Part shown: one piece after another, positions 1 through 64,000 of the stretch
How the letters are laid out: each line of letters opens with the position of its first letter
Numbering within the stretch: the first letter of the stretch is position 1
NCBI RefSeq assembly: GCF_005405905.1
Contig: NZ_BJHU01000035.1
Location: 372,001-436,000, forward strand
Reading direction: 5' to 3'
From: Acidovorax sp. NB1
Lineage (GTDB): Bacteria > Pseudomonadota > Gammaproteobacteria > Burkholderiales > Burkholderiaceae_C
DNA length: 64,000 nt
Made by a program: the position numbers and the translations under genes
The notes under the pieces: model-generated
Seen by the model: only the letters and a program-made list of their open reading frames with translations
What the model was told of the DNA's origin: nothing
Database searches by the model: none

Positions 1-1003
1 TGACCTTGTCGAGGCCGTAGTGGTCTTCGTTGAGCACGCCCTCGGCATTCACCAGGTCGTGCTTGATCTTGGTCTTCTTGCTCCAGGGCAGCGCCGTGAG
101 CACGTCGATGTAGTTGCGCACCACGGTGGCCTCGGCCGACATGGGCGACATCAGCTTGAGCTTCTTGAGTTCGGCGTCGGCCTTCTTGCGCGCTTCGGCG
201 GGCATCTTCGCGAGCTTGATCTTTTTCTCGATCTCCTCGATGTCGGCGCCTTCGTCGCCTTCGCCCAGTTCCTTCTGGATGGCCTTGACCTGCTCGTTCA
301 GATAGAAGTCGCGCTGGTTCTTCTCCATCTGGCGCTTCACACGGCCACGGATCTTCTTGTCCACGTTGAGGATGTCCACCTCGCGGTCGAGCTGCTCAAA
401 CAGGTTTTCGAGACGGGCCTTCACATCAGACAGGTCGAGCACCACCTGCTTGTTTTCGAGCTTGAGCGGCAGGTGGGCGGCGATGGTGTCGGCCAGGCGG
501 CCCGGATCGTCGATGCTGGAGATCGAGGTCAGAATCTCGGGCGGAATCTTCTTGTTGAGTTTGACGTACTGGTCAAACTGCTGCATCACGGCACGGCGCA
601 GAGCTTCGATCTCGCTGGGCTTGTTGGCCTCCGGCGTGGCCTCAACCGGTGTGACGGTCGCCATGAAATGCGTTTCTGTGTCCTCGATGGAGGCCACCAG
701 CGCGCGCTGCTGTCCCTCGACCAGCACCTTCACCGTGCCGTCGGGCAGCTTGAGCATCTGCAGGATGGTGGAGACACAGCCGACGTCGAACATGTCCGAC
801 ACCGAGGGCTCATCCTTGGCTGCCGCTTTCTGGGCCACCAGCATTATGCGGCGGTCGGCCTCCATGGCCATCTCAAGCGCCTTGATGCTCTTGGGGCGGC
901 CCACGAAAAGCGGAATCACCATGTGGGGAAACACCACCACATCGCGCAATGGCAACAGGGGCAGGTCAATGGGGGTGGCTGGCAGGGGGGTATGTCCGGA
1001 CAT
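1..1003 (-). CDS. lon: ATP-dependent Lon protease, N-terminal part (cut by window edge)
   Basis: The reading frame opens with MSGHTPLPATPIDLPLLPLR at 1003 and runs off the left edge after about 334 residues. It covers the Lon substrate-binding N domain (LRDVVVFPHMVIPLFVGR near residue 20) and the helical linker with the family's RMEKNQRDFYLNEQVKAI-type segment. It stops at HYGLDKV, just before where the Walker A motif of the AAA+ domain should lie, so the ATPase and protease domains are outside the window. A GAGG ribosome site sits 6 bases before the ATG. Lon degrades misfolded and regulatory proteins in the cytoplasm. It follows clpX in the same direction, the usual tig-clpP-clpX-lon order. 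The leader holds a strong inverted repeat (separate entry). Confidence 0.96.
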   Translation of the reverse strand, partial: MSGHTPLPATPIDLPLLPLRDVVVFPHMVIPLFVGRPKSIKALEMAMEADRRIMLVAQKAAAKDEPSVSDMFDVGCVSTILQMLKLPDGTVKVLVEGQQRALVASIEDTETHFMATVTPVEATPEANKPSEIEALRRAVMQQFDQYVKLNKKIPPEILTSISSIDDPGRLADTIAAHLPLKLENKQVVLDLSDVKARLENLFEQLDREVDILNVDKKIRGRVKRQMEKNQRDFYLNEQVKAIQKELGEGDEGADIEEIEKKIKLAKMPAEARKKADAELKKLKLMSPMSAEATVVRNYIDVLTALPWSKKTKIKHDLVNAEGVLNEDHYGLDKV

Positions 1004-1051
1004 GGAAATCCTCAAAGTGCTCTGTGGAAGTGGTTCCACATGTGGGGATTT

Positions 1052-1089
1052 TCAACCCTTGCGCGCAGCCGTACTGGCGCAAGGGTTGA
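1052..1089. repeat. 13-bp perfect inverted repeat in the lon leader
   Basis: The arms TCAACCCTTGCGC (1052-1064) and GCGCAAGGGTTGA (1077-1089) are exact reverse complements around a 12-base loop. It lies about 50 bases upstream of the lon start. A second short palindrome, CCACATGTGG, is at 1036-1045, closer to the start. There is no clear U-run after the stem on the minus strand, only AAAATCCCC, so it is either a weak terminator after clpX, a leader hairpin of lon mRNA, or an operator. The rest of 1004-1290 holds the long palindrome described next. Confidence 0.6.
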
Positions 1090-1171
1090 TGGTTCAGGGG
1101 GCGACAACAGGGCGCCCGCTCCGGTCATTCAGAAGGTGCGAATGAGCCCGGCGTGACCGAGCGGGTCGCAC

Positions 1172-1252
1172 AAACGTGCCCCACCAAGGCGTAAAGCGCA
1201 GCCATAGCTTGGGCTATGGCGAGCATTTGCAACGCAGAGGGGGCGCGTTTTT
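1172..1252. repeat. Long imperfect palindrome between clpX and lon (REP-like)
   Basis: Outer arms AAACGTGCCCC (1172-1182) and GGGGCGCGTTT (1240-1250) pair with one mismatch. The core is a perfect stem GCCATAGC/GCTATGGC (1201-1208, 1213-1220) around TTGG. The whole could fold as an 80-base cruciform. It begins about 40 bases after the clpX stop. Its nested architecture resembles the 108-bp palindrome at 60696-60803, which also directly follows a minus-strand gene. I read both as members of Comamonadaceae-type intergenic palindromic repeats; this is from memory and layout, not a search. Confidence 0.6.
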
Positions 1253-1290
1253 GCGGGACGAGCGGACATGGCGGGTTCGTTCACACCTTC

Positions 1291-2556
1291 TCAGGCCTTC
1301 TTGGCCGCTTCGCGGTAAACGAGCAGCGGCGGCTTGTTTTCTTCGATGGTGGATTCGTCCACCACCACCTTCTCGACGTTGCTGGTATTGGGCAGGTCGA
1401 ACATGGTGCCGATCAGCGATTGCTCCAGGATGGAACGCAGTCCCCGGGCACCGGTCTTCCGGGCCAGGGCCTTGCGGGCAATGGCCTTCAGGGCCGCAGG
1501 GCGGATCTCCAGATCCACACCTTCCATCGACAACAGCTTGCTGTATTGCTTGACGAGCGCGTTCTTGGGCTCGGTCAGGATCTGCACCAGGGCGTCCTCG
1601 CTCAGTTCGGCCAGCGCCGTCACCACGGGCATGCGGCCCACCAGTTCGGGGATGAGGCCGAACTTGATCAGATCCTCGGGTTCAATCTCGGTGAACACTT
1701 CGGTCAGCGAGCGCTGCTTCTTGCTCTTGACCGATGCACCAAAGCCGATGCCCGACGCTTCGGTACGGTTCTCGATGACCTTTTCCAGGCCCGCAAACGC
1801 ACCGCCGCAAATGAACAGGATGTTGGTCGTATCGATCTGCAAAAAGTCCTGGTTCGGATGCTTACGCCCACCCTGGGGCGGCACGCTGGCCATGGTGCCT
1901 TCGATGAGCTTGAGCAGCGCCTGCTGCACGCCCTCGCCCGACACGTCGCGCGTGATGCTCGGGTTGTCGGACTTGCGCGAGATCTTGTCGATTTCGTCGA
2001 TGTAGACAATGCCGCGCTGGGCGCGCTCGACTTCGTAGTTACAGCTTTGCAGCAGCTTCTGGACGATGTTCTCCACGTCCTCGCCCACATAGCCCGCCTC
2101 CGTCAGCGTGGTGGCATCGGCCATCACGAAGGGCACGTCCAGCATGCGCGCCAGGGTCTGGGCCAACAGCGTCTTGCCCGAGCCCGTGGGGCCGATCAGC
2201 AGGATGTTGCTCTTGGACAGCTCCACGTCGTCCTTGTGGGCCTTGTCCTTGTGGCGCAGGCGCTTGTAGTGGTTGTACACCGCCACCGCCAGCGTGCGCT
2301 TGGCCACTTCCTGGCCAATCACATAGTTGTCGAGGTTGGTCTTGATCTCCACCGGCGTGGGCAGGTCGCTGCGGCCTTCGCGGGCCAGATCTCCGGCCGG
2401 AAGCTCGTCACGAATGATCTCGTTGCACAGGTCAATGCACTCGTCGCAGATAAAGACCGACGGGCCAGCGATCAGCTTCTTCACTTCGTGCTGGCTTTTG
2501 CCGCAAAAAGAGCAGTAGAGGGTTTTTTCGCTGGAAGAGCCTTTTTTCTCGGCCAT
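1291..2556 (-). CDS. clpX: ATP-dependent Clp protease ATP-binding subunit ClpX
   Basis: ClpX is the AAA+ unfoldase that feeds ssrA-tagged and other substrates into ClpP. The 421-residue protein has the N-terminal C4 zinc-binding domain (C15, C18, C37, C40), Walker A GPTGSGKT at 122-129, the GYVGED pore loop at 155-160, Walker B IVYIDEID near 183-190, the RKH loop in GGRKHPNQ near 229-236, and the sensor-2 GARGLRS segment near 377. Length is normal for the family. It starts at an ATG with an AAGG ribosome site about 10 bases upstream. It lies 102 bases after clpP, behind a terminator hairpin, so it may have partly separate transcription. Confidence 0.98.
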
Positions 2557-2603
2557 GGGGGCAATGCCTTGTTACGTACGGAAAGTTGTCGGGATGATAA
2601 CCA

Positions 2604-2639
2604 AATAAAAAACGGCGTCTTCCCCGAGGGAAAACGCCG
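2604..2639 (-). terminator. Rho-independent terminator after clpP
   Basis: On the minus strand a stem CGGCGT/ACGCCG (2613-2618, 2634-2639) continues, after one mismatch, into TTCCC/GGGAA and is followed by a TTTTTATTT tract. It lies 20 bases beyond the clpP stop and about 50 bases before clpX, so it probably attenuates read-through from clpP into clpX. Confidence 0.75.
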
Positions 2640-2658
2640 CTGTGTGAGCCTGTGGCGA

Positions 2659-3267
2659 TCAGGAGCGCTTGCTGATCACCTGGTCCACCAGGCCGTATTC
2701 CTTGGCCTCGTCCGCTGACAGGAAGTAGTCGCGTTCGGTGTCGCGCTGGATCTTCTCCAGCGATTGGCCCGTGCGCTCAGCCAGGATGTTGTTGAGCTGC
2801 TCGCGGGTCTTCAGGATTTCGCGCGCGTGGATCTCGATCTCGGTAGCCTGGCCTTGCATGCCGCCCAAGGGCTGGTGGATCATGACCTTGGAGTTGGGCA
2901 GCGCAAAACGCTTGCCCTTGGCGCCAGCCGCCAGCAGGAAGGCGCCCATGCTGGCCGCCATGCCCGTGCACAGCGTCGAGACATCGGGCTTGATGAAGTT
3001 CATGGTGTCAAAAATTGCCATGCCCGCACTCACCGAGCCACCGGGAGAGTTGATGTAGAACGAAATGTCCTTGTCGGGGTTTTCGCTCTCCAGAAACAGC
3101 AGCTGCGCCACCACCAGATTGGCGGTCTGGTCGTTGACCGGCCCGACCAGGAAAATCACGCGCTCCTTGAGCAGGCGCGAGTAGATGTCATAGGACCGTT
3201 CGCCACGGCCCGACTGCTCGATGACCATGGGGACCATGCCCAGGCCTTGTGTTTCCAATGCACTCAT
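2659..3267 (-). CDS. clpP: ATP-dependent Clp protease proteolytic subunit ClpP
   Basis: ClpP is the serine peptidase that forms the double-ring proteolytic chamber used by ClpX and ClpA. The start is taken at 3267 ([13 protein letters not shown]), which has a CTGGAGAAAAC ribosome site just upstream and gives the normal length of 202 residues; the open frame extends 35 codons further upstream but through a terminator hairpin. The catalytic triad is visible: S106 in GMAASMGA, H131 in MIHQPLGG and D180 in RDTERDYF, with the same spacing as in E. coli ClpP. It sits between tig and clpX, with hairpins on both sides. Confidence 0.98.
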
Positions 3268-3308
3268 GTTTTCTCCAGTCAAGCAGGTACTGTACCCAGA
3301 AATGAATT

Positions 3309-3336
3309 GGGGCTTGTGCACAAAAGCACAAGCCCC
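3309..3336 (-). terminator. Perfect 11-bp hairpin between tig and clpP
   Basis: GGGGCTTGTGC (3309-3319) and GCACAAGCCCC (3326-3336) are exact reverse complements with a 6-base loop. The hairpin is 64 bases past the tig stop and 42 bases before the clpP start. The tract after it on the minus strand is only weakly T-rich (AATTCATTTC), so it may act as an attenuator or an mRNA processing or stability signal rather than a full terminator. Confidence 0.6.
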
Positions 3337-3399
3337 CTGGTGTGACACTTCGATCACCAGACCAGCAGCCACGCCACCAGCCGGTGAGGCCAGGGCCTA

Positions 3400-4716
3400 T
3401 CAGCCCTGCTGCTGCGCCATCAGGTCGTCGAACGAGACAGCCTTCTCGACCACCTTGGCCTTGCTCAGCACGAATTCAGTCACGTTGTTTTCAATCACAA
3501 CGGCTTCGACTTCGGCCAGACGCTGACGGTCGCCGAAGTACCAGCGCACCACGTCTTCAGGCTTCTCGTAGCTGGCGGCCAGCTCGTCGATGTGGGCCTT
3601 GAGCTGCTCGGGCTTAGCCTGCAGTTCGTTGGCACGCACCAGTTCGGCCAGCACCAGGCCCAGACGCACGCGGCGCTCGGCCTGGGGACGGAACACGTCT
3701 TCAGGGATTTCAGCCTTGTCGGCGTCCTTGATGCCGCGTTGCTTCAGCTCGGCACGGGCGCCTTCCAGCAGGCGGGCAATTTCAGCCTGGATGCTGGCGT
3801 TGGGCAGGTCCAGCTCGGCCTTGGCCACCAGGGCGTCCATCACGGCTTGCTTGTTGCGGGCCAGCAGACGGAACTTGACTTCACGCTCCAGGTTCTTCTT
3901 GATGTCGGCGCGCAGGCCATCCACAGAACCGTCGGCGATGCCCAGCGACTTGGCCAGGGCGTCGTTCACTTCGGGAAGGTGGGCGGCTTCGATCTTCTTC
4001 ACGGTCACGAGGAAGTCGGCGGTCTTGCCAGCCACGTCCTTGCCATGGTATTCGGCAGGGAACGCCAGAGGGAAGGTCTTACTTTCGCCCGACTTCATGC
4101 CGCGCACTGCGTCTTCGAATTCCTTGAGCATCTGGCCTTCGCCGACCAGGAACTGGAAGTCTTCGGCCTTGCCGCCGTCAAAGGGTTCACCGTCGATCTT
4201 GCCTTCGAAGTCCACGGTCACGCGGTCGCTGTCTTGCGCAGCGGCGTCGATGGCACGCTGGGCAAAGCTGCGGCGCTGCTTGCGCAGGATGTCGATGGTC
4301 TTGTCGATGGCGGAGTCGGTCACTTCGGACGACAGCTTCTCAACTTCGGCGTCCGACAGGTCGGCGATCTTGACTTCAGGGAACACTTCGAAGATGGCGT
4401 CGAACGTGACCTGGCCTTCAGGAGCGCCTTCCTTTTCGGTGATGCGGGGCTGGCCGGCAACACGCAGGTTGGCTTCGTTGGCAGCCACGGCAAAGGCTTC
4501 ACCGACCTTGTCGTTGAGCACTTCGTACTGCACCGAGTAGCCATAACGCTGGGCCACCACGTTCATGGGGACCTTGCCTGGACGGAAGCCGTCCATCTTC
4601 ACGGTGCGAGCCAGGCGCTTGAGGCGCGTATCGACTTCGGACTGGATCAGGGTGACGGGCACGCTCAGCGTGATCTTGCGCTCGAGCTTCTCAAGGGTTT
4701 CAACAGTAACGGCCAT
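3400..4716 (-). CDS. tig: Trigger factor (ribosome-bound chaperone and prolyl isomerase)
   Basis: Trigger factor binds the ribosome exit tunnel and helps new chains fold. The 438-residue protein begins [20 protein letters not shown] and carries the ribosome-binding GFRPGKVP signature near residue 44, a central FKBP-like isomerase domain ([17 protein letters not shown], about residues 165-185) and the long helical C-terminal arms. Length and domain order match the family. The ATG has an AGAGGAAT ribosome site. It is the first gene of the tig-clpP-clpX-lon run and lies just beyond tRNA-Leu on the same strand, so transcription from the tRNA promoter could reach it. Confidence 0.98.
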
Positions 4717-4791
4717 GGCTATTCCTCTTATGAATGTGGATCGTGCTGGCTGCAGCGCAGCAGCGCCGTGTTCCGCAAAGTCTCACATGGG

Positions 4792-4878
4792 TGGTGCGCG
4801 GGGGGGGACTCGAACCCCCACACCATTGCTGGCGTCAGGACCTAAACCTGGTGCGTCTACCAATTTCGCCACCCGCGC
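4792..4878 (-). tRNA. tRNA-Leu (anticodon UAG)
   Basis: Read on the minus strand, the acceptor arms GCGCGGG and CCCGCGC pair perfectly and are followed by A and an encoded CCA. The D-arm TGGCGAAATTGGTAGACGCA is the usual leucine type, there is a variable arm, and the T-arm carries GGTTCGAGTCC. The anticodon loop TTTAGGT gives UAG (4844-4842). The first pair of the anticodon stem reads C27-A43, a mismatch. There is no sign of a phage or island inserted at its 3' end: tig follows directly. Confidence 0.95.
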
Positions 4879-4890
4879 GGTTCTACAACA

Positions 4891-4921
4891 AACAAACAGG
4901 CGGCAACCTCAGCTGCCGCCT
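4891..4921 (-). terminator. Terminator after the RND efflux operon
   Basis: AGGCGGCA (4898-4905) and TGCCGCCT (4914-4921) form a perfect 8-bp stem with an 8-base loop. On the minus strand it is followed by GTTTGTTTGTTG, an interrupted T tract. It lies about 50 bases beyond the stop of the RND permease and just before tRNA-Leu, so it would part the two units. Confidence 0.6.
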
Positions 4922-4972
4922 GCGTGAAATCGGTCAACCTTCTATTTTACCCTGATGCGGGCTGGGTGGGAA

Positions 4973-7900
4973 TCAAACCCCTCCAAGAACCTCTGGCGCG
5001 GGCCGTTTGACCCGGAACCAGGCGGCATACATCGCAGGCAGCGCCAGCAGCGTGAGCACGGTAGCCACGATGAGCCCGCCCATGATGGCCACGGCCATCG
5101 GCCCCCAGAACACACTGCGCGACAGCGGGATCATGGCGAGCACCGCCGCAGCGGCCGTGAGCACGATGGGGCGCAGGCGGCGCACGGCCGATTCCACGAT
5201 CGCATCCCAGGCCGGCACGCCGCGCGCACGGTCCTGCTCGATCTGGTCGATCAGGATCACGGAGTTGCGCTGGATCATGCCCATGAGCGCAATCACGCCA
5301 AGCAACGCCACAAACCCGAAGGGCCGGTTCAGCACCAGCAGCGCCGCCGCTACACCCGCCAGGCCCAGCGGCCCGGTCAGGAAGACGAGCATCGCGCGGC
5401 TGAAGCTGTGCAACTGAAGCATCAGCAGCGTGAAGGTGAGGAAGAGCATCACCGGGATACCCGCCGCAATCGACGCCGAGCCCTTGGAGCTTTCCTCAAC
5501 GGCCCCCGCCACCTCGATGCGGTACGCCCCTTGGCCCGATGCACGCCATTTCGCCTCAATGTCCTTGAGCGCAGGCTGCAGTGCAGCCGTCACCGTGGCG
5601 CCCTGCAGGCCCTCGGTCACATCGCCCTGCACGGTGATCGCGTAGTCGCGGTTTTCGCGCCACATCACGCCAGGCTCCCACGTGAACACGGGTTTGGCGA
5701 TCTGCGTGAGCGGGATCGACTTGCCCGAGGCCGTGGGCAGGTAGGCATTGGCGATGTCGGTGATGGCATTGCGCTCATCCAGCGGCTGGCGCAGCAGGAT
5801 GTCGATGAGCTTGTCGCCCTCGCGGAACTGCCCCACCTGCGTGCCCGACAGGATGGTCTTGGACGCCTGGGCAATCGACTGGCTGGTGACGCCCAGTGCG
5901 CGCGCCTTGGCCTGGTCCACCTCCAGGCGCAGCACCTTCACGGACTCGTTCCAGTTGTCATTCACGCCGCGCATGTCGGGGTTCTGGCGCAACTGGGCCT
6001 TGACCTCGTCGGCACGCTCACGCAGCACCAGTGGGTCCGGCCCCACCACGCGGAACTGCACGGGGTACGGCACCGGTGGCCCGTTGGGCAGCAGCTTGAC
6101 GCGGCCGCGCACCTCGGGGAACTCCTCGGCCAGCAAGCCGGGCAACTTCACGCGCAGCGATTCGCGCAGCTTCAGGTCCTGCGGCAACACGATGAACTGC
6201 GACACGTTGCTTTGCGGGAACACCTGGTCCAGCGGCAAATAGAAACGCGGCACACCCGAGCCCACCCACGTGCTCACGGCCGTCACACCGGGCTCGGCCA
6301 GCAGACGCTGCTCCACGCGCTTGGTGACTTCTTCGTTGCCCGCAAACGAGGTGCCCTCTGGGAACCAGATGTCCACCAGGATTTCAGGCCGGCTCGAATC
6401 CGGGAAGAACTGCTGCTGCACCTTGCCCATGCCCACAATGCCCAGCGCAAAGGTGAGGATGGTGGCGCCAATGGTGAGCCAGCGGTGCTGCACGCACCAG
6501 TCCACCAGACGGCGGAAGGTGCGGTAGAACGGGCTGTCGAACACCTCGTGCGGGTCGTCCGTCACGCCCTTGTTCGCCTGGGCCGCCAGCACATGCGGCG
6601 GCACCTTGAGCAGCAGCGTGCCCAGGTACGGCACGAAGTACACCGACACGATCCAGCTGAGCACCAGCGCGATCACCGTCACGGCAAAAATCGCAAAGGT
6701 GTACTCACCCGTGGTGGACTTGGCCAGGCCAATGGGCAAGAACCCGGCTGCCGTGATCAGCGTGCCCGTAAGCATGGGCATGGCCGTAAGTTCATAGGCA
6801 AAGGTGGCGGCGCGCACCTTGTCGTAGCCCTCTTCGAGCTTGAGCACCATCATCTCCACGGCAATGATGGCGTCGTCCACCAGCAGGCCCAGCGCGATGA
6901 TGAGCGAGCCCAGCGAGATCTTGTGCAGGCCGATGCCCCAGTACCACATGGCCAGGAAGGTCACGGCCAGCACCATGGGGATGGTGATGCCCACCACCAG
7001 GCCGGGGCGCGGGTCGATGTACCAGCGCTTCCACAGCGGGTTCTTGCCCGGCCGCTTGTGAAAGCCCAGGCTGATGAAGCTCACCGCCAACACGATGACC
7101 ACGGCCTCGATCAGCACCTTCACAAACTCGTTCACCGAGGTGGACACGGCCTTGGGCTGGTCCTGCACGTTGACGAGCTTCACGCCCGCTGGCAGCGTGC
7201 CGCCGATGCGGTCGGTGGCCGTGTGCAGCGCCTTGCCCAGCGCAATGATGTCGCCGCCTTTGGCCATGGACACGCCCAGCGCAATCACCTCACGGCCCTG
7301 GTGGCGCACCTTCACGGTGGCCGGGTCCACATAGCCGCGCTTGACTTCGGCAATATCGCCCAGGCGCAGCTGCGCCCCCGAGGGGCCCCGGATCGGCATG
7401 GCCGCCAGGTCTTCCACGGCGTTGAACTGGCCTTGCACGCGCACCTGCACCTGGTCTTGCGGCGTCTGGATGGCACCTGCGCTCTCCACAGCGTTCTGCT
7501 GGCCCAGCTGGGCCAGCACCTGGTTCATGTCCAGGCCCAACTGCGACAGGCGCTTTTGCGAGATTTCGATGAAGAGCTTTTCGTCCTGCACGCCAAACAG
7601 CTCGACCTTGGCCACATCGGGCACGCGCAGCAGCTGCTGGCGTGCGTCGTCGGCAAACTGCTTGAGTTCGGCGTAGCTGAAGCCTTCGGACTCCAGCGCA
7701 TAGATCACGCCATACACATCGCCGAAGTCGTCGTTGAAGAACGGCCCCTGGATGCCCTGCGGCAAGGTGTAGCGCATGTCGCCCACCTTCTTGCGCACGG
7801 TGTACCAGACGTTGGCCACATCGCCGGGCTTGGACGAGTCCTTGATCTGGAAAATGATCTGCGACTCGCCGGGCTTGGAGTAGCTGCGGATCTTGTCGGC

Positions 7901-8155
7901 GTAGGGCACCTCTTGCAAGGTGCGCTCGATCTTGTCGGTGACCTGCTCAGCCACCTGCTGGGCCGTGGCGCCAGGCCAGTAGGTGCGCACCACCATCGCG
8001 CGGAAGGTGAACGGCGGGTCTTCGTCCTGCCCCAGCTGGAAGTAGGCCGCAAAGCCCAGCAGCATCAGCACCACCATCAGGTAGCGGGTGAGCGCCGGGT
8101 GGTCGAGCGCCCATTTGGAGAGGTTGAACCCCTCTTTGGGTTGTTGTTGTGACAT
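4973..8155 (-). CDS. RND-family efflux permease (inner membrane, proton-driven)
   Basis: A 1060-residue RND transporter. It shows the duplicated layout of the family: a TM1 segment near residues 25-45, a large periplasmic loop, a TM block with the paired proton-relay aspartates D427-D428 in GLLVDDAIIAVEMM, a second periplasmic loop, and a C-terminal TM block ending GPMAVAIMGGLIVATVLTLL. The stretch GQDEDPPFTFRAMVVRTYWPG near the N-terminus is typical of RND multidrug or solvent pumps of this branch. It follows its membrane-fusion partner after 9 bases. No outer-membrane channel gene is next to it, so the pump must borrow one. The substrate cannot be read from sequence. Confidence 0.9.
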   Translation of the reverse strand: MSQQQPKEGFNLSKWALDHPALTRYLMVVLMLLGFAAYFQLGQDEDPPFTFRAMVVRTYWPGATAQQVAEQVTDKIERTLQEVPYADKIRSYSKPGESQIIFQIKDSSKPGDVANVWYTVRKKVGDMRYTLPQGIQGPFFNDDFGDVYGVIYALESEGFSYAELKQFADDARQQLLRVPDVAKVELFGVQDEKLFIEISQKRLSQLGLDMNQVLAQLGQQNAVESAGAIQTPQDQVQVRVQGQFNAVEDLAAMPIRGPSGAQLRLGDIAEVKRGYVDPATVKVRHQGREVIALGVSMAKGGDIIALGKALHTATDRIGGTLPAGVKLVNVQDQPKAVSTSVNEFVKVLIEAVVIVLAVSFISLGFHKRPGKNPLWKRWYIDPRPGLVVGITIPMVLAVTFLAMWYWGIGLHKISLGSLIIALGLLVDDAIIAVEMMVLKLEEGYDKVRAATFAYELTAMPMLTGTLITAAGFLPIGLAKSTTGEYTFAIFAVTVIALVLSWIVSVYFVPYLGTLLLKVPPHVLAAQANKGVTDDPHEVFDSPFYRTFRRLVDWCVQHRWLTIGATILTFALGIVGMGKVQQQFFPDSSRPEILVDIWFPEGTSFAGNEEVTKRVEQRLLAEPGVTAVSTWVGSGVPRFYLPLDQVFPQSNVSQFIVLPQDLKLRESLRVKLPGLLAEEFPEVRGRVKLLPNGPPVPYPVQFRVVGPDPLVLRERADEVKAQLRQNPDMRGVNDNWNESVKVLRLEVDQAKARALGVTSQSIAQASKTILSGTQVGQFREGDKLIDILLRQPLDERNAITDIANAYLPTASGKSIPLTQIAKPVFTWEPGVMWRENRDYAITVQGDVTEGLQGATVTAALQPALKDIEAKWRASGQGAYRIEVAGAVEESSKGSASIAAGIPVMLFLTFTLLMLQLHSFSRAMLVFLTGPLGLAGVAAALLVLNRPFGFVALLGVIALMGMIQRNSVILIDQIEQDRARGVPAWDAIVESAVRRLRPIVLTAAAAVLAMIPLSRSVFWGPMAVAIMGGLIVATVLTLLALPAMYAAWFRVKRPAPEVLGGV

Positions 8156-8164
8156 GCGTGGCCC

Positions 8165-9340
8165 TCAGTTGGCAGCCGAGGCTGGTTTTGCTACCAATTC
8201 AGGAGCTGCTTTCGCTTTACCAGCAGGCGCAGAGGCCGTTTTTGGCTGATAAACCATCACCTTCTGCCCGGGCGAGAGCACATGCACGCCCGTCGCCACC
8301 ACCTGCATGCCGGGCGTGAGGCCGGCTGCCACCACGGCTTCGTTGCCGTCGGCCGTGGCAATCTGCACGGGCTGCGACTTCACGGTGCTGCTGGCGGGGT
8401 CGTACACCCACACGGCGGTGGCCTGGCCCTCCTGGCGCAGCGCGCTGGTGGGCAGCTTGATGGCCGGAATGCCCGCATGGCTCAGCGCCTTGGGCGTGAC
8501 GTACACGGTAGCGCCCAGCGCAGGGGCTTCTGCGCTGTCGATAGCCACCTTGATTTGGTAGGTGCGCGTGGCGGCATCGGCACTGGCCGCCACCTCGCGC
8601 ACGCGGCCCGCCAGCGTGGCGCCGCCGGACCAGCCGCGCACCGCCACTTCCGAATCCGGCGCAATCTGCGCCACCTTGTCCTCGGGCACGGCAAACACCA
8701 CATCGCGCGGGCCGTCCTGGGCGATGCGCACCACGGGAGTGCCCGCAGCCACCACCTGGCCGGGCTCGGCGTCGATGCCCGTGACCACGCCCGACACATC
8801 GGCCACCAGCGTGGTGTAGGCCGCCTGGTTGCCCTGCGACGAGAGCTGCGCACGCGCCTGGTCCAGCGTAGCCTGCGCGGCTTTCAGCGTGGCTTCGCGG
8901 CGCTCCAGCTCGGCGCCGCTGATGAAGTTCTGGTCTTTCAGGGTCTGGTAACGCTTGAGGTCCGCCGCCGCCAGGTCACGCTGCGTGGTGGCAGATGCCA
9001 GCTGCGCACGCGCTGCGTCGGTCGCGAGCTGGTAGTCCTTCGGGTCCAGCTGCGCAAGCACCTGGCCCGCCTTCACATGCTGGCCCAGCTCGGCCTGGCG
9101 CTTGACGATCTTGCCTGCCACCCGAAAGCCCAGGCGCGACTCGACCCGCGCTCGCACCTCGCCCGAATACTCCAGACTGGACTGCAGCGCGCCCACCCCC
9201 ACCGTGAGCAGCTTGACGGAGCGCACAGGCTCCTCGGGCGGCGCGGGGCGCGAACAGGCGGCCAGCAAAGAAGCGGTGGCCAGCACCAGCAAGAACCGGG
9301 AGTGCCGTTGGAGGGGCCGCAAAGCGGAGGGTGTGCGCAT
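8165..9340 (-). CDS. RND efflux periplasmic adaptor lipoprotein
   Basis: Membrane-fusion protein linking the RND permease to an outer-membrane channel. The start at 9340 (MRTPSALRPLQRHSRF) gives 391 residues and a lipoprotein signal with lipobox LLAACS; a GTG 60 bases upstream is possible but would spoil the signal. Next come the lipoyl half motifs (GFRVAGKIVKRQAELGQHVKAGQVLAQLD), an alpha-hairpin (DAARAQLASATTQRDLAAADLKRYQTL... in part) and a beta-barrel domain. The last 25 or so residues (from YQPKTASAPAG on) are encoded by a copy of a dispersed repeat and are not conserved-looking (separate entry). No clear ribosome site precedes the ATG. Confidence 0.9.
   Translation of the reverse strand: MRTPSALRPLQRHSRFLLVLATASLLAACSRPAPPEEPVRSVKLLTVGVGALQSSLEYSGEVRARVESRLGFRVAGKIVKRQAELGQHVKAGQVLAQLDPKDYQLATDAARAQLASATTQRDLAAADLKRYQTLKDQNFISGAELERREATLKAAQATLDQARAQLSSQGNQAAYTTLVADVSGVVTGIDAEPGQVVAAGTPVVRIAQDGPRDVVFAVPEDKVAQIAPDSEVAVRGWSGGATLAGRVREVAASADAATRTYQIKVAIDSAEAPALGATVYVTPKALSHAGIPAIKLPTSALRQEGQATAVWVYDPASSTVKSQPVQIATADGNEAVVAAGLTPGMQVVATGVHVLSPGQKVMVYQPKTASAPAGKAKAAPELVAKPASAAN
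8185..8252 (-). repeat. Dispersed palindromic repeat, copy E, inside the adaptor gene
   Basis: On the minus strand this reads CCAAAAACGGCCTCTGCGCC, then a GCTGGTAAAGCGAAAGC segment, then AGCTCCTGAATTGGTAGCAA. It matches the layout of copies A (10562), B (39336), C (34221) and D (53217): an A-run, a GGC(C/T)TCT-CGCGC-like core, then AGCTATCAAATT-like and a terminal AGCAA. Here it is in frame and codes for the adaptor's C-terminal tail. Confidence 0.6.
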
Positions 9341-9468
9341 GGGAAATCCGGTGAAAAAAAGGGCCACAAGGAAAGAGCGACGGAACCGCACGCACAGCAC
9401 AGGCCTTGCGACCTGCGCTGCAACGGGGCGGGGGCCAGCCTCCTTGTCCCTGAATGGAATGGCTTTTT

Positions 9469-9494
9469 GATTACTGACTGACCGGTTAGTAATC
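9469..9494. promoter_or_regulatory. Putative TetR-type operator
   Basis: GATTACT (9469-9475) and AGTAATC (9488-9494) are perfect inverted arms around GACTGACCGGTT. The core ACTGACCGGTTAGT looks like the operators of TetR-family efflux repressors. It lies between the divergent efflux adaptor (129 bases away) and hpnC (41 bases away). No TetR gene is in the window, so the repressor would be encoded elsewhere. This is inference from the dyad and context. Confidence 0.5.
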
Positions 9495-9535
9495 TATGAG
9501 AAGCGCCCCCACCTTGTCAAGCGACAATCCGGGGT

Positions 9536-10498
9536 GTGAACGACCGCTCCAGCCCTCCCCCCTCGGCAGCTTCCCCTGCAGCTTCCCCTGCAGCCCCCCA
9601 TGCAGCCGCCCCCGCAGCCACGGCTGCCATGGCCACCGCCGCGCCTGCACCCGCCGCAGCCCTGGCCGCGCCCGTGACGCACTACGAGAATTTCCCCGTG
9701 GCGTCCCTGCTGTGCCCGCCCCACCTGCGCCAGCCGATTGCCGCCATCTACGCCTTTGCCCGCACGGCCGACGACATCGCCGATGAAGGCGATGCCACAC
9801 CCGCCGCCCGCCTGGCCGACCTGGCCGCCTACCTGGCCGACCTGCACGCGATTGCGCAGGGGCAGGCACCCTCGCCCCGCTGGGCGGATGTGTTCCTGCC
9901 GCTGCAAGGCGTGGTGCGCAGCCACCGTTTGCCGGTGCCGCTGCTCGAAGACCTGCTCAGCGCCTTCGCCCAGGATGTGGAAAAAACCCGCGATGCCGAA
10001 GGCTACGCCGACCGCGCTGAGCTGCTGGACTACTGCCGCCGCTCGGCCAACCCCGTGGGGCGCCTGCTGCTGCACCTGTATGGCGTGCACGACGCGCAGG
10101 CGCTGCAGCAAAGCGACGCGATCTGCACCGCACTGCAGCTCATCAACTTCTGGCAGGACCTGTCGGTGGACATCCCCCGCCACCGCCACTACCTGCCGCG
10201 CGCCGACTGCGCTGCCCATGGCGCCTGTCAGGCCGAACTGCTGGCCCTGCAAAGCACGCGCGAGAACGCACGCCTGATCGCCGATTGCGCCGACTGGGCT
10301 CGCACCACCATGGAGAGCGGCGCGCCCCTGGTGCACCGCCTGCCCGGCCGCGCGGGCTGGGAGCTGCGACTGGTGGTGCAGGGCGGCCTGCGCATCCTCG
10401 ACAAGGTCGAGGCCCTCAAGGGCGGCAGCCTGCACACCCGCCCGCGCCTGCACACCTGGGACTGGCTCGTGATGCTGGGCCGCGCACTGGTGATGTAA
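9536..10498 (+). CDS. hpnC: Squalene synthase-like protein HpnC
   Basis: HpnC is the hydroxysqualene synthase of the three-step HpnCDE route from farnesyl diphosphate to squalene, the hopanoid precursor. The 320-residue protein has the two prenyl-diphosphate/Mg2+ motifs of the squalene/phytoene synthase fold: DDIADE at 79-84 and QLINFWQDLSVD near 210-221, plus the RRSANPVGRLLLHL segment. It starts at a GTG (9536). The first 45 residues are an alanine/proline tract with a tandem DNA repeat (GCAGCTTCCCCT twice), so the true start may be the ATG at 9629. It is parted from hpnD and hpnE by 5.7 kb of unrelated genes. Confidence 0.88.
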   Translation: MNDRSSPPPSAASPAASPAAPHAAAPAATAAMATAAPAPAAALAAPVTHYENFPVASLLCPPHLRQPIAAIYAFARTADDIADEGDATPAARLADLAAYLADLHAIAQGQAPSPRWADVFLPLQGVVRSHRLPVPLLEDLLSAFAQDVEKTRDAEGYADRAELLDYCRRSANPVGRLLLHLYGVHDAQALQQSDAICTALQLINFWQDLSVDIPRHRHYLPRADCAAHGACQAELLALQSTRENARLIADCADWARTTMESGAPLVHRLPGRAGWELRLVVQGGLRILDKVEALKGGSLHTRPRLHTWDWLVMLGRALVM

Positions 10499-10561
10499 GA
10501 AGAAAGATTCATGGGCCACAAGGCGCGCTGACATCGGCGCGCGCTCTGGCTGTGAACTTGA

Positions 10562-10624
10562 GGCAAAAATGGGCTTCTCCGCGCATCCATATTGCCTTAA
10601 AAGCTATCAATTTGTGAGCAATTG
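10562..10624 (+). repeat. Dispersed palindromic repeat, copy A
   Basis: Lies in the 321-base gap between hpnC and the next gene. It reads GGCAAAAATGGGCTTCTCCG, CGCATCCATATTGCC, then AAAAGCTATCAATTTGTGAG and CAATTG. The same order of blocks occurs in copies B, C, D and E. It begins 64 bases after the hpnC stop. The rest of the gap (10625-10805) shows no gene. Confidence 0.6.
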
Positions 10625-10819
10625 ACTGTCTGCGCCGGATAGCGGGCAGCAGGCTGGCTACGGGCGGGGCAGGGATAGCGCGCATGGCGTCCTCTTTACA
10701 GCGCGCTAGTCTTGCGCCCCATGCGGCCAGCCGCCCGGGTCTTACCAGTTCCGGAACACAACAACAAAGACAACAATGTCCGCAAGCCAGTACCCGTGGC
10801 TTGCCAGGAGGGCCCGCCG

Positions 10820-11560
10820 TTGACTGCCAGACATCTCTTCAAGACCCTGCAGTGGGGGCTCATCCTTTTCTGCCTGGTGTTTTCCATCGTCGGGGGCGTG
10901 GCCGCAGAGCGGGTGCTGGATGTGCTCGCATGCCAGCCCCACACCAACCCGGCGCTGAGCACCTGCTCATCCCTCACCAACCCCATCGCGCTGCGGCTGG
11001 CCCCGTTTCTGTCGGCCGGCAGCATCGTGGACTACCCCTTTGTGCTGCTGCGCAACTTCTGGGCGCTGCTGCTGGTGTGGGGGCTGGCGCTGTATGCCGC
11101 GCGCTGGGCGGACCGCAACCCCACCGCCGCTGCGGCCCTGCTGCCACGCCCGGGCCGCGCCCACCCGGCAGATGTGCTGCGCTGGGGCGTGGGCGGCCTG
11201 TTCTGGCTGTTGCTGGCGGGCTTCATCGTGTTCATCTTTGCGCTGGGCCTGCCCATCGTGGGCAACCAGACCGCACGCACCATCCTTGAAAGCCTGGGCT
11301 GCTCGCCCGGCACCTTTGACCCCTTCTCATCGCCCTGCATGAGAGCCCCCGGATTCTGGACACCCCGCCTCTCCCTGTACGTCCTTCCCCTCGCAGGCCC
11401 CCTGCTGGCGCCCGTGTGGCTGGTCATGGGGTTCTGGGATGTCCTGCTGGGCTGGCTGGCACTGATCGTGGCCACCTACGCCCTGAAGTCGCACCTGTCG
11501 CAGCCTACCCGGCCGCCAGTCCGCCCCCACCCATCGGCCAAACCACTGCGCCGTTCCTGA
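10820..11560 (+). CDS. Membrane protein of unknown function, TTG start
   Basis: I do not recognise a family. The chosen start is the TTG at 10820 ([18 protein letters not shown]) because a perfect AGGAGG lies at 10806-10811 with 7 bases of spacing; ATG and TTG codons further upstream have no such site. The 246-residue product has about five hydrophobic segments (near 11-30, 70-92, 118-142, 185-210 and 212-230), two cysteine-containing loops ([18 protein letters not shown] and [14 protein letters not shown]) that look periplasmic and could form disulfides, and a proline-rich basic tail. It ends 13 bases before sdaA and may be co-transcribed with it. Confidence 0.7.
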
Positions 11561-11573
11561 GATCCTTTTCACC

Positions 11574-12974
11574 ATGTCCGTCAGCGTTTTCGACCTCTTC
11601 AAGATCGGCATCGGCCCGTCCAGCTCCCACACCGTGGGGCCCATGATTGCGGCGCGGCAGTTTGCCTGCCATGTGCAGGGTACCCTGGGCCTGACCGCCG
11701 TGCACCACGTCACGGTGGAGCTTTTTGGCTCCCTGTCCGCCACGGGTGTGGGCCACGGCACCGACAAGGCCGTGCTGCTGGGCCTGGCCGGGCATGAGCC
11801 CGACCACATAGACCCCGACCAGATCCAGCCCGCCATTGCCGACATCCGCACCCGGCAAACACTGGCCCTGCTGGGCGAGCACCCGGTGCCGTTTGTCGAA
11901 AAGGAACACCTGCTGTTTCGCCGCAAAAGCCTGCCGCTGCACCCCAACGGCATGGCCTTCCATGCGTTTGACGCGCAGGGCACCGAGATCGCCACTCGCG
12001 AGTACTACTCGGTGGGCGGCGGTTTTGTGATCGATGCGGCGGGCGAGCGTGTGCTCAACAGCGCCGCCACCGCAGGGCCCGATGCTGCGGGCCACGGCCA
12101 GGGCCTGCCCCACCCCTTCCGCACCGGGGCCGAGCTGCTGGCCCAGTGCCAGGCCACCGGCCTGACCCCGGCCCAGCTCATGGCCGCCAACGAACAACAC
12201 TGGCGCAGCAGCGCCGAGGTGCGCCGCCAGCTCATGGCCATCTGGAAAACCATGGCCGGAGCCGTGCAACGCGGCTGCGCCAGCACCGGCACCCTGCCCG
12301 GCCCCATGCATGTACGCCGCCGCGCGGCCGAGCTGCACCACAAGCTCAGCAGCGCCCCCGAGGCCGCGCTGCGCGACCCGCTCTCGATGCTGGACTGGGT
12401 GAACCTCTACGCCATGGCCGTCAACGAAGAAAACGCCGCTGGCGGCCGCGTGGTGACGGCGCCCACCAACGGCGCAGCGGGCGTGATCCCGGCAGTGCTG
12501 CATTACTACGTCAACTTTTTGCCCAGTGCGAACGAAGACGGCATTGCCACCTTTTTGCTCACCGCAGGCGCCATCGGCATCATTTACAAGGAAAACGCCT
12601 CGCTTTCGGGTGCCGAGGTGGGCTGCCAGGGCGAGGTGGGCGTGGCCTGCTCCATGGCGGCAGGCGCTCTGGCCGCCGTGATGGGCGGCAGCCCTGAGCA
12701 GATCGAGAACGCCGCCGAGATCGGCATGGAACACAACCTGGGCATGACCTGCGACCCCGTGGGCGGGCTGGTGCAGATCCCGTGCATCGAGCGCAACGCC
12801 ATGGGCGCCATCAAGGCCATCAACGCCGCCCGCATGGCGCTGCGTGGCGACGGCCAGCATGTGGTCTCGCTCGACAAGGTCATCAAGACCATGATGCAGA
12901 CCGGTGCCGACATGAAGATCAAATACAAAGAGACTTCGCGCGGCGGCCTGGCCGTGAATGTTGTGGAATGCTGA
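11574..12974 (+). CDS. sdaA: L-serine ammonia-lyase (serine dehydratase), iron-sulfur type
   Basis: Converts L-serine to pyruvate and ammonia using a [4Fe-4S] cluster. The 466-residue single-chain form begins [20 protein letters not shown], the family's N-terminal signature, followed by the beta domain. The alpha domain carries cluster cysteines among C351, C359, C393 and C404 ([25 protein letters not shown]) and SLSGAEVG-type active-site text. Length is normal for proteobacterial SdaA/TdcG. It starts at ATG 13 bases after the membrane protein gene. There is no dedicated serine transporter next to it. Confidence 0.96.
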
Positions 12975-13126
12975 CGCACCGCAGCATGCCTGCGTGGCAA
13001 CCAGGCGGCATGGGTACACAATCCGCGCTCGGCTGGGCTGCCAGCCTGCTTGCAGGGCCCGTCTCCGGGCCGTTCTCCCCCGCGCCATGAGGCGCCCTGT
13101 TGTTCTTTTCCCTCTTTTTCTCTTTC

Positions 13127-14023
13127 ATGAAAATTTCTTCGATGCTGCGCCCCTGGGCGCTGATGGCGGCCCTGGTTCTGACCAACGCCCCTGCGTGGGC
13201 AGAAGACACCCTGGCCCACATCGCCAGCACGGGCGAGCTGCGCCTGGGCCACCGCGAAAAGTCCCTGCCGTTTTCGTACAAGGACGCTACCAGTGGCAAG
13301 GTGCAGGGCTACACGGTCGATATCTGCCTGCAGATCCATGAAGAAATCAAGAAGGAACTCAAGCGCCCCGACCTGCGCCTGAAGTACCTGCTGGTCGATG
13401 GCAAGAACCGCATCTCCGACGTGAAGGGCAACGTGGTGGACCTGGAGTGCGGCGGCACAGCCAACACCGCTGCACGGCAAAAGGAGATTGCGTTCAGCCA
13501 CCACATCTTTGTGGCCTCGTCCGCCTTCCTGGTGCGCAAAAGCGCGGGCATCAAGACACTGGACGACCTGCAGGGCAAAAAAATCGCCGTGCAGGCCAAG
13601 ACCACCAACGAGAACCTGCTCAAGGCCAACGAACGCACCTTTGTGCGCAAGTTCAACTACGTGCCGGTGGACAGCACACTGGACGCCGTGAACGCGCTGG
13701 CCAAGGGCGAAGCCGACGCTGCGTTTGCCGACGATGCGGGCATCTGGATTCCGCTCACCCGCATGGGCAAGGCCATGGACGAATACCAGTTCCTCGAAAA
13801 GCGCCTCTCGGTCGAGCCCTACAGCATCGGCCTGCGCAAGGACGACCCCAAGTTCAAGGAACTGGTGGACCGCGTGACGCGCCGCATGATCCAGAACGGC
13901 GAGATGGCTGCGCTCTACAAGAAATGGTTCAGCTCCGACCAGGGCACGCTGCCCATGAGTGTGTTCATGAAAGAAGCCCTGCGCCGCCCGAGCGACATCG
14001 GCGTGGAACAGATCGCGTTCTAA
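13127..14023 (+). CDS. Periplasmic amino-acid-type solute-binding protein (orphan, GltI-like)
   Basis: A family 3 (PBP2) solute-binding protein like the glutamate/aspartate binding protein GltI. The start at 13127 gives MKISSMLRPWALMAALVLT with a Sec signal cut after AWA. The mature part has the LRLGHREKSLPFSYKD opening, GYTVDICLQI and the late DPKFKELVDRVTRRM and ALYKKWF motifs of this family; 298 residues is normal. A pyrimidine-rich leader precedes the ATG and no ribosome site is clear. It has no ABC permease or ATPase beside it; instead a TRAP permease pair follows after 99 bases. It could serve an ABC system encoded elsewhere. Confidence 0.85.
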   Translation: MKISSMLRPWALMAALVLTNAPAWAEDTLAHIASTGELRLGHREKSLPFSYKDATSGKVQGYTVDICLQIHEEIKKELKRPDLRLKYLLVDGKNRISDVKGNVVDLECGGTANTAARQKEIAFSHHIFVASSAFLVRKSAGIKTLDDLQGKKIAVQAKTTNENLLKANERTFVRKFNYVPVDSTLDAVNALAKGEADAAFADDAGIWIPLTRMGKAMDEYQFLEKRLSVEPYSIGLRKDDPKFKELVDRVTRRMIQNGEMAALYKKWFSSDQGTLPMSVFMKEALRRPSDIGVEQIAF

Positions 14024-14122
14024 CCCACTGTTTTCTCCGAGCCGTACTTCGGAACCAGGCGTCCGTGCGCCAGATGGGGTGTGTTGGAATGCGATCTCCA
14101 CGCCCGCCGCCACCCTTTGCCC

Positions 14123-14668
14123 ATGCTCGATAACGCAGCGCCCCCTCCACCTCCAACCCCATGGGCCGCACGACGGCTGGAAGATGCGCTTGACTGGGTG
14201 GGCTCACTCTTCATGCCTCTGGCTCTGCTGATCGTCGTGCTGCTGTTTCTGCAGTGGCCTCTGAGAGACTGGCTCGGCGCAGGCTCCAGCAAGGCCAATG
14301 ACCTGGCGCAGGCGATGTTTGCGCTGTATGTGGCAGTGGCTTTGCGGCATGCGGCCCGGCGCGATGCCCACTTGGTCAGCCGCCCCGACCTGACGCACGC
14401 TGGCGGCCGATGGCTGCGCACGCTGCGCGGCGTGGGTGCGCCGCTGGCCATATTGCCATGGGCGCTGTTCGTGTGCTGGCAGGGCACCCCCATGGTATGG
14501 CGCTCGGTGCGCGGGCTTGAAAGCTTTCCAGAAACCGCCAATCCTGGCTATTTTGTGGTGAAGGTAGCGCTGTTACTGCTGGCCGCTTTGCTCGCCCTGC
14601 AGTCACTGGTGGATCTGTGGCGCGCTGTGCGCCAGGCGGCCGCTAGCACGGGAGGGAACACCCCATGA
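14123..14668 (+). CDS. TRAP transporter small permease subunit (DctQ family)
   Basis: A 181-residue protein with four hydrophobic segments (about residues 28-50, 60-78, 95-120 and 145-168), the size and layout of TRAP small subunits. The start at 14123 (MLDNAAPPPPPTPWAARRLE) is an ATG without a clear ribosome site. Its stop overlaps the start of the large subunit (ATGA), so the two are translationally coupled. Sequence identity to DctQ is weak by eye, as is normal for this subunit; the call leans on the neighbouring DctM-like gene. TRAP carriers import organic acids with sodium and need a DctP-type binding protein, which is missing here. Confidence 0.75.
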   Translation: MLDNAAPPPPPTPWAARRLEDALDWVGSLFMPLALLIVVLLFLQWPLRDWLGAGSSKANDLAQAMFALYVAVALRHAARRDAHLVSRPDLTHAGGRWLRTLRGVGAPLAILPWALFVCWQGTPMVWRSVRGLESFPETANPGYFVVKVALLLLAALLALQSLVDLWRAVRQAAASTGGNTP

Positions 14669-16167
14669 GCCTGCTCGGGCTTCTGCTGCTGGTGCTGGCC
14701 CTGGTACTGATGATGACCACGGGCTGGGCCACCTATGCCGTGTTGCTGGCAGTGAGCACCCTGGGTGCGGTGCTGGGCCTGGCAGTGGGCGCATTCGATG
14801 CAGGCGTACTGCGTGCCCTGCCCGAGCGCATGGTGGGACTGCTGGAGCATGACCTGTTGCAGGCCCTGGTGCTGTATGCAATGGTGGGCGCCTTGCTCAA
14901 TCACCTGGCCTTGATCAATGGTCTGTATGGAGGGCTCAGCAAAACGCTGGCGCGGCTCACGGGGCGGCGGGCTGCCTCTGAATTGGCAGGGCTGGGCGTG
15001 GGCATGCTCATGGCGCCCATGAATGGGTCGGTGGGGGCCAGCCTGGTCACCCTGTCGCGCACCGCCGGGCGGGCCTGGGCCGCCGAAGGTCTACCGCCCG
15101 AACGGCGTGTCACCCTGGTGGCCGTGGCCAGCACACTGGGTGTCATCGTTCCACCCTCGCTGGTGCTGCTTCTGCTGGGGGATGCAATGCTGCGTGCCCA
15201 CACAGAAGGCCTGACCCTGTCCCGGCAGTTGGGTTTGCCTGCGGCACAGGCTGGAACCCGCATCATCAACACACAGGATGTGCTGCAGGCCGCACTGGCC
15301 CCTGGCGCCCTGCTGCTGCTCGTCTGGCTGGGCATCACCTGGTGGGTGGCACGGCGCCACGACCGTGCAGAGCCACCCACCACGACTGCCCGCCCTTCAG
15401 CGATGGCCCGCAGCGAGGGCTGGACGCTGTGCATCGTGCCCACGTTCATCATTGCGCTGCTGGCATTGGTGGCCACGGGCCGCATCCGTGCCGTGGAGGC
15501 CGCCGCTGCCGCTGGTGTGACATTGTTGGTGTGGGGCCTGGTATCGCGCCAACTCACCCGGCCCGTGCTGGCCCGCGTGCTGGACGATGCCCTGGCCCTC
15601 ACCGGCGCGCTGTTCGCACTGCTGGTGGCCGCCGTTACCTTTTCACTGCTGCTGCGGGCCTTTGGCACCGATGTGCTGGTGACCGAATGGATGCGCACCC
15701 TGCAGGGCCAGCCCGCGCTGGCCATGGCTGCAGTGCTGCTGGTACTGCTGGCGTCGGCCTTTGTGCTGGACGCTTTTGAGCTGATCTTTCTGGTCATACC
15801 CATCGTGATGCCCCCGCTGTTGGCCCTGGGAGGGGACGCTGCATGGGTCGCAGCCTTGGCCCTGCTGGTGCTACAGGCCGGTTTTTTGCTGCCACCGCTG
15901 GGCTACGCCCTGGTGCTTTCCATGGGGCAGGTGGAACCACGCCCCTCCCAGCGCGCTGTGGTGCTCGCTCTGGCCCCCTATCTCCTCACGCTGGCTGGCG
16001 TGGTGGGTTTGGTGCTTGCAGCGCCCGAAACCACTCACTGGCTGCGCACCACGCCCGCAACGGTTCCCCAAATGACCATCGAGGGCGATGACCTGGATGC
16101 GCTGATGCGCGAGATGTCTGCCCCACCGGTTGAAACACCAAACGCTGGCGACACCGTGGCAAAGTGA
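14665..16167 (+). CDS. TRAP transporter large permease subunit (DctM family)
   Basis: A 500-residue, very hydrophobic protein. Family marks are the MNGSVGASLVTLSRTAGRAW loop, the STLGVIVPPSLVLLLLGD segment and a late FVLDAFELIFLVIPIVMPPL region, all typical of DctM-like permeases. There are about 12 hydrophobic segments. A polar C-terminal tail of about 30 residues (from ATVPQMTIEGDDLDA) is unusual. It overlaps the small subunit by 4 bases. No DctP-type binding protein gene is adjacent. It ends 37 bases before hpnD, so read-through into the squalene genes is possible. Confidence 0.88.
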   Translation: MSLLGLLLLVLALVLMMTTGWATYAVLLAVSTLGAVLGLAVGAFDAGVLRALPERMVGLLEHDLLQALVLYAMVGALLNHLALINGLYGGLSKTLARLTGRRAASELAGLGVGMLMAPMNGSVGASLVTLSRTAGRAWAAEGLPPERRVTLVAVASTLGVIVPPSLVLLLLGDAMLRAHTEGLTLSRQLGLPAAQAGTRIINTQDVLQAALAPGALLLLVWLGITWWVARRHDRAEPPTTTARPSAMARSEGWTLCIVPTFIIALLALVATGRIRAVEAAAAAGVTLLVWGLVSRQLTRPVLARVLDDALALTGALFALLVAAVTFSLLLRAFGTDVLVTEWMRTLQGQPALAMAAVLLVLLASAFVLDAFELIFLVIPIVMPPLLALGGDAAWVAALALLVLQAGFLLPPLGYALVLSMGQVEPRPSQRAVVLALAPYLLTLAGVVGLVLAAPETTHWLRTTPATVPQMTIEGDDLDALMREMSAPPVETPNAGDTVAK

Positions 16168-16204
16168 GGCGATGGCGCCCCGGTGCATGGGACAATCGCG
16201 CCCC

Positions 16205-17047
16205 ATGACCCCACAGCAATACGTACAGCAAAAAGCCGTGGCCTCGGGCAGCAGCTTCTATTACGCCTTCCTGTTCCTGCCGGCCCCGCGCCGCGCCGCG
16301 ATCACCGCGTTTTACGCCTTCTGCCGCGAAGTGGATGATGTGGTGGACGAAGTCTCTGACCCCGGCGTGGCCCGCACCAAGCTGGCCTGGTGGCAGGCCG
16401 AGGTGGCCAAGGCCTACGCAGGCCAGCCCACCCACCCCGTGATGCTGGCGCTGATGCCGCTGGCCGCCGACTACGGCATTGAACAACGCCACCTGCAGGC
16501 CGTGATCGACGGCTGCCAGATGGACCTGGAGCAAACCCGCTACCTCGACTTTGCCGGCCTCAAGGGCTACTGCCACCTGGTGGCGGGCATTGTGGGCGAA
16601 GTTGCCGCACGCATCTTTGGCCAGACCGACCCACGCACCACCGAATACGCCCACAAGCTGGGCCTGGCTTTCCAGCTCACCAACATCATCCGCGACGTGG
16701 GCGAAGACGCCATGCTGGGCCGCATCTACCTGCCGGTGAACGAGCTGCAGCAGTTTGACGTGAAGGCACACGAGATCCTCAAGCGCACCTACTCCGACCG
16801 CTTCACGGCGCTCATGCGTTTTCAGGCCGAGCGCGCGCACCGCCTGTACGACGAGGCCCTGGCCTTGCTGCCCGATGCCGACCGCCGCGCGCAAAAGCCC
16901 GGCCTGATGATGGCCAACATCTACCGCACCCTGCTGCGCGAGATCGAGCACGAGAACTTCCAGGTGCTGCACCAGCGCATCCGCCTCACGCCGCTGCGCA
17001 AGTTCTGGCTGGCGTGGAAGGTACAGGCCTTGGGCCGGATGTCATAG
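16205..17047 (+). CDS. hpnD: Presqualene diphosphate synthase HpnD
   Basis: Joins two farnesyl diphosphates to presqualene diphosphate, the first step of the HpnCDE squalene route. The 280-residue protein has both aspartate-rich motifs: DDVVDE at 44-49 and NIIRDVGED at 160-168, the FYAFCREVDD lead-in, and YLPVNELQQF after the second motif. The ATG at 16205 gives the family length; an upstream in-frame extension overlaps the DctM gene's end and is unlikely. hpnE follows after 16 bases. Confidence 0.95.
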   Translation: MTPQQYVQQKAVASGSSFYYAFLFLPAPRRAAITAFYAFCREVDDVVDEVSDPGVARTKLAWWQAEVAKAYAGQPTHPVMLALMPLAADYGIEQRHLQAVIDGCQMDLEQTRYLDFAGLKGYCHLVAGIVGEVAARIFGQTDPRTTEYAHKLGLAFQLTNIIRDVGEDAMLGRIYLPVNELQQFDVKAHEILKRTYSDRFTALMRFQAERAHRLYDEALALLPDADRRAQKPGLMMANIYRTLLREIEHENFQVLHQRIRLTPLRKFWLAWKVQALGRMS

Positions 17048-17063
17048 CCGTGGGCCCGCGTCC

Positions 17064-18380
17064 ATGAAGGTCGCCGCGAACGTGGCAGTGGTGGGCGCAG
17101 GCTGGGCGGGCATGGCCGCCGCCATCGCCCACACCCAAGCCGGCCGCCAGGTCACGGTGTTCGAAGCCGCGCGCACCGTCGGCGGCCGGGCGCGCGCCGT
17201 GCCGGGCGCACTGCCCGATGGCACGCCCGCCACCCTCGACAACGGCCAGCACATCCTGATTGGCGCCTACGCCGAAAGCCTGCGCCTGATGCGATTGGTG
17301 GGCGTGGACATCGACACCGCCCTGCTGCGCCTGCCGCTCACGCTGCAGTTCCCCGACGGCCAGGGCCTGCAGCTGCCCGACCTGCCGCCGCCGCTCGATG
17401 CCCTGCTGGGCATTGCCCGCGCCAAGGGCTGGGACTGGCGGGACAAGCTGGCGCTGCTGCGCACGGCCACGGCCTGGCAGATGCGCGGATTCCGCTGCGC
17501 GCCTGCGACCTCGGTGGCCGACCTGTGCGCGCCGCTCACGCCCCGGCTCATGACCGAGTTCATCGACCCGCTGTGTGTATCGGCCCTCAACACCCCGGCG
17601 CGCGAGGCCAGCGGCCAGGTGTTTCTGCGCGTGCTGCAGGACAGCCTGTTCAGCGGGCGTGGCGGCTCCAACCTGCTGCTGCCGCGTGCAGACCTGGGCA
17701 CCCTCTTCCCCGAAGCTGCCGTGCGTTGGCTGCAGCAGCAGGGCGGCCAGGTCATCACCGGCCAGCGCATCCAGCGCCTGGTGCCGCGGCCCGGCGGGCG
17801 CTGGCAACCGGTCATCGCAGCCAACGGTGCAGAAGACCCCGAGGCGTTCGACCACATCACCCTGGCCTGCCCGTCGTGGGAGGCGAGCCGCCTGGTCGAA
17901 AGCCTGGCGGGCACGGCGGGCCTGGCCAGTGCGGCCCGCTGGAGCACCACCACCAGCGCCCTGCGGTTCGAGGCCATCACCACCGTCTATGCCCACTCAC
18001 CGGGCGCCCACCTGCCCCAGCCCATGCTGGCGCTGCGCAACACCGCCGCCCACCCGGCGCAGTTTGTGTTTGACCGGGGCCAGCTCGACGGCCAGCACGG
18101 ACTGCTGGCCTTTGTGGTGAGCGCGAGCGACGGCGACCGGGCCTTGATCGAGCAGCAGGTGCTGCAGCAGGCCGCCGCACAACTGGGCCTGCCGGGCCTG
18201 CAGCCCGTGCAAACCGTGGTGGAAAAACGTGCCACCTTTGCCTGCACCCCCGGCCTGCAGCGGCCCGGCATGCAGGTGCTGCCCGGGCTGACCGCCTGCG
18301 GCGACTATGTGGACGGCCCCTACCCCGCCACGCTGGAAGGCGCGGTGCTCAGCGGCACCGCAGTGGCTGCGCTGGCGTAA
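17064..18380 (+). CDS. hpnE: Hydroxysqualene dehydroxylase HpnE (FAD-dependent)
   Basis: The last step of the HpnCDE route, reduction of hydroxysqualene to squalene. The 438-residue protein opens with the FAD Rossmann motif VAVVGAGWAGMAAAIAHTQA, then GGRARAV (the GG motif), LDNGQHILIGAYAESLRLM, and ends with the FAD-contact GDYVDGPYPATLEGAVLSG segment. This is the amine-oxidase/phytoene-desaturase fold. Neighbour hpnD is 16 bases upstream; the pair forms one unit. No squalene-hopene cyclase is in the window. Confidence 0.93.
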   Translation: MKVAANVAVVGAGWAGMAAAIAHTQAGRQVTVFEAARTVGGRARAVPGALPDGTPATLDNGQHILIGAYAESLRLMRLVGVDIDTALLRLPLTLQFPDGQGLQLPDLPPPLDALLGIARAKGWDWRDKLALLRTATAWQMRGFRCAPATSVADLCAPLTPRLMTEFIDPLCVSALNTPAREASGQVFLRVLQDSLFSGRGGSNLLLPRADLGTLFPEAAVRWLQQQGGQVITGQRIQRLVPRPGGRWQPVIAANGAEDPEAFDHITLACPSWEASRLVESLAGTAGLASAARWSTTTSALRFEAITTVYAHSPGAHLPQPMLALRNTAAHPAQFVFDRGQLDGQHGLLAFVVSASDGDRALIEQQVLQQAAAQLGLPGLQPVQTVVEKRATFACTPGLQRPGMQVLPGLTACGDYVDGPYPATLEGAVLSGTAVAALA

Positions 18381-18500
18381 CGCGCGCCCTGGTATCCCAG
18401 GCACCCCCGGGGAAACCCCAATCCGCTTGACAGCATTCCGAAAGCACGCGGCGCACACCATACGCCCTGCAACGCCTTGATGGCTTTCACGGAGACACCC

Positions 18501-19526
18501 ATGCTGTTCGACAACGACATTTACCCCACCTTCCACCCCGCCTTCCAACCCACCCGCCGCCACCTGCTGGGCGCAGGCAGTGCCCTGGCCCTGGGCGGCC
18601 TGCTGCCCACCGCCGCATCGGCGCAGGCCGCGTGGCCCGCCAAGTCGATCCGCTTTGTCGTGCCTTTTGCCCCCGGTGGCAGCTCTGAGATCGTGGCGCG
18701 CTCCACGGCGGCCGAGCTGAGCAAGACCCTGGGCCAGAGCGTGTTTGTGGACAACAAGCCCGGCGCAGCAGGCAATATCGCCATGTCGGAAGTGGCCCGC
18801 GCAGACGACCAGCACACGCTGATCCTGGGCCACATCGGCACCCTGGCCGTGAACCCCTACATCTTCGACAAGCTGCCCTACGACGCCAACAAGGACTTCA
18901 AGCCCGTGAGCCTGCTGGCCAAGGTGCCCAGCCTGTACGTGGTGCACCCCGACGTGCCCGCCAAGAACCTCAAGGAATTCATCGCCTATGCGAAAAAGAA
19001 CCCGGGCAAGCTGAGCTACGGCTCGGCGGGCAACGGCAGTGCGGGCCACCTCGCGTTTGAGTACCTCAAGATGACCGCCGAGATCTTCATGCTGCACGTG
19101 CCCTACCGCGGCACCGGCCCCATGATGACCGACCTGCTCTCGGGCCGCCTTGACGCCGCCTCGGTGGGCGCCGCTGCCCTGCTGCCGTTCATCAAGTCCG
19201 GCAAGGTGCGCTGCATCGCCACGGGCTCCACGCAGCGCCTGCCCCAGTTGCCCGATGTGCCCACCGTGGCCGAACAGGGCTTCCCCGGCTTCGAGATGAC
19301 GCAGTGGTACGGCATGCTGGCCCCCGCGAGCCTGCCCAAGGAACACCTGGACAAGCTGGCCGCCGAAACCATGAAGGCCGTGAAGGCACCAGAAGCCCTC
19401 AAGCGCCTGAACGGCGACGCCGCCGAAGCCATTGGCGGCACACCCGCGCAGTTTGCGCAGTTCATTGCGGCGGAGCAGGCGCGCTGGCAGAAGGTGATCA
19501 AGCGCGCGCAGATCAAGCCAGATTGA
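18501..19526 (+). CDS. Bug/TctC-family periplasmic solute-binding protein
   Basis: Bug proteins bind carboxylates and other small metabolites for tripartite tricarboxylate carriers; they are greatly expanded in Burkholderiales. The start at 18501 (MLFDNDIYPTFHPAF) has GGAGA 5 bases upstream and gives 341 residues. A twin-arginine-like signal (TRRHLLGAGSALALGGLL) ends at SAQA. Family marks are WPAKSIRFVVPFAPGGSSEI, NKPGAAGNIAM, YRGTGPMMTDLLSGRLD and LPDVPTVAEQGFPGFE. No TctA or TctB membrane subunit is beside it, so its partner or role is unknown. Confidence 0.93.
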   Translation: MLFDNDIYPTFHPAFQPTRRHLLGAGSALALGGLLPTAASAQAAWPAKSIRFVVPFAPGGSSEIVARSTAAELSKTLGQSVFVDNKPGAAGNIAMSEVARADDQHTLILGHIGTLAVNPYIFDKLPYDANKDFKPVSLLAKVPSLYVVHPDVPAKNLKEFIAYAKKNPGKLSYGSAGNGSAGHLAFEYLKMTAEIFMLHVPYRGTGPMMTDLLSGRLDAASVGAAALLPFIKSGKVRCIATGSTQRLPQLPDVPTVAEQGFPGFEMTQWYGMLAPASLPKEHLDKLAAETMKAVKAPEALKRLNGDAAEAIGGTPAQFAQFIAAEQARWQKVIKRAQIKPD

Positions 19527-19532
19527 GACAGA

Positions 19533-19560
19533 GGGTCGTTGCGTTTCAGCGCAACAACCC
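19533..19560. terminator. Bidirectional hairpin between convergent genes
   Basis: GGGTCGTTGCG (19533-19543) pairs with CGCAACAACCC (19550-19560) with one mismatch and a 6-base loop. It starts 7 bases after the Bug protein stop and overlaps the last codons of the minus-strand gene that ends at 19546. No strong U-run is present on either side, so it is a possible rather than sure terminator. Confidence 0.45.
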
Positions 19561-19983
19561 CCATCCTATGGAGAGCCCCAGCACATAGAGGGCTCCCACG
19601 ATAAAGCAGGCCCTCAACCAGCCTTCACGGGAAGGGGTGTCCGCAATGTCCTCTCCGCCCAAAGCGGAGAGCAGTCCTGCAAGGAAGTACCCCAACCCTG
19701 TGATGGCATGCAGCAGGACGTTGGGCGTCAGCGCACCACACGCTGCGCCCGACATTGCGCCGGCAGCCAGCAAGGTCCCCATCGCGTCAGAGGATCCACC
19801 CAACGCAGCCCCCGCCAAGCCCAGCAACAGCGCCAGCAGGCTCCCTGCGGCTACGCCCAGCAACGCACAGGCGATCCTGAAAACCAGGCTGGACGACCAC
19901 CAGCTGTCTGCGTCTTGCTCCCTCACTTCAACACGCCATCTGTGGGATAGGCCTCGCCAAGGCCGCTTGTCACGATTGTTCAT
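19546..19983 (-). CDS. Small membrane protein of unknown function
   Basis: No family recognised. The start at 19983 (MNNRDKRPWRGLSHRWRVEV) has a GAGGGGGAGG purine run directly upstream; the frame stays open for 73 more codons upstream but overlaps the promoter region of the response regulator. The 145-residue product has a basic N-terminal stretch and then four hydrophobic glycine/alanine-rich segments (about 36-60, 66-88, 88-106 and 123-143). It is divergent from the two-component genes and convergent with the Bug gene. Confidence 0.65.
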   Translation of the reverse strand: MNNRDKRPWRGLSHRWRVEVREQDADSWWSSSLVFRIACALLGVAAGSLLALLLGLAGAALGGSSDAMGTLLAAGAMSGAACGALTPNVLLHAITGLGYFLAGLLSALGGEDIADTPSREGWLRACFIVGALYVLGLSIGWGLLR

Positions 19984-20073
19984 GCCTCCCCCTCTTTTGT
20001 TCTGCGCATCGTAGTCGCACGCCACAAGCGAGCGCAGCAAAAACCGAAACAAGTACCGCAGTAGCATCCCACC

Positions 20074-20742
20074 ATGCGCATCCTCCTGGCCGAAGACGAC
20101 CACAACCTGGGCACCTGGCTCAGCCGTGCGCTGGAGCACGCGGGCATCCAGGTGGAATGGGTGAACGATGGCCGCCTGGCTGACCGCGCCTTGCAGCAAC
20201 ATGACAACTACGACGCGCTGGTGCTGGACCTGGGGCTGCCCGGGCTGGACGGCCAGGCTGTGCTGCAGCGCCTGCGCGACCGCGACCAGCGCCTGCCTGC
20301 GCTAATCCTGACGGCCCGCGATTCGCTGGACGAGCGCGTGCGCTCGCTCAACGCCGGGGCCGACGACTTTCTGGCCAAGCCGTTCGAGCTGGCCGAGCTG
20401 GAGGCCCGCCTGCATGCCCTGGTGCGCCGTGCGCGTGGCAACGAACACCCGCGCCTGGCCTGCGGCGCGCTGGTGTACGACAACCCGCGCAAGCAGTTCA
20501 CGCTGCACGGCGAGCCCCTGGCCCTGTCGCCGCGCGAGCACGCCGTACTGCGTGTGCTGGTGCAGCGCAGCGGCGAGCCGTTTTCCAAGCAGCAGATTCT
20601 GGACCGCGTGTTCTCTGACGACGAGGACGTGCATCCCGAAGCCGTGGAGGTATTTGTGCACCGCCTGCGCAAGCGGCTGGATGGCAGCGGTGTGCGCATC
20701 ACCACGCTGCGTGGCCTGGGCTATGCGCTGGAAGCTGACTGA
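20074..20742 (+). CDS. OmpR-family response regulator (TctD-like)
   Basis: A 222-residue two-domain regulator. The receiver domain has the acidic pocket (E7, D8, D9), the phosphoacceptor D52 in LVLDLGLPG, the conserved T in ILTARD and the lysine in LAKPFELAELEAR. The C-terminal winged helix (LALSPREHAVLRVLVQRSGE to VHRLRKRLDG...GLGYALE) is of the OmpR/PhoB type. It is followed after 3 bases by its sensor kinase and then by a Bug protein, the arrangement of tricarboxylate-responsive TctD/TctE and BctD/BctE systems. Confidence 0.9.
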   Translation: MRILLAEDDHNLGTWLSRALEHAGIQVEWVNDGRLADRALQQHDNYDALVLDLGLPGLDGQAVLQRLRDRDQRLPALILTARDSLDERVRSLNAGADDFLAKPFELAELEARLHALVRRARGNEHPRLACGALVYDNPRKQFTLHGEPLALSPREHAVLRVLVQRSGEPFSKQQILDRVFSDDEDVHPEAVEVFVHRLRKRLDGSGVRITTLRGLGYALEAD

Positions 20743-20745
20743 ACC

Positions 20746-22143
20746 ATGGGCCTGACCGCACGCCTGCGCCGTGCCAGCCTGTGGCGGCTGCTGGCTTTGT
20801 TGCTGCTGCCGCTGCTCGCCGTGGTGACCGGCGTGGAGCTGTGGATGACACGGCACGACGCGCTGGAGGCCGCCAACGCGGCCTACGACCGCTCGCTGCT
20901 CGGGGCGCTCAAATCCATCGACGCCAACATCTCCACCGCCTCGGGCGGCCTGTCGGCCGAGCTGCCCTACAGCATGCTCGAATTTTTTGAACTCACGGCC
21001 AGCGGCAATGTGTACTTCCGCGTCGCATCGTCCGATGGGCTGGTGGAGCTGGGCAACGCCGACCTGCCCCTGCCACCCGGCACGCTCACGCCCGGCGTGC
21101 CCCGCTTCTACGATGCCACCTACTTCGGTGAATCCGTGCGGCTGGCAGCCTACCGCCGCACGGTAGAGGGCGCCGCACCCGGGGCCGATGCCAGCAGCGT
21201 GCTGGTGCAGGTGGCCGAAAGCACCCGCTCGCGGCAGGAGTTCACCAGCCGCTTTGTGCGCCGGGCCGCGCTGCGCGACACGCTGGTGCTGGCGCTCATG
21301 GTGCTGGGCACCGCCGCCACGCTGGCCGTGGCGCTGCGCCCGCTGGCGCGCCTGGCGCGCGAGGTGCAGGCGCGCAGCCCCGATGACATGACCCCCATGG
21401 CCGACACCGACCTGCCCGCCGACATCCGCCCCCTGGTGGCTGCCGCCAACCAGCAGATGGCCCGCACGCAGGACCTGGTGGCGCAGCAGCGGCAGTTTCT
21501 GGACGATGCCTCGCACCAGCTGCGCACCCACCTCACCACGCTGCAGATGCAGATCGACTACGCCCGGCGCGAGGCCGACGCCACCCAGGTGCAGCACACG
21601 CTCGACGCGATTGGCGGCGAGATTGCGCGCGCCACGCGCAGCACCCAGCAGCTGCTGGCCCTGGGCCGCAGCGACACGGCGGCGGTGGAGCTGGCCCCGT
21701 TCGACCTGGCCGCGCTGCTGCGCGCCGTGGCGCTGGAACTGCTGCCCCGCGCCCGCACTCGACAGATCGACTTTGGCATCCACACGCCCACGCCCGAGTT
21801 CATGGCCGTGGGCGACAGCGGCCTGCTGCGCGAGGCACTCACCAACCTCGCCGCCAACGCCATTGCCTACACACCCGAGCACGGCACCGTGACTGTGTCG
21901 GCGGCGGGGGACGGCCTGGGCTGGAGCCTCAGCGTGGAAGACAACGGCCCTGGCCTGCCCGCCAACGAACGCGATGCACTGGGCCAGCGCTACCGGCGTG
22001 GCTCGCAGGCCGCAGCGGGTGGCTCGGGCCTGGGGCTGGCGATTGCGCGCTCCATCGCTGAGCGGCACCGGGGCGGCCTGCGGCTGGAGGAAGGCTCCGG
22101 CGGCCGGGGCCTGCTGGCCATCCTGTGGTGGCCCCGGGGCTGA
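20746..22143 (+). CDS. Sensor histidine kinase (TctE-like)
   Basis: A 465-residue membrane kinase. TM1 is near residues 12-32, a periplasmic domain of about 150 residues follows, and TM2 is near 182-200. The H-box FLDDASHQLRTHL carries H257; then come the N-box (LTNLAANAIAYTP), G1 (VEDNGPGLP) and G2 (GGSGLGLAIARSI). FLDDASHQLRTHLTTL is the text usual in TctE-like kinases. It is coupled to the response regulator upstream and to a Bug protein 48 bases downstream; in related systems that protein helps the kinase sense its ligand. Confidence 0.9.
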   Translation: MGLTARLRRASLWRLLALLLLPLLAVVTGVELWMTRHDALEAANAAYDRSLLGALKSIDANISTASGGLSAELPYSMLEFFELTASGNVYFRVASSDGLVELGNADLPLPPGTLTPGVPRFYDATYFGESVRLAAYRRTVEGAAPGADASSVLVQVAESTRSRQEFTSRFVRRAALRDTLVLALMVLGTAATLAVALRPLARLAREVQARSPDDMTPMADTDLPADIRPLVAAANQQMARTQDLVAQQRQFLDDASHQLRTHLTTLQMQIDYARREADATQVQHTLDAIGGEIARATRSTQQLLALGRSDTAAVELAPFDLAALLRAVALELLPRARTRQIDFGIHTPTPEFMAVGDSGLLREALTNLAANAIAYTPEHGTVTVSAAGDGLGWSLSVEDNGPGLPANERDALGQRYRRGSQAAAGGSGLGLAIARSIAERHRGGLRLEEGSGGRGLLAILWWPRG

Positions 22144-22191
22144 AAACCCCCATCCCGCAGCGCCCCAGATTCCGCCAGAATTCGCCCCGCT

Positions 22192-23229
22192 ATGCCGTCC
22201 GCACCGACCTCAATCCCCACCCTGCCCCGCCGCCGCACCCTGCAGTGGCTGGCAGCACTGGCGGGCGCATCGGCCGCTGCGCGCGGGCCTGCGGCCTGGG
22301 CGGCCGACGCAACGCAGGAACCCGCCGAATGCATCGCCCCCTCCCGCCCCGGCGGCGGGTTCGACCTGACCTGCGGCCTGGCCACACAGGCCGTGCAGGC
22401 CGTGCGCCCCGCACGCCCACCGCTGCACACACGCTACCTGCCCGGCGGCATTGGCGCCATGGCGTTTGACCAGATCGCCACCGGACGGCTGGGCGGGCCA
22501 GGCACGCTGGTGGCGTTCTCCAGCGGCTCGCTGCTCAACATCGCGCAAGGTCGCTTTGGCCCCCACCCGGTGAGCGCCGTGCGCTGGATCGCCACCCTGG
22601 GCACCGACTACGGCGTGGTGGCCGTGCACCGTGATTCACCCCACCAACGCCTGCAAGACGTCGTTGACGCGCTGCGCAAAGACCCGGCCCGCGTGGTCTT
22701 TGGCGCGGGCGGCACCCTGGGCAGCCAGGACTGGATGAAAGCCGCGCTGCTCACCCGCGCCGCCGGGCAGGACCCCAAGCGCATGCGGTTTGTCTCATTT
22801 GAAGGCGGCGGCGAGGCGCTCAAAGCGCTGCGCGGCGGCCATATCGGCGTCTTCACCGGCGACGCGGCCGAGGCCCGGCAGGCCCTGGACAAAGGCGCGC
22901 CCCTGCGCTTTCTGGCCGTGCTGGCCCAGGCCCGCCTGCCCGGCGCCCTGGCCGACCTGCCCACGGCGCGCGAGCAAGGCGTGGACCTGGTCTGGCCCAC
23001 GGTGCGCGGCCTGTACATGGCAGCCAGCGCCCCCGACGCCGCCGTGCGCGCCTGGGTGGCAGCGTTTGCCGAAGCACTGGCCGCGCCCGGCTATGCCGCG
23101 CTGTGCAGCCAGTACGGCCTGTACCCGTTTGCACGCACCGGGGCGGCGCTGGAGGAGTTTGTGCAACGCAGCCTGGCCGACTACCGCCAGCTGGCGCAGG
23201 AGCTGGGCCTGCGGTCCTGGCCGCGCTGA
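22192..23229 (+). CDS. Bug/TctC-family binding protein in operon with a TctDE-like system
   Basis: A 345-residue periplasmic binding protein. The signal has a twin-arginine-like RRRTLQWLAALAGASAAA core. The mature part is a divergent Bug protein: PSRPGGGFDLTCGLATQAV replaces the usual PGG loop, LPGGIGAMAFDQI follows, and FEGGGEALKALRGGHIGVFTGD is the second ligand loop. It starts 48 bases after the kinase gene. With no TctA/TctB permease in the window, it may work as the ligand-sensing partner of the kinase, as described for BctC-BctE of Bordetella, rather than in uptake; that is inference. Confidence 0.88.
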   Translation: MPSAPTSIPTLPRRRTLQWLAALAGASAAARGPAAWAADATQEPAECIAPSRPGGGFDLTCGLATQAVQAVRPARPPLHTRYLPGGIGAMAFDQIATGRLGGPGTLVAFSSGSLLNIAQGRFGPHPVSAVRWIATLGTDYGVVAVHRDSPHQRLQDVVDALRKDPARVVFGAGGTLGSQDWMKAALLTRAAGQDPKRMRFVSFEGGGEALKALRGGHIGVFTGDAAEARQALDKGAPLRFLAVLAQARLPGALADLPTAREQGVDLVWPTVRGLYMAASAPDAAVRAWVAAFAEALAAPGYAALCSQYGLYPFARTGAALEEFVQRSLADYRQLAQELGLRSWPR

Positions 23230-23261
23230 GGCGGCAATCGGCTGCGGCCCGTAAACCGGCC

Positions 23262-23831
23262 TCAGGCGGGGCAGATGGACAGCAGCGGCCAGCGCTCGGC
23301 AAATCGTTTGGACGCCACGCGCTCGCGGTAGGAGCGGGCATCGGCGCGCACCGGGTTGTGGCGAACGATCAGGTGGAACAAGTCATCCAGCCCGTGGGGA
23401 GCCACAACGCCGATGGAGTCGTCAGCGCGCAGGAAAACACCCACACAGGTGGCAATCTCCGGCCAGGTGCTCACGCCATCCTCCAGCGACACCAAGGGCG
23501 CTACCTGCTGCCCCAGATGGCGCGCAAACCAGTGGTGCACAGTGGCCTGGTTGGTGACTTCCCATGCGACAGACGGCATCTCGCAGCGCAACCGATGTTC
23601 CAGCGCCGCGTCGTGTTCTGCACTTTCCACTGTGGGGTCAAAGTAGACAACATCCACGTCATCCAGCGGTGTGGGTTCTGCAAACCCGTGCAAGGCATCC
23701 CACACCAGCGAGCGCACCGCGCCAGCCCCTATGCACCACGAGTTCAGTTCCAGCTTTCGCACGGCGCGCAGCGCGCCCATCAGCACAGGCGAAGCACGCA
23801 CCAGCGTGACAAGCTGATGGTGGTGACTCAC
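23262..23831 (-). CDS. Nucleotidyltransferase-fold protein (DUF925/NTP_transf_6-like)
   Basis: A 189-residue protein with the minimal nucleotidyltransferase pattern: CIGAGAVRSLVWDALHG (the GxG-like start) followed by the acidic DDVDVVYFDP. It matches the NTP_transf_6 (DUF925) family in layout; the substrate is unknown. It lies convergent to the Bug gene and ends 32 bases from it. The start MSHHHQLVTLVRASPVLMGA is an internal choice with no strong ribosome site. Members usually occur singly, as here. Confidence 0.75.
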   Translation of the reverse strand: MSHHHQLVTLVRASPVLMGALRAVRKLELNSWCIGAGAVRSLVWDALHGFAEPTPLDDVDVVYFDPTVESAEHDAALEHRLRCEMPSVAWEVTNQATVHHWFARHLGQQVAPLVSLEDGVSTWPEIATCVGVFLRADDSIGVVAPHGLDDLFHLIVRHNPVRADARSYRERVASKRFAERWPLLSICPA

Positions 23832-23910
23832 AGGGCGGGCCGCGCGACCCGTTGGTCGGGCGCCGAGGGAGAGATCAGGGCGACCCCGCCCGCCTCACAA
23901 GCCAGCCGCT

Positions 23911-24123
23911 TCACTTCTCCAGCCACCACTGAATCACCACCTTGGCCAGGAACCCCAGAAACCCCACGCCCAGGCCCAGGAAGAGCACAAAGGTGCCAAA
24001 GCGCCCCGCCTTGGACTCCCACGCCAGCTGCCCGATGATGAACAGCATGTAGACGATGAACGCCCCCACGCCGTAGGTGAGGAAGAAACCCGAGATCTGC
24101 GCCTCGGTAAAGCCAAAAATCAC
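23911..24123 (-). CDS. Small membrane protein, DUF2788 family
   Basis: A 70-residue protein with two hydrophobic segments (about 12-33 and 42-64) and the conserved AWESKAGRFGTFVLFLGLG stretch of DUF2788 proteins. Function unknown. It starts at a GTG that overlaps the stop of the DUF2189 gene upstream (GTGA), so the two are coupled. Confidence 0.85.
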   Translation of the reverse strand: MIFGFTEAQISGFFLTYGVGAFIVYMLFIIGQLAWESKAGRFGTFVLFLGLGVGFLGFLAKVVIQWWLEK

Positions 24124-24974
24124 GATGCCCCTCCAGGCGTGCGCACCGGTGCAGCGGATGCGGCCAGGTCGCGCTCGGGCAGGCTGGAGGCGTCCACCAG
24201 GTCGCGGTAGGCGTGCCAGCTCGCGTGGCCCAGCATGGGCATCACGGCGATCAGGCCCAGCAGCAGCGAGCCCAGGCCCAGCAAGGTAAAGCCCAGGATG
24301 ATCGCCGCCCAGAACGCCATGGGCAGCGGGTTGACCACCACGGCCTGCCAGCTGGTCAGCACCGCTTGCAGCAGCGTGGCGCGGCGGTCCAGCAGCAGGG
24401 GCATGGCCACCACGCTGGACGCAAAAATCGGCGCGGCCATCAGGCTGCCCAGCGCCAGCCAGATTTCAAACAGCCAGCCCTCGCGCGCCATGACCACATG
24501 GCGCAGAAAGTCGAGCGGCGTCTCGATGGGCACGGGCGCCAGCAGGGTGATGAGCGCCGCCGATGTCATGACCCAGCCCGAGGCCGCCAGCGCCAGCAAG
24601 GCACCAAACTGCACCATGCACCAGTAGTCGTTGCCCCATTTGTTCACATGGCTGTTCTGCCAGTTGAACCAGGTCTTGAGCACCACGCCCAGGTTGGCGC
24701 TTTCGCGGCGCTCCAGCGCGCGGCTCAGCGCATACAGGCTGGTGGCCAGCACGGGCGCCACCACCAGAAAACCCGACAACGCCCCCGCCAGCAGCCAAAA
24801 CCGGTGGTGCGCCACCGCAAAGATGGCGGCCCCGAACAGCGTGAGTGCCAGGCCATGGGCAAAACTGATCCAGCCCGCCCGCGCCATGTCGCGCCAGGCC
24901 AGCACCAGCCAGGTCATGGGCTGCATCAGGCCGATGGTGCGGATGGCGGGCAACGGGGGGGGATTACGGGGCAT
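24120..24974 (-). CDS. Integral membrane protein, DUF2189 family
   Basis: A 284-residue membrane protein with about six hydrophobic segments. The start is taken at 24974 (MPRNPPPLPAIRTIGLMQPM). The IRTIGLMQPMTWLVLAWRDM opening, the GWISFAHGLALTLFGAAIFA segment and the late GLIAVMPMLGHASWHAYRDLV are typical of DUF2189, which is often near cytochrome or respiratory genes. Function unknown. It overlaps the DUF2788 gene by 4 bases. Confidence 0.82.
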   Translation of the reverse strand: MPRNPPPLPAIRTIGLMQPMTWLVLAWRDMARAGWISFAHGLALTLFGAAIFAVAHHRFWLLAGALSGFLVVAPVLATSLYALSRALERRESANLGVVLKTWFNWQNSHVNKWGNDYWCMVQFGALLALAASGWVMTSAALITLLAPVPIETPLDFLRHVVMAREGWLFEIWLALGSLMAAPIFASSVVAMPLLLDRRATLLQAVLTSWQAVVVNPLPMAFWAAIILGFTLLGLGSLLLGLIAVMPMLGHASWHAYRDLVDASSLPERDLAASAAPVRTPGGAS

Positions 24975-25075
24975 GGTGGGAGGGGTCGCTGAGCGACGCT
25001 GGAGTGTGACGTTATCGGGCCGCAGCATCAACCGCCGCGCGCCCAAACCTTGACCTGGGGCAAGAAGCAATTCGG

Positions 25076-25232
25076 GAGCCCGTCATTGCGCCACCCAGTG
25101 GTTTATGGCTGCACAAGCCCGTGCAACTGGCGCTGCCCAAGCCAGGGACGCCGAGCAAGGGCCGCCCCGCAGCAAGGGCGTCGTCCCCTCGGGGGGAAGG
25201 CGCCGAAGGCGACACAGGGGGGCGCCCATTTC
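25076..25232. repeat. Intergenic repeat-like region with GC-rich dyad
   Basis: The 256-base gap between the DUF2189 gene and the HAD gene holds no convincing gene. It contains AAGGGCGTCGTCCCCTCGGG, GGGAAGGCGCCGAAGGCGAC and ACAGGGGGGCGCCC, text I associate with a common Comamonadaceae intergenic repeat that often abuts gene ends; here it directly abuts the HAD stop. CCCCTCGGGGG and GGCGCC are short palindromes inside it. Confidence 0.45.
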
Positions 25233-25938
25233 AAGCCAACAGTCGGCACAGCGCAGTGAGGCTGTCCACCGTGGCATGCGGCTGCACGTCGTCGTGCGGC
25301 CAGGGGTGGTTGGCGCTGTTGATCCACACCGCCTGCATGCCTGCATTGAGCGCGCCCTGCGCATCCAGCGTGGCGTCGTCGCCCACGTGCAGCACCTCGT
25401 GGGGCAGCACATCGACGGCCGTGGCGGCGGCGTGGAAGATGCGCGCATCGGGCTTGGCCACGCCAAACTCCGACGCGCTGATGCTGTGGCGGAAATAGTG
25501 GCCGATGCCGATGCGGTGCACATCGGCATTGCCGTTGGACACCGCCACCACCGGGTAACGCGCCGACAAAAAAGCCAGCGTGTCGTGTGCATCGTCAAAC
25601 AGCTCCACGCGCATGCGCTCGGCAAAGAACAGGTCAAACGCCGGTTCGGCCAGCGCGGGCTCGTCACCGGCCTGCGTCAGCGCCAGGCGGATGGACTCGC
25701 GCCGCAGCCCGCTCAGGTCGTGCAGCAGGTCGGGCCGCAGCGCCACCATCTGGTTGCGGATGGCGCGCAGCGATTCGGTACTGGAGAACAGGGCCGCCGT
25801 GGCCGGGGCATGGTGCGTGAGCCAGTCCAGCAGCACGTTTTCAGCCCGCGTGATGGTGGGCCAGATGGGCCAGAGCGTGTCGTCCAGGTCGATGGAGATG
25901 GCGCGGATGCGGGAGGTGTCCAGAGAAGGATTTGGCAC
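25231..25938 (-). CDS. HAD-superfamily hydrolase (probable phosphatase)
   Basis: A HAD-IA hydrolase of about 235 residues. Motif I is ISIDLDDTLWP with the nucleophile and acid/base aspartates, motif II VVAVSNGNADV, motif III the lysine in GVAKPDARIF, and motif IV HVGDDATLD. The start is uncertain: GTG at 25938 (PNPSLDTSRIRAISIDLDD) fits the family best; the frame is open far upstream but that part lies over a terminator and the LacI gene. It lies after the terminator of the kgu operon, so it should have its own promoter. Substrate unknown. Confidence 0.85.
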   Translation of the reverse strand: MPNPSLDTSRIRAISIDLDDTLWPIWPTITRAENVLLDWLTHHAPATAALFSSTESLRAIRNQMVALRPDLLHDLSGLRRESIRLALTQAGDEPALAEPAFDLFFAERMRVELFDDAHDTLAFLSARYPVVAVSNGNADVHRIGIGHYFRHSISASEFGVAKPDARIFHAAATAVDVLPHEVLHVGDDATLDAQGALNAGMQAVWINSANHPWPHDDVQPHATVDSLTALCRLLA

Positions 25939-25962
25939 AGGGCACACCTGAAGGATGAAGGC

Positions 25963-25992
25963 AAAAAAAGAGGCCCCGGCGACACGCCGAGG
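25963..25992 (-). terminator. Rho-independent terminator of the kgu operon
   Basis: On the minus strand CCTCGGCG (25992-25985) pairs with CGCCGGGG (25981-25974) around a 3-base loop, and seven T residues follow (25969-25963) after CCTC. It lies 47 bases past the stop of the ptxS-like gene and is the strongest terminator in the window. Confidence 0.8.
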
Positions 25993-26038
25993 CGAGGGCC
26001 GCAAAGCATACCGCAGGCCTTTGCGGAATGCAGTGCGT

Positions 26039-27115
26039 TCAACCCGGGTCCGGCGCGCCCGCAGGCCCCAACGAAGATCCGCGCACCACCAGCAGGCCGG
26101 GCAGCAGGCTCTCGCGCGCGGGGCCTTCCAAGCCATTGATGCGCTCCAGCAGGCACTGCGCCGCACGTTGCCCGATGGCATCGGTGGGCTGGGCCACGGC
26201 GCTCAGGCCAGGCCGGATCAACGAAGCCCATTCAGGGTCGTCAAAGCCCACAAAGCCCAGCTGTTGCCCAAACGTCCACCCCATGCGCGAGACGGCCGCA
26301 GCGACCCGCAGCGTGACCACCGAATTGCCCGCCACCACCGCGCAGCGCTCACCGGGCCGGGCCTGCCGCAGCAGATCGGTGAGTGCCTGATCCAGCACCT
26401 CATCGCCCTGCTCCGCCGCCAGCTCCAGCACTGTGCCGCGCACTGCCGATCCCTTGGACGACACCAGCGCACGGAAGGCCTCCGTGCGCTCGATGCGGGA
26501 ACTCACGCCCAGCAAGGGTTGGGTGATGTAGAGCAGGCGCTGCCAGCCTTGCTGCTGCAGGTGGGCACAGGCTTCACGCATGGCGCCCAGGTTGTCCAGC
26601 GAGACGAAGTCTGCCGCGAGCCCGGCGTGGCGCCGGTCCACCAGCACGGCGGGTTTGCCGTGCAGGGTGTTCACATCCGCCTGTCCTTCACCTTGCCCCA
26701 GCGTGTTGAGGATGAAACCATCCACCTGGTAGCTGGCCAACGCGTCTATGGCCGCGCGCTCGCGTTCGCGGTCGTTGCCCAGGTTGAACAGCATGACCAG
26801 GTAGCCCGCGTCCTGACAGGCCTTCTCGGCGCCGCGCAACACGGCCACCGAATAGGGGTTGGTGATGTCGGCCACCACCAGGCCAATGAGCCGCGAGCGG
26901 CCGTGGCTCAGCGCCTGGGCCATGGGGCTGGGCACATAGGCCAGCTTGGCGATGGCCGCCTCGACCCGCGCGGCAATGTCGGGGCTGAGCAGGCGTTCGC
27001 GGTGGTTGAAGTAACGCGACACCGTGGCCTTGGACACACCGGCCTCGGCCGCCACATCGGCGATGGTGGGACGGACGCGCGGCGCGGTGGAGGGCGCGGG
27101 TGTCGGCGGGCTCAT
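26039..27115 (-). CDS. ptxS: LacI-family repressor, PtxS-like
   Basis: A 358-residue LacI-type repressor. The HTH is PTIADVAAEAGVSKATVSRY at about 16-35, followed by the hinge helix YVPSPMAQALSHGRS and a periplasmic-binding-like effector domain (LIGLVVADITNPYSVAVLRG). In Pseudomonas PtxS binds 2-ketogluconate and the site TGAAACCGGTTTCA; exactly this 14-mer lies in front of the operon at 32940-32953. The gene is the last of the operon, overlapping kguD by ATGA, and a terminator follows. Assignment to PtxS rests on the operator and the neighbours. Confidence 0.85.
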   Translation of the reverse strand: MSPPTPAPSTAPRVRPTIADVAAEAGVSKATVSRYFNHRERLLSPDIAARVEAAIAKLAYVPSPMAQALSHGRSRLIGLVVADITNPYSVAVLRGAEKACQDAGYLVMLFNLGNDRERERAAIDALASYQVDGFILNTLGQGEGQADVNTLHGKPAVLVDRRHAGLAADFVSLDNLGAMREACAHLQQQGWQRLLYITQPLLGVSSRIERTEAFRALVSSKGSAVRGTVLELAAEQGDEVLDQALTDLLRQARPGERCAVVAGNSVVTLRVAAAVSRMGWTFGQQLGFVGFDDPEWASLIRPGLSAVAQPTDAIGQRAAQCLLERINGLEGPARESLLPGLLVVRGSSLGPAGAPDPG

Positions 27116-28137
27116 GCGGGCACGGCGTTGTACACAGCAGCGGGCCGTTCGCCCGCCAGGGCCTGCAGCAGGTTGGTGGTGGCCAACGCGGCCATGGCAT
27201 GGCGCGTGTCGTGCGTGGCCGATCCAATGTGCGGCAGCGGGGTCACGCGCGGGTGGGTGCGCAGGGGCGACGCCAGCGGCAGCGGCTCGGTGGCAAATAC
27301 ATCGAGCCCCGCTGCGCGCAGCGGGCCATGGTCCAGCGCGTGCAGCAGGTGTTGCTCCACCACGGTGGCGCCCCGGCCGCCATTGATGAAGATGGCGCCG
27401 GGCTTCATGGCCGCAAACAGTTCGGCGTTGACCATGCCCCGTGTGCTGTCCGACAAGGGCAGCATGGCCACCACAAAGTCCGACTGCGCCAGCAGCGCAG
27501 GCAGCGGCGTGTGGATGGCCTTGCCCTGTAACTCAGGGGCCTGGGTCGCCAGGTCCACCGGGCGGCGGGCGTGGTACATCACCGGCATGCCGAACCCCAG
27601 TGCGGCGCGGCGCGCCACGGCCTGGCCAATGCGGCCAAATCCGAGCAGGCCCAGCGTCTTGCCATGCACATCGCTGCCAAACAGGTCTTCTCCAATATTC
27701 TTGGTCCACCGGCCCTCGCGCACCAGCTGCGACAGCTCCACCAGCCTGCGGCTGGTGGCCATGAGGAGGGCAAACACCGAGTCTGCCACCGTTTCGTCGA
27801 GCACTCCGGGGGTGTGGCACAGCATGATGCCGCGCGCCTGCAGCACGTCCAGCGCGTAGTTGTCCACGCCCACCGAAATGCTGGACACCGCCTGCAGCCG
27901 GGGCGCACGTGCCAGCACGGCGGCATCGATGGGAAAGCTGGAGCCGATGAGCCCATGCGCCTGCGCCAGCGCTGCGTCAAACCGCGCGCGCTCGTCGGGC
28001 TTGCGCGGGTCGGCCACTGTCACGTCGTGCACGGCAGTCAACCGCGCGAGCTGGTCGGGCGGCAGCTCGCGAAACACCAGCACTTGCTTGCGCGCTGGGC
28101 TTGTGCTGCCGTCTGTTGAAGGTAGCGGCAGGCTCAC
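27112..28137 (-). CDS. kguD: D-isomer 2-hydroxyacid dehydrogenase, probable 2-keto-6-phosphogluconate reductase
   Basis: A 341-residue NAD(P)-dependent reductase of the D-2-hydroxyacid family. It has the Rossmann motif LGLLGFGRIGQAVARR, the substrate arginine in GGRGATV-type text, the glutamate in VFATEPLP and the catalytic histidine in PLPHIGSATHDTR. In the 2-ketogluconate route it reduces 2-keto-6-phosphogluconate to 6-phosphogluconate. It starts at a GTG overlapping the kinase stop (GTGA) and overlaps ptxS downstream. The family is broad; the specific role follows from the operon. Confidence 0.82.
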   Translation of the reverse strand: MSLPLPSTDGSTSPARKQVLVFRELPPDQLARLTAVHDVTVADPRKPDERARFDAALAQAHGLIGSSFPIDAAVLARAPRLQAVSSISVGVDNYALDVLQARGIMLCHTPGVLDETVADSVFALLMATSRRLVELSQLVREGRWTKNIGEDLFGSDVHGKTLGLLGFGRIGQAVARRAALGFGMPVMYHARRPVDLATQAPELQGKAIHTPLPALLAQSDFVVAMLPLSDSTRGMVNAELFAAMKPGAIFINGGRGATVVEQHLLHALDHGPLRAAGLDVFATEPLPLASPLRTHPRVTPLPHIGSATHDTRHAMAALATTNLLQALAGERPAAVYNAVPA

Positions 28138-29084
28138 AGGCCCGCCTCCTGCAGCTGGGCGCGGGTGGGCAGCCCCTCGGTGTCGCCCAGCACCTGCACG
28201 GCGCGGGCACCAATCCAGGCGCCACGGCGCACGGCGGCGGGCACAGTCAGGCCTTCCAGCAAAGCGCTGATCACGCCCACCGCAAAGCCATCACCCGCGC
28301 CCACGGTGTCCACCACCTGGGCCACGGGCACGCCGGGCACGCGGCCGGTGCCGGCCACGTCGCTGTCGTAGTACGCGCCCTCGGGCCCGAGCTTGACCAC
28401 CACCAGCTTGGCGCCGCGCTCACGGTAAAAGCGTGCCACGCCCTCTGGAGTGGTTTCGCCGGTCAAAAACACGCCCTCTTCCATGCCCGGCAGCACCCAG
28501 TCGGCATAGGTGGCCAGGGTGTTGATCCAGTGGCGCATGGTCTCGGGCGACGACCACAAAGTGGGGCGCAGGTTGGGGTCGAAGGAGATGGTGCGGCCTG
28601 CAGCACGCATCACCTCCAGCGTGCGGATGGCGGCCTGCAGGCTGGTGTCGGAGATGGCGGCAAACACGCCTGTGGCATGCAGGTGGCGTGCAGACCGAAG
28701 CCAGGGCTCGTCCACATCGGCGGGCCCCATCTGGCTGGCGGCGGAGCCCTTGCGGTGGTATTCCACCTGCGGGTCGCGGCCATCCATCACGCGCTCTTTG
28801 AACTGGAAGCCCGTGCGCTGCGTGGCATCGCACACCACGTGCGAGCAATCTATGCCTTCGCCCTGCATGGCGGCCAGCAGCGCGCGGCCCATGGAGTCGG
28901 TGCCCAGGCGGCTAGCCCAGCCTACCTTCAGGCCCAGGCGCGCCAGGCCAATGGCCACATTGGTCTCGGCCCCGGCCGTGCGCTTGTGAAAGCCGGTGGC
29001 GTTCTCCAGCGGGCCCGGCTCGTTGGCTACCAGCAGCAGCATGGCCTCGCCAAACAGTGCAACGTCAGAAGCCGGGGCGGTCAT
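28134..29084 (-). CDS. kguK: PfkB-family sugar kinase, probable 2-ketogluconokinase
   Basis: A 316-residue ribokinase-fold kinase. The N-terminal GPLENATGFHKRTAGAETNVAIGLARL text holds the substrate pocket, and the C-terminal DTVGAGDGFAVGVI holds the catalytic aspartate and anion hole. It would phosphorylate 2-ketogluconate at C6. KdgK-type 2-keto-3-deoxygluconate kinase is the main alternative, but its place between kguE- and kguD-like genes with a PtxS operator favours KguK. It overlaps both neighbours by 4 bases. Confidence 0.83.
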   Translation of the reverse strand: MTAPASDVALFGEAMLLLVANEPGPLENATGFHKRTAGAETNVAIGLARLGLKVGWASRLGTDSMGRALLAAMQGEGIDCSHVVCDATQRTGFQFKERVMDGRDPQVEYHRKGSAASQMGPADVDEPWLRSARHLHATGVFAAISDTSLQAAIRTLEVMRAAGRTISFDPNLRPTLWSSPETMRHWINTLATYADWVLPGMEEGVFLTGETTPEGVARFYRERGAKLVVVKLGPEGAYYDSDVAGTGRVPGVPVAQVVDTVGAGDGFAVGVISALLEGLTVPAAVRRGAWIGARAVQVLGDTEGLPTRAQLQEAGL

Positions 29085-29827
29085 GCAGCCTCCCGTGCCG
29101 CGCGGATGAAGGCCACCTGCTCGCGCGTGATGGCCACCAGGTCATCCCCCACCAGCGGGTATTCAATGGCATGCGGCACATTGGCAGGCAAGGCACGCAA
29201 CACGGCGCGCCAGGGCGCCAGCGAATCGGCCAGCGGCACCGCCACCCACTTGGCGGGCAGGCGCTGCACGCCCTTGCAATGCACATAGCGCACATAGGGC
29301 GCCAGGGCCTGCGCGGCCTGCAGCGGGCATTCGCCCTGCCAGTGCCAGTTGCCCATGTCAAAGGTCATACCCAAATCAAGCCCGGCCTGCGCCTGGGCCG
29401 CAAAAAACGCCTGCATGGCGGCGAGCGTGCCTGCGGTGGCGGTCTGGTCGTTCTCGATCACCAGCTCCACCTGCGGGGCGGCCTGCAGCAGGGCCTTGAG
29501 GCGTTGCAGCGAGGCATGCGACGAAGGGCTAAAGCCACCAACCGACATCTTCAGGCGCGGCGCGCGCAACACCTGCGCAGCCTGCGCGCCGCGCGCCAGG
29601 GCTGCTTCGTCCAATTCGCCCTGCTGGGTCCACAAGCCTTCGGGGCTGGAGTACACCGCTGCCCGGCCCGCCAGCGCGGGCAGCTCAGCAGCCGCGTCAC
29701 GCAGCAGTTCGCCACGCACCTCCACACCGTCCGCGCCCGCTTGCTGGGCCAGGTCGGTGCACCACAGCTGGCCGTGGCGACCGGTTTCGGCCGCGCCGAA
29801 GGAGGACAGGGAAATCAATACCTTCAT
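29081..29827 (-). CDS. kguE: Sugar-phosphate isomerase/epimerase-like protein KguE
   Basis: A 248-residue TIM-barrel protein of the AP-endonuclease-2/xylose-isomerase-like superfamily, with the metal-site text ELVIENDQTATAGTLAAMQAF, DLGMTFDMGNWHW and YVRYVHCKGV. KguE is the conserved but biochemically unclear first gene of kgu operons in Pseudomonas. The ATG at 29827 follows the ABC ATPase gene after 62 bases, the largest gap in this half of the operon. Its stop overlaps the kinase start (ATGA). Confidence 0.8.
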   Translation of the reverse strand: MKVLISLSSFGAAETGRHGQLWCTDLAQQAGADGVEVRGELLRDAAAELPALAGRAAVYSSPEGLWTQQGELDEAALARGAQAAQVLRAPRLKMSVGGFSPSSHASLQRLKALLQAAPQVELVIENDQTATAGTLAAMQAFFAAQAQAGLDLGMTFDMGNWHWQGECPLQAAQALAPYVRYVHCKGVQRLPAKWVAVPLADSLAPWRAVLRALPANVPHAIEYPLVGDDLVAITREQVAFIRAAREAA

Positions 29828-29889
29828 GTGTTTCTTTCAGGCTCCGCCCCACCGGGGCAGAGGCCATCAACCGCACGACCTGCCAGGTC

Positions 29890-30669
29890 TCAATGTGCGT
29901 GGTGGGAAGTCAGGATCTGGCCCAGGAACTGCCGCGTCTTGTCGTGCTGCGGCTGGCCAAAGAACTGCTGCGGCGGCGCCTGCTCCAGGATCTTGCCGTC
30001 GGCCATGAAGATCACCCGGTCGGCCACGCTGCGGGCAAAGCCCATTTCGTGCGTCACGCACAGCATGGTCATGCCGTCTTCGGCCAGGCTAATCATGGTG
30101 TCCAGCACTTCCTTGACCATCTCGGGGTCGAGCGCCGAGGTGGGTTCGTCAAACAGCATCACCTTGGGCGCCATGCACAGCGCACGCGCAATGGCCACGC
30201 GCTGCTGCTGCCCGCCCGACAGCTGGCTGGGGTGCTTGTGCGCCTGCTCGGGGATGCGCACGCGGGTCAGGTACTTCATGGCCACTTCTTCGGCCTGGGC
30301 CTTGCTCATGCCCCGTGACCGCATGGGGGCCAGCGTGCAATTTTCCAGAATGGTCAGGTGCGGGAACAGGTTGAACTGCTGAAACACCATGCCCACTTCA
30401 GCGCGCACAGCGTCCACGTTCTTGCCGCCGGCGGTCAGGTCAATGCCATCGACCTCAATGCGGCCCTTTTGCACCGTCTCCAGCCGGTTGATGCAGCGGA
30501 TCAGCGTGGACTTGCCCGAGCCCGATGGCCCGCAGATCACGATGCGCTCGCCGGGCCGCACCGACAGGTTGATGTCGGTGAGCACCTGGAAGCTGTCGTA
30601 CCACTTGTTGACCCCTTCCATGCGGATGATCGGCGGCGTGCCGGGGGCGGTCGTGACTGCGTCGCTCAT
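29890..30669 (-). CDS. ABC transporter ATP-binding protein, polar amino acid type
   Basis: A 259-residue ATPase of the GlnQ/HisP type. Walker A is GPSGSGKST, the signature LSGGQQQR, Walker [13 protein letters not shown], and the H-loop [18 protein letters not shown]; these are the words of amino-acid importers. The ATG at 30669 has AAGGAGCC upstream. It follows the binding-protein gene by 27 bases and precedes kguE. The import substrate is taken to be the substrate of the kgu enzymes by context only. Confidence 0.93.
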
Positions 30670-30696
30670 CAATGGCTCCTTATCGTTCAGGCAGGC

Positions 30697-31503
30697 TTAC
30701 TGCAGCTTGGGCAAGTCAGCGCCCAGCCACTTTTGGTACAGCTTGTTCAGCTCGCCATTGGCGGTGTTGCGGGCCACAAAGTCGTTCACGGCCTTGGTCA
30801 GCTCGTCCTGGCCGGGGCGCAGGGCAATGCCCATGGCTTGCTGCAGCAGGTTGAACTTGTTCTCGAAGGTGTTGGCGGGCACGCGCTTGGCGATCTGCGC
30901 TGCCACGGTGACCGAGCAGCCAATCGCATCGACCTGGCCCGAGATCAGCGCCTGCATGGCCGATGCGTCGTCGTCAAAGCGGCGGATCTCGGTGCCCTCA
31001 GGGGCGGCCTTGGTCACGGCCACGTCTTGGGTGCTGGCACGGGCCACGCCCACGCGCACGGTCTTCAGGTCGGCAGCGCTCTTGATGTTGGCGCCGGTCT
31101 TGCCGTACAGCACGATGGTCGCGGCCGCATAGGGCTGCGAGAACTGCACCTGCTTGGCACGCTCAGGCGTGATAGCGAGCGAGGCCACCAGCACATCAAC
31201 CTTGTTGGTCAGCAAAAACGGGATGCGATTGGGGCCGGTGACGGGCACGATGTTGGCCTTCACGCCCAGGTCCTTGGCCAGCAGCTTGGCCACGTCGGCG
31301 TCGTAGCCGTCGGGCTGGTTTTGTGCGTTGGTGGTGCCGTAGGGCGGAAAGTCCACCAGCATGCCGATGGTGATCTCACCCTTCTTCTTGATGTCCGCCA
31401 CGGACTGTGCCGAGGCCAGCGGCGCAAACGCCGTGAGGGCGGCGCCCAGGCCCAAGGCTGCCAAAGCGGCGGTAGCGGTGCGGCGTTGCAAAGAAAAAGT
31501 CAT
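30697..31503 (-). CDS. Periplasmic binding protein, PBP2 amino-acid type, in the kgu operon
   Basis: A 268-residue family 3 binding protein. A Sec signal ends at PLASAQS. The mature protein has KKKGEITIGMLVDFPPYGT, GYDADVAKLLAKDLGVK, IPFLLTNKVDVLVASLAITPERAKQVQFSQPY and NDFVARNTANGELNKLYQKWLG, all typical of the polar amino acid family. An AGGAGA ribosome site precedes the ATG. By sequence one would predict an amino acid; by operon and PtxS operator one would predict 2-ketogluconate or a related sugar acid. This conflict is discussed in the findings. Confidence 0.9.
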   Translation of the reverse strand: MTFSLQRRTATAALAALGLGAALTAFAPLASAQSVADIKKKGEITIGMLVDFPPYGTTNAQNQPDGYDADVAKLLAKDLGVKANIVPVTGPNRIPFLLTNKVDVLVASLAITPERAKQVQFSQPYAAATIVLYGKTGANIKSAADLKTVRVGVARASTQDVAVTKAAPEGTEIRRFDDDASAMQALISGQVDAIGCSVTVAAQIAKRVPANTFENKFNLLQQAMGIALRPGQDELTKAVNDFVARNTANGELNKLYQKWLGADLPKLQ

Positions 31504-31566
31504 CGCATGTCTCCTGGTGGTTGGTGTGAACGAGAACAGAAAGAAAAGAAGGTTGCGGCGCGTGGG

Positions 31567-32220
31567 TCAGCGCGCCAGAGCACGGGCGCGCTTGCGCTCC
31601 ATGCGTGCAGCCAGCAGCGACAGCGGCCAGCAGATCACGAAGTACAGCGCGGCCACGGTGGTGAACACATGCAGCGGCTGAAAGGTAGCGTTGTTGATGA
31701 TCTGCCCGGCCCGCGTGATCTCAGTAAAGCCGATGATGGCGGCCAGCGACGTGCCCTTGATGATCTGCACCATGTAGCCCACCGTGGGCGGCAGCGCAAT
31801 CTTGAAAGCCTGGGGCAGCACCACAAACCGCATGCGGGCCACGTACTTGAGGTTTAGGGCCTGCGCGGCCTCCCACTGGCCACGTGGCACTGCCTCGATA
31901 CAGCCGCGCCAGATCTCGGCCAGAAAGGCCGCGCTGTTGAGCACCAGCGCCACGCCCGCCGCCACCCAGGGGTTGATGTCAAACCCCAACACGGGTGCGC
32001 CAAAGAAGATGAGGAACAGCTGCAGCAGCAGCGGCGTGCCCTGAAACACCTGGATGAACACGCGCGCCGCATTGCGTGCCGCAGCGTTCTCTGAGGTGCG
32101 CGACAGCGCCACCACCAGCCCCAGCAGCGCACCGCCCACAAAGGCAATGGCCGACAGCGCCAGCGTCCACTGCGCGGCCTGCACGATGAAAAGAAACTCG
32201 GAGAGTCCGAAGGTACGCAT
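31567..32220 (-). CDS. ABC permease, polar amino acid type (second)
   Basis: A 217-residue inner-membrane permease with about five hydrophobic segments and the EAA loop EAAQALNLKYVARMRFVVLP that contacts the ATPase. The RVFIQVFQGTPLLLQLFLIF segment is the HisMQ/GlnP-type signature. The ATG has AAGGAGA upstream. It forms the membrane channel with the next permease, 12 bases upstream. Confidence 0.92.
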   Translation of the reverse strand: MRTFGLSEFLFIVQAAQWTLALSAIAFVGGALLGLVVALSRTSENAAARNAARVFIQVFQGTPLLLQLFLIFFGAPVLGFDINPWVAAGVALVLNSAAFLAEIWRGCIEAVPRGQWEAAQALNLKYVARMRFVVLPQAFKIALPPTVGYMVQIIKGTSLAAIIGFTEITRAGQIINNATFQPLHVFTTVAALYFVICWPLSLLAARMERKRARALAR

Positions 32221-32231
32221 GGTCGGTCTCC

Positions 32232-32903
32232 TTATCGGCGGTCGGGGTAGTTAAGGACGCGCTGATAAATCAGCTTGAACAGCGCCGAGAAACTCAGCGC
32301 CAGCGCCAGGTAGATGGCCGTCACCACGATGTAGATCTCGAAGCTGCGGAAGGTCTGCGACTGCAGGTTGGCCGCCACCGAGGTCAGGTCGTCCGCCGAG
32401 ATCACCGACACCACGGCCGAACTGAGCATCAGCAGGATGAACTGGCTGGTGAGCGCCGGGTAGATGGCCTTGAGCGCGGGCTTGAGGATCACAAACCGAA
32501 AGATCTCCCACGGCTTGAGGTTGAGCGCCTTGCCCGCCTCGATCTGCCCCTTGGGGATGGACTCGATGCCCGCCCGCACGATCTCGGCCGCATACGCACC
32601 CAGGTTCACCACCATGGCGGTGAGCGCTGCGGTGTAAGGCGACCAGCGCAGGCCGATGGACGGCAGCGCAAAGAAGAAGAAAAACAGCTGCACCAGAAAC
32701 GGCGTGTTGCGGATGACCTCGATGTACGCGTTGATCAAAAACCGCAGCCAGCCCGGCCCGCCGGTCTTGCCCCAGGCGCAAAAGATGGCCACCACCAGCC
32801 CCAGCAAAGTGGCGGTGAGCGACAGCTGCACGGTGATCCAGGTGCCCTTGAGCAGCAAGGGCCACGCGGCAAACACGGCATCGAACTGGAACTGGTAATT
32901 CAC
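32232..32903 (-). CDS. ABC permease, polar amino acid type (first gene of kgu operon)
   Basis: A 223-residue permease paired with the one downstream. It has the AYIEVIRNTPFLVQLFFFFF signature and the EAA loop QIEAGKALNLKPWEIFRFVI. It starts at a GTG (32903) with no clear ribosome site. It is the first gene of the eight-gene minus-strand operon, and the PtxS-type palindrome lies only 34 bases upstream of the start, in the position expected for a repressor that blocks the promoter. Confidence 0.92.
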   Translation of the reverse strand: MNYQFQFDAVFAAWPLLLKGTWITVQLSLTATLLGLVVAIFCAWGKTGGPGWLRFLINAYIEVIRNTPFLVQLFFFFFALPSIGLRWSPYTAALTAMVVNLGAYAAEIVRAGIESIPKGQIEAGKALNLKPWEIFRFVILKPALKAIYPALTSQFILLMLSSAVVSVISADDLTSVAANLQSQTFRSFEIYIVVTAIYLALALSFSALFKLIYQRVLNYPDRR

Positions 32904-32936
32904 GGTGGACAGTCGTTATTCCGAAGTGGCGCCAGT

Positions 32937-32956
32937 TTATGAAACCGGTTTCATAA
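32937..32956. promoter_or_regulatory. Perfect PtxS-type operator palindrome
   Basis: A 20-bp perfect palindrome whose core is TGAAACCGGTTTCA (32940-32953). That core is identical to the PtxS operator described in Pseudomonas. It sits between the divergent kgu operon (start 32903) and hemH (start 33106). It is the main evidence for the 2-ketogluconate assignment of the operon. Confidence 0.85.
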
Positions 32957-33105
32957 CCACATCAGGGAATACCCGATGCGCCCAAAAACGGGGCTGCAAA
33001 CACCTCAAGTCGCCATGCTTTTCCCTGCTCTCGGAGGCGGTGGTGCGCCAGGCCGCAAATAGGCGCCCGGCCCGCACTGGCCTGGCGCGTGGGTGAAAAT
33101 GCCGC

Positions 33106-34218
33106 ATGCCTTCCTTCCACCCCGAACCCCCTTACACCCACGGCCAGGCCGACCGCACCGCCGTGCTGCTGTGCAACCTGGGCACCCCCGACGAAGCCAC
33201 GGCCCCGGCGGTGCGCCGGTATCTGGCGCAATTCCTGGGCGACCACCGCGTGGTGGAGATCCCCAAGCTGCTGTGGTGGCCCATCCTGCACGGCATCATC
33301 CTGCGCACCCGCCCGGCCAAGTCGGCCGCCAAATACGCCAGCATCTGGAGGCCCGAGGGCTCGCCCCTGGCGCACTGGACGGCCAAGCAGGCCACGCTGC
33401 TGCGCGGCTGGCTGGGCGAGGCGGGCCACAACGTGCTGGTGCGGCATGCCATGCGCTACGGCAACCCGTCCATCGCCAGCCAGCTCGACGCCCTCAAGGC
33501 CGAAGGCGCCACGCGCATCCTCATCCTGCCCCTGTACCCGCAGTACTCCGCCACCACCACGGCCAGCGTGTTCGATGCCGTGTATGCCTGGGCCGCGCGC
33601 ACCCGCAATGTGCCCGAGCTGCGCTTCGTCAACCGCTACCACGATGCCCCCGGCTACATCGACGCCCTCGCCCGCACCATCGAAACGCACTGGAAGCACC
33701 ACGGCCAGCCCGACCAGCTGGTGATGAGCTTTCATGGTGTGCCCGAACGCACCTTGCACCTGGGCGACCCCTACCACTGCGAGGCCCGCAAAACCGGCCG
33801 CCTGCTGGCCGAACGCCTGGGCCTGCGCGAGGATCGCTATCGCATCACCTTCCAGTCGCGTTTTGGCAAGGCCAAGTGGCTGGAGCCCTACACCCAGCCC
33901 ACCATCGAGGCGCTGGGCAAGGCGGGCACGCGGCGGGTGGACGTGGTGTGCCCCGGCTTCACCAGCGACTGCCTGGAGACGCTGGAAGAGATCAACATGG
34001 AAGTGCGCGAGGCGTTTTTGCACGCGGGCGGGCAAGAGTTTCACTACATCCCCTGCCTGAACGACAACAACCACTGGATCACCGCTCTGAGCCGCGTCGC
34101 CCAGCAGCACCTGGCGGGCTGGCCCACCGAGGCCCCCACCGCCGCCGCGCTGGCCGACGCGCGCAGCCACGCGCTGGCGGGTGGCGCGCCTGCCGGGGCC
34201 TGCCCCGTGGCCCATTGA
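33106..34218 (+). CDS. hemH: Ferrochelatase
   Basis: Inserts Fe2+ into protoporphyrin IX, the last step of heme synthesis. The 370-residue protein has [20 protein letters not shown] at the N-terminus, the substrate segment [16 protein letters not shown], the catalytic H210 in SFHGVPER, the [17 protein letters not shown] signature and [15 protein letters not shown]. Length is normal. It is divergent from the kgu operon, and its stop is 3 bases from a dispersed repeat that can also fold as a terminator. No hrcA or nadK gene is adjacent. Confidence 0.97.
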
Positions 34219-34220
34219 TC

Positions 34221-34295
34221 GTTTACTATCATTTTGATAGCCTAAAAGGCATATCCATCGCGCGCAGACGGCCTTTTTTATTCATATTTTGAAGG
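34221..34295 (-). repeat. Dispersed palindromic repeat, copy C, possible hemH terminator
   Basis: On the minus strand it reads CTTCAAAATATGAATAAAAA, AGGCCGTCTGCGCGCGATGG, ATATGCCTTTTAGGCTATCA and AAATGATAGTAAAC, with the same block order as copies A, B, D and E. On the plus strand AAAAGGC and GCCTTTTTT can pair around a 20-base loop and end in a T tract, so it could terminate hemH mRNA. It begins 3 bases after the hemH stop. Confidence 0.6.
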
Positions 34296-34352
34296 CTGCA
34301 GCGCCGCTGGCACCGCCCAGCGCTGCGGCCTGCCCCACCCACATTCCGCCCC

Positions 34353-36845
34353 ATGCCCGCCCTTGCCCTCGCCCCCCACCAGCTGCGGCTGACCGTTGAC
34401 CCCACCACGCTGGGCTTTGCCAGCACGGCCGAACTGCAAGACCTGCCCCTGCCCTGGATCGGCCAGGAGCGCGCGCAGGCCGCCGCCCAGTTTGGCCTGG
34501 GCCTGCACCAGCCCGACTACCACCTGTTTGTGCTGGGCGAAGTGGGCAGCGGCCGCACCTCGCTGCTGCGCCAGGCCATGCAGGCGGCGGCCAGCCAGCG
34601 CGCCGTGCCGCCCGACCTGTGCTACCTGCACCACTTCGACCAGCCCGACCGCCCCCGCGCGCTGCGCCTGCCTGCGGGCCAGGGCCGCCAGCTGCGCCAA
34701 GGCATGGCCGACATGGCCAAGAACCTGCAGGCCGACATCCCCAAGCGCCTTGCCGCCGCCGACTTCAAGGCCGAGGCCGAGCGCATCGAGAAAACCTGGC
34801 AGGCGCAAGAAGGCGAGGCCTTTGCGCAGCTCGACGCGTTTGCCGAGGCGCGCCAATTCCGCCTGTCGCGCGAAGGCGGGCAGATGGTCTTCACCCTCAC
34901 CGGCCCCAAGGGCCAGCCGCTGACCGAAGCCGAAGCCCGCGCCCTGCCCCGCGAGCGCCGCGCCGAGATCGACGCCGCTGAGCAGGAGCTGCGGGCCGAG
35001 ATTGCCAAGTTTCTCGAAGCCGCCCGCCCGCTGGAGCGCGCCCGCGACGACGCCCTGGCCGCCCTGCGCCGCCAGATGGTCAAGCCCCTGGTGGAACACG
35101 CCCTGCACGACATCCGCCAGGGCCTGCGCAAGCAGATCAAGGACACCGTCAAGCTCACGCACTGGCTCGACCAGGTGGAGCAAGCGGTGCTGGACAACAT
35201 CGACCTGTTCGAGCCCGTGGATGCCGAACGAGGTGGAGACCACGGCACCGACGCCGAAGACGACCGCAAGGACGCGCTCGATGACCTGCTGGCCCGCTGC
35301 CAGGTGAACCTGGTGGTGGACAACCATGGCCGCAACGCCGCCCCCGTGGTGGTGGAAGACAACCCCACCGTGCGCACGCTGTTTGGCAGCATCGAACACG
35401 GCTCGGAGGCCGACACCGTGCAGGCCGACCACACCGGCATCCACGCGGGCAGCCTGCTCAAGGCGCACGGCGGCTTCATCCAGCTGCACCTGCACGACCT
35501 GGCCGCCGAAGAAGGCCTGTGGCAGCGGCTGCGCCGCTTCTTGCGCTGCGGCCGCCTGCAGATTGAAGAAGGCGGCGGCGGCCCGGGCCATGGCCCCGCA
35601 GGCACCGTGGCACTACAGCCCGAGCCGGTGGACGTGGACGTGAAGATCGTGCTGATCGGATCGGTGGACGAGTACTACGCCCTGCAGGACGCCGACCCCG
35701 ACGCCGCGCGCCGCTTCCGCGTGAAGGTGGATTTTTCAGACCACTTTGCCGCCACGCCCGCCACCCACCACGCCACCGCCATCCTGGCGGCGCAAGTCTG
35801 CAAAAAACGCGGCCTGCCCCACTTCGGCCCCGACGCCGTGGCCCTGCTGCTGGAGCAAACCCACCGCGAGGCCGACGACCAGCGCCGCCAGAGCGCACGC
35901 TTTGCGCACACCGAAGCGCTGGCCATCGAAAGCGCCGCGCTGTGCAAGGCGCGCGGCGGCACGCTGGTGCAGGCAGACGACGTGTTGGCCGCCCTGGCCG
36001 CCCGCACCCAGCGCCACAACCAGCCCGAAGAAGAACTGCACGACTCCATCACCGAAGGCGAGCGCCTGATCTCGCTGGCGGGCTCCATCACCGGCCAGAT
36101 CAACGCCATGACGCAGATCGACCTGGGCGACTACCGCTTCGGCTTTCCGGTGCGCATCACCGCGCGCACCTTTGCCGGGCAAGAGGGCCTGCTCAACATC
36201 GAGCGCGAGGTCGATATGTCCGGCCCCATCCACGACAAGGGCGTGCTCATCCTGCACAGCTACCTCACCGCCCTATTCAGCCACGTCGCGCCGCTGGCAC
36301 TCAACGCGTCCATCGTGTTCGAGCAGGAATACAGCGGCGTGGAAGGCGACTCGGCCTCGTGCGCCGAGCTGTACGCGCTGCTGTCCAGCCTGTCAGGCCT
36401 GCCCCTGCGCCAGGGCATCGCCGTGACCGGCGCATTGAACCAGCACGGCGAGGTGCTGCCCGTGGGCGGCATCAACGAAAAGATCGAAGGCTGGTTCCGC
36501 GCCTGCGCAACAGCAGGGCTGGACGGCACCCACGGCGTGCTGATCCCCGCCCGCAACCAGCGCCACCTGATGTTGGACCGCAGCGTGCTGGACGCGGTGG
36601 AGCGCGGGCTGTTCCATGTCTACACCATGGGGCACGTGAGCGAGGGGATTGCGCTGCTGACGGGCGAGGCATCGGGCATGAGCCCGGCGGAGTTGTTGCA
36701 GGCGCAGGCCGATGAGCTGGCCGGGGGGGCGGCTACGGTGGAGGACACGGTGATGCAGCGGGCGGAGGTGACGCTGCGGGCGTATCGGAGGGCTTGTCAG
36801 GTGGCTGGGGGTGCGCGGAGGGGGCGTGGGGGTCGAAGGCAGTAG
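34353..36845 (+). CDS. Lon-like ATP-dependent protease (LonB/YcbZ-type, AAA_32)
   Basis: An 830-residue Lon-related protease distinct from the lon gene at the left edge. The N-terminal P-loop reads GEVGSGRTS (62-70), with arginine in place of the Walker A lysine, as I recall for this family. A long helical insertion (about 120-300) follows. The C-terminal Lon protease domain has the catalytic serine S667 in EGDSASCAEL and lysine K710 in GGINEKIEGW, with the 43-residue spacing of true Lon. The end (from about 800) is arginine- and glycine-rich. It lacks the Lon N domain. Its substrates are unknown. It stands alone, after hemH. Confidence 0.9.
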   Translation: MPALALAPHQLRLTVDPTTLGFASTAELQDLPLPWIGQERAQAAAQFGLGLHQPDYHLFVLGEVGSGRTSLLRQAMQAAASQRAVPPDLCYLHHFDQPDRPRALRLPAGQGRQLRQGMADMAKNLQADIPKRLAAADFKAEAERIEKTWQAQEGEAFAQLDAFAEARQFRLSREGGQMVFTLTGPKGQPLTEAEARALPRERRAEIDAAEQELRAEIAKFLEAARPLERARDDALAALRRQMVKPLVEHALHDIRQGLRKQIKDTVKLTHWLDQVEQAVLDNIDLFEPVDAERGGDHGTDAEDDRKDALDDLLARCQVNLVVDNHGRNAAPVVVEDNPTVRTLFGSIEHGSEADTVQADHTGIHAGSLLKAHGGFIQLHLHDLAAEEGLWQRLRRFLRCGRLQIEEGGGGPGHGPAGTVALQPEPVDVDVKIVLIGSVDEYYALQDADPDAARRFRVKVDFSDHFAATPATHHATAILAAQVCKKRGLPHFGPDAVALLLEQTHREADDQRRQSARFAHTEALAIESAALCKARGGTLVQADDVLAALAARTQRHNQPEEELHDSITEGERLISLAGSITGQINAMTQIDLGDYRFGFPVRITARTFAGQEGLLNIEREVDMSGPIHDKGVLILHSYLTALFSHVAPLALNASIVFEQEYSGVEGDSASCAELYALLSSLSGLPLRQGIAVTGALNQHGEVLPVGGINEKIEGWFRACATAGLDGTHGVLIPARNQRHLMLDRSVLDAVERGLFHVYTMGHVSEGIALLTGEASGMSPAELLQAQADELAGGAATVEDTVMQRAEVTLRAYRRACQVAGGARRGRGGRRQ

Positions 36846-36930
36846 GTAGGCCAATGTGCCGCGAGATTGAATGCTCGGGGTTCGAGCTGCTTGGCAGCGG
36901 TTGCGCTCACCTTCACGGTCCAGCATGGGA

Positions 36931-38109
36931 TCACTCGTCTTCTTCTTCCTCTTCCTCTTCAATGTCCCACTGGGGACTGACTTCGCCGAAATCCACTGTG
37001 ATGTAACGGCTTTTACCCTTTACCCAGACCTCTGCCTCTATCAGTTGAGCGTCGGCAGCGAGGTCGCCCTCGAAGGTTAATAGGACGTTGAACGTCCGGT
37101 TCGTCGTGGCTTTTGACCGAGCGGATCCGATTGGAACCTGATCCTTATCCACTGAGTCTCTTACTGAGAAAGTGATGTCAGCAACCACCTCAATTTCAAC
37201 TTTGACTTCCGCTTCCACCACGATCTCAGTTTCGCTAGGCTTGTCAACAACTCTGAATGGTCCAGCGAGATATGCAATGGTGTCGAGCTCTACGGCCTTG
37301 ACCACTGCCTCAAATACGTCAACTTCAAAGTCATAAGCCGATCCCATCTCCGGGATGAAGACCGAGCGATCAATCTCGCTTTCGATGACTCCACGAATAG
37401 CATCTATTAAGTCAAGTTGGCCGCTCGCAACTCGCTCCACCAACCTAGCGCAAGCGACGTTCGCGTTCTGGTGGAAGTAGCCAAGTGCTTGGGCTAAATC
37501 GTCAATTGCTACGAGATGCTCTGAGGTACTCGCAAACCTCTTCCAGTCCGCATCCCTTGAGACAGCAAGGAGCACTGTACCTTTTTCGCTCGCCCAGTTC
37601 TCTAGAGCTTGCAGCGCGATGGCATCGGGGAACTCGTTCTTTTTGAGAGCGGACTTGCCAAACGGTGGCTTCGATGAAAAGTAGTCTTCGAGCATGCGGG
37701 CAACGTCAACACGCGGACTGGAACTAATAATCACTGCTCCTACGGCTTCAACGAACGCGTTAAAGCGGCGATACGCCAATGCGTCGGGTTTTTCTTTGCC
37801 GAAAAGTAGCTCCAACGCATCGTCCCGTTGAGCATTGCTCACCTGCCAACTCTTGCCGACCTCCTTGAGTGCGGCCGTCACCTTAGACCGCGCCTCCGCA
37901 GCCTCTTGTGCGACGTGTCTGCGCACCTCCCCCGCAACCACATCAGATAAGACAAAAAGTACTTCGGTTGTATTGAACTGCGCGATTCGAGGAAGCAGAC
38001 CGTGTTCGAACCGATTTCCATTTCCATCAAACACGGATGTATCCAGTGTTATCGCGTTGATTTCGTTGTTTGCTATTGCACGCCTAATCTCTTCAGCGGA
38101 CCACTCCAT
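36931..38109 (-). CDS. PIN-domain protein (DUF4935-like), compositionally foreign
   Basis: A 392-residue protein whose first 210 residues fit a PIN-type nuclease: D23 in ITLDTSVFDG, E61 in VVAGEVRRHV, D162 in EFPDAIALQAL and D186 in AVSRDADW form the expected acidic site. The second half has no recognised domain and holds a charged beta-rich stretch (ETEIVVEAEVKVEIEVVADI) and ends in eight or more acidic residues. The ATG at 38109 or the one at 38148 could be the start. Base composition is clearly more AT-rich than the flanks, with rarer codons, which suggests transfer. There is no antitoxin or partner gene next to it, so a stand-alone RNase or defence role is only a guess. Confidence 0.75.
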   Translation of the reverse strand: MEWSAEEIRRAIANNEINAITLDTSVFDGNGNRFEHGLLPRIAQFNTTEVLFVLSDVVAGEVRRHVAQEAAEARSKVTAALKEVGKSWQVSNAQRDDALELLFGKEKPDALAYRRFNAFVEAVGAVIISSSPRVDVARMLEDYFSSKPPFGKSALKKNEFPDAIALQALENWASEKGTVLLAVSRDADWKRFASTSEHLVAIDDLAQALGYFHQNANVACARLVERVASGQLDLIDAIRGVIESEIDRSVFIPEMGSAYDFEVDVFEAVVKAVELDTIAYLAGPFRVVDKPSETEIVVEAEVKVEIEVVADITFSVRDSVDKDQVPIGSARSKATTNRTFNVLLTFEGDLAADAQLIEAEVWVKGKSRYITVDFGEVSPQWDIEEEEEEEDE

Positions 38110-38261
38110 ATCGCCCCTCTTCTCTTCATTTTCGGTAAGCAGACACATCGCCTCTCGTGGGCGCAGACTCTCCGCCCGATTGGATACCTGTCAGTAGAAA
38201 GCGACCGTACCGACGGAAAGCAGGCGTCGGCCAGATCGAAACCAAGGCGTGGAGCAACCCC

Positions 38262-39149
38262 CTACGCAGCCCCCACACGCGCCCGCAGCCACACCACAAC
38301 ATCCCCTGTCACCTCATCCCGATTCGTCTCATTCAAGATCTCATGCCGCGCCGCCGGGTACAGCTTGACCGTCACATCGGCCACACCGGCATCCCGATAC
38401 CGCTGCCCCAGTTGCTCCAATAAGACCCCGCCTGCGGCCAGCGGGTCTGCGTCGCCGGATGCGATGAGGATGGGCAAATCGCTGCGGATGCGCGCGAGCA
38501 GCGCGGGGTCGGCCAGCCGCGGTGCGGGGGCGAAGAGTGAGGGGATCACGTCGGGCGGCACGTCCCAGCCGCACCACGGGTCGGCCACGTAGGCATCGAC
38601 CTCGGCGGCGTCGCGCGACAGCCATTCGTAGCCGGTGCGGTGTTCAAAGCCTGCGTTGAAGGCTGCGAGCCCGGCGGGCGCGTCGGCGGGGGCGTTGGCC
38701 ATGGCGGCAGCAAACAGGTCGAGGGCGGTGGAGCCTGACAGGATGACGCCGGACCAGGTGGATGAATGGTCCAGGATGGCCGCCTGCGCTGCGAACGAGC
38801 CCATGGAGTGGCCGAACAAAAAAAGTGGAAGCTGCTGCGGCCCATGCTGCGCACGCAACAGTGCGCCGAACTGCGCCACGTCGGCAATGAGGCCGCCGAA
38901 GCCAGCGCTGCCAAAGTCACCCAGCTTGCCACCGGCTGTGCGCCCGTGGCCGCGATGGTCCACGGCGTGGACGATGAAGCCTGCGGCGTTCAGCGCCCGC
39001 GCAAAGCGGTCGTAGCGCTCGCCATGCTCGGCCAAGCCGTGGGAGATTTGCACGACGCCCACTGGTTGGCCCAGGGTTTCAGCCCAGGTGTAGGTGGTGA
39101 CCTGGGTGCCGTCTGCATTGGACTGGAAGGAGGAGGTGGTGGTGCTCAT
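38262..39149 (-). CDS. Alpha/beta hydrolase, monoacylglycerol lipase-like
   Basis: A 295-residue serine hydrolase of the PldB/lysophospholipase type. The oxyanion loop is ISHGLAEHGERYDRFARAL, then HAVDHRGHGRTAG, the nucleophile GHSMGSF, the acid in ASGDADPLAAGG and the histidine in PAARHEILNET. HG-LAEH and RHE-LNE are typical of monoacylglycerol lipases. The start is at 39149 (MSTTTSSFQSNADGTQVTTY); the frame is open 22 codons further. No operon partner is evident. Confidence 0.9.
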   Translation of the reverse strand: MSTTTSSFQSNADGTQVTTYTWAETLGQPVGVVQISHGLAEHGERYDRFARALNAAGFIVHAVDHRGHGRTAGGKLGDFGSAGFGGLIADVAQFGALLRAQHGPQQLPLFLFGHSMGSFAAQAAILDHSSTWSGVILSGSTALDLFAAAMANAPADAPAGLAAFNAGFEHRTGYEWLSRDAAEVDAYVADPWCGWDVPPDVIPSLFAPAPRLADPALLARIRSDLPILIASGDADPLAAGGVLLEQLGQRYRDAGVADVTVKLYPAARHEILNETNRDEVTGDVVVWLRARVGAA

Positions 39150-39335
39150 CGTTTCATTCTGGCACGGGGTCTGGCGAGCACGCCACGATGAAATTGCCAT
39201 GGGTGCGACCTTCACCGCGTGCAGCAGCCCCGCTCAGCAACACGCGTTGCGGGACCAGCGGCAACCCATGGCCTGCATCCGCCCTTGTGCGCCTTGCCTA
39301 CCGGCTGGAGCAACGCACATGGCTTTTTTCTTGGA

Positions 39336-39394
39336 TCAAAATGGCGCCCTCCGCGCATCTGCATTCATTGTTAGCTATCCAATTTATAGCAAAC
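39336..39394 (+). repeat. Dispersed palindromic repeat, copy B
   Basis: Lies in the 248-base gap between two hydrolase genes. It reads TCAAAATGGCGCCCTCCGCG, CATCTGCATTCATTG, then TTAGCTATCCAATTTATAGC and AAACAG. Its AGCAA end lies 4 bases from the stop codon of the minus-strand lipoprotein gene (39398). The rest of the gap shows no gene. Confidence 0.6.
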
Positions 39395-39397
39395 AGA

Positions 39398-40273
39398 CTA
39401 TCCACCAGATTGCACGCCCTGTGTGCACGCCCCCGGCAACCCGCCAGCCGCAGGCGCACACCCCGGCGCCGCAGCGCGCGCCGCGCGGGCAGCCTGCAAC
39501 GCATCGCGAATTGCCTGCACCACGGCTTCGGGCTTCTCCAAGGGGATGCCGTGCCCGCTGTCCACCCACACCTGGGTGGAGCCGGGGTAGAGATGGGCGA
39601 AATCGGCGCGCTTTCGTTGCACATCGTCGGCCAGCGCTGGTGAAGCCCCCGGGGTGCGCAGTGCGCTGAGCACAAACACGGGCACAGTGGGGTCCACCGG
39701 CAGGCTGGCAACGAGTTGCCCGGTGGCATCCAGCGCTGCCAGCTCTTGTTTGACCACGTCAGAGGTGCTGAGGCGGAAGGCCAGTTTCAGCCAGGTCGGC
39801 CACAGGTCGGGGTTGCCCGCACCGCGCATCTGGTCGGGGTGGGTGGAGTCCACCAGCACCAGCGCCGCCACCTCGCCCGGGTATTTGCGCGCAAACAGCT
39901 GCATGTACAGCCCGCCCAGCGAATGGCCCACCAGCACGTAGGGCGGGGGCAGCTTGCGGGCTTTCAGCAGTGTCCGCAGTTCTTCGACCACATGGGCTCC
40001 GTCGCGGGGGGCGGGCGATGCCTCGCTGTGGCCATAGCCTGCGCGGTTGTAGGCCAGCGCGGTGGTCTGCTGCACGGTGTCGGGCCAGACCTTGGCCCAC
40101 CAATCGAGGCGAGCCCCCAGCCCGTTTTCGAACACCACCACGGGTGCGCCCTGCCCCGCCAGGGCGTGTTCCACCTCGCGCCCGCCCGCTGCGTCGGTCA
40201 CCACGCCAGGCACGGTGGCGCAGCCTGCCAGACACACGGACAACCACAAGCCCACCAATCGCCATCTTTTCAT
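39398..40273 (-). CDS. Alpha/beta hydrolase lipoprotein
   Basis: A 291-residue hydrolase with a lipoprotein signal (MKRWRLVGLWLSVCLAGCAT, lipobox LAGC), so it is likely anchored in the cell envelope. Fold marks are VVVFENGLGARLDWWAKVW, YNRAGYGHSE, the nucleophile GHSLGGLYMQLFARKYP, VDSTHP and the late DSGHGIPLEKPEAVVQAI with the catalytic histidine. The start has AAGG upstream. It is 94 bases after the carotenoid-oxygenase gene in the same direction and may be the last gene of that operon. The alanine/proline/glycine tail runs into the repeat at its stop. Confidence 0.85.
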   Translation of the reverse strand: MKRWRLVGLWLSVCLAGCATVPGVVTDAAGGREVEHALAGQGAPVVVFENGLGARLDWWAKVWPDTVQQTTALAYNRAGYGHSEASPAPRDGAHVVEELRTLLKARKLPPPYVLVGHSLGGLYMQLFARKYPGEVAALVLVDSTHPDQMRGAGNPDLWPTWLKLAFRLSTSDVVKQELAALDATGQLVASLPVDPTVPVFVLSALRTPGASPALADDVQRKRADFAHLYPGSTQVWVDSGHGIPLEKPEAVVQAIRDALQAARAARAAAPGCAPAAGGLPGACTQGVQSGG

Positions 40274-40367
40274 TTCGCCTTGACCATTTTGTTGAGTGAA
40301 GTCGCCCCGCCTGCCGGTGCAAACCAGGGCGTTTGAAAACCAGCCGGGGGCACGCCAAGGACGCGCA

Positions 40368-41912
40368 TCACGCCGCCACAAACACGCCGTGCAGCCCCAG
40401 CGGCAGCGCATACGGCAGCGTGGCCTGCGCCACGGGGCCGTCGGCCAATGCATCGGCTGCAAAACACGACAGCAGGGTTTGCTTGCGGGCGTAGTCCAGC
40501 GCGGTGCCCAGCACCCAGCCGGGGCCGCGCGCGTCGGGCACCCAGACATGTTCTTCCACGATGGTGTGGGGGCCGTAGCGGTAGCGCTGCGAGGCGCCGG
40601 TTTCCACATTGGTGGTGGCAATGGCGCCCCACAGCGGCAGGCCGCCCTGCGTGCTGGTGACATGCACAACCTGGCGGTGCCGCAGCCCCACCCGCCGGGG
40701 GTCGATGCGCGGAAACTCCGCCTCCACCCCCAGGCTGGCCTGGGTGGCCTGGCCGGTGCGCAGGTCCAGGCGGGCCACGGTCAACACGGGGCCTGCAGAA
40801 CCGGCAAGCCGGGCCCGCATCACCTCGCGCGTGTCGGTGAGGACGCCGGACGCATCGGCGGCGCGGGCGTAGTCGAGGTGGATGACTGTGCCGGTGCTGT
40901 CGGTGCCACCATCGCCGCTGCTGGTGTGCTCCTCCCAGGCATTGCCCAGGTGGAACAGGAAACCTGCGGGCAGGTGGAACATCTGCTGCCGCTTCCAGTC
41001 CTGCTTGTTCACCACCAGGGCGCGCATGCCCAGCTCGGGCCGCCACTGGTGCGCGTCGAGCACACTGGCCCCTGCCAAGCGGCGCTGGGCGTCGTACACC
41101 AGCGGCGGCAGCAGGAAGACGAGGTGCCCGGCCGTAACCGCAAAGTCGTGGACCATGGGCATGTCGCTGAGCGGGAACGCATCAGCGCGCCGCAGCACCC
41201 CGTCCGGGCCGATCTCATACAGCAGCAACAGGCCGTGGTGGGCGTCCACGCCAAAGTTCCAGATCGTTCCGTCAGCCTCCACGCGGGGGTGGGCTGAAAA
41301 CGGCACGCCCGCCAGGTCTGCGCGCCAGGTCTTGAGGCCCCGGGTCTCCAGCGTGCGCGGGTCGAGGCGGGTGGCCGAGCCGCCCTCCCACAGCGCCAGC
41401 ACCTCGTCGCCCACGGGCAGCATGCTGATGTTGGCGGGGTTCATGCTGTCGGGCGCGCTGGGCGGTTCGCGGCCCGGGAACACGGTGCCAAAGCCTTCGG
41501 TCAACCGGCGGCCCGCGCGGACCTCGGCCAGCCGCTTGGCCGTGGCCACATAACGGCCCTGGTGGTGCACCCGGTTGCCTTCGATCACAAACCGGTGCGC
41601 CATCCCGTCGCCATCAAACCAGTGCTGGTAACGCTCCCCACCCAGGTCGTGGCCCGCCGGGCCCACGCGGTACAGCGTGCCCGCCACGGCATCTGGAAAG
41701 CGCCCGCGCACCGACGCTGCCGCCAGCGGAAAGTCTGCCGCAGCAGTCGCAAACGCGGGCTTCCAGTGCGCCCGGGAGGACTCGAACTGGGTGTGCCAGC
41801 TGGCGGATGCGTCTTGTTTTGGGGCTTGCGCATGCGCCGCCCAAGGCGCGAGCCACGGGCCAGCGCCAGCGGCCACAAGCCGCAGCATCAGGTCACGGCG
41901 ATGTGGGGACAT
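40368..41912 (-). CDS. Carotenoid oxygenase (RPE65/CCD family), exported
   Basis: A 514-residue Fe(II)-dependent dioxygenase of the carotenoid/lignostilbene cleavage family. The four iron-binding histidines are visible: H208 in PFSAHPRVE, H255 in PMVHDFAVT, H321 in FLFHLGNAWEE and H508 in LGLHGVFVAA. The N-terminal MSPHRRDLMLRLVAAGAGPW is a twin-arginine-like signal, so it probably acts in the periplasm. A GGAGA ribosome site precedes the ATG. It follows a DUF2141 gene by 19 bases. Substrate (apocarotenoid, stilbene or other) cannot be told. Confidence 0.9.
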   Translation of the reverse strand: MSPHRRDLMLRLVAAGAGPWLAPWAAHAQAPKQDASASWHTQFESSRAHWKPAFATAAADFPLAAASVRGRFPDAVAGTLYRVGPAGHDLGGERYQHWFDGDGMAHRFVIEGNRVHHQGRYVATAKRLAEVRAGRRLTEGFGTVFPGREPPSAPDSMNPANISMLPVGDEVLALWEGGSATRLDPRTLETRGLKTWRADLAGVPFSAHPRVEADGTIWNFGVDAHHGLLLLYEIGPDGVLRRADAFPLSDMPMVHDFAVTAGHLVFLLPPLVYDAQRRLAGASVLDAHQWRPELGMRALVVNKQDWKRQQMFHLPAGFLFHLGNAWEEHTSSGDGGTDSTGTVIHLDYARAADASGVLTDTREVMRARLAGSAGPVLTVARLDLRTGQATQASLGVEAEFPRIDPRRVGLRHRQVVHVTSTQGGLPLWGAIATTNVETGASQRYRYGPHTIVEEHVWVPDARGPGWVLGTALDYARKQTLLSCFAADALADGPVAQATLPYALPLGLHGVFVAA

Positions 41913-41931
41913 GGATGCGTCTCCAGAGGGG

Positions 41932-42351
41932 TCAGCGCAGGCGGATGGTGATGCCGTGGTCCGCATCGAGCACCACCGCTGCAGCGTCAAAGCTGGGCGG
42001 GCCCATGCGGCCCCGTGCGTCGTTGGAGAAGCCGTACCGCTCCGTGGGCAGGCCCAGCAGGTTGGTGTCGAGCTTGGCGTTGCCGTTCTCGTCGGCAAAC
42101 GACTTGACCACGTAGCGCCCGGCGGGCAAGCCGCTGAACACGAGCTGCGCAGCGCCCTCGCGCAACTCGGCCTTTTGCGAGACCACCGCCTGGTTGCTGG
42201 CAAACGCATCGGCCGAGTCAAACACGGCCAGGTAGAGCGTTGCTGGTGCGGCGGGGCCGTCGGTCACGCTGACCCGCAGGTCGGCAGCGCTGGCGGCCAG
42301 GGGCAGGCATGCCGCAGCGATGCACAGGGCGGTGGTGTGTAGCCGCTTCAT
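41932..42351 (-). CDS. Exported DUF2141 protein
   Basis: A 139-residue protein with a Sec signal (cut after ASA) and the DUF2141 pattern: LYLAVFDSADAF, LVFSGLPAGRYVVKSFADEN, GNAKLDTNLLGLPTERYGFSNDARG and a C-terminal beta strand. DUF2141 genes often sit near carotenoid genes. It lies 19 bases upstream of the carotenoid oxygenase and 52 bases after a lipoprotein gene, all in one direction. Confidence 0.85.
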   Translation of the reverse strand: MKRLHTTALCIAAACLPLAASAADLRVSVTDGPAAPATLYLAVFDSADAFASNQAVVSQKAELREGAAQLVFSGLPAGRYVVKSFADENGNAKLDTNLLGLPTERYGFSNDARGRMGPPSFDAAAVVLDADHGITIRLR

Positions 42352-42403
42352 GGGGATCTTGGTGTGGGGTTGCGCGGATGGCGGGCAGGTGGGCAGGTGG
42401 GCT

Positions 42404-42841
42404 TCAGCACCGCCCCGCTGCCTTCAGCAAGGCGTTGCATTCCGGGGCTGCGCTGCGGCCACGGGCGGCAGGTGCGGCAGGTGTCGCAGGTGCTGTGGTC
42501 CCCTGGTTGGTGCTGCTGTTTTTGCCCGCCACCATGGCCGTGCACACGGCATCGGAATGGGGCGTCTGCCCAAAACTCATGGCCTTTTGGAAGCCCGTGG
42601 CGCCATACAGGTAGCAGCGGTAGGCCATGCCGTCGAGGGTGTTGACGGTGTAGTTGATGCGGCCACCGGTTTCCTCCTCGCGGTCGGTGATGGTGAACTG
42701 GCCGACAGACCGCCCGATGGCCTGGCCTGTGCGCTGCTCCAGGCCCTTCTGGTCGAGGGTGGAGGCGCAGCCCGAGAGCAGGGCCAGGGCGGCAACGGCG
42801 GGTGCCATCAGCGAAAGTAAAGGGTGCGTGGAAGTCTTCAT
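42404..42841 (-). CDS. Lipoprotein of unknown function
   Basis: A 145-residue lipoprotein (lipobox ALLSGCAST). No family recognised. The mid part (TITDREEETGGRINYTVNTL, then DGMAYRCYLYGATGFQKAMS) and the cysteines at CYLY, AVCTAM and the C-terminal PECNALLKAAGRC suggest a compact disulfide-bonded fold. The tail is alanine/proline/threonine-rich. The start at 42841 has AAGGAA upstream. It is 23 bases after another lipoprotein gene. Confidence 0.7.
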   Translation of the reverse strand: MKTSTHPLLSLMAPAVAALALLSGCASTLDQKGLEQRTGQAIGRSVGQFTITDREEETGGRINYTVNTLDGMAYRCYLYGATGFQKAMSFGQTPHSDAVCTAMVAGKNSSTNQGTTAPATPAAPAARGRSAAPECNALLKAAGRC

Positions 42842-42864
42842 GGGGTTCCTTGGTTTCATCGGTT

Positions 42865-43470
42865 TCATCGGGTGAAGCAGTTGTCTGCAGACAGGGTTGC
42901 CACGCTCGCGGCCACCGCTGACAGCGTGGGTTGGGTGCTGGGAATCTCGTCGCCCAGCAGGCACAGCCGGTTGGCGGCGGGCAGTGCCCAGATGGCGCCG
43001 GACCGCGTGCCCGTGACCGTGTGCAGCTCGCCCCAACGGGCCGCCATTGCCGGGTTGGCGTCAGACCGCGCGAAGCTCACCACCCCGAGCTTGCTCGGGC
43101 CCACCTGTTGTGATGCGCCCGCACAGCCGTTGCCCGCAAAGATCAAGACGCCTTCGTAGTAGTCAACCGTGGCCCGCCCGGTGGTGCGCGCCCGCAGCGT
43201 CTTCTTGAACGACTGCGCCCCCACCTGGATGCAGCCCTTCTGCACCCAGTCTCCTTCCAGCGCGCTGATGCTTGCCACTGGTGCCATGCCCGCCGCGCCG
43301 CCGCCCCATCCCCCATCGGACAGGGCCACATCGCCATCACCACCGCTGCGCCCGCTGCAAGCCCCCAGAGGCAAAGTGAGCCCCAGGGCCAAGGTGACCA
43401 GGGCAGCAGGCACCATGGCCGCACGGGGCAACGGCGAAAAAGAAGGAGGCATTGGGCACAACGCTGTCAT
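42865..43470 (-). CDS. Lipoprotein of unknown function (first gene of carotenoid-oxygenase operon)
   Basis: A 201-residue lipoprotein with lipobox LPLGACSG and a glycine-rich linker. No family recognised. It contains ISALEGDWVQKGCIQVGAQS followed by a FKKTLRARTTGRATVDYYEG segment, which reads like a small lipocalin- or META-like barrel. AAGGAGCTTTGT before the ATG is a strong ribosome site. A long pyrimidine run forms its leader on the minus strand. Confidence 0.7.
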   Translation of the reverse strand: MTALCPMPPSFSPLPRAAMVPAALVTLALGLTLPLGACSGRSGGDGDVALSDGGWGGGAAGMAPVASISALEGDWVQKGCIQVGAQSFKKTLRARTTGRATVDYYEGVLIFAGNGCAGASQQVGPSKLGVVSFARSDANPAMAARWGELHTVTGTRSGAIWALPAANRLCLLGDEIPSTQPTLSAVAASVATLSADNCFTR

Positions 43471-43490
43471 ACAAAGCTCCTTGGTGAATT

Positions 43491-43531
43491 GGGGGAAGAA
43501 GAAGGAAAAGAAAAAGGAGAAGAAGGAGAAG
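43491..43531. other. 41-base uninterrupted purine tract
   Basis: All 41 plus-strand bases are A or G, in GAA/AAG/GGA triplets. It lies in the leader of the lipoprotein gene at 43470, about 20-60 bases upstream of its start, so the mRNA leader is pure pyrimidine. The remaining bases to 43615 hold no gene. Confidence 0.7.
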
Positions 43532-43615
43532 CAGGCGCGCAGCAGCCCGCCACCGGCCCAGCCCTGCGGGCGCGGCCGTGGTCACGGTGTGTTCAGAAAG
43601 GGGAAGAGTGGGCGG

Positions 43616-44332
43616 TCAGCCCGGCTTGCGGGCCACGATGAAGACCCGGATGTCCTTGCCCCGGGTGCCATGGCGTTCGACGGACACGACCTCCAGCCCC
43701 TGGCGCACAAAGGCTGCCTGCAGTTGCTGGGCGTCGAAGCACAGCACCTTTGGCGCCTTGCCAATGGCCTGCATCAGCGGCAGCGCCAGGCGGGGGATGA
43801 GCGGGTTCATCTCGGTGATGCACGGCGTCTTGGAGATCAGCAGGCCGCCCGGCCGCAAGGCCCGCACCAGCAGCTTGAGCACATGGTCCAGGTCTTCCAC
43901 CAGGTGCAGCATGCTGAAGGCCAGCACCACGTCGTACGCGCCCTGCCCTTGCCCCGGCGCGTCGGCATCGGCCACCGCAAACCCCAGTTGCGGCACGGGC
44001 TGGGCGGCCAGCCGCTCCTGGGCAATGGTGATCATCCCGGGCGAGACATCGGTGGCCAGCATGCGCCCTGTGAAGGGCGCCAGCCGCATGGCGGTGCTGC
44101 CCGTGCCACAACCAACTTCCAGCACATCCGCTGCGGGAGGCAGCAGCGCTTGCACGCGCTGCAACGTGGCCTCGTAGCCCGCCATGTCGGCAATGGGCTC
44201 GGCGGCGTATTTGGGAGCGATGCGGTCCCAGAAGCGGGCCTTGCGGGCAAAGAGGGAGGCACTCGCCTCCGCATGTGGCGTGGCACGGAGGGCCGGAGCG
44301 ATGGAGGGCGTTGGCATGGGCTGGCGGGGCAT
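43616..44332 (-). CDS. Class I SAM-dependent methyltransferase
   Basis: A 238-residue methyltransferase of the Methyltransf_11 type. Motif I is VLEVGCGTGSTAMRL, motif II MLATDVSPGMITIAQERL, then ADADAPGQGQGAYDVVLAFS and LRPGGLLISKTPCI. FWDRIAPKYAAEPIADMAGYE is the lead-in common to UbiE-like small-molecule methyltransferases. The substrate is unknown. It is divergent from a LysR regulator with an 84-base gap, so it is the likely target of that regulator. The start (44332 or 44317) has no clear ribosome site. Confidence 0.87.
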   Translation of the reverse strand: MPRQPMPTPSIAPALRATPHAEASASLFARKARFWDRIAPKYAAEPIADMAGYEATLQRVQALLPPAADVLEVGCGTGSTAMRLAPFTGRMLATDVSPGMITIAQERLAAQPVPQLGFAVADADAPGQGQGAYDVVLAFSMLHLVEDLDHVLKLLVRALRPGGLLISKTPCITEMNPLIPRLALPLMQAIGKAPKVLCFDAQQLQAAFVRQGLEVVSVERHGTRGKDIRVFIVARKPG

Positions 44333-44416
44333 CGGGCGTTGATCGATACCGGAATGCTATCCATGCAAAACCCCGCAGGGAACGCCTTAAATTGCAGTGA
44401 ACATATACATTTACGC

Positions 44417-45298
44417 ATGAACAACCTCGACTGGAACCAGCTCAAGGCGTTTCTGGAAACCGCAGAAACCGGATCGCTCTCGGCCGCCGCCCGCAAGCTG
44501 GGGCTGACCCAGCCCACCCTGAGCCGCCAGGTGGCCGCCATCGAACAGCACATGGGCGTGACCCTGTTCGAGCGTGTGGGCAAGGCCATGGTGCTCACCC
44601 CCACCGGGCTCGACCTGCTGGAACACGCCCGTGCCATGGGCACAGCCGCAGAGGCGCTGGGCCTGGCGGCGACGGGCCGGTCTGAGGCGGTGGGCGGTGT
44701 GGTGTCGGTGTCGGCCACCGACGCCGTGGCAGCCTACCTGCTGCCGCCCATCATGCAGCGGCTGCGCGACCAGGAGCCCGGCATCGCTGTCGAAGTGGTC
44801 TCATCCAACGCGCTCAGCGACTTGCTGCGCCGAGAGGCCGACATTGCCATCCGCCACGTCAAGCCCGAGCAACCCGAGCTGATCGCCCGCCTGGTGCGGG
44901 AGGCCCAAGCCAACTTCTATGCATCGGAAAACTGGGTGGCCACCTACGGCCACCCACGCAGCGCCGAAGAAGCCGCCCACCTTCCCTTTGTGGGCTCCGA
45001 CCGCAACGGCCGGTACCTGGAGTACCTGCGCCAGTACGGGCTGAATCTGAGCGAGGACAACTTCAGCTGCTACTCCGACCACACCGTGGCCCACTGGGCG
45101 CTGGTGCGGCAGGGCATGGGTATTGGCGCCATGATGAAAGAGATCGCGCGCAAGACCCCGGGCATGGTCCGCGTGCTGGACGATTTGCCGCCCGTGCGGT
45201 TTCCCATCTGGCTGGTGTCACACCGCGAGCTGCGTACCTCACGGCGGATACGGGTGGTGTTTGAGGCATTGGCCGAGGGCTTGCTGGACGAGGACTGA
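44417..45298 (+). CDS. LysR-family transcriptional regulator
   Basis: A 293-residue LysR regulator. The winged HTH is FLETAETGSLSAAARKLGLTQPTLSRQVAAIE (about 12-43), then FERVGKAMVLTPTGLDLLEHA; the effector domain begins VGGVVSVSATDAVAAYLLPP and has DIAIRHVKPEQPELIAR. It is divergent from the methyltransferase; the AT-rich gap with GTGAACATATACATTTACG is the likely control region. It is convergent with the esterase gene. Confidence 0.93.
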   Translation: MNNLDWNQLKAFLETAETGSLSAAARKLGLTQPTLSRQVAAIEQHMGVTLFERVGKAMVLTPTGLDLLEHARAMGTAAEALGLAATGRSEAVGGVVSVSATDAVAAYLLPPIMQRLRDQEPGIAVEVVSSNALSDLLRREADIAIRHVKPEQPELIARLVREAQANFYASENWVATYGHPRSAEEAAHLPFVGSDRNGRYLEYLRQYGLNLSEDNFSCYSDHTVAHWALVRQGMGIGAMMKEIARKTPGMVRVLDDLPPVRFPIWLVSHRELRTSRRIRVVFEALAEGLLDED

Positions 45299-45332
45299 GT
45301 ACGGGTTGGCGCAGCGCTGCCACCGACAAATT

Positions 45333-46250
45333 TCACCCGCCCTGCGCACTGCGCTGGCGCGCAGCGATGAACCGGCCCGCCTGCTCCAGCGAGGCCAGTG
45401 CCTCATCCAGCACCGGCGCAAACAACTGCCAGCAGTGCACCATGCCGTCCCACACGGTGCAGTCCGCCTCCACATCTGCAGCCTGCAAGCGCGCGGCCAT
45501 GGTCACGGCATCGTCGCGCAAGCGCTCTCGGCTGCCCACCTGCAGTTGCACGGGTGGCAGCCCCCGCAGGTCGGCGCTGTAGAACGGCGTAACCGTGGGC
45601 GAACGCACGTCCCCGCCGGGCACATACATGGCGTTGAAAAAGCCCATCAGCTCGCGGGTGATGAAGGGGTCGTCCACTGTGTGATGGGACGCACCCTCGG
45701 ACGCCAGGTCCAGCGCGGGCGACAGGGCTACAACGGCTGCAGGCAGAGGCAGGCCCAGGTCGCGGGCACGCAAGGCGGTAGACAGCGCCAGATTGCCACC
45801 CGCCGAGTCGCCCATCAGCGCGATGGCCGACGCGGCATAGCCCTGCGCCAGCGCCCATTGGTAGGCGGCCAGTGCATCGTCGTGCGCGGCGGGGGCCGGG
45901 TGCTCGGGGGCCAGGCGGTAGTCCACGTTGAGCACGCGCGCACCACAGAACTGCGCCAGGTACGAGCACAGCGCCCGGTGCGAGGTGAGCGAGCCAAAAA
46001 CGAACCCGCCCGCGTGGTAGTAGATGACCAGCTTGCGCGGGTCGGCCTGCGGCGTGCTGTGCAGCTCGGCTGCCATCGTGCGGCCTGCACCGTTGGGAAT
46101 GCGCAGCGCCTGGATGGGCAGCCCCTGCGCCAGGGGCATTTGCGAGTTGCTGGCATCAAACCACGCGCGCAATTGCGCAGGGGTGGCCTGCGCGGGTGGC
46201 GGGTTTTGTGCGGCCATCTGCAGGATGGCTTCAAGCTGTTGTGCGGACAT
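45333..46250 (-). CDS. HSL-family alpha/beta hydrolase (esterase), third gene of sigma-54 operon
   Basis: A 305-residue esterase of the hormone-sensitive-lipase family. The oxyanion motif reads HAGGF (79-83) in place of the usual HGGG; the nucleophile is S149 in GDSAGG; the acid is probably E242 in GSRERLRDDA where most members have aspartate; H272 lies in GMVHCW. YRLAPEHPAPAAHDDALAAY is typical. It starts 14 bases after the SDR gene. In the setting of an alcohol dehydrogenase and an aldehyde dehydrogenase it would free an aromatic alcohol or acid from an ester. Confidence 0.88.
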   Translation of the reverse strand: MSAQQLEAILQMAAQNPPPAQATPAQLRAWFDASNSQMPLAQGLPIQALRIPNGAGRTMAAELHSTPQADPRKLVIYYHAGGFVFGSLTSHRALCSYLAQFCGARVLNVDYRLAPEHPAPAAHDDALAAYQWALAQGYAASAIALMGDSAGGNLALSTALRARDLGLPLPAAVVALSPALDLASEGASHHTVDDPFITRELMGFFNAMYVPGGDVRSPTVTPFYSADLRGLPPVQLQVGSRERLRDDAVTMAARLQAADVEADCTVWDGMVHCWQLFAPVLDEALASLEQAGRFIAARQRSAQGG

Positions 46251-46264
46251 GGTTGGCCTGTGGT

Positions 46265-47032
46265 TCAGATGTACGTGGAAGCCAGCCCGCCATCCACCGG
46301 CAGGTTGATGCCGCTCACCCAGCGCGATGCATCGCTGCACAGGAAGGCAATCACCGGAGCCACTTCGTCGCTGAAGGCGGGGCGCTTCATGCGGTGCGCG
46401 TCTTTCTCCACGCGGTCCTGCCCCAGCATCTGCACAAAGTCGCCCAGGATGGGCGTGAACACCGGGCCGGGGGCCACGCAGTTCATGCGCACGCCGCGCT
46501 CCATGAAGATCTTTTGCGACTGGGTGTACGTCCACACGATCAGCGCTTCTTTGAAGTGCTGGTAGCAGGTCTCTTGCGGCACGGGGTTTGCAGCCAGCCA
46601 CTTCGCGCCTTCTTCAAAGCTGCTGGTGGCACCCAGGGCGCGGTGCAGCTCCAGCCGCGCTGGCCACTCGGCCCCCAGGATGGATGAGATATTGACGATG
46701 GAGCCGCCCTCGCCCATGCGCTCCAGCACGCGGTGGGTGAAGTGGCGCAGGCCCAGGTAGTTGACGCGGCCCACCAGGTCGGCGGGCGATGTACCGGGCA
46801 CGCCCGCAATGTTGGCCAGCGCATCAATGCGGGCGGGCAGCTGCGCCACAGCCGCATCGATGGCGGCGGGGTCGCCCAGGTCCACCTGCACAAAACCGTC
46901 AAGCGTGAGGGTGGGCGCATTGCGGTCTACGCCGATCACACGGGCGCCCTGCTGGCGGGCGAGCTTGGCAAAGTCTGCGCCGATGCCGGAACAGCAGCCG
47001 GTGACGACAATGGTTTTGTTGTTGAGGGTCAT
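46265..47032 (-). CDS. Short-chain dehydrogenase, coniferyl-alcohol dehydrogenase-like
   Basis: A 255-residue SDR. The cofactor motif is VVTGCCSGIGADFAKLARQQ, then GVDRNAPTLTLDGFVQVDLG, the NIAG motif, the catalytic serine in NISSILG, and YQHFK for YxxxK. The DRNxPTLTLDGFVQ-DL text and the insertion before the active-site tyrosine are those of proteins annotated as coniferyl-alcohol dehydrogenases, so aryl-alcohol oxidation is likely. It lies between the aldehyde dehydrogenase (76 bases upstream) and the esterase. Confidence 0.85.
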   Translation of the reverse strand: MTLNNKTIVVTGCCSGIGADFAKLARQQGARVIGVDRNAPTLTLDGFVQVDLGDPAAIDAAVAQLPARIDALANIAGVPGTSPADLVGRVNYLGLRHFTHRVLERMGEGGSIVNISSILGAEWPARLELHRALGATSSFEEGAKWLAANPVPQETCYQHFKEALIVWTYTQSQKIFMERGVRMNCVAPGPVFTPILGDFVQMLGQDRVEKDAHRMKRPAFSDEVAPVIAFLCSDASRWVSGINLPVDGGLASTYI

Positions 47033-47108
47033 GAAAGTTGTCTCCTGATTTTTTGTGTTGGGGACACAAGCCCCCGGAACAGCCAAGCCGCACCGGGGGC
47101 TTGGGATG

Positions 47109-48584
47109 TCAGAACGGGAACACGGGCACCGTGTCCTTCACCGTGATCCACTGCCACTGCGTGTATTCATCAATGTCGGCAGGCCCGCCCACACTGCCCC
47201 CGTTGCCGCCCACACCAGGGCCGCCAAAGGGGTTGGTGCATTCGTCGTTCACCGTCTGGTCGTTGATGTGCACCATGCCCGCGCGCAGCCGCTGGCCGAT
47301 GGCCATGGCGCGGCCCACGCTGGGGCTGATGACGGCGGCCGCCAGCCCGCCCTGGCTGGTGTTGGCCAGTTGCACGGCCTCGTCATCAGTGCGGAAGGTG
47401 ACGAGGTTGGCCACCGGGCCAAACGGCTCTTCATCAAACGAACGGATGCCGGGCTTGACGCCCGAGAGCACCGTGGGCTTGTAGCCCAGGCCCTCGTAGG
47501 TACCGCCCGCTTCGAGCTTCGCGCCCTGGGCCACGCTGTCCTTGATCACGCTGTCAAAGCGCTGCAGTTGCTTGGCGTCGATCATCGGCCCCAGGGCCAC
47601 CTGGCCGCTGGCGCCATCGCCCACGGGCAGGTGCGTGGCCTTGCCCACCATGCGCTGCAGAATGCCTTCGGCAATCGACTCGTGCACCAGGATGCGGTTG
47701 GATGCCATGCAAATCTGCCCCTGGTGGAACCACGCGCCAAACGCTGCAGCACTGGCCGCAGCGTCCAGGTCGGCATCTTCCAGAATGATGAGGTTGTTGG
47801 CCCCGCCCAGCTCCAGCGACACCTTCTTGAGGTGCTGCCCGGCCAGCGCGCCAATGCGGCGGCCCACGGCAGGCGAACCGGTGAAGGCGATCATGGGCAC
47901 GCGCTCGTCCACCACCAGCGCCTCGCCCGCCTCGGCGTCGCCCGGCACCACCTGCAGCAAGCCCTTGGGCAGGCCTGCCTCTTCAAACACCCGGGCCATG
48001 ATGAAGCCGCCGCTCACCGGGGTGCGCGTGTCGGGCTTGAGCACCACCGCATTGCCCAGCGCCAGCGCAGGCGCCACCGACCGCAAGCCCAGGATGAGCG
48101 GGAAGTTGAACGGCGAGATCACGCCCACCACACCATGCGGCACGCGCCGCGCGATGGACAGGCGGCCCGGCGTGCTGGGCAGCACCTGGCCTTGTGCCTG
48201 CATGGGCAGGGCCGCAGCCAGGTGGCACAGCGTGATGGCCTCACGCACCTCGTGCTGGCCCTTGGGCACGATGCCGCCGGTTTCGCGGGCAATGGCCATG
48301 GCCAGCTCGTCGAAGTGGTGCTCAAAAATGCTGGCCGCACGGTGGAACACCGCTGCGCGCTCGCGCGGGCCCTGCGCAGCCCACGCGGCCTGTGCTTGTG
48401 TAGCCCGGCCAATGGCGGCCTGCATGTCGGCCGCGCTGGCAATACCCACCGTGCCGAGCACCTGGCCGGTGGCGGGCTCGGTCACGTTGCGCTCGCCACT
48501 CAATGTGGTGTTCCATGCGCCATCAAAGGCCTTGCCCGCCCACAGGCGGTTGTCCAGCAGGCCCGGTTTTTCTGACATTCCCAT
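47109..48584 (-). CDS. Aldehyde dehydrogenase, benzaldehyde/vanillin dehydrogenase-like
   Basis: A 491-residue NAD(P)-dependent aldehyde dehydrogenase. It has the cofactor text ISPFNFPLILGLRSVAPALA, FTGSPAVGRRIGALAGQHLK, the catalytic glutamate in SLELGGANNL, the nucleophile cysteine in HQGQICMASNR and EEPFGPVANLV. The HINDQTVNDECTNPFGG-type end fits aromatic aldehyde dehydrogenases. The start at 48584 has AAGGAG 8 bases upstream. It is the first gene after the sigma-54 promoter at 48683-48698. Confidence 0.9.
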   Translation of the reverse strand: MGMSEKPGLLDNRLWAGKAFDGAWNTTLSGERNVTEPATGQVLGTVGIASAADMQAAIGRATQAQAAWAAQGPRERAAVFHRAASIFEHHFDELAMAIARETGGIVPKGQHEVREAITLCHLAAALPMQAQGQVLPSTPGRLSIARRVPHGVVGVISPFNFPLILGLRSVAPALALGNAVVLKPDTRTPVSGGFIMARVFEEAGLPKGLLQVVPGDAEAGEALVVDERVPMIAFTGSPAVGRRIGALAGQHLKKVSLELGGANNLIILEDADLDAAASAAAFGAWFHQGQICMASNRILVHESIAEGILQRMVGKATHLPVGDGASGQVALGPMIDAKQLQRFDSVIKDSVAQGAKLEAGGTYEGLGYKPTVLSGVKPGIRSFDEEPFGPVANLVTFRTDDEAVQLANTSQGGLAAAVISPSVGRAMAIGQRLRAGMVHINDQTVNDECTNPFGGPGVGGNGGSVGGPADIDEYTQWQWITVKDTVPVFPF

Positions 48585-48682
48585 TGCTTTGCTCCTTGGT
48601 GCGTTGTTGGTTGCTTGCTTGCTCGCTCGCCAGATTGGCGTTGCAGCCACCCCGCTCACAGCGCGGCGGTGTGGCCTGTTTT

Positions 48683-48698
48683 TGCAACGTGCGTACCA
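48683..48698 (-). promoter_or_regulatory. Sigma-54 (-24/-12) promoter
   Basis: On the minus strand the 16 bases read TGGTACGCACGTTGCA. Against the consensus TGGCACG-N4-TTGCW there is a single change (C to T). Spacing of the GG and GC elements is exact. Transcription would start near 48672, about 90 bases before the aldehyde dehydrogenase start. Confidence 0.85.
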
Positions 48699-48848
48699 GC
48701 CAGCCGTGCGCCAGCCCGCGCAAGGGGCCCAAAGCGGGTGTTTTTCAGAGGGAGCGCTACGGACTTTCCCTAGTCAACCAGCGCGCTGGCATGGGCGACT
48801 TTCGGGCGCCAAATAGTTACCATCAATCACCAAATTCAGCACATGCAA

Positions 48849-48886
48849 TAGATCAAATGATCACTTTTTGATCAATTTCTGATCAA
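48849..48886. promoter_or_regulatory. Upstream activating sites of the XylR-like activator
   Basis: TTGATCA (48868-48874) and TGATCAA (48880-48886) are perfect inverted arms with 5 bases between; next to it GATCAAATGATC (48851-48862) is a second small dyad. TTGATCA-type dyads resemble DmpR/XylR-family sites. They lie about 150-200 bases upstream of the sigma-54 promoter and immediately before the activator's own start, so they may also serve in autoregulation. Confidence 0.7.
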
Positions 48887-48901
48887 CCTCCAGAGGACCC
48901 C

Positions 48902-50833
48902 ATGCCCCGACGCCGCGTCTCACTGGCCGACCTGCACCGCACCGCCGTGGGCCAAGGCCAAGCCCTGCTGGGCACCGTGCCCGCGCCAGCGCCCCGCGCG
49001 CTGGGCGGCTTTGACACCCATGGCATCAGCCAGCACACCCACCCCACGGTGGCCGACATCAGCGAGTGCCTGTTCTTCTCGCCCGGCGACGGGCGCATCT
49101 GGCTGCAAGACCAGCGCATGATCCTGCTGCACTCCGAAGCCCTGGGCTCGCTGCGGCGTGAGCTGATCGACAGCATTGGCCTGGACAAGGCACGCGGCCT
49201 GCTGACCCGCGCAGGGTATGTGAGCGGCGCCCGCGACGCCCGCCTGGTGCGCCAGCAATGGCCCGACGCCGAACCCACCGCCGCCGCCATGGCTGGCACC
49301 CGCCTTCACGCGCTGGAGGGTGTGGTGCAGGTCGAGGTGGTGCACGCCCGATACAACGCCGAGCTGGGCGACTACGACGGCGAATTCATCTGGCACAACT
49401 CCAGCGAAGACGACGAGCACATCGCCGCCTACGGCGTGGGCGGCTCGCCCGCCTGCTGGATGCAGGTGGGCTACGCCACCGGCTACGTCAGCACCCTGTT
49501 TGGCCGCATGATCGTCTTCCGCGAGGTGGAGTGCCGATCCTCCGGCGCGGCGCACTGCCGCGTGATTGGCAAATCCGCCGAGCGCTGGGACGACCCCGAG
49601 CAAGACCTGTTCTACCTGAACGCCCAAGACTTTGTGGGCACCCCGCCCGCCGCGCTGGCCGACAAGCTGCTGGGCAAAGCAGGCCGTACCACCTACCTGG
49701 GCGTACCACCGGGCAAGGCCCCCGCAAGCGCTGCCACTCACAACACTCAAGAGCCCGCCGCCCACACCACCATGGTGGGCGCGTCATCGGCCTTTAACGC
49801 CGCCTGCCACATGCTGCAGCGCGTGGCCCCCACCGCCGCCACCGTGCTGTTCACTGGCGAATCGGGCGTGGGCAAGGAGATGTTTGCCAGCATGCTCCAC
49901 CGCATCAGCCCGCGCAGCAGCCAGCCCTTTGTGGCCATCAACTGCGCAGCCATTCCCGAGACGCTGGTGGAGAGCGAACTCTTTGGCGTGGAGCGCGGCG
50001 CCTACACCGGCGCAGGCACATCGCGCCCCGGCCGGTTTGAGCGCGCCCACGGCGGCACTCTCTTCCTCGACGAAATCGGCACTCTGAGTTTGGTAGCCCA
50101 AGGCAAGCTGCTGCGCGCCCTGCAAGAAGGCGAGGTAGAGCGCGTGGGCGGCACCCGCACCGTGCGCGTGGACGTGCGCCTGGTGGCCGCCACCAACGTG
50201 GACCTGCGCCAGGCCGTGCGCGAAGGCACCTTCCGCGAGGATTTGTTCTACCGCTTGAACGTCTTCCCCATCCACCTGCCCCCGCTGCGCGAGCGGCGCG
50301 ACGACATCCCGCTGCTGATGAGCCACTTCCTGGCCCACTACCAGCGCAAGCACCAGAGGCAAGTGCCCGGATTTAGCCAGGCGGCCGTGAAGGCGATGTT
50401 TCACTACCCCTTCCCCGGCAACATCCGCGAGCTGCAGAACCTGATTGAGCGGGCGGTGATCTTGGCGACGGATGGCGAGCCGATAGAGCCGCACCATTTG
50501 TTTGCGGGCGGTGAGCAAAGCTGCGGTGGGGTGATGTCGCTGCACCTGCAGGGCAACAGCGGGGGGACGTTGCATGTGCAGGGGGTGGCAGGTGTTGGGG
50601 CTGCGGTGCAGGCTCCGCCAGCGGCTGTAGCAGCGAGTGTGCGGAGTAGTGCGGGGCTAACGCCAGCCGCTTCGCCAGTAGTGGCACCGCTGCACCAGGC
50701 GGAAGAGCAGATGCTGCGGCAGGCGCTGCAGAGTGCGGGGGGGAACGTGGCGCTGGCGGGGCGGTTGCTGGGGATCAGCCGGGCGACGATGGCTTATCGG
50801 GTGAGGAAGTTTGGGATTGAAGTGGAACGCTGA
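48902..50833 (+). CDS. Sigma-54-dependent activator of the XylR/DmpR family (AreR-like role)
   Basis: A 643-residue enhancer-binding protein. An N-terminal XylR-type sensor region is followed by a V4R domain (about 140-222, with C211, H218, C219 in [15 protein letters not shown]), the AAA+ core with Walker A GESGVGKE (319-326), the sigma-54 loop as GAYTGA (366-371, tyrosine for the usual phenylalanine) and Walker B TLFLDEIG (386-393), and a Fis-type HTH at the end ([20 protein letters not shown]). Such sensors bind aromatic effectors. It is divergent from the aldehyde dehydrogenase operon, with activating sites and a -24/-12 promoter between them. Confidence 0.93.
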
Positions 50834-50911
50834 GAAATGAAAGCGCGGCGAAGAAATCCCGTTACGAAGTGCCGCTGAAGACCCAGAGCCACATGGGTAA
50901 ACTCAAAATAC

Positions 50912-50942
50912 GCGAAACATATACAATTCGAATACGTTTCGC
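50912..50942. promoter_or_regulatory. Palindromic operator upstream of the parD-like gene
   Basis: GCGAAAC (50912-50918) and GTTTCGC (50936-50942) are perfect inverted arms around an AT-rich 17-base centre (ATATACAATTCGAATAC) that could hold a -10 element. It ends 16 bases before the ParD-like start. Type II antitoxins usually bind such sites to control their own operon. Confidence 0.6.
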
Positions 50943-50958
50943 ATAAAGGCAGTACCCC

Positions 50959-51237
50959 ATGGGCATAGTCAAAATTTCCGACCAGATGCACGAAAACCTG
51001 CGTCTGGCCAGCACGGCGCTGAGCCGTTCCATCAACGCCCAGGCCGAGCACTGGATGCGTGTCGGCATGCTGGCCGAGTTGTATCCCGACCTGGACCACC
51101 GCGAAATTTGCCAGATGCTGGTGCGGGCCGAGCTGGCGGGTGGGCTGGATGTGGCGCTGGCGGCGCGGGGTGAGCTGGACAGCAAGCCTGCGGCAGACGT
51201 CACCCCCACCGCCCGCAGCAGAAAGCAGCCGCACTGA
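50959..51237 (+). CDS. ParD-like antitoxin family protein
   Basis: A 92-residue protein. The first 60 residues (MGIVKISDQMHENLRLASTA, then LSRSINAQAEHWMRVGMLAE) match the ParD_like family, a ribbon-helix-helix group listed as antitoxins; the last 30 are a low-complexity tail. AAAGG lies 9 bases before the ATG. Its TGA overlaps the start of the aminopeptidase gene (TGATG), so the two are coupled. No ParE/RelE-type toxin gene is present. Confidence 0.85.
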   Translation: MGIVKISDQMHENLRLASTALSRSINAQAEHWMRVGMLAELYPDLDHREICQMLVRAELAGGLDVALAARGELDSKPAADVTPTARSRKQPH

Positions 51238-52037
51238 TGGCCCGCGCTGACCGTGGGGTGCCGGTCCGCTCGGCCGAAGAACTGGTGATGGCGCGGCGGG
51301 CCGCACAACTGGCGGCCGAAGTGCTGGCGATGATCGAGCCGCATGTGGTTCCGGGCGTGACCACCGACGCGCTGGACCGCCTGTGCCATGACCACATCGT
51401 GAACGTGCAGGGCGCGCGGCCTGCCAATGTGGGCTATCTGGGCTACCCCAAGACGGTGCTGACCTCGGTGAACCATGTGGTGTGCCACGGCATCCCCTCG
51501 CCCCAGCAGACGCTGAAGAAGGGCGACATCGTGAACATTGATGTGGCGGTGGAAAAAGACGGCTGGTATGGCGACACCAGCCGCATGTATTGCGTGGGCG
51601 CGCCCAGCGTGCTCGCCCAGCGACTGGTGCACACGACCTACGAGGCGCTGTGCGCAGGCATCCGCACCGTGAAACCCGGAGCCACGCTGGGTGATGTGGG
51701 CCACGCCATTGCCACCGTGGCGCAGCGTGAGAACTTCAGCGTGGTGCGCGAGTACTGCGGCCACGGCATTGGCACCGTGTACCACGACGAGCCCCAGGTG
51801 CTGCACTACGGGCGGCGCGGCCAGGGGCTGCGGCTGGAGGCAGGGATGGTCTTCACCATCGAACCCATGCTGAACGCAGGCCAGCGCGAAACCAAGGAGC
51901 TGGCCGATGGCTGGACGGTGGTGACCAAGGACCGCTCGCTCTCGGCCCAGTGGGAACACATGGTGGCGGTGACAGACAGCGGGTTTGAGGTGCTGACGGC
52001 GTGGCCCGGGGGCACGGGCAGCTACCCGGCGATTTAG
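51237..52037 (+). CDS. map: Type I methionine aminopeptidase coupled to a ParD-like gene
   Basis: A 266-residue methionine aminopeptidase. The metal ligands are all visible: two aspartates in NIDVAVEKDGWYGDTSRMYC, histidine in YCGHGIGTVYHDEP, and glutamates in VFTIEPML and SAQWEHMVAVT. Length is normal for type I enzymes. It removes the initiator methionine from nascent chains. Most such bacteria carry a housekeeping map next to rpsB elsewhere, so this is likely a second copy. Coupling to a ParD-like gene under a palindrome is its notable trait. Confidence 0.93.
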   Translation: MARADRGVPVRSAEELVMARRAAQLAAEVLAMIEPHVVPGVTTDALDRLCHDHIVNVQGARPANVGYLGYPKTVLTSVNHVVCHGIPSPQQTLKKGDIVNIDVAVEKDGWYGDTSRMYCVGAPSVLAQRLVHTTYEALCAGIRTVKPGATLGDVGHAIATVAQRENFSVVREYCGHGIGTVYHDEPQVLHYGRRGQGLRLEAGMVFTIEPMLNAGQRETKELADGWTVVTKDRSLSAQWEHMVAVTDSGFEVLTAWPGGTGSYPAI

Positions 52038-52070
52038 CAGCGATGGGGGCTGCGCGATGGGGTCGCCCCA

Positions 52071-53099
52071 TCAGCCGCGCCGAAGCTCCAGACGGGCCCA
52101 GGCGGCCATCACATCGGGCTGCTTCTTGAGCCAGTCGGCAGACATCATGTTGGCGCCCCAGTGGTGGACGCGCGCCACGCCCTCCCCCATGTTCCACAGG
52201 TGCCGCAACTGCAAGAACAGGGGCAAGGCGGCGAGGTCGGCATCAGTGACAAGGCCGCCCCCTGCACGGTAGCCAGCCAGGTACTGCTGCCAGCGCTTGA
52301 GCAAAGCTTCATCGGGCTCCATGGGGGCCTTGCGCGGCAGGTTCGACCACAGCCACACACACAAGTCATAGGCCAGGAACCCTGGCCCGGCGTCGTCAAA
52401 GTCAAAGAAGGCTGCACGCTGCCCCCCCCCGGCATCGGTGTACACATGGTTGTTGAATCCATGTGTGTCGCCGTGGCACATCACGCGGGTCAAGGTGCCC
52501 TCCACCTCCGCCAGCTCGCTCAGAAGGCGCTCAATCAATTGCCGGTAGGCATCCAGCACGGCAGGGTCCAGCTCGGGATGGGCGGCAAGGTAGCCTAGCG
52601 TGCGGCCTGCCAGGTGGTGGCCGTCCAGCACATAGCGGCTGGCGGGGCCTGTGTAGCTTCGCGCAGCGCTGTGAATCTGGGCCAGCGTGGCGCCGGTCAG
52701 GTGCAGTTCCTCGGGCGTATCGGGCACGGCACCGTCGCAGTGGCGAAATAGCACCAGCGCACGCGGCCCCTCAGGGAACGGCAGGGTGATGCTAGTTGCT
52801 CCGTTAGCAGCCAACATCGGCATGGTCACACCCACACCCTGTGCGTGCAGGTGTGCCAGCAGCGCGACCTCGAAATCAACATTGAACGCGCCGCGCGGCC
52901 GAATGGCACAAAGCCGCGCCACGTAGCGGCTGCCATCCGTGGCCCGCACGGCGTAGTTGTCGTTCAGGTTGCGGCGGATCAGGTAGCACTGCTGCACTGG
53001 CAGGCCATAGTGCCGCGCCACCCAGTCGCTCACGGCAGAGGCTGCGGCTGTGGTGTGGGAGGAAATCAGGTTGAGGTCATCAGAGGTGGGTGAAAACAT
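52071..53099 (-). CDS. APH/homoserine-kinase-like phosphotransferase
   Basis: A 342-residue protein of the aminoglycoside-phosphotransferase/SrkA kinase fold. The catalytic loop is VMCHGDTHGFNNHVY, and FFDFDDAGPGFLAYDLCVWLWS holds the metal-binding aspartate. YVARLCAIRPRGAFNVDFEVALL is the lysine/glutamate part of the ATP site. GGAGAATGCCGC precedes the ATG. The substrate (amino alcohol, sugar or protein) is unknown. It is convergent with the aminopeptidase gene. Confidence 0.85.
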   Translation of the reverse strand: MFSPTSDDLNLISSHTTAAASAVSDWVARHYGLPVQQCYLIRRNLNDNYAVRATDGSRYVARLCAIRPRGAFNVDFEVALLAHLHAQGVGVTMPMLAANGATSITLPFPEGPRALVLFRHCDGAVPDTPEELHLTGATLAQIHSAARSYTGPASRYVLDGHHLAGRTLGYLAAHPELDPAVLDAYRQLIERLLSELAEVEGTLTRVMCHGDTHGFNNHVYTDAGGGQRAAFFDFDDAGPGFLAYDLCVWLWSNLPRKAPMEPDEALLKRWQQYLAGYRAGGGLVTDADLAALPLFLQLRHLWNMGEGVARVHHWGANMMSADWLKKQPDVMAAWARLELRRG

Positions 53100-53216
53100 G
53101 CGGCATTCTCCATGGATGCAGCATGAAACACCCCTGCGGCGTGGTTTGATGTGGTTACGCCCAGACTTTTTTGCAGAACCACCGCAGCTGATGCAAGCGG
53201 GAAAACAGCCACATCA

Positions 53217-53287
53217 CAAAAAAATGCCTAAAAGGGCTGCTCCCGCCTACTGGTATTGCACCATCGGTATCAAAATCATAGCAATCT
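53217..53287 (+). repeat. Dispersed palindromic repeat, copy D
   Basis: Lies in the 197-base gap between two minus-strand genes. It reads ACAAAAAAATGCCTAAAAGG, GCTGCTCCCGCCTACTGG, then TATTGCACCATCGG and TATCAAAATCATAGCAATCT. Its AGCAA end lies 10 bases from the SDR stop at 53297. No gene is seen in the rest of the gap. Confidence 0.55.
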
Positions 53288-53296
53288 GCCTCACCA

Positions 53297-54010
53297 TCAC
53301 CATGGCAGCTTGTCGCCGCTGTAGGTGTAGAGACCTCCCGTTTCCTCCACCGGCAACCCATCCAGCACCCGCAGCATGTCCGCCGCTGCGTCCACAGCCG
53401 GGCGACCAATTTCCGCGCCGTTGAACGGTGCCGACAGGGCCGAGTTGACGGTGCCCGGGTGCAGCGCCACCAGCACGGCCAGCGGGTGGGTGCGGGCCAC
53501 TTCGATGGACGCCGTTTTGACCAGCATGTTGAGCGCAGCCTTGGAGGCGCGGTAGCTGTACCAGCCGCCCAGGCGGTTGTCGCCAATGCTGCCCACCTTG
53601 GCCGAGAGCACGGCCAGAAGGCCCCGCTCCTGCTTTGGCAGCAGTGGCGCAAAGTGCGCCAGCACGAGAGCGGGGCCGAAGGTGTTGGTGCGGAAGGTGG
53701 CTTCCATCTGCGCGTAGTTCAACTGGCCCAGGCGCTTTTCGGGCATGCCGTGGGGGCCGTGCAGCAGGCCTGCGGCGTGGATGATGCAGTGCCACGGCCC
53801 TTCGGCCTTGAGTTGCTGGGCGGCGGAGGCGATGGTGGCTTCGTCATCCAGATCGACCAGCGGGCTGGTGTGGCGGCCCAGGCCCATGGCCAGTGCGCAG
53901 CGAGGGTCGGACTGCAGGTGGGCGAGAAAGGCGCTGCCGATGGCGCCAGAGGCGCCGATGACGAGGGCGCGGTAGCCCTCGGGCAGGGACTGCAGGGATG
54001 GGATGGACAT
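53297..54010 (-). CDS. Short-chain dehydrogenase (CsgA/YciK-like)
   Basis: A 237-residue SDR. The cofactor motif ALVIGASGAIGSAFLAHL, the HAAGLLHG motif in place of NNAG, the serine in AVLSAKVGSIGDN and the YSYRASKAAL active site are present. The start at 54010 has AGAGG 8 bases upstream. SDRs of this kind often accompany photolyase genes in light-induced clusters; here it follows the FeS photolyase after 177 bases that contain three REP-like repeats, so it may or may not be in the same transcript. Confidence 0.88.
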   Translation of the reverse strand: MSIPSLQSLPEGYRALVIGASGAIGSAFLAHLQSDPRCALAMGLGRHTSPLVDLDDEATIASAAQQLKAEGPWHCIIHAAGLLHGPHGMPEKRLGQLNYAQMEATFRTNTFGPALVLAHFAPLLPKQERGLLAVLSAKVGSIGDNRLGGWYSYRASKAALNMLVKTASIEVARTHPLAVLVALHPGTVNSALSAPFNGAEIGRPAVDAAADMLRVLDGLPVEETGGLYTYSGDKLPW

Positions 54011-54050
54011 GGTCAAAACCTCTGGGTCAGTGTCTGCCTGCAAACAACCA

Positions 54051-54161
54051 CCGTTCGGGCTGAGCCCGTCGAAGCCGGGGTGCGGGGGTGGCCCTCGACA
54101 GGCTCAGGCCGAACGGGTGGAGGGTTGCGGTGCGGCCCTTCGACAAGCTCAGGGCGAACGG
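54051..54161. repeat. Three copies of a GTTCG...TCGAAG repeat
   Basis: Copy 1 (54051-54076, plus) reads CCGTTCGGGCTGAGCCCGTC plus GAAGCC. Copies 2 (54091-54116) and 3 (54135-54161) are inverted, for example CCCTTCGACAAGCTCAGGGC plus GAACGG. This word is a widespread proteobacterial intergenic repeat. The copies fill the gap between the photolyase and SDR genes and can pair with each other to form a hairpin. Confidence 0.8.
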
Positions 54162-54187
54162 GGAATGACAAACGGCGAGCATGGCGG

Positions 54188-55750
54188 CTACAAAGCATCC
54201 AGCCGCGTGCGCAGGCTGGCAGCATGCTCGCGCAGTGCATCCAGCTGCGGGCCCTGCATCTTTTGCAACTGGCGGTACACCATGCCGAGGCGAAAGTTGT
54301 TGCCCAGCGTGCCTTCGTTGCGCGCAAAAAAGTCCCAGTACAGGGCGTTGTACGGGCAGGCCCGTTCACCCACTTTTTGCTTTTTGTCGTAGTGGCAGCC
54401 GCTGCAGTAGTCGCTCATGCGGTCGATGTAGGCGGCGCTGCTCACGTACGGTTTGGTGGCCAGCAAGCCGCCGTCGGCAAACTGGCTCATGCCCACGGTG
54501 TTGGGCACTTCCACCCATTCAAAGGCGTCGATGTACACGCCCAGATACCAGCGGTGCACGGCGGCTGGATGAAGCCCCGCCAGCAGCGCAAAGTTGCCTA
54601 TGACCATAAGGCGCTGGATGTGGTGGGCATACGCATGCTCCAGCGACTGGCCCACGGCGTGCTGCATGCAGCGCATGCGGGTCTGGCCCGTCCAGAACCA
54701 CTCCGGCAGCGGCGTGTGGTGGCCCAGGGCGTTGCACTCGTCGTAGCCGGGCATGTGGGCCCAGTAGATGCCGCGCACGTATTCGCGCCAACCCAATATC
54801 TGGCGGATGAAGCCCTCCACGGCAGGTAGCGGCGCAGCGCCTGCGTGGTAGGCGGCTTGGGCGCGCTGCACCACCTCGTGCGGGCGCAGCATTTTGGTGT
54901 TAAGTGCGAAGGACAGCAGCGAATGAAACAGCCGCGTGCTCTTTGTGCTCATGGCATCTTCATAAGCGCCAAAGTGCGGCAGCGTGGCGGTGACGAAGTG
55001 ATCCAGCCACGCCAGTGCCTCGGCCCGGTTCAGCGGCCATTGCAGCGCCTCCGCCTGCGGGTTGCCAAAGCTCCGCACGCCTGCGGCCTGGATGGTGGCC
55101 CACAGGGCGCTGTGGTCGTGTGTGGGGCGGGCGTCGGGCGGCAATGCGGGGGTGCCGGGCCAGGGTTTGCGGTTGTCGTGGTCGTAGTTCCACTGCCCGC
55201 CTTCGGGCTCGCCCGCTGCGTCGATGAGCACGCTGTGGCGCTGGCGCATGCGGCGGTAGAAGTGTTCCATGAGCCACTGCTTGCGGCCTTGGAACACCTC
55301 GGCCATTTCGGTGCGCGTGGTGTAGAAGTGCTCGCTGCTGACAGCCTGCACCGTAAAGGTTTGCTCTGCACCCCAGGCGCGCAGTTGCTCGTCCAGCCGC
55401 CACTCGTCGGGGTGCTGGTATTGCAGCGTCTGCGCACCGTAATGGGACATGAGGGCGGCCAGGTTGTCGGGCATCGACTGGCGGTTGCTGGCGTCGTCAA
55501 TCGCCACATAGCGCACGCGGTGCCCGGCCTCGCGCAGGTGGCGGGCCAGGTCGCGCATGGCGGCAAAGATGGCGAGGATCTTTTGCGCGTGGTGCAGCAC
55601 GTAGTCGGTCTCTTGCCGCACCTCCATCAGCACGTAGACCACGCCGTTGTCCTGCGTGGCAAACCACGAATGCTCGGGGTTGAGCTGGTCGCCCAGCAGC
55701 AGTCGCAGGGTGTGGGCACGCTGTGGGGTGGAAGGTTGCTGCGTGCTCAT
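54188..55750 (-). CDS. FeS-type bacterial cryptochrome/(6-4) photolyase (PhrB-like)
   Basis: A 520-residue protein of the deoxyribodipyrimidine-photolyase-related (FeS-BCP) family. The four [4Fe-4S] cysteines are C361, C449, C452 and C465 (RMRCMQH, YCSGCHYD, RACPYN); their spacing is identical to that of Agrobacterium PhrB (88, 3, 13). LRLLLGDQLNPEHSWF is the family's N-terminal motif. It uses light to repair (6-4) photoproducts with FAD and a lumazine-type antenna in known members. It overlaps the DASH-type gene upstream by ATGA. Confidence 0.93.
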   Translation of the reverse strand: MSTQQPSTPQRAHTLRLLLGDQLNPEHSWFATQDNGVVYVLMEVRQETDYVLHHAQKILAIFAAMRDLARHLREAGHRVRYVAIDDASNRQSMPDNLAALMSHYGAQTLQYQHPDEWRLDEQLRAWGAEQTFTVQAVSSEHFYTTRTEMAEVFQGRKQWLMEHFYRRMRQRHSVLIDAAGEPEGGQWNYDHDNRKPWPGTPALPPDARPTHDHSALWATIQAAGVRSFGNPQAEALQWPLNRAEALAWLDHFVTATLPHFGAYEDAMSTKSTRLFHSLLSFALNTKMLRPHEVVQRAQAAYHAGAAPLPAVEGFIRQILGWREYVRGIYWAHMPGYDECNALGHHTPLPEWFWTGQTRMRCMQHAVGQSLEHAYAHHIQRLMVIGNFALLAGLHPAAVHRWYLGVYIDAFEWVEVPNTVGMSQFADGGLLATKPYVSSAAYIDRMSDYCSGCHYDKKQKVGERACPYNALYWDFFARNEGTLGNNFRLGMVYRQLQKMQGPQLDALREHAASLRTRLDAL

Positions 55751-57063
55751 GCCGTGCCCCACATGCGGCGGTAGCTGCCGTCGGCGTCGTGGTCTTGCGC
55801 CTGCTTGATGGGGTTGAAGCGGCGGCCCCCGCGCGGGTCGGTGCCGCGCCCGGCAATGTAGAGCCAGTTGGCCTGGTTGCTGTACACGTCGTAGTCCACC
55901 AGTTGCGATTCAAACCACGCGGCGCCCGCGCGCCAGTCGCTGTGCAGGTCGTAGATGAGGTAACTGGCCACCACTTGGCGCAGGCGGTTGCTCAAGTAGC
56001 CGGTGGCAACCAGCTCGCGCATGGCGGCGTCCACCAAGGGCTCGCCCGTCTCGCCCCGGCACCAGCGATCAAAGCCGCGCGGGTTGTGTGGGGCGGGTGG
56101 TAGTTCTGACAGGCCGCGCGCCCGGTACAGCGCTGCGCAGTACTGCAGATGCAATAGCCGACAGTAGTCGCGCCACAGCAGTTCAAACCACAGCCAGTAG
56201 GTGCCATCGTTGGCACCGTGGTCGAGCTCAAAGGCTTTCAAGTCGGCATAGACCTGCCGGGGCGAGAGCGCCCCCGTCGCCAGCCAGGGCGAGAACTTGC
56301 TGGAGTAGTCCAGCCCCGTGAGTCCGTTGCGCGTGGCCTTGTAGCTGTGAGGCAGCTTGCGGGCCAGGTACTGCGCCAGGTGGGCCAGCGCGGCGGCTTC
56401 GCTGCCATCGCACGCTGGGGTGCCGTAGAGGAAGGACGAGCGTGCATCGCTGCCCTGCGGCGACGCGGGCTGCAGGATTGCTGCAGCGCCCTGCTCTGCG
56501 CCCACTGCTTGCAGCACGAGGGCTGGCACATCGGGCGGCGGCAGCAGCCGGGCGGGTGCAGGCAATGGTGCGGCGGGGGTGATGCCTGCACGCTCTACCT
56601 TCTGGCGAAAGCTGGTGAACACACCCGGCAGCTCAGAGGCAGGCCAGGGCATGTCAGTCGGGGGCAGCAGGCTGCTGTGCCACGCGGTACGCACCTGCAG
56701 GCCTGCGGCGCGGAGTGCAGCCACCTCGGCCTGCTCGTAGGGGGCGGCAATGTCTTCGCACACCACGGTGGTGGCCCCCACCGCCTGGGCCAGTTGCGGC
56801 AAGGCCGTGGCAGGCGGTGCCTGGCAGATCAGCAGCGGGTTGCCCAGTGCACGCATCTTCCCTTGCAGCCCGCGAATCGCCGCAGCGGTGAAGGCGCGGC
56901 GGTGTGGGCTGACACGGGCAAAGCCCCAGGGCGTGGATTCATCGGGCGTTGGCAGGCACACCACGGGCAGCAGGTGTGTGGCACCGCTAGTGAGGGCGGC
57001 GCGCAGCGCGGGTTGGTCGTGCAGGCGCAGGTCGCTGCGGAACCAGAACAGCACGGTGTTCAT
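55747..57063 (-). CDS. Cryptochrome-DASH-type photolyase
   Basis: A 438-residue photolyase/cryptochrome. [20 protein letters not shown] starts the antenna domain; the FAD domain has [33 protein letters not shown] and the DASH-type end [24 protein letters not shown] proteins repair cyclobutane dimers, mainly in single-stranded DNA. It overlaps the DUF2256 gene upstream and the FeS photolyase downstream by 4 bases each. Confidence 0.93.
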
Positions 57064-57233
57064 GCAGCGCCCTCATCCGTCGCCTTGCCCGCGCGCTTGC
57101 GCTCATTGCGGCAGCGGTCGGAGCAGTACTTCACCTCATCCCACACCTTCTCCCACTTCTTGCGCCAGGTGAAGAGCAGGCCGCAGTGTTGGCAGGTCTT
57201 TTGCGGCAGGTCAGATTTCTTGCGCATGCGCAT
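57060..57233 (-). CDS. Small zinc-finger-like protein, DUF2256 family
   Basis: A 57-residue protein beginning [20 protein letters not shown]. It has two CxxC-type pairs (C14/C17 and C37/C41) around a [18 protein letters not shown] core, the DUF2256 pattern. Such genes are usually next to photolyases, as here. The second ATG (57227) is an alternative start. It overlaps the DASH gene start by ATGA. It is too short to be found by a length-filtered gene search. Confidence 0.88.
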
Positions 57234-57251
57234 GGCGGGCCTGTGGGTGTC

Positions 57252-58268
57252 TTATGCAGGCCGCAGCACCTGCTGCGCCAGCGCACGCCCGCTGAGCCAC
57301 GCGCCTTCGACCTTGCCGCCGTGCAGCCAGTCACCACACAGGCCCACACGCAGCGGCGCGTCCCACCAGCAGCCCTGGGTCAGCGGGGCTTCGGTGTCGG
57401 CATAGCGCCAGCGGTGCGCGGTGGCGGTCTGGGGTGCGGGGCCGCCCAGGGCGGCAAAGGCGGCGAGCAAGGTGGCGGTAACAGCGCTCGCGTCGTCTTC
57501 GATGTGGACGTCGCTCCACGCGGCGGTGGCGTGCAGCAGCCAGGTCTCTGGCCCGGTGCGGCCAGGCTTGCTGCTGTCGCGCGCCACCCAGCGCAACGGG
57601 CCTGCATTGATGAAGGCGCCATCCCACGGCAGGGCCAGGGGCGCGGCGTAGCGCAGCATGAGTGCCCAGCTGCCGCGCATGCGCACGCTGGCGGCCGTAG
57701 CGGCGCCTGCGGGGGCCACAGGCGCGAGCAGGGAAACGGCCTGGGGCGCGGGCACGGCCAGCACCACGGCCCTGTAGCGCTGCGCGTGGGTGCCATGCTC
57801 GGCCGAGGTGATGGCCCAGCCATCGGCATGGTGCTGCAGGTGTTGCACCGTGGTCTGCCACTGTGTGGTGGCCTGCGGGCCCAGTTGCTGCACGAGCCAG
57901 GCGGCGGGCGCCGTCATGCGCGGCGCGCCCACAAAGCGCTCCAGCGGCGTGGCGGGGGTGGTCCAGGCGCTGCCATCAAAACTGGTCAGGCGGGCATCCC
58001 ACAGCGCAGCCACACCGGCCTGCTGCCAGCGGGTAACCTCGGCGCGGAACTGCGGGTCGCGGGCGGTGAAATATTGCGCGCCGTGGTCGCACTGCCAGGG
58101 GCCGTTGTCGTCTTCAGCGCGGCGGGTGCTCATGCGGCCAGACGGGCCCCGGCTTTTGTCGAACAGGTGCACCGTATGCCCCGCCTGCAGCAATGCCTGG
58201 GCGCACGACAGGCCCGCCAGGCCTGCGCCGACGACGGCAATGGGCAAAGCGTTGGTGGCGCTGCTCAT
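57252..58268 (-). CDS. FAD/NAD(P)-dependent oxidoreductase (renalase-like, COG3380-like)
   Basis: A 338-residue flavoprotein. IAVVGAGLAGLSCAQALLQA binds FAD, RGPSGRMSTRR is the GG-like second motif, CDHGAQYFTARDPQF follows, and GLCGDWLHGGKVEGAWLSGR closes the FAD site. This group is common in light-induced photolyase clusters of proteobacteria, with unknown substrate. It overlaps the lipocalin stop by 4 bases and precedes DUF2256 by 18 bases. Confidence 0.88.
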   Translation of the reverse strand: MSSATNALPIAVVGAGLAGLSCAQALLQAGHTVHLFDKSRGPSGRMSTRRAEDDNGPWQCDHGAQYFTARDPQFRAEVTRWQQAGVAALWDARLTSFDGSAWTTPATPLERFVGAPRMTAPAAWLVQQLGPQATTQWQTTVQHLQHHADGWAITSAEHGTHAQRYRAVVLAVPAPQAVSLLAPVAPAGAATAASVRMRGSWALMLRYAAPLALPWDGAFINAGPLRWVARDSSKPGRTGPETWLLHATAAWSDVHIEDDASAVTATLLAAFAALGGPAPQTATAHRWRYADTEAPLTQGCWWDAPLRVGLCGDWLHGGKVEGAWLSGRALAQQVLRPA

Positions 58269-58837
58269 GGCTGCGGGTCCGTGCGCTCATGCGTCACCCA
58301 GATGAGGGCCTGGGTGTCGATGCCCAGCGCCTGCGCGCGGGCGATGAGCTGTTCGCGCAGCGTGGGAGGCAGCTGCTTGGTGCGCGACAAGATCCAGCAA
58401 TAGCTGCGGTCCGGCCCCACCACCAGGGCCCATTGGTAGTTGGCGTCCAGCGCGGCCACGTGGTAGCCGCCGTAGAACGGGCCGAAGAACGACACCTTGA
58501 GCGAGGCGGTATTAGCATCGCCCGTGAACAGGGCCTTGCCCTCGGCCTGGCGCCAGTCGTTCTTGCCGGTGTCAAAACCCCGGTTGAGCACACGCACGCT
58601 GCCATCCGCCTGGCGCTGGTAGGTGGCGCTCACGTCGGTCATGCCGCGCTCGAACGAGTGGTCCAGTCGCGCTACCTCGTACCAGCGACCCTCGTAACGG
58701 GCCAGGTCGAACGGGGTGACAGGCGTGATGCCCTCGGGCGGGCGGGTGGACGAGCAGCCGCTGAGGGCGAGCGCCACCACCGCGAGCCCAAGCCAGGCAC
58801 AACGGCGGAGACTGGATAGGAAGAGGAAGAAGGGCAT
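58265..58837 (-). CDS. blc: Outer-membrane lipocalin (Blc-like)
   Basis: A 190-residue lipocalin. The lipobox is ALSGCSS (Cys28), with serine next, which favours the outer membrane. The barrel has the GxW motif at 50-52 (YEGRWYEVARLDHSFERGMT), YQRQADGSVRVLNRGFD, and ends LIWVTHERTD. Blc binds lipids or lysophospholipids. It is the first gene of the light/DNA-repair operon. The ATG at 58837 has no ribosome site; instead two ACCAATT-type dyads lie directly upstream. Confidence 0.92.
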   Translation of the reverse strand: MPFFLFLSSLRRCAWLGLAVVALALSGCSSTRPPEGITPVTPFDLARYEGRWYEVARLDHSFERGMTDVSATYQRQADGSVRVLNRGFDTGKNDWRQAEGKALFTGDANTASLKVSFFGPFYGGYHVAALDANYQWALVVGPDRSYCWILSRTKQLPPTLREQLIARAQALGIDTQALIWVTHERTDPQP

Positions 58838-58841
58838 AAAT

Positions 58842-58872
58842 TACCAATTAGTCACAAAACAAACCAATTGGT
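58842..58872. promoter_or_regulatory. Tandem ACCAATTRGT sites before the photolyase operon
   Basis: ACCAATTGGT (58863-58872) is a perfect palindrome and ACCAATTAGT (58843-58852) is a near copy, with centres 20 bp apart, about two helical turns. They lie 6-36 bases upstream of the blc start and overlap where its ribosome site would be. In related clusters a MerR-type light sensor (LitR) controls such operons; no such regulator is in the window, so the binding protein is unknown. Confidence 0.55.
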
Positions 58873-58948
58873 ATTCTGCCACCACAAACGCTGTTGTGGA
58901 GAAAGCCCGGCAGCAGCGGGTGCCATGGCCCGCCCGTAAACTCTGCCC

Positions 58949-59191
58949 ATGACTTTTCAAATCACCGTTTACTCCAAATCCGCCTGCCCCCAGTGCGATT
59001 CGGCCAAGAAGCTGCTGCAGTCGCGTTCGCTGCCTTTTGAGGAAATCAAGATCGACGACGAGGCCGAGCGCCTGGCGTTTTATGCCAAGTGCGGGCCATC
59101 GGTGCGGCAGATGCCGCAGATCTTCATCAACAACCAGCGCGTGGGCGGGCTGGCAGGGCTGCAGGCTGCACTGGCCCAGATCAGCCAGTAA
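58949..59191 (+). CDS. Glutaredoxin-like protein
   Basis: An 80-residue thioredoxin-fold protein with dithiol site CPQC (C13, C16), the cis-proline segment RQMPQIFINNQRVGGLAGLQ and the usual length of GrxC-type glutaredoxins. CPQC differs from the common CPYC, so activity or partners may differ. The ATG at 58949 is divergent from blc with 111 bases between. Confidence 0.88.
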   Translation: MTFQITVYSKSACPQCDSAKKLLQSRSLPFEEIKIDDEAERLAFYAKCGPSVRQMPQIFINNQRVGGLAGLQAALAQISQ

Positions 59192-59215
59192 CACCCGCGG
59201 TCGCCCCTCCCCTGG

Positions 59216-59683
59216 TTATTGGTACTTTGCGGCTGTGATGAACTCGCTGAAGGTTTCGCACCAGACGATCACGGTGTTGAACTTCGCGGGGTCCGCTCCC
59301 TGCGGCAGCGGGACGATGAAGTTATTGAACGTCTTTACATCGCCCACGCGCAGCATCTGGGGCTTGAGGCGCTTGAAGTCGGCCTCGGTCTCCACAAACT
59401 CGGGCGACAGGTAGAGCTTGTAGTCCGGCCCCGGGGCCAGCTTGCCCACCAGGCTGACCGCCTGTGGGCTGATGGACACGGCGCCCTCGCCCCAGTGCAG
59501 GGCGTCGCTGTCTTTCAGGTCACGGCGGAAGGTGGCGGTCCATTGCGCGGCGGGCAGGCCCGACCGGATTTGCTGCAGCGTCGGCGCATCCGGCGCGATC
59601 AGGATCGGCAACACATACACCCCCAGCGCAAAGCCCAAGGCCAGGGTGAGCAGGTGCGAGGCGATGAGCAGCAGGGGTTTCAT
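59216..59683 (-). CDS. Membrane-anchored DM13-domain protein
   Basis: A 155-residue protein with one N-terminal hydrophobic segment (about 3-30) that looks like an uncleaved anchor or signal, followed by a DM13-like domain: WTATFRRDLKDSDALHWGEG, AVSLVGKLAPGPDYKLYLSPEF, FNNFIVPLPQG and VIVWCETFSEFITAAKYQ. The single cysteine in VWCETF is the conserved one. DM13 domains are proposed to act in redox reactions. Convergent with the glutaredoxin gene, 24 bases apart. Confidence 0.8.
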   Translation of the reverse strand: MKPLLLIASHLLTLALGFALGVYVLPILIAPDAPTLQQIRSGLPAAQWTATFRRDLKDSDALHWGEGAVSISPQAVSLVGKLAPGPDYKLYLSPEFVETEADFKRLKPQMLRVGDVKTFNNFIVPLPQGADPAKFNTVIVWCETFSEFITAAKYQ

Positions 59684-59763
59684 GGCAATGGGTTGAGCGG
59701 CGTCGGCCCAATGTACCGCGCGCAGCCCTCGCCTTCAACGCTGCACAGCTCCCCGCTGTCCGT

Positions 59764-60630
59764 TCAGGACGCGCGGGCCAGAAACCCGTCCACCAGCGCG
59801 TAGTGCTCCGGCACATTGAGCGCGGGTGCATGGCCGCAGCCGGGCACCTCCACGACTTGCGCCTGGCCGCGCGCGCCGGGGCCGCGCGCCAGCATCTCGG
59901 CCGTGGTGTCGCGCAGCACCAGGTCTGACTCCGCGCCGCGCAGGCACAGCACGGGGATATCGAGCGCGTCGTAGTGGTCCCAGATCAGGTAGTCGTTGGC
60001 GTGGTGGGTGAACTGCTGCACCATGGCCGGGTCGTAGTGCGGCGTCACACGGCCGTCGGGCAGGCGGCGGGTGCTGCTCTCGGTCAGCAGGCGCCACTGC
60101 GCATCGCTGAGCCAGCCATAGGGCGTGTAGACCTGCCGGAAAAACGCCTCCAGCTCCCGCACGGTATCGAATGCGGGCGGGTGGCCCGCATAGGCCTTGA
60201 TGCGTTCCAGCGCGGCGTCGGCCAGGCGCGGGGCATTGTCGTTGAGCAGCAGGCTCTGGATGCGGCCCTTGAGCTGCGGCTCGAACAAACCCGACGCGCA
60301 CACGGTGCCGATGGCGCCGCCCATCGATGTACCCACCCAGTGCGCTTTCTCGATGCCCAACTGGTCGAACAGGTCGGCCGCAATGCGCGCGTAGAACGAC
60401 AGGCGGTATTCATGATGCGGCGCGCGCGCCCACTGGCTCAGGCCCCGGCCCAGCGTGTCGGGGCAAATCACGCGGTAGCGCGATGCCAGGTGGGCGGCCA
60501 GCGGGTCCATGTCGCGCCCGGTGCGCGCGAGGCCGTGCCAGGCAATCACCACCGGGGCATCGGCCGCACCCCATTCCGTGTAATGGATTTCATAGCCAGC
60601 GCAGGTGGCGTAGCGTGATAACGGAGTCAT
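59764..60630 (-). CDS. Alpha/beta hydrolase
   Basis: A 288-residue hydrolase. IAWHGLARTGRDMDPLAAHL is the oxyanion loop, VICPDTLGRGLSQWA follows, the nucleophile is in VGTSMGGAIG, the acid in LRGAESDLVL and the histidine in VPGCGHAPALNVPEHY. The start at 60630 (MTPLSRYATCAGYEIHYTEW) has AAGG upstream. Members of this group include hydrolases annotated for polyhydroxybutyrate-related or meta-cleavage products, but the substrate is not clear. Confidence 0.87.
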   Translation of the reverse strand: MTPLSRYATCAGYEIHYTEWGAADAPVVIAWHGLARTGRDMDPLAAHLASRYRVICPDTLGRGLSQWARAPHHEYRLSFYARIAADLFDQLGIEKAHWVGTSMGGAIGTVCASGLFEPQLKGRIQSLLLNDNAPRLADAALERIKAYAGHPPAFDTVRELEAFFRQVYTPYGWLSDAQWRLLTESSTRRLPDGRVTPHYDPAMVQQFTHHANDYLIWDHYDALDIPVLCLRGAESDLVLRDTTAEMLARGPGARGQAQVVEVPGCGHAPALNVPEHYALVDGFLARAS

Positions 60631-60695
60631 GGTGGGCAACCTTGAGAGTCAGTGGAAGAGTGCAGGCTGCGGACAAAACAACCTGTGGATCGATA

Positions 60696-60803
60696 GCGGC
60701 TCACAAAACTCAGCGAAGCGGTCCTGGCTAGGCGTCGCGTCGCAGACAGTACTGGAAGTACGGCAAGACGCGACAACGACGCCAGGAGAGTTTTTTGAGC
60801 CGC
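60696..60803. repeat. 108-bp nested palindrome
   Basis: Outer arms GCGGCTCACAAAACT (60696-60710) and AGTTTTTTGAGCCGC (60789-60803) pair with one mismatch. Inside are TCCTGGC/GCCAGGA (around 60722 and 60781), GGCGTCGCGTC against GACGCGACAACGACGCC, and a central GTACT/AGTAC stem. It lies 3 bases after the stop of the binding-protein gene at 60806 and about 65 bases before the hydrolase start. Its layout parallels the element at 1172-1252. Confidence 0.7.
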
Positions 60804-60805
60804 GT

Positions 60806-61954
60806 TCATTTCATGAGGCGGCCATTGCTGCCGATTACGGTGACCTCGACGTAGCGCGAGCCGATGCGGTTGGTGGGCGAGTAGCCCAGAGTGATGCCGC
60901 CGAGGTCGTAGCTCTGCAGCGATTCGAGCGCCTTGACGACCTTGGCGCGCGTGGGCGCAGGCCCTGCACGGCGCAGAGCCTCTACCAGCACCTTGGCGCC
61001 CAGAAACTGCTCGAAGCTGGTGTAGTTGACCTCTGCCTCGGGGGCGTACTTCTTGAGCAGCGACTGGTATTCGCGCACCACGGGCAGCTGCGGCCGGTAG
61101 GGGTACGGAACCACCTGGCTGATGCCCAGGCCATGTGCGTTCTTGAGGCCCGCGAGCTTGACCAGCTCCGTCGGGTCCACCACCGAGATGTTGTAGAGCT
61201 GCGCACCACCGCCCTGCTCGCGGTAGCGCTGGATGAACGCTGCTGCAGGCTTGTTCACCGCAATCATGATGACCGCATGCACATCGACGGACTTGATGGC
61301 CTTGACGGCGTCGTCCACCTTGTCGGTATTGCGTTCGTAGCCCGCAGACACCACGAGCTTGAGGCCGCGCTTGGCCAGCGCCGCCTCCACCCCCGCCAGG
61401 CCCGCCTTGCCAAAACCATCGTCCTGGTACATCACAGCCACGCGGTTCATGCCCAGGGTGGTGAGCTGCTGCACCATGTGCTCGGCCTCGTCGGCATAGC
61501 CCGCACGCACATGAAAGATCCAGGGGTTGAACGGGTTGCGCAGCGACTCGCCCCCCGTGTAGGGCGCCACCAGCGCGGCGCCGCCCTGCTCCAGCACGCC
61601 ATCGGACAGCAACTGGGTGATGTTGGCCGTGCCTGCAAAGCCGTACAGCGCCACCACCTCGGGCTTGGCCAGCAGCTCGCGGGTTGCCTTGACGGTGTCG
61701 GCGACCTTGTAGGCGTCGTCCACCACCGACTGGCGGATGCTGGCGCCGTGCACGCCGCCCTGGGCATTCACCCAGTCAAAATAGATCTTGCCGCCCAGCA
61801 CCATCTGCGCGCCGGTGCTGGCCAGCACGCCGGTGAGCGGCGCCACCTGCCCCACCACAATCTCGGCAGCGTGCAGCGAGGGTGCTGTGGCGCCCCCCCA
61901 CATCAGCGCCAATGCTGCCGCCGCGCTGCGGCCCCATGTCTTGACTTTGTCCAT
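60806..61954 (-). CDS. Branched-chain amino-acid-type periplasmic binding protein (orphan)
   Basis: A 382-residue family 1 (LivK-like) solute-binding protein. A Sec signal ends at LHAAE; then IVVGQVAPLTGVLASTGAQM, YFDWVNAQGGVHGASIRQSV, the VALYGFAGTANITQLL loop and VAVMYQDDGFGKAGLAGVEA follow, all typical. In Burkholderiales many such proteins bind aromatic acids or other carboxylates. No LivHMGF genes are beside it, so its transporter must be encoded elsewhere. Confidence 0.9.
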   Translation of the reverse strand: MDKVKTWGRSAAAALALMWGGATAPSLHAAEIVVGQVAPLTGVLASTGAQMVLGGKIYFDWVNAQGGVHGASIRQSVVDDAYKVADTVKATRELLAKPEVVALYGFAGTANITQLLSDGVLEQGGAALVAPYTGGESLRNPFNPWIFHVRAGYADEAEHMVQQLTTLGMNRVAVMYQDDGFGKAGLAGVEAALAKRGLKLVVSAGYERNTDKVDDAVKAIKSVDVHAVIMIAVNKPAAAFIQRYREQGGGAQLYNISVVDPTELVKLAGLKNAHGLGISQVVPYPYRPQLPVVREYQSLLKKYAPEAEVNYTSFEQFLGAKVLVEALRRAGPAPTRAKVVKALESLQSYDLGGITLGYSPTNRIGSRYVEVTVIGSNGRLMK

Positions 61955-62077
61955 CTCGGTTCATCCCCTGGTTGAGTGGCTTGCAGCCGCGCCCACGGGC
62001 GGCGCTGGGGCATACAACCCCGGCGCGTGCCCGGCAGGCGACGGTGACGGTGTGTCGTCTGGCAAAGCTCCTTGGGG

Positions 62078-64000
62078 TCAGTCGGGGATGGCGATGGTGC
62101 CCGCCGTGATGGCGATGGCATTGGCGGCAGCAGGCGTGGTGGCCAGCGGCGGCACGTTGGCGGCCATGATGGCCGGGGCGCTGCCCGGTGTGCCGCCACG
62201 CGGCACCGTGCGCACCACCTGGCTGGCAGGCAAAGCCTTGCCGCTGGCGAGGTGGTCGTACACGGCGTCGAGCGCGTGGTTCAGGTACACGTGCAGCGGC
62301 ACGTAGCGGCTGTCGTAGCCCGGCAGCACCGTGGGCAGGCCGATGAAGCTGTCGAAGTGCTGGGCGTTGGCCACCTCCACGTAGCTGAGCTTGCTGGCGG
62401 CGCCCTCGACCTTCTTGTTCAGCGCGGCATAGGGGCGCGAGGTATGGCTCACGGGCAGCAGCGCATCGGCGCGGCCATGTACGATCACGGCGGGCTTGCC
62501 ACGCAGGTTACCGCTGCGGCGGGTTTCGTCCACACCGGCCTGCAGCTTCTTGGCAGCGGCGTCGGTGCCGGTGACCAGGTTGCGCAGGCACAGCGCGCCG
62601 CTCAGGTTCCAGTCGGCCACACCGGCGTCCGACACCGACAGGAAGTCGCGCGCCGGGCCCAGCTTGCCCAGGTTGTTGACCAGATTGATGCCGCCCGAGG
62701 GAGGCACGCCGTTGCCCGTAGCAAACAGCACGGGCAGCGCGGCTGCGGCCAGCGGCGTGACCCCGCCGGTGGCTGCCGTGGCGGCGTAGCTGAAGCCGCA
62801 GAGGTTGTCCCGGACGCTGGCGCGCGAGAGGCTGTTGGCAAAGGTCACGGCCACGGCCGGGGCCACTTCAAATGCAGCCAGCGAGGCATGCAGGTCGTTC
62901 GACTCGGGCTCCCAGCCATAGGCGCGCAGTTTCTCCAGCGCCTCTTCGGCCTGCGTGGCCGTGGTGCTGGCCGTGAGCAGACCCGCCGCCTTGAGCGACG
63001 CGCAGCGGTTGGGAGCGATGGGCAGCGCAGTGCTGGCAAACCCGGCCGCAAACGCTGCGGCAAAAGGGCTGGTGCTGACCGAGGGCGCGAGCGAAGCACA
63101 GGCCTGGTAGAGGTTGGCGTGGGTGGTGAAGTCCACCAGCGTCTTGCCGGTGACGGCCACATCGGCGCTGCCACGGCGCACCGTGACGCCGGGGTTGGCG
63201 GGCAGCTCCAGCGCGGGCTCAGACACGGCCACGCCGCTGATGAGGCCTTGCGTGTCCAGCTCGGCGGCGGCGATGGCAGCGCCACCGCCGTTGGAGATGC
63301 TGGATGCGATCACGATGGTGTTGGCCGGGGTCAGCGTCTTGAGGCGCTGGCCCGCTGCATCGGTGGCGCCGTAGCGCTGGTTGAGCACGTAGTAGCCAAA
63401 CTCCACCGCCTGCAGGGTGGTCGTACCCCAGTCCTTCTCGGCGTTCTGGCCCGAGTGCGCGTGCTTGAAGGCGAAGCGGTTGGGCGTGGCGGTGTTGAAG
63501 GCAGCCAGTTCGGCAGCCGTGAGGCTCGCATTAAAGGCCGCGGCCTTGCCAGCTGCAGTGGCCGTGGTGCGTGTGCCGTCGATCAGCGGCACGGTGTCAT
63601 TCATGAGGTCGTGCGGTGCGCCGCCCGTGCCCTTGTCAGAGTACGCCACGGCGCAGCCCTTCTTGAGGCCCCATTCGCCAGTGGAGATGCCGCCATACAC
63701 ACCGCGCGAGCCCGAGGCCGTGGCGGTGATCATGCAGGGCTTCTTGGGGTCGAAGCTGGCAGGCACCTGCACCATGAGGGTGACGTTCTTGCGGCCTGTG
63801 CCATCGTCGGCAAACGCGATGTATTCGGTGCCCGCCACCTTGCCCTCGCCGGTGGTGACCTTGCCCTGCGCATCCACGTTGGGGCCGTAGAGCGTGCCGT
63901 AGCCACCGGCCGCCGTCATGTCGAGCATGGCGCGGTAGTTGGTGTGGATGGCGGTACGGCGCAGCTCGGCCGCCGTGGGCTGGAGCGGGTCGGCAAATGC
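62078..64000 (-). CDS. D-(-)-3-hydroxybutyrate oligomer hydrolase, partial (N-terminus outside window)
   Basis: 641 residues are inside the window; the frame is open to the right edge (AFADPLQPTAAELRRTAIHT) and the N-terminus with any signal lies beyond. The nucleophile serine is in IVIASSISNGGGAAIAAAEL. Other family text is MVQVPASFDPKKPCMITATA, GSRGVYGGISTGEWGLKKGC, VAYSDKGTGGAPHDL and, near the end, VIVHGRADALLPVSHTSRPY. The family cleaves 3-hydroxybutyrate oligomers released from polyhydroxybutyrate. It ends 124 bases before the binding-protein gene; that gap holds no gene. Confidence 0.92.
   Translation of the reverse strand, partial: AFADPLQPTAAELRRTAIHTNYRAMLDMTAAGGYGTLYGPNVDAQGKVTTGEGKVAGTEYIAFADDGTGRKNVTLMVQVPASFDPKKPCMITATASGSRGVYGGISTGEWGLKKGCAVAYSDKGTGGAPHDLMNDTVPLIDGTRTTATAAGKAAAFNASLTAAELAAFNTATPNRFAFKHAHSGQNAEKDWGTTTLQAVEFGYYVLNQRYGATDAAGQRLKTLTPANTIVIASSISNGGGAAIAAAELDTQGLISGVAVSEPALELPANPGVTVRRGSADVAVTGKTLVDFTTHANLYQACASLAPSVSTSPFAAAFAAGFASTALPIAPNRCASLKAAGLLTASTTATQAEEALEKLRAYGWEPESNDLHASLAAFEVAPAVAVTFANSLSRASVRDNLCGFSYAATAATGGVTPLAAAALPVLFATGNGVPPSGGINLVNNLGKLGPARDFLSVSDAGVADWNLSGALCLRNLVTGTDAAAKKLQAGVDETRRSGNLRGKPAVIVHGRADALLPVSHTSRPYAALNKKVEGAASKLSYVEVANAQHFDSFIGLPTVLPGYDSRYVPLHVYLNHALDAVYDHLASGKALPASQVVRTVPRGGTPGSAPAIMAANVPPLATTPAAANAIAITAGTIAIPD

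Follow-up and report, generated by a model that had tools for sequence, protein, structure and literature searches.

The 64,000-nucleotide stretch of Acidovorax sp. NB1 DNA analysed here (the window) encodes a ParD-like protein and, directly after it in an overlapping reading frame, a methionine aminopeptidase (MetAP, gene map). This enzyme cleaves the initial amino acid from newly made proteins, and is generally regarded as a constant housekeeping activity and an antibiotic target. From comparisons of sequences we read the pair, with a probability of about 0.6, as a self-regulated two-gene operon in which the ParD-like protein is a repressor that controls a second, conditional MetAP. The ParD-like protein would bind an operator of three boxes that lies shortly before its own start codon, and the bound protein would repress both itself and the translationally coupled second map. 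A cue that lifts this repression would then allow extra MetAP to be made alongside the housekeeping MetAP encoded elsewhere.

The first-pass annotation of this DNA had described a ParD-like gene that overlaps a full-length map below a dyad, and profile scores bear out both genes (Table 1). The ParD-like stop codon and the map start codon share one base, an arrangement that suggests translational coupling. The pair is flanked by genes for a XylR/V4R-type sigma-54 activator and an APH-family phosphotransferase. The annotation's statement that no toxin of a known kind is present holds for the pair and its two flanking genes, which is the scope of our toxin scan; the Map partner belongs to TIGR00500/PF00557, which is not a recognised toxin family. 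A defence-system label for the pair was dropped, since neither the ParD-like protein nor Map had a match in PADLOC. A scan of positions 50700-52150 found no sigma-70 promoter, which is a point against the operon reading.

Table 1 Features of the ParD-map locus, in positions of the window.
Feature	Position	Strand	Score or basis
ParD_like (PF11903) gene, 92 aa	50959..51237	+	104.9 bits (cut-off 23)
map gene (TIGR00500), 266 aa	51237..52037	+	308.1 bits (cut-off 171.35)
TGATG, overlap of ParD stop and map start	51235..51239	+	read from sequence; putative translational coupling
Operator-like region (imperfect dyad and 27-bp conserved element)	50909..50945	+	dyad scan; motif model
27-bp conserved element	50919-50945	+	motif model
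TATA-like boxes of the element, 11-bp pitch	50919-50924, 50930-50935, 50941-50945	+	motif model

An adjacency survey revealed that the ParD-map pairing is not confined to one strain. For a search across a sample of the phylum we aligned 15 proteins, of which 14 are map-linked and one stands beside a decayed map. The search found this ParD subfamily in 48 of 398 genomes, at 48 places scoring at least 88 bits, followed by a gap down to 50.5 bits. For all 48 ParD genes a map match starts within 127 bases on the same strand, which speaks against chance adjacency, and all 48 genomes keep a further map elsewhere. Among 299 genomes of the same family, 106 have a PF11903 match. Neighbours were examined at 70 PF11903 places of this family (30 loci and 40 stretches). 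The 46 places scoring at least 85.6 bits (30 + 16 loci) all have map directly downstream, and the 24 lower-scoring places include five with a map whose product is about 50% identical to the window Map and 19 where none was found. A contig scan with one genome per species returned at least 598 stretches, at least 575 of them relatives, of which the best 80 were used. In the pooled loci with this ParD subfamily, map is adjacent at 167 of 170, a pool that includes repeats of the same genomes (152 after removal of identical pairs). At the other three, the contig ends (L171), map has decayed (L006) or map is frameshifted (L107). The gap between the genes is -4 in 86 and -1 in 52 loci, together 138 of the 167 partly redundant loci, counted to the map start nearest the ParD stop, which favours small gaps. 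Among 76 loci examined, no family of neighbouring genes turns up at more than 7; a third partner gene was therefore dropped, and the flanking genes indicate no cue.

The module also occurs on plasmids. The ParD-like protein matches 166 plasmid records, 74 of them below 60% identity, and four of five that we examined have an annotated map. In one of the loci, on a plasmid of Pantoea sp. At-9b (L106, 3001-4635), msrA, encoding a methionine sulfoxide reductase, follows the pair on the same strand. No phage record matched the ParD-like protein, and a phage origin of the pair was dropped, though ParD matches phrog_16013 (36.2 bits) and Map matches phrog_24316 (56.4 bits), both PHROG families of unknown function, indicating that related proteins occur in viruses. 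When the DNA of a Kosakonia pair was compared with 5426 E. coli genomes, no place covering 80% was found; among the matches listed, coverage was about 30%, over the housekeeping map, and E. coli may still hold a divergent copy. The E. coli control genome has no PF11903 match.

Inspection of the linked Map bore out the presence of all five metal ligands stated in the first-pass annotation and placed them at D102, D113, H176, E209 and E240, positions which we take to be ligands from the numbering of E. coli MetAP. Across 148 full-length linked Maps, four of the positions are kept in 148 and H176 in 147. The window map had been considered as possibly the only one in its genome, which did not apply: the genome holds two type I maps over the cut-off, the other at G000:C30:311152-311910. 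The two Maps belong to the same enzyme family, share the ligands and are 57% identical; unlike the housekeeping gene, the window map is an additional copy of a separate Map lineage, with its own repressor-like gene and operator-like element. Two type I maps are present in 48 of 49 genomes with an intact ParD-map pair, and three in the remaining one (G786). By comparison, 35 of 40 genomes without this ParD, hand-picked from those with no match, have one type I map and five have two, and the 13 ParD-free genomes of the genus comprise 11 with one map and two with a second. Judged by these copy counts, the pair seems to be an accessory module through which a genome gains a second MetAP, and the best reading of the linked enzyme is a catalytically ordinary extra MetAP.

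We calculated trees of the linked Maps, which form two groups, A (containing the window Map) and B. In a first quick tree the housekeeping Maps fall between the groups. A constraint that places all linked Maps and their ParD-free offshoots in one clade gave a better likelihood and was not rejected (p-AU 0.709). That test was designed with the first tree already known, and the long rows L249 and L251 were excluded from it. For 146 of 146 pairs the closest ParD comes from the Map clade of the pair itself. The simplest history would be one old pairing that was inherited as a unit and lost its ParD in some lineages; alternatively, the genes may have paired twice. Since PF11903 relatives pair with toxins, the operon may descend from an antitoxin-type repressor put before a map copy.

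The upstream region contains the perfect dyad GCGAAAC/GTTTCGC of the first-pass annotation, without mismatch at 50912-50918 and 50936-50942, but the dyad itself is not what is conserved. Its imperfect arms are 14 nt each and 86% complementary (50909-50922 and 50932-50945). A dyad scan allowing up to 3 mismatches found 2 matches where chance predicts 3.46 per window, so a short dyad in one sequence proves little, and only 11 of 111 related sites retain the left arm with at most 1 mismatch. Conservation is found instead in a 27-bp element that includes the right arm and borders on the left one. The simple pattern TATA-N7-TATA lies upstream of 99 of 146 non-redundant ParD genes, against 1.10 expected from dinucleotide shuffles. 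A motif model with the consensus ATATACGATTCATATACGTTTCGTATA (27 bp, three boxes at 11-bp pitch, 31 bits) finds the element upstream of 145 of the 146 genes on which it was built, mostly 10-14 bases before the ParD start codon (101/145). The sole region without it, at L079, precedes a ParD of doubtful start. In this in-sample test the window site scores 33.8 bits, and the motif occurs in none of 169 control stretches, which start 100 nt downstream of the ParD stop, and in none of 730 mononucleotide shuffles.

Since this motif test was in-sample, we retrained the model with clade B and the window left out. The held-out model recovered 20 of 20 clade B regions, at 24.3 to 42.5 bits, and scored the window at 33.4 bits. 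It scored no more than 10 bits before any of 41 other PF11903 genes or any of 38 maps without ParD (one place counted twice). A stricter model, from which the relatives of the genus were also left out, again recovered 20 of 20 clade B regions (20.9 to 42.0 bits) and the window (32.0 bits); it was started from one training sequence, while the starting consensus of the earlier models had been drawn from all sequences. With a 26-base pattern and up to 3 mismatches, the window site is the only match in the 5.49-Mb genome. Control therefore looks local, and a wider regulon was dropped. A 15-base two-box pattern with at most 1 mismatch has one other palindromic place, and here the control matches outnumber the pattern matches. 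A conserved single-site element is what a dedicated local autorepressor would leave, and the ParD-like protein may bind it at a position that overlaps the promoter of the pair.

We further characterized the ParD-like protein itself, which is 95% identical to one from Acidovorax kalamii. Its conservation extends to about residue 64 and declines beyond; residues 42-64 are partly conserved and could be a partner-binding part, and the tail is unconserved and of low confidence in the AlphaFold model. The model of the monomer (mean pLDDT 78.0) contains helices at residues 8-41, 47-60 and 65-69 and no strand; that no ribbon-helix-helix is recognisable in it is a further point against the operon reading. 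Foldseek with this model gave no significant match (best E 4.1), and no solved structure related by sequence to the protein was found. Top rows of the fold search, such as chains of the TRAAK channel, were helix matches and were dropped, and a MenAT1 chain (8an5_C, Z 5.9) lies below the level that is trustworthy for helices. The ribbon-helix-helix fold is thus a prediction, from the Pfam family and from the reading of a relative in the available part of one report (PMC6362051).

The first-pass annotation had left two options for the pair. The ParD-like protein as repressor of a second, conditional MetAP gains from the gene order, the copy number and the operator-like element, and the aminopeptidase as a toxin is disfavoured by ParD-free maps and the unconserved ParD tail. 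We regard it as unlikely that the pair is a true toxin-antitoxin module, with the ParD-like protein as antitoxin and a free aminopeptidase that is toxic, for example by over-trimming nascent proteins. Much of the layout would suit such a module: the antitoxin-first order, the gene overlap, the operator-like element of its own, the plasmid copies and a patchy presence, with ParD in 34 of 47 genomes of the genus (map adjacency was checked for a minority of the 34, and three of the 13 genomes without ParD are under 83% complete). Relatives in PF11903 do pair with toxins, both ParE-like (PF15781) and zeta. The same genome has a ParD_like match (L002, G000:C47:27784-30960, match at 1501-1677) with a zeta-like ORF directly after it (1828-2475; PF06414, 43.1 bits), and the parts of the TASmania report available to us also record ParD_like with zeta (PMC6504116).

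Broken maps bear on this question as well. At L006 (1440-1860) an intact ParD and operator-like element are followed by an N-terminal map remnant, in a genome with one map only. At L126 (Paracidovorax oryzae, 3001-3618; counted within the 167 adjacent loci) ParD is intact and the N-terminal half of map is lost, and at L107 ParD is intact beside a map with frameshifts that are possibly sequencing errors. The operator-like element is still present at all three. An intact antitoxin beside a broken partner is the order of decay expected of a toxin-antitoxin module, and plain regulation of map does not need it, which makes these loci a point against the operon reading. Conversely, second maps persist without ParD or an operator-like element in four genomes in which this ParD was not found. 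Two of them (G212 and G714) belong to the linked lineage by tree. Two more, in the same genus (G886, L267; G899, L266), encode Maps 76% identical to the window Map and 81-84% identical to the nearest linked Map, a placement made by identity and not by a tree. The second maps of the control genomes G189, G218 and G758 are not clearly inside the linked lineage in the tree, and the further ParD-free map of G786 counts for less, since the pair is present elsewhere in that genome. The existence of ParD-free second maps also indicates that the regulator is dispensable in some lineages, which is a point against the operon reading. Also against a toxin are the ordinary catalytic residues of Map and the tolerance of E. 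coli to extra MetAP. With the ligands kept, the ParD tail unconserved and Maps of the lineage persisting without ParD, we did not file the pair as a toxin-antitoxin system. Its control region nevertheless probably functions as in such systems.

The PF11903-PF15781 pair has the antitoxin family, the small gene in first position and the partner directly downstream in common with the ParD-map pair, but the downstream gene encodes a ParE-like toxin, the three-box operator was not found before its ParD, and several of its ParDs share a C-terminal tail (e.g. ...FVPRSRR, by eye). ParE-like labels were given by eye, with two of the proteins confirmed by Pfam. At two further loci (L098 and L103) a PF11903 gene precedes a protein of about 258 aa that looks nucleotidyltransferase-like by eye and has no Pfam or NCBIfam match; this is possibly an unnamed toxin type. 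According to the accessible part of its description, the non-canonical PezAT-like pair Rv0367c-Rv0366c of M. tuberculosis shares with the ParD-map pair a PF11903 match, at the N-terminus, an adjacent partner and a predicted ribbon-helix-helix (PMC6362051). It differs in a zeta/PezT-like partner with shown growth inhibition and in an antitoxin C-terminal region predicted to be ordered. In that same text Rv0367c rescues this inhibition and is thereby a shown antitoxin of a zeta-like toxin, which favours the toxin reading of the ParD-map pair, and the authors set the ParD assignment aside (PMC6362051). The Pfam "antitoxin" label and the plasmid annotation "ParD-like family protein" are probably misleading for the map-linked subfamily. 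The proposed self-regulated operon also resembles the autorepressing ribbon-helix-helix operons of MetJ, Arc, CopG and the omega type in its small protein, repeated boxes and operator near its own start, a fold kinship that the structure search did not show. We know of none among these repressors that controls a methionine aminopeptidase.

The N-terminus of the ParD-like protein is notable. Of 152 map-linked ParDs, 151 have Gly as their second residue and the exception (L079) has an apparently mis-set start; a start codon directly precedes this position in every case (145 ATG, 7 GTG). MetAP classically accepts Met-Gly as a substrate, and in ribbon-helix-helix proteins the DNA-reading strand is formed by the first residues. 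The ParD-like protein might then sense MetAP activity, with processing of its own Met-Gly, at the presumed DNA-reading strand, setting repression. A repressor trimmed by MetAP would keep the operon shut, and if the housekeeping MetAP were short of metal or inhibited, the untrimmed repressor would let the spare enzyme be expressed. We consider this quite improbable, and the near-invariant Met-Gly start suggestive only. The varying length of the N-termini of other PF11903 proteins favours the sensor reading, but these proteins also commonly begin Met-Ser, Met-Gly or Met-Ala. Gly2 may serve the fold or DNA contact alone, an in-frame ATG lies at most 15 codons upstream in 21 of the 152, so that some true starts may differ, and the strand expected from the family is absent from the AlphaFold model. 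If true, this would be a feedback loop sensing N-terminal Met removal through the repressor's own N-terminus.

Least favoured, and doubtful in our view, is that Map binds the ParD-like protein as a co-repressor or is held inactive by it, with conditional cooperativity as in type II systems and no toxin: the fixed neighbourhood, the overlapping genes and the strict co-segregation of the pair would fit such contact, but sheer linkage also yields co-segregation, the ParD tail offers no conserved binding element, and the operator-like element persists beside the three broken maps.

A description of a ParD-like/methionine aminopeptidase pair was not found in the open-access literature, the sole scope of our search, in which "second MetAP" wording is poorly searchable. 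Two candidate accounts were set aside. In the part of PMC3948609 available to us, map is ORF4 and relBE are ORFs 28-29 of one clone, which is unrelated, and the available text of PMC11481867 names methionine aminopeptidase once, in a gene table. A link to self-resistance against MetAP inhibitors (bengamide) was dropped, as the accessible portion of a review (PMC9228497) gave nothing on a resistant MetAP. The self-regulated operon would have wider meaning. Given a second copy with an operator-like element in 48 of 398 genomes, many species may be able to raise or replace MetAP on cue. The pair is present in roughly an eighth of the phylum genomes sampled, which suggests that regulation of protein trimming on demand is possible. 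The operon would thus be relevant to MetAP inhibitors, to N-terminal processing during stress, and to how antitoxin-type repressors come to control ordinary enzymes.

Elsewhere in the window, two adjoining photolyase-related genes lie on the reverse strand at 54188-57063, one matching PF04244 (DPRP) and the other encoding a DNA photolyase with PF00875 and PF03441.
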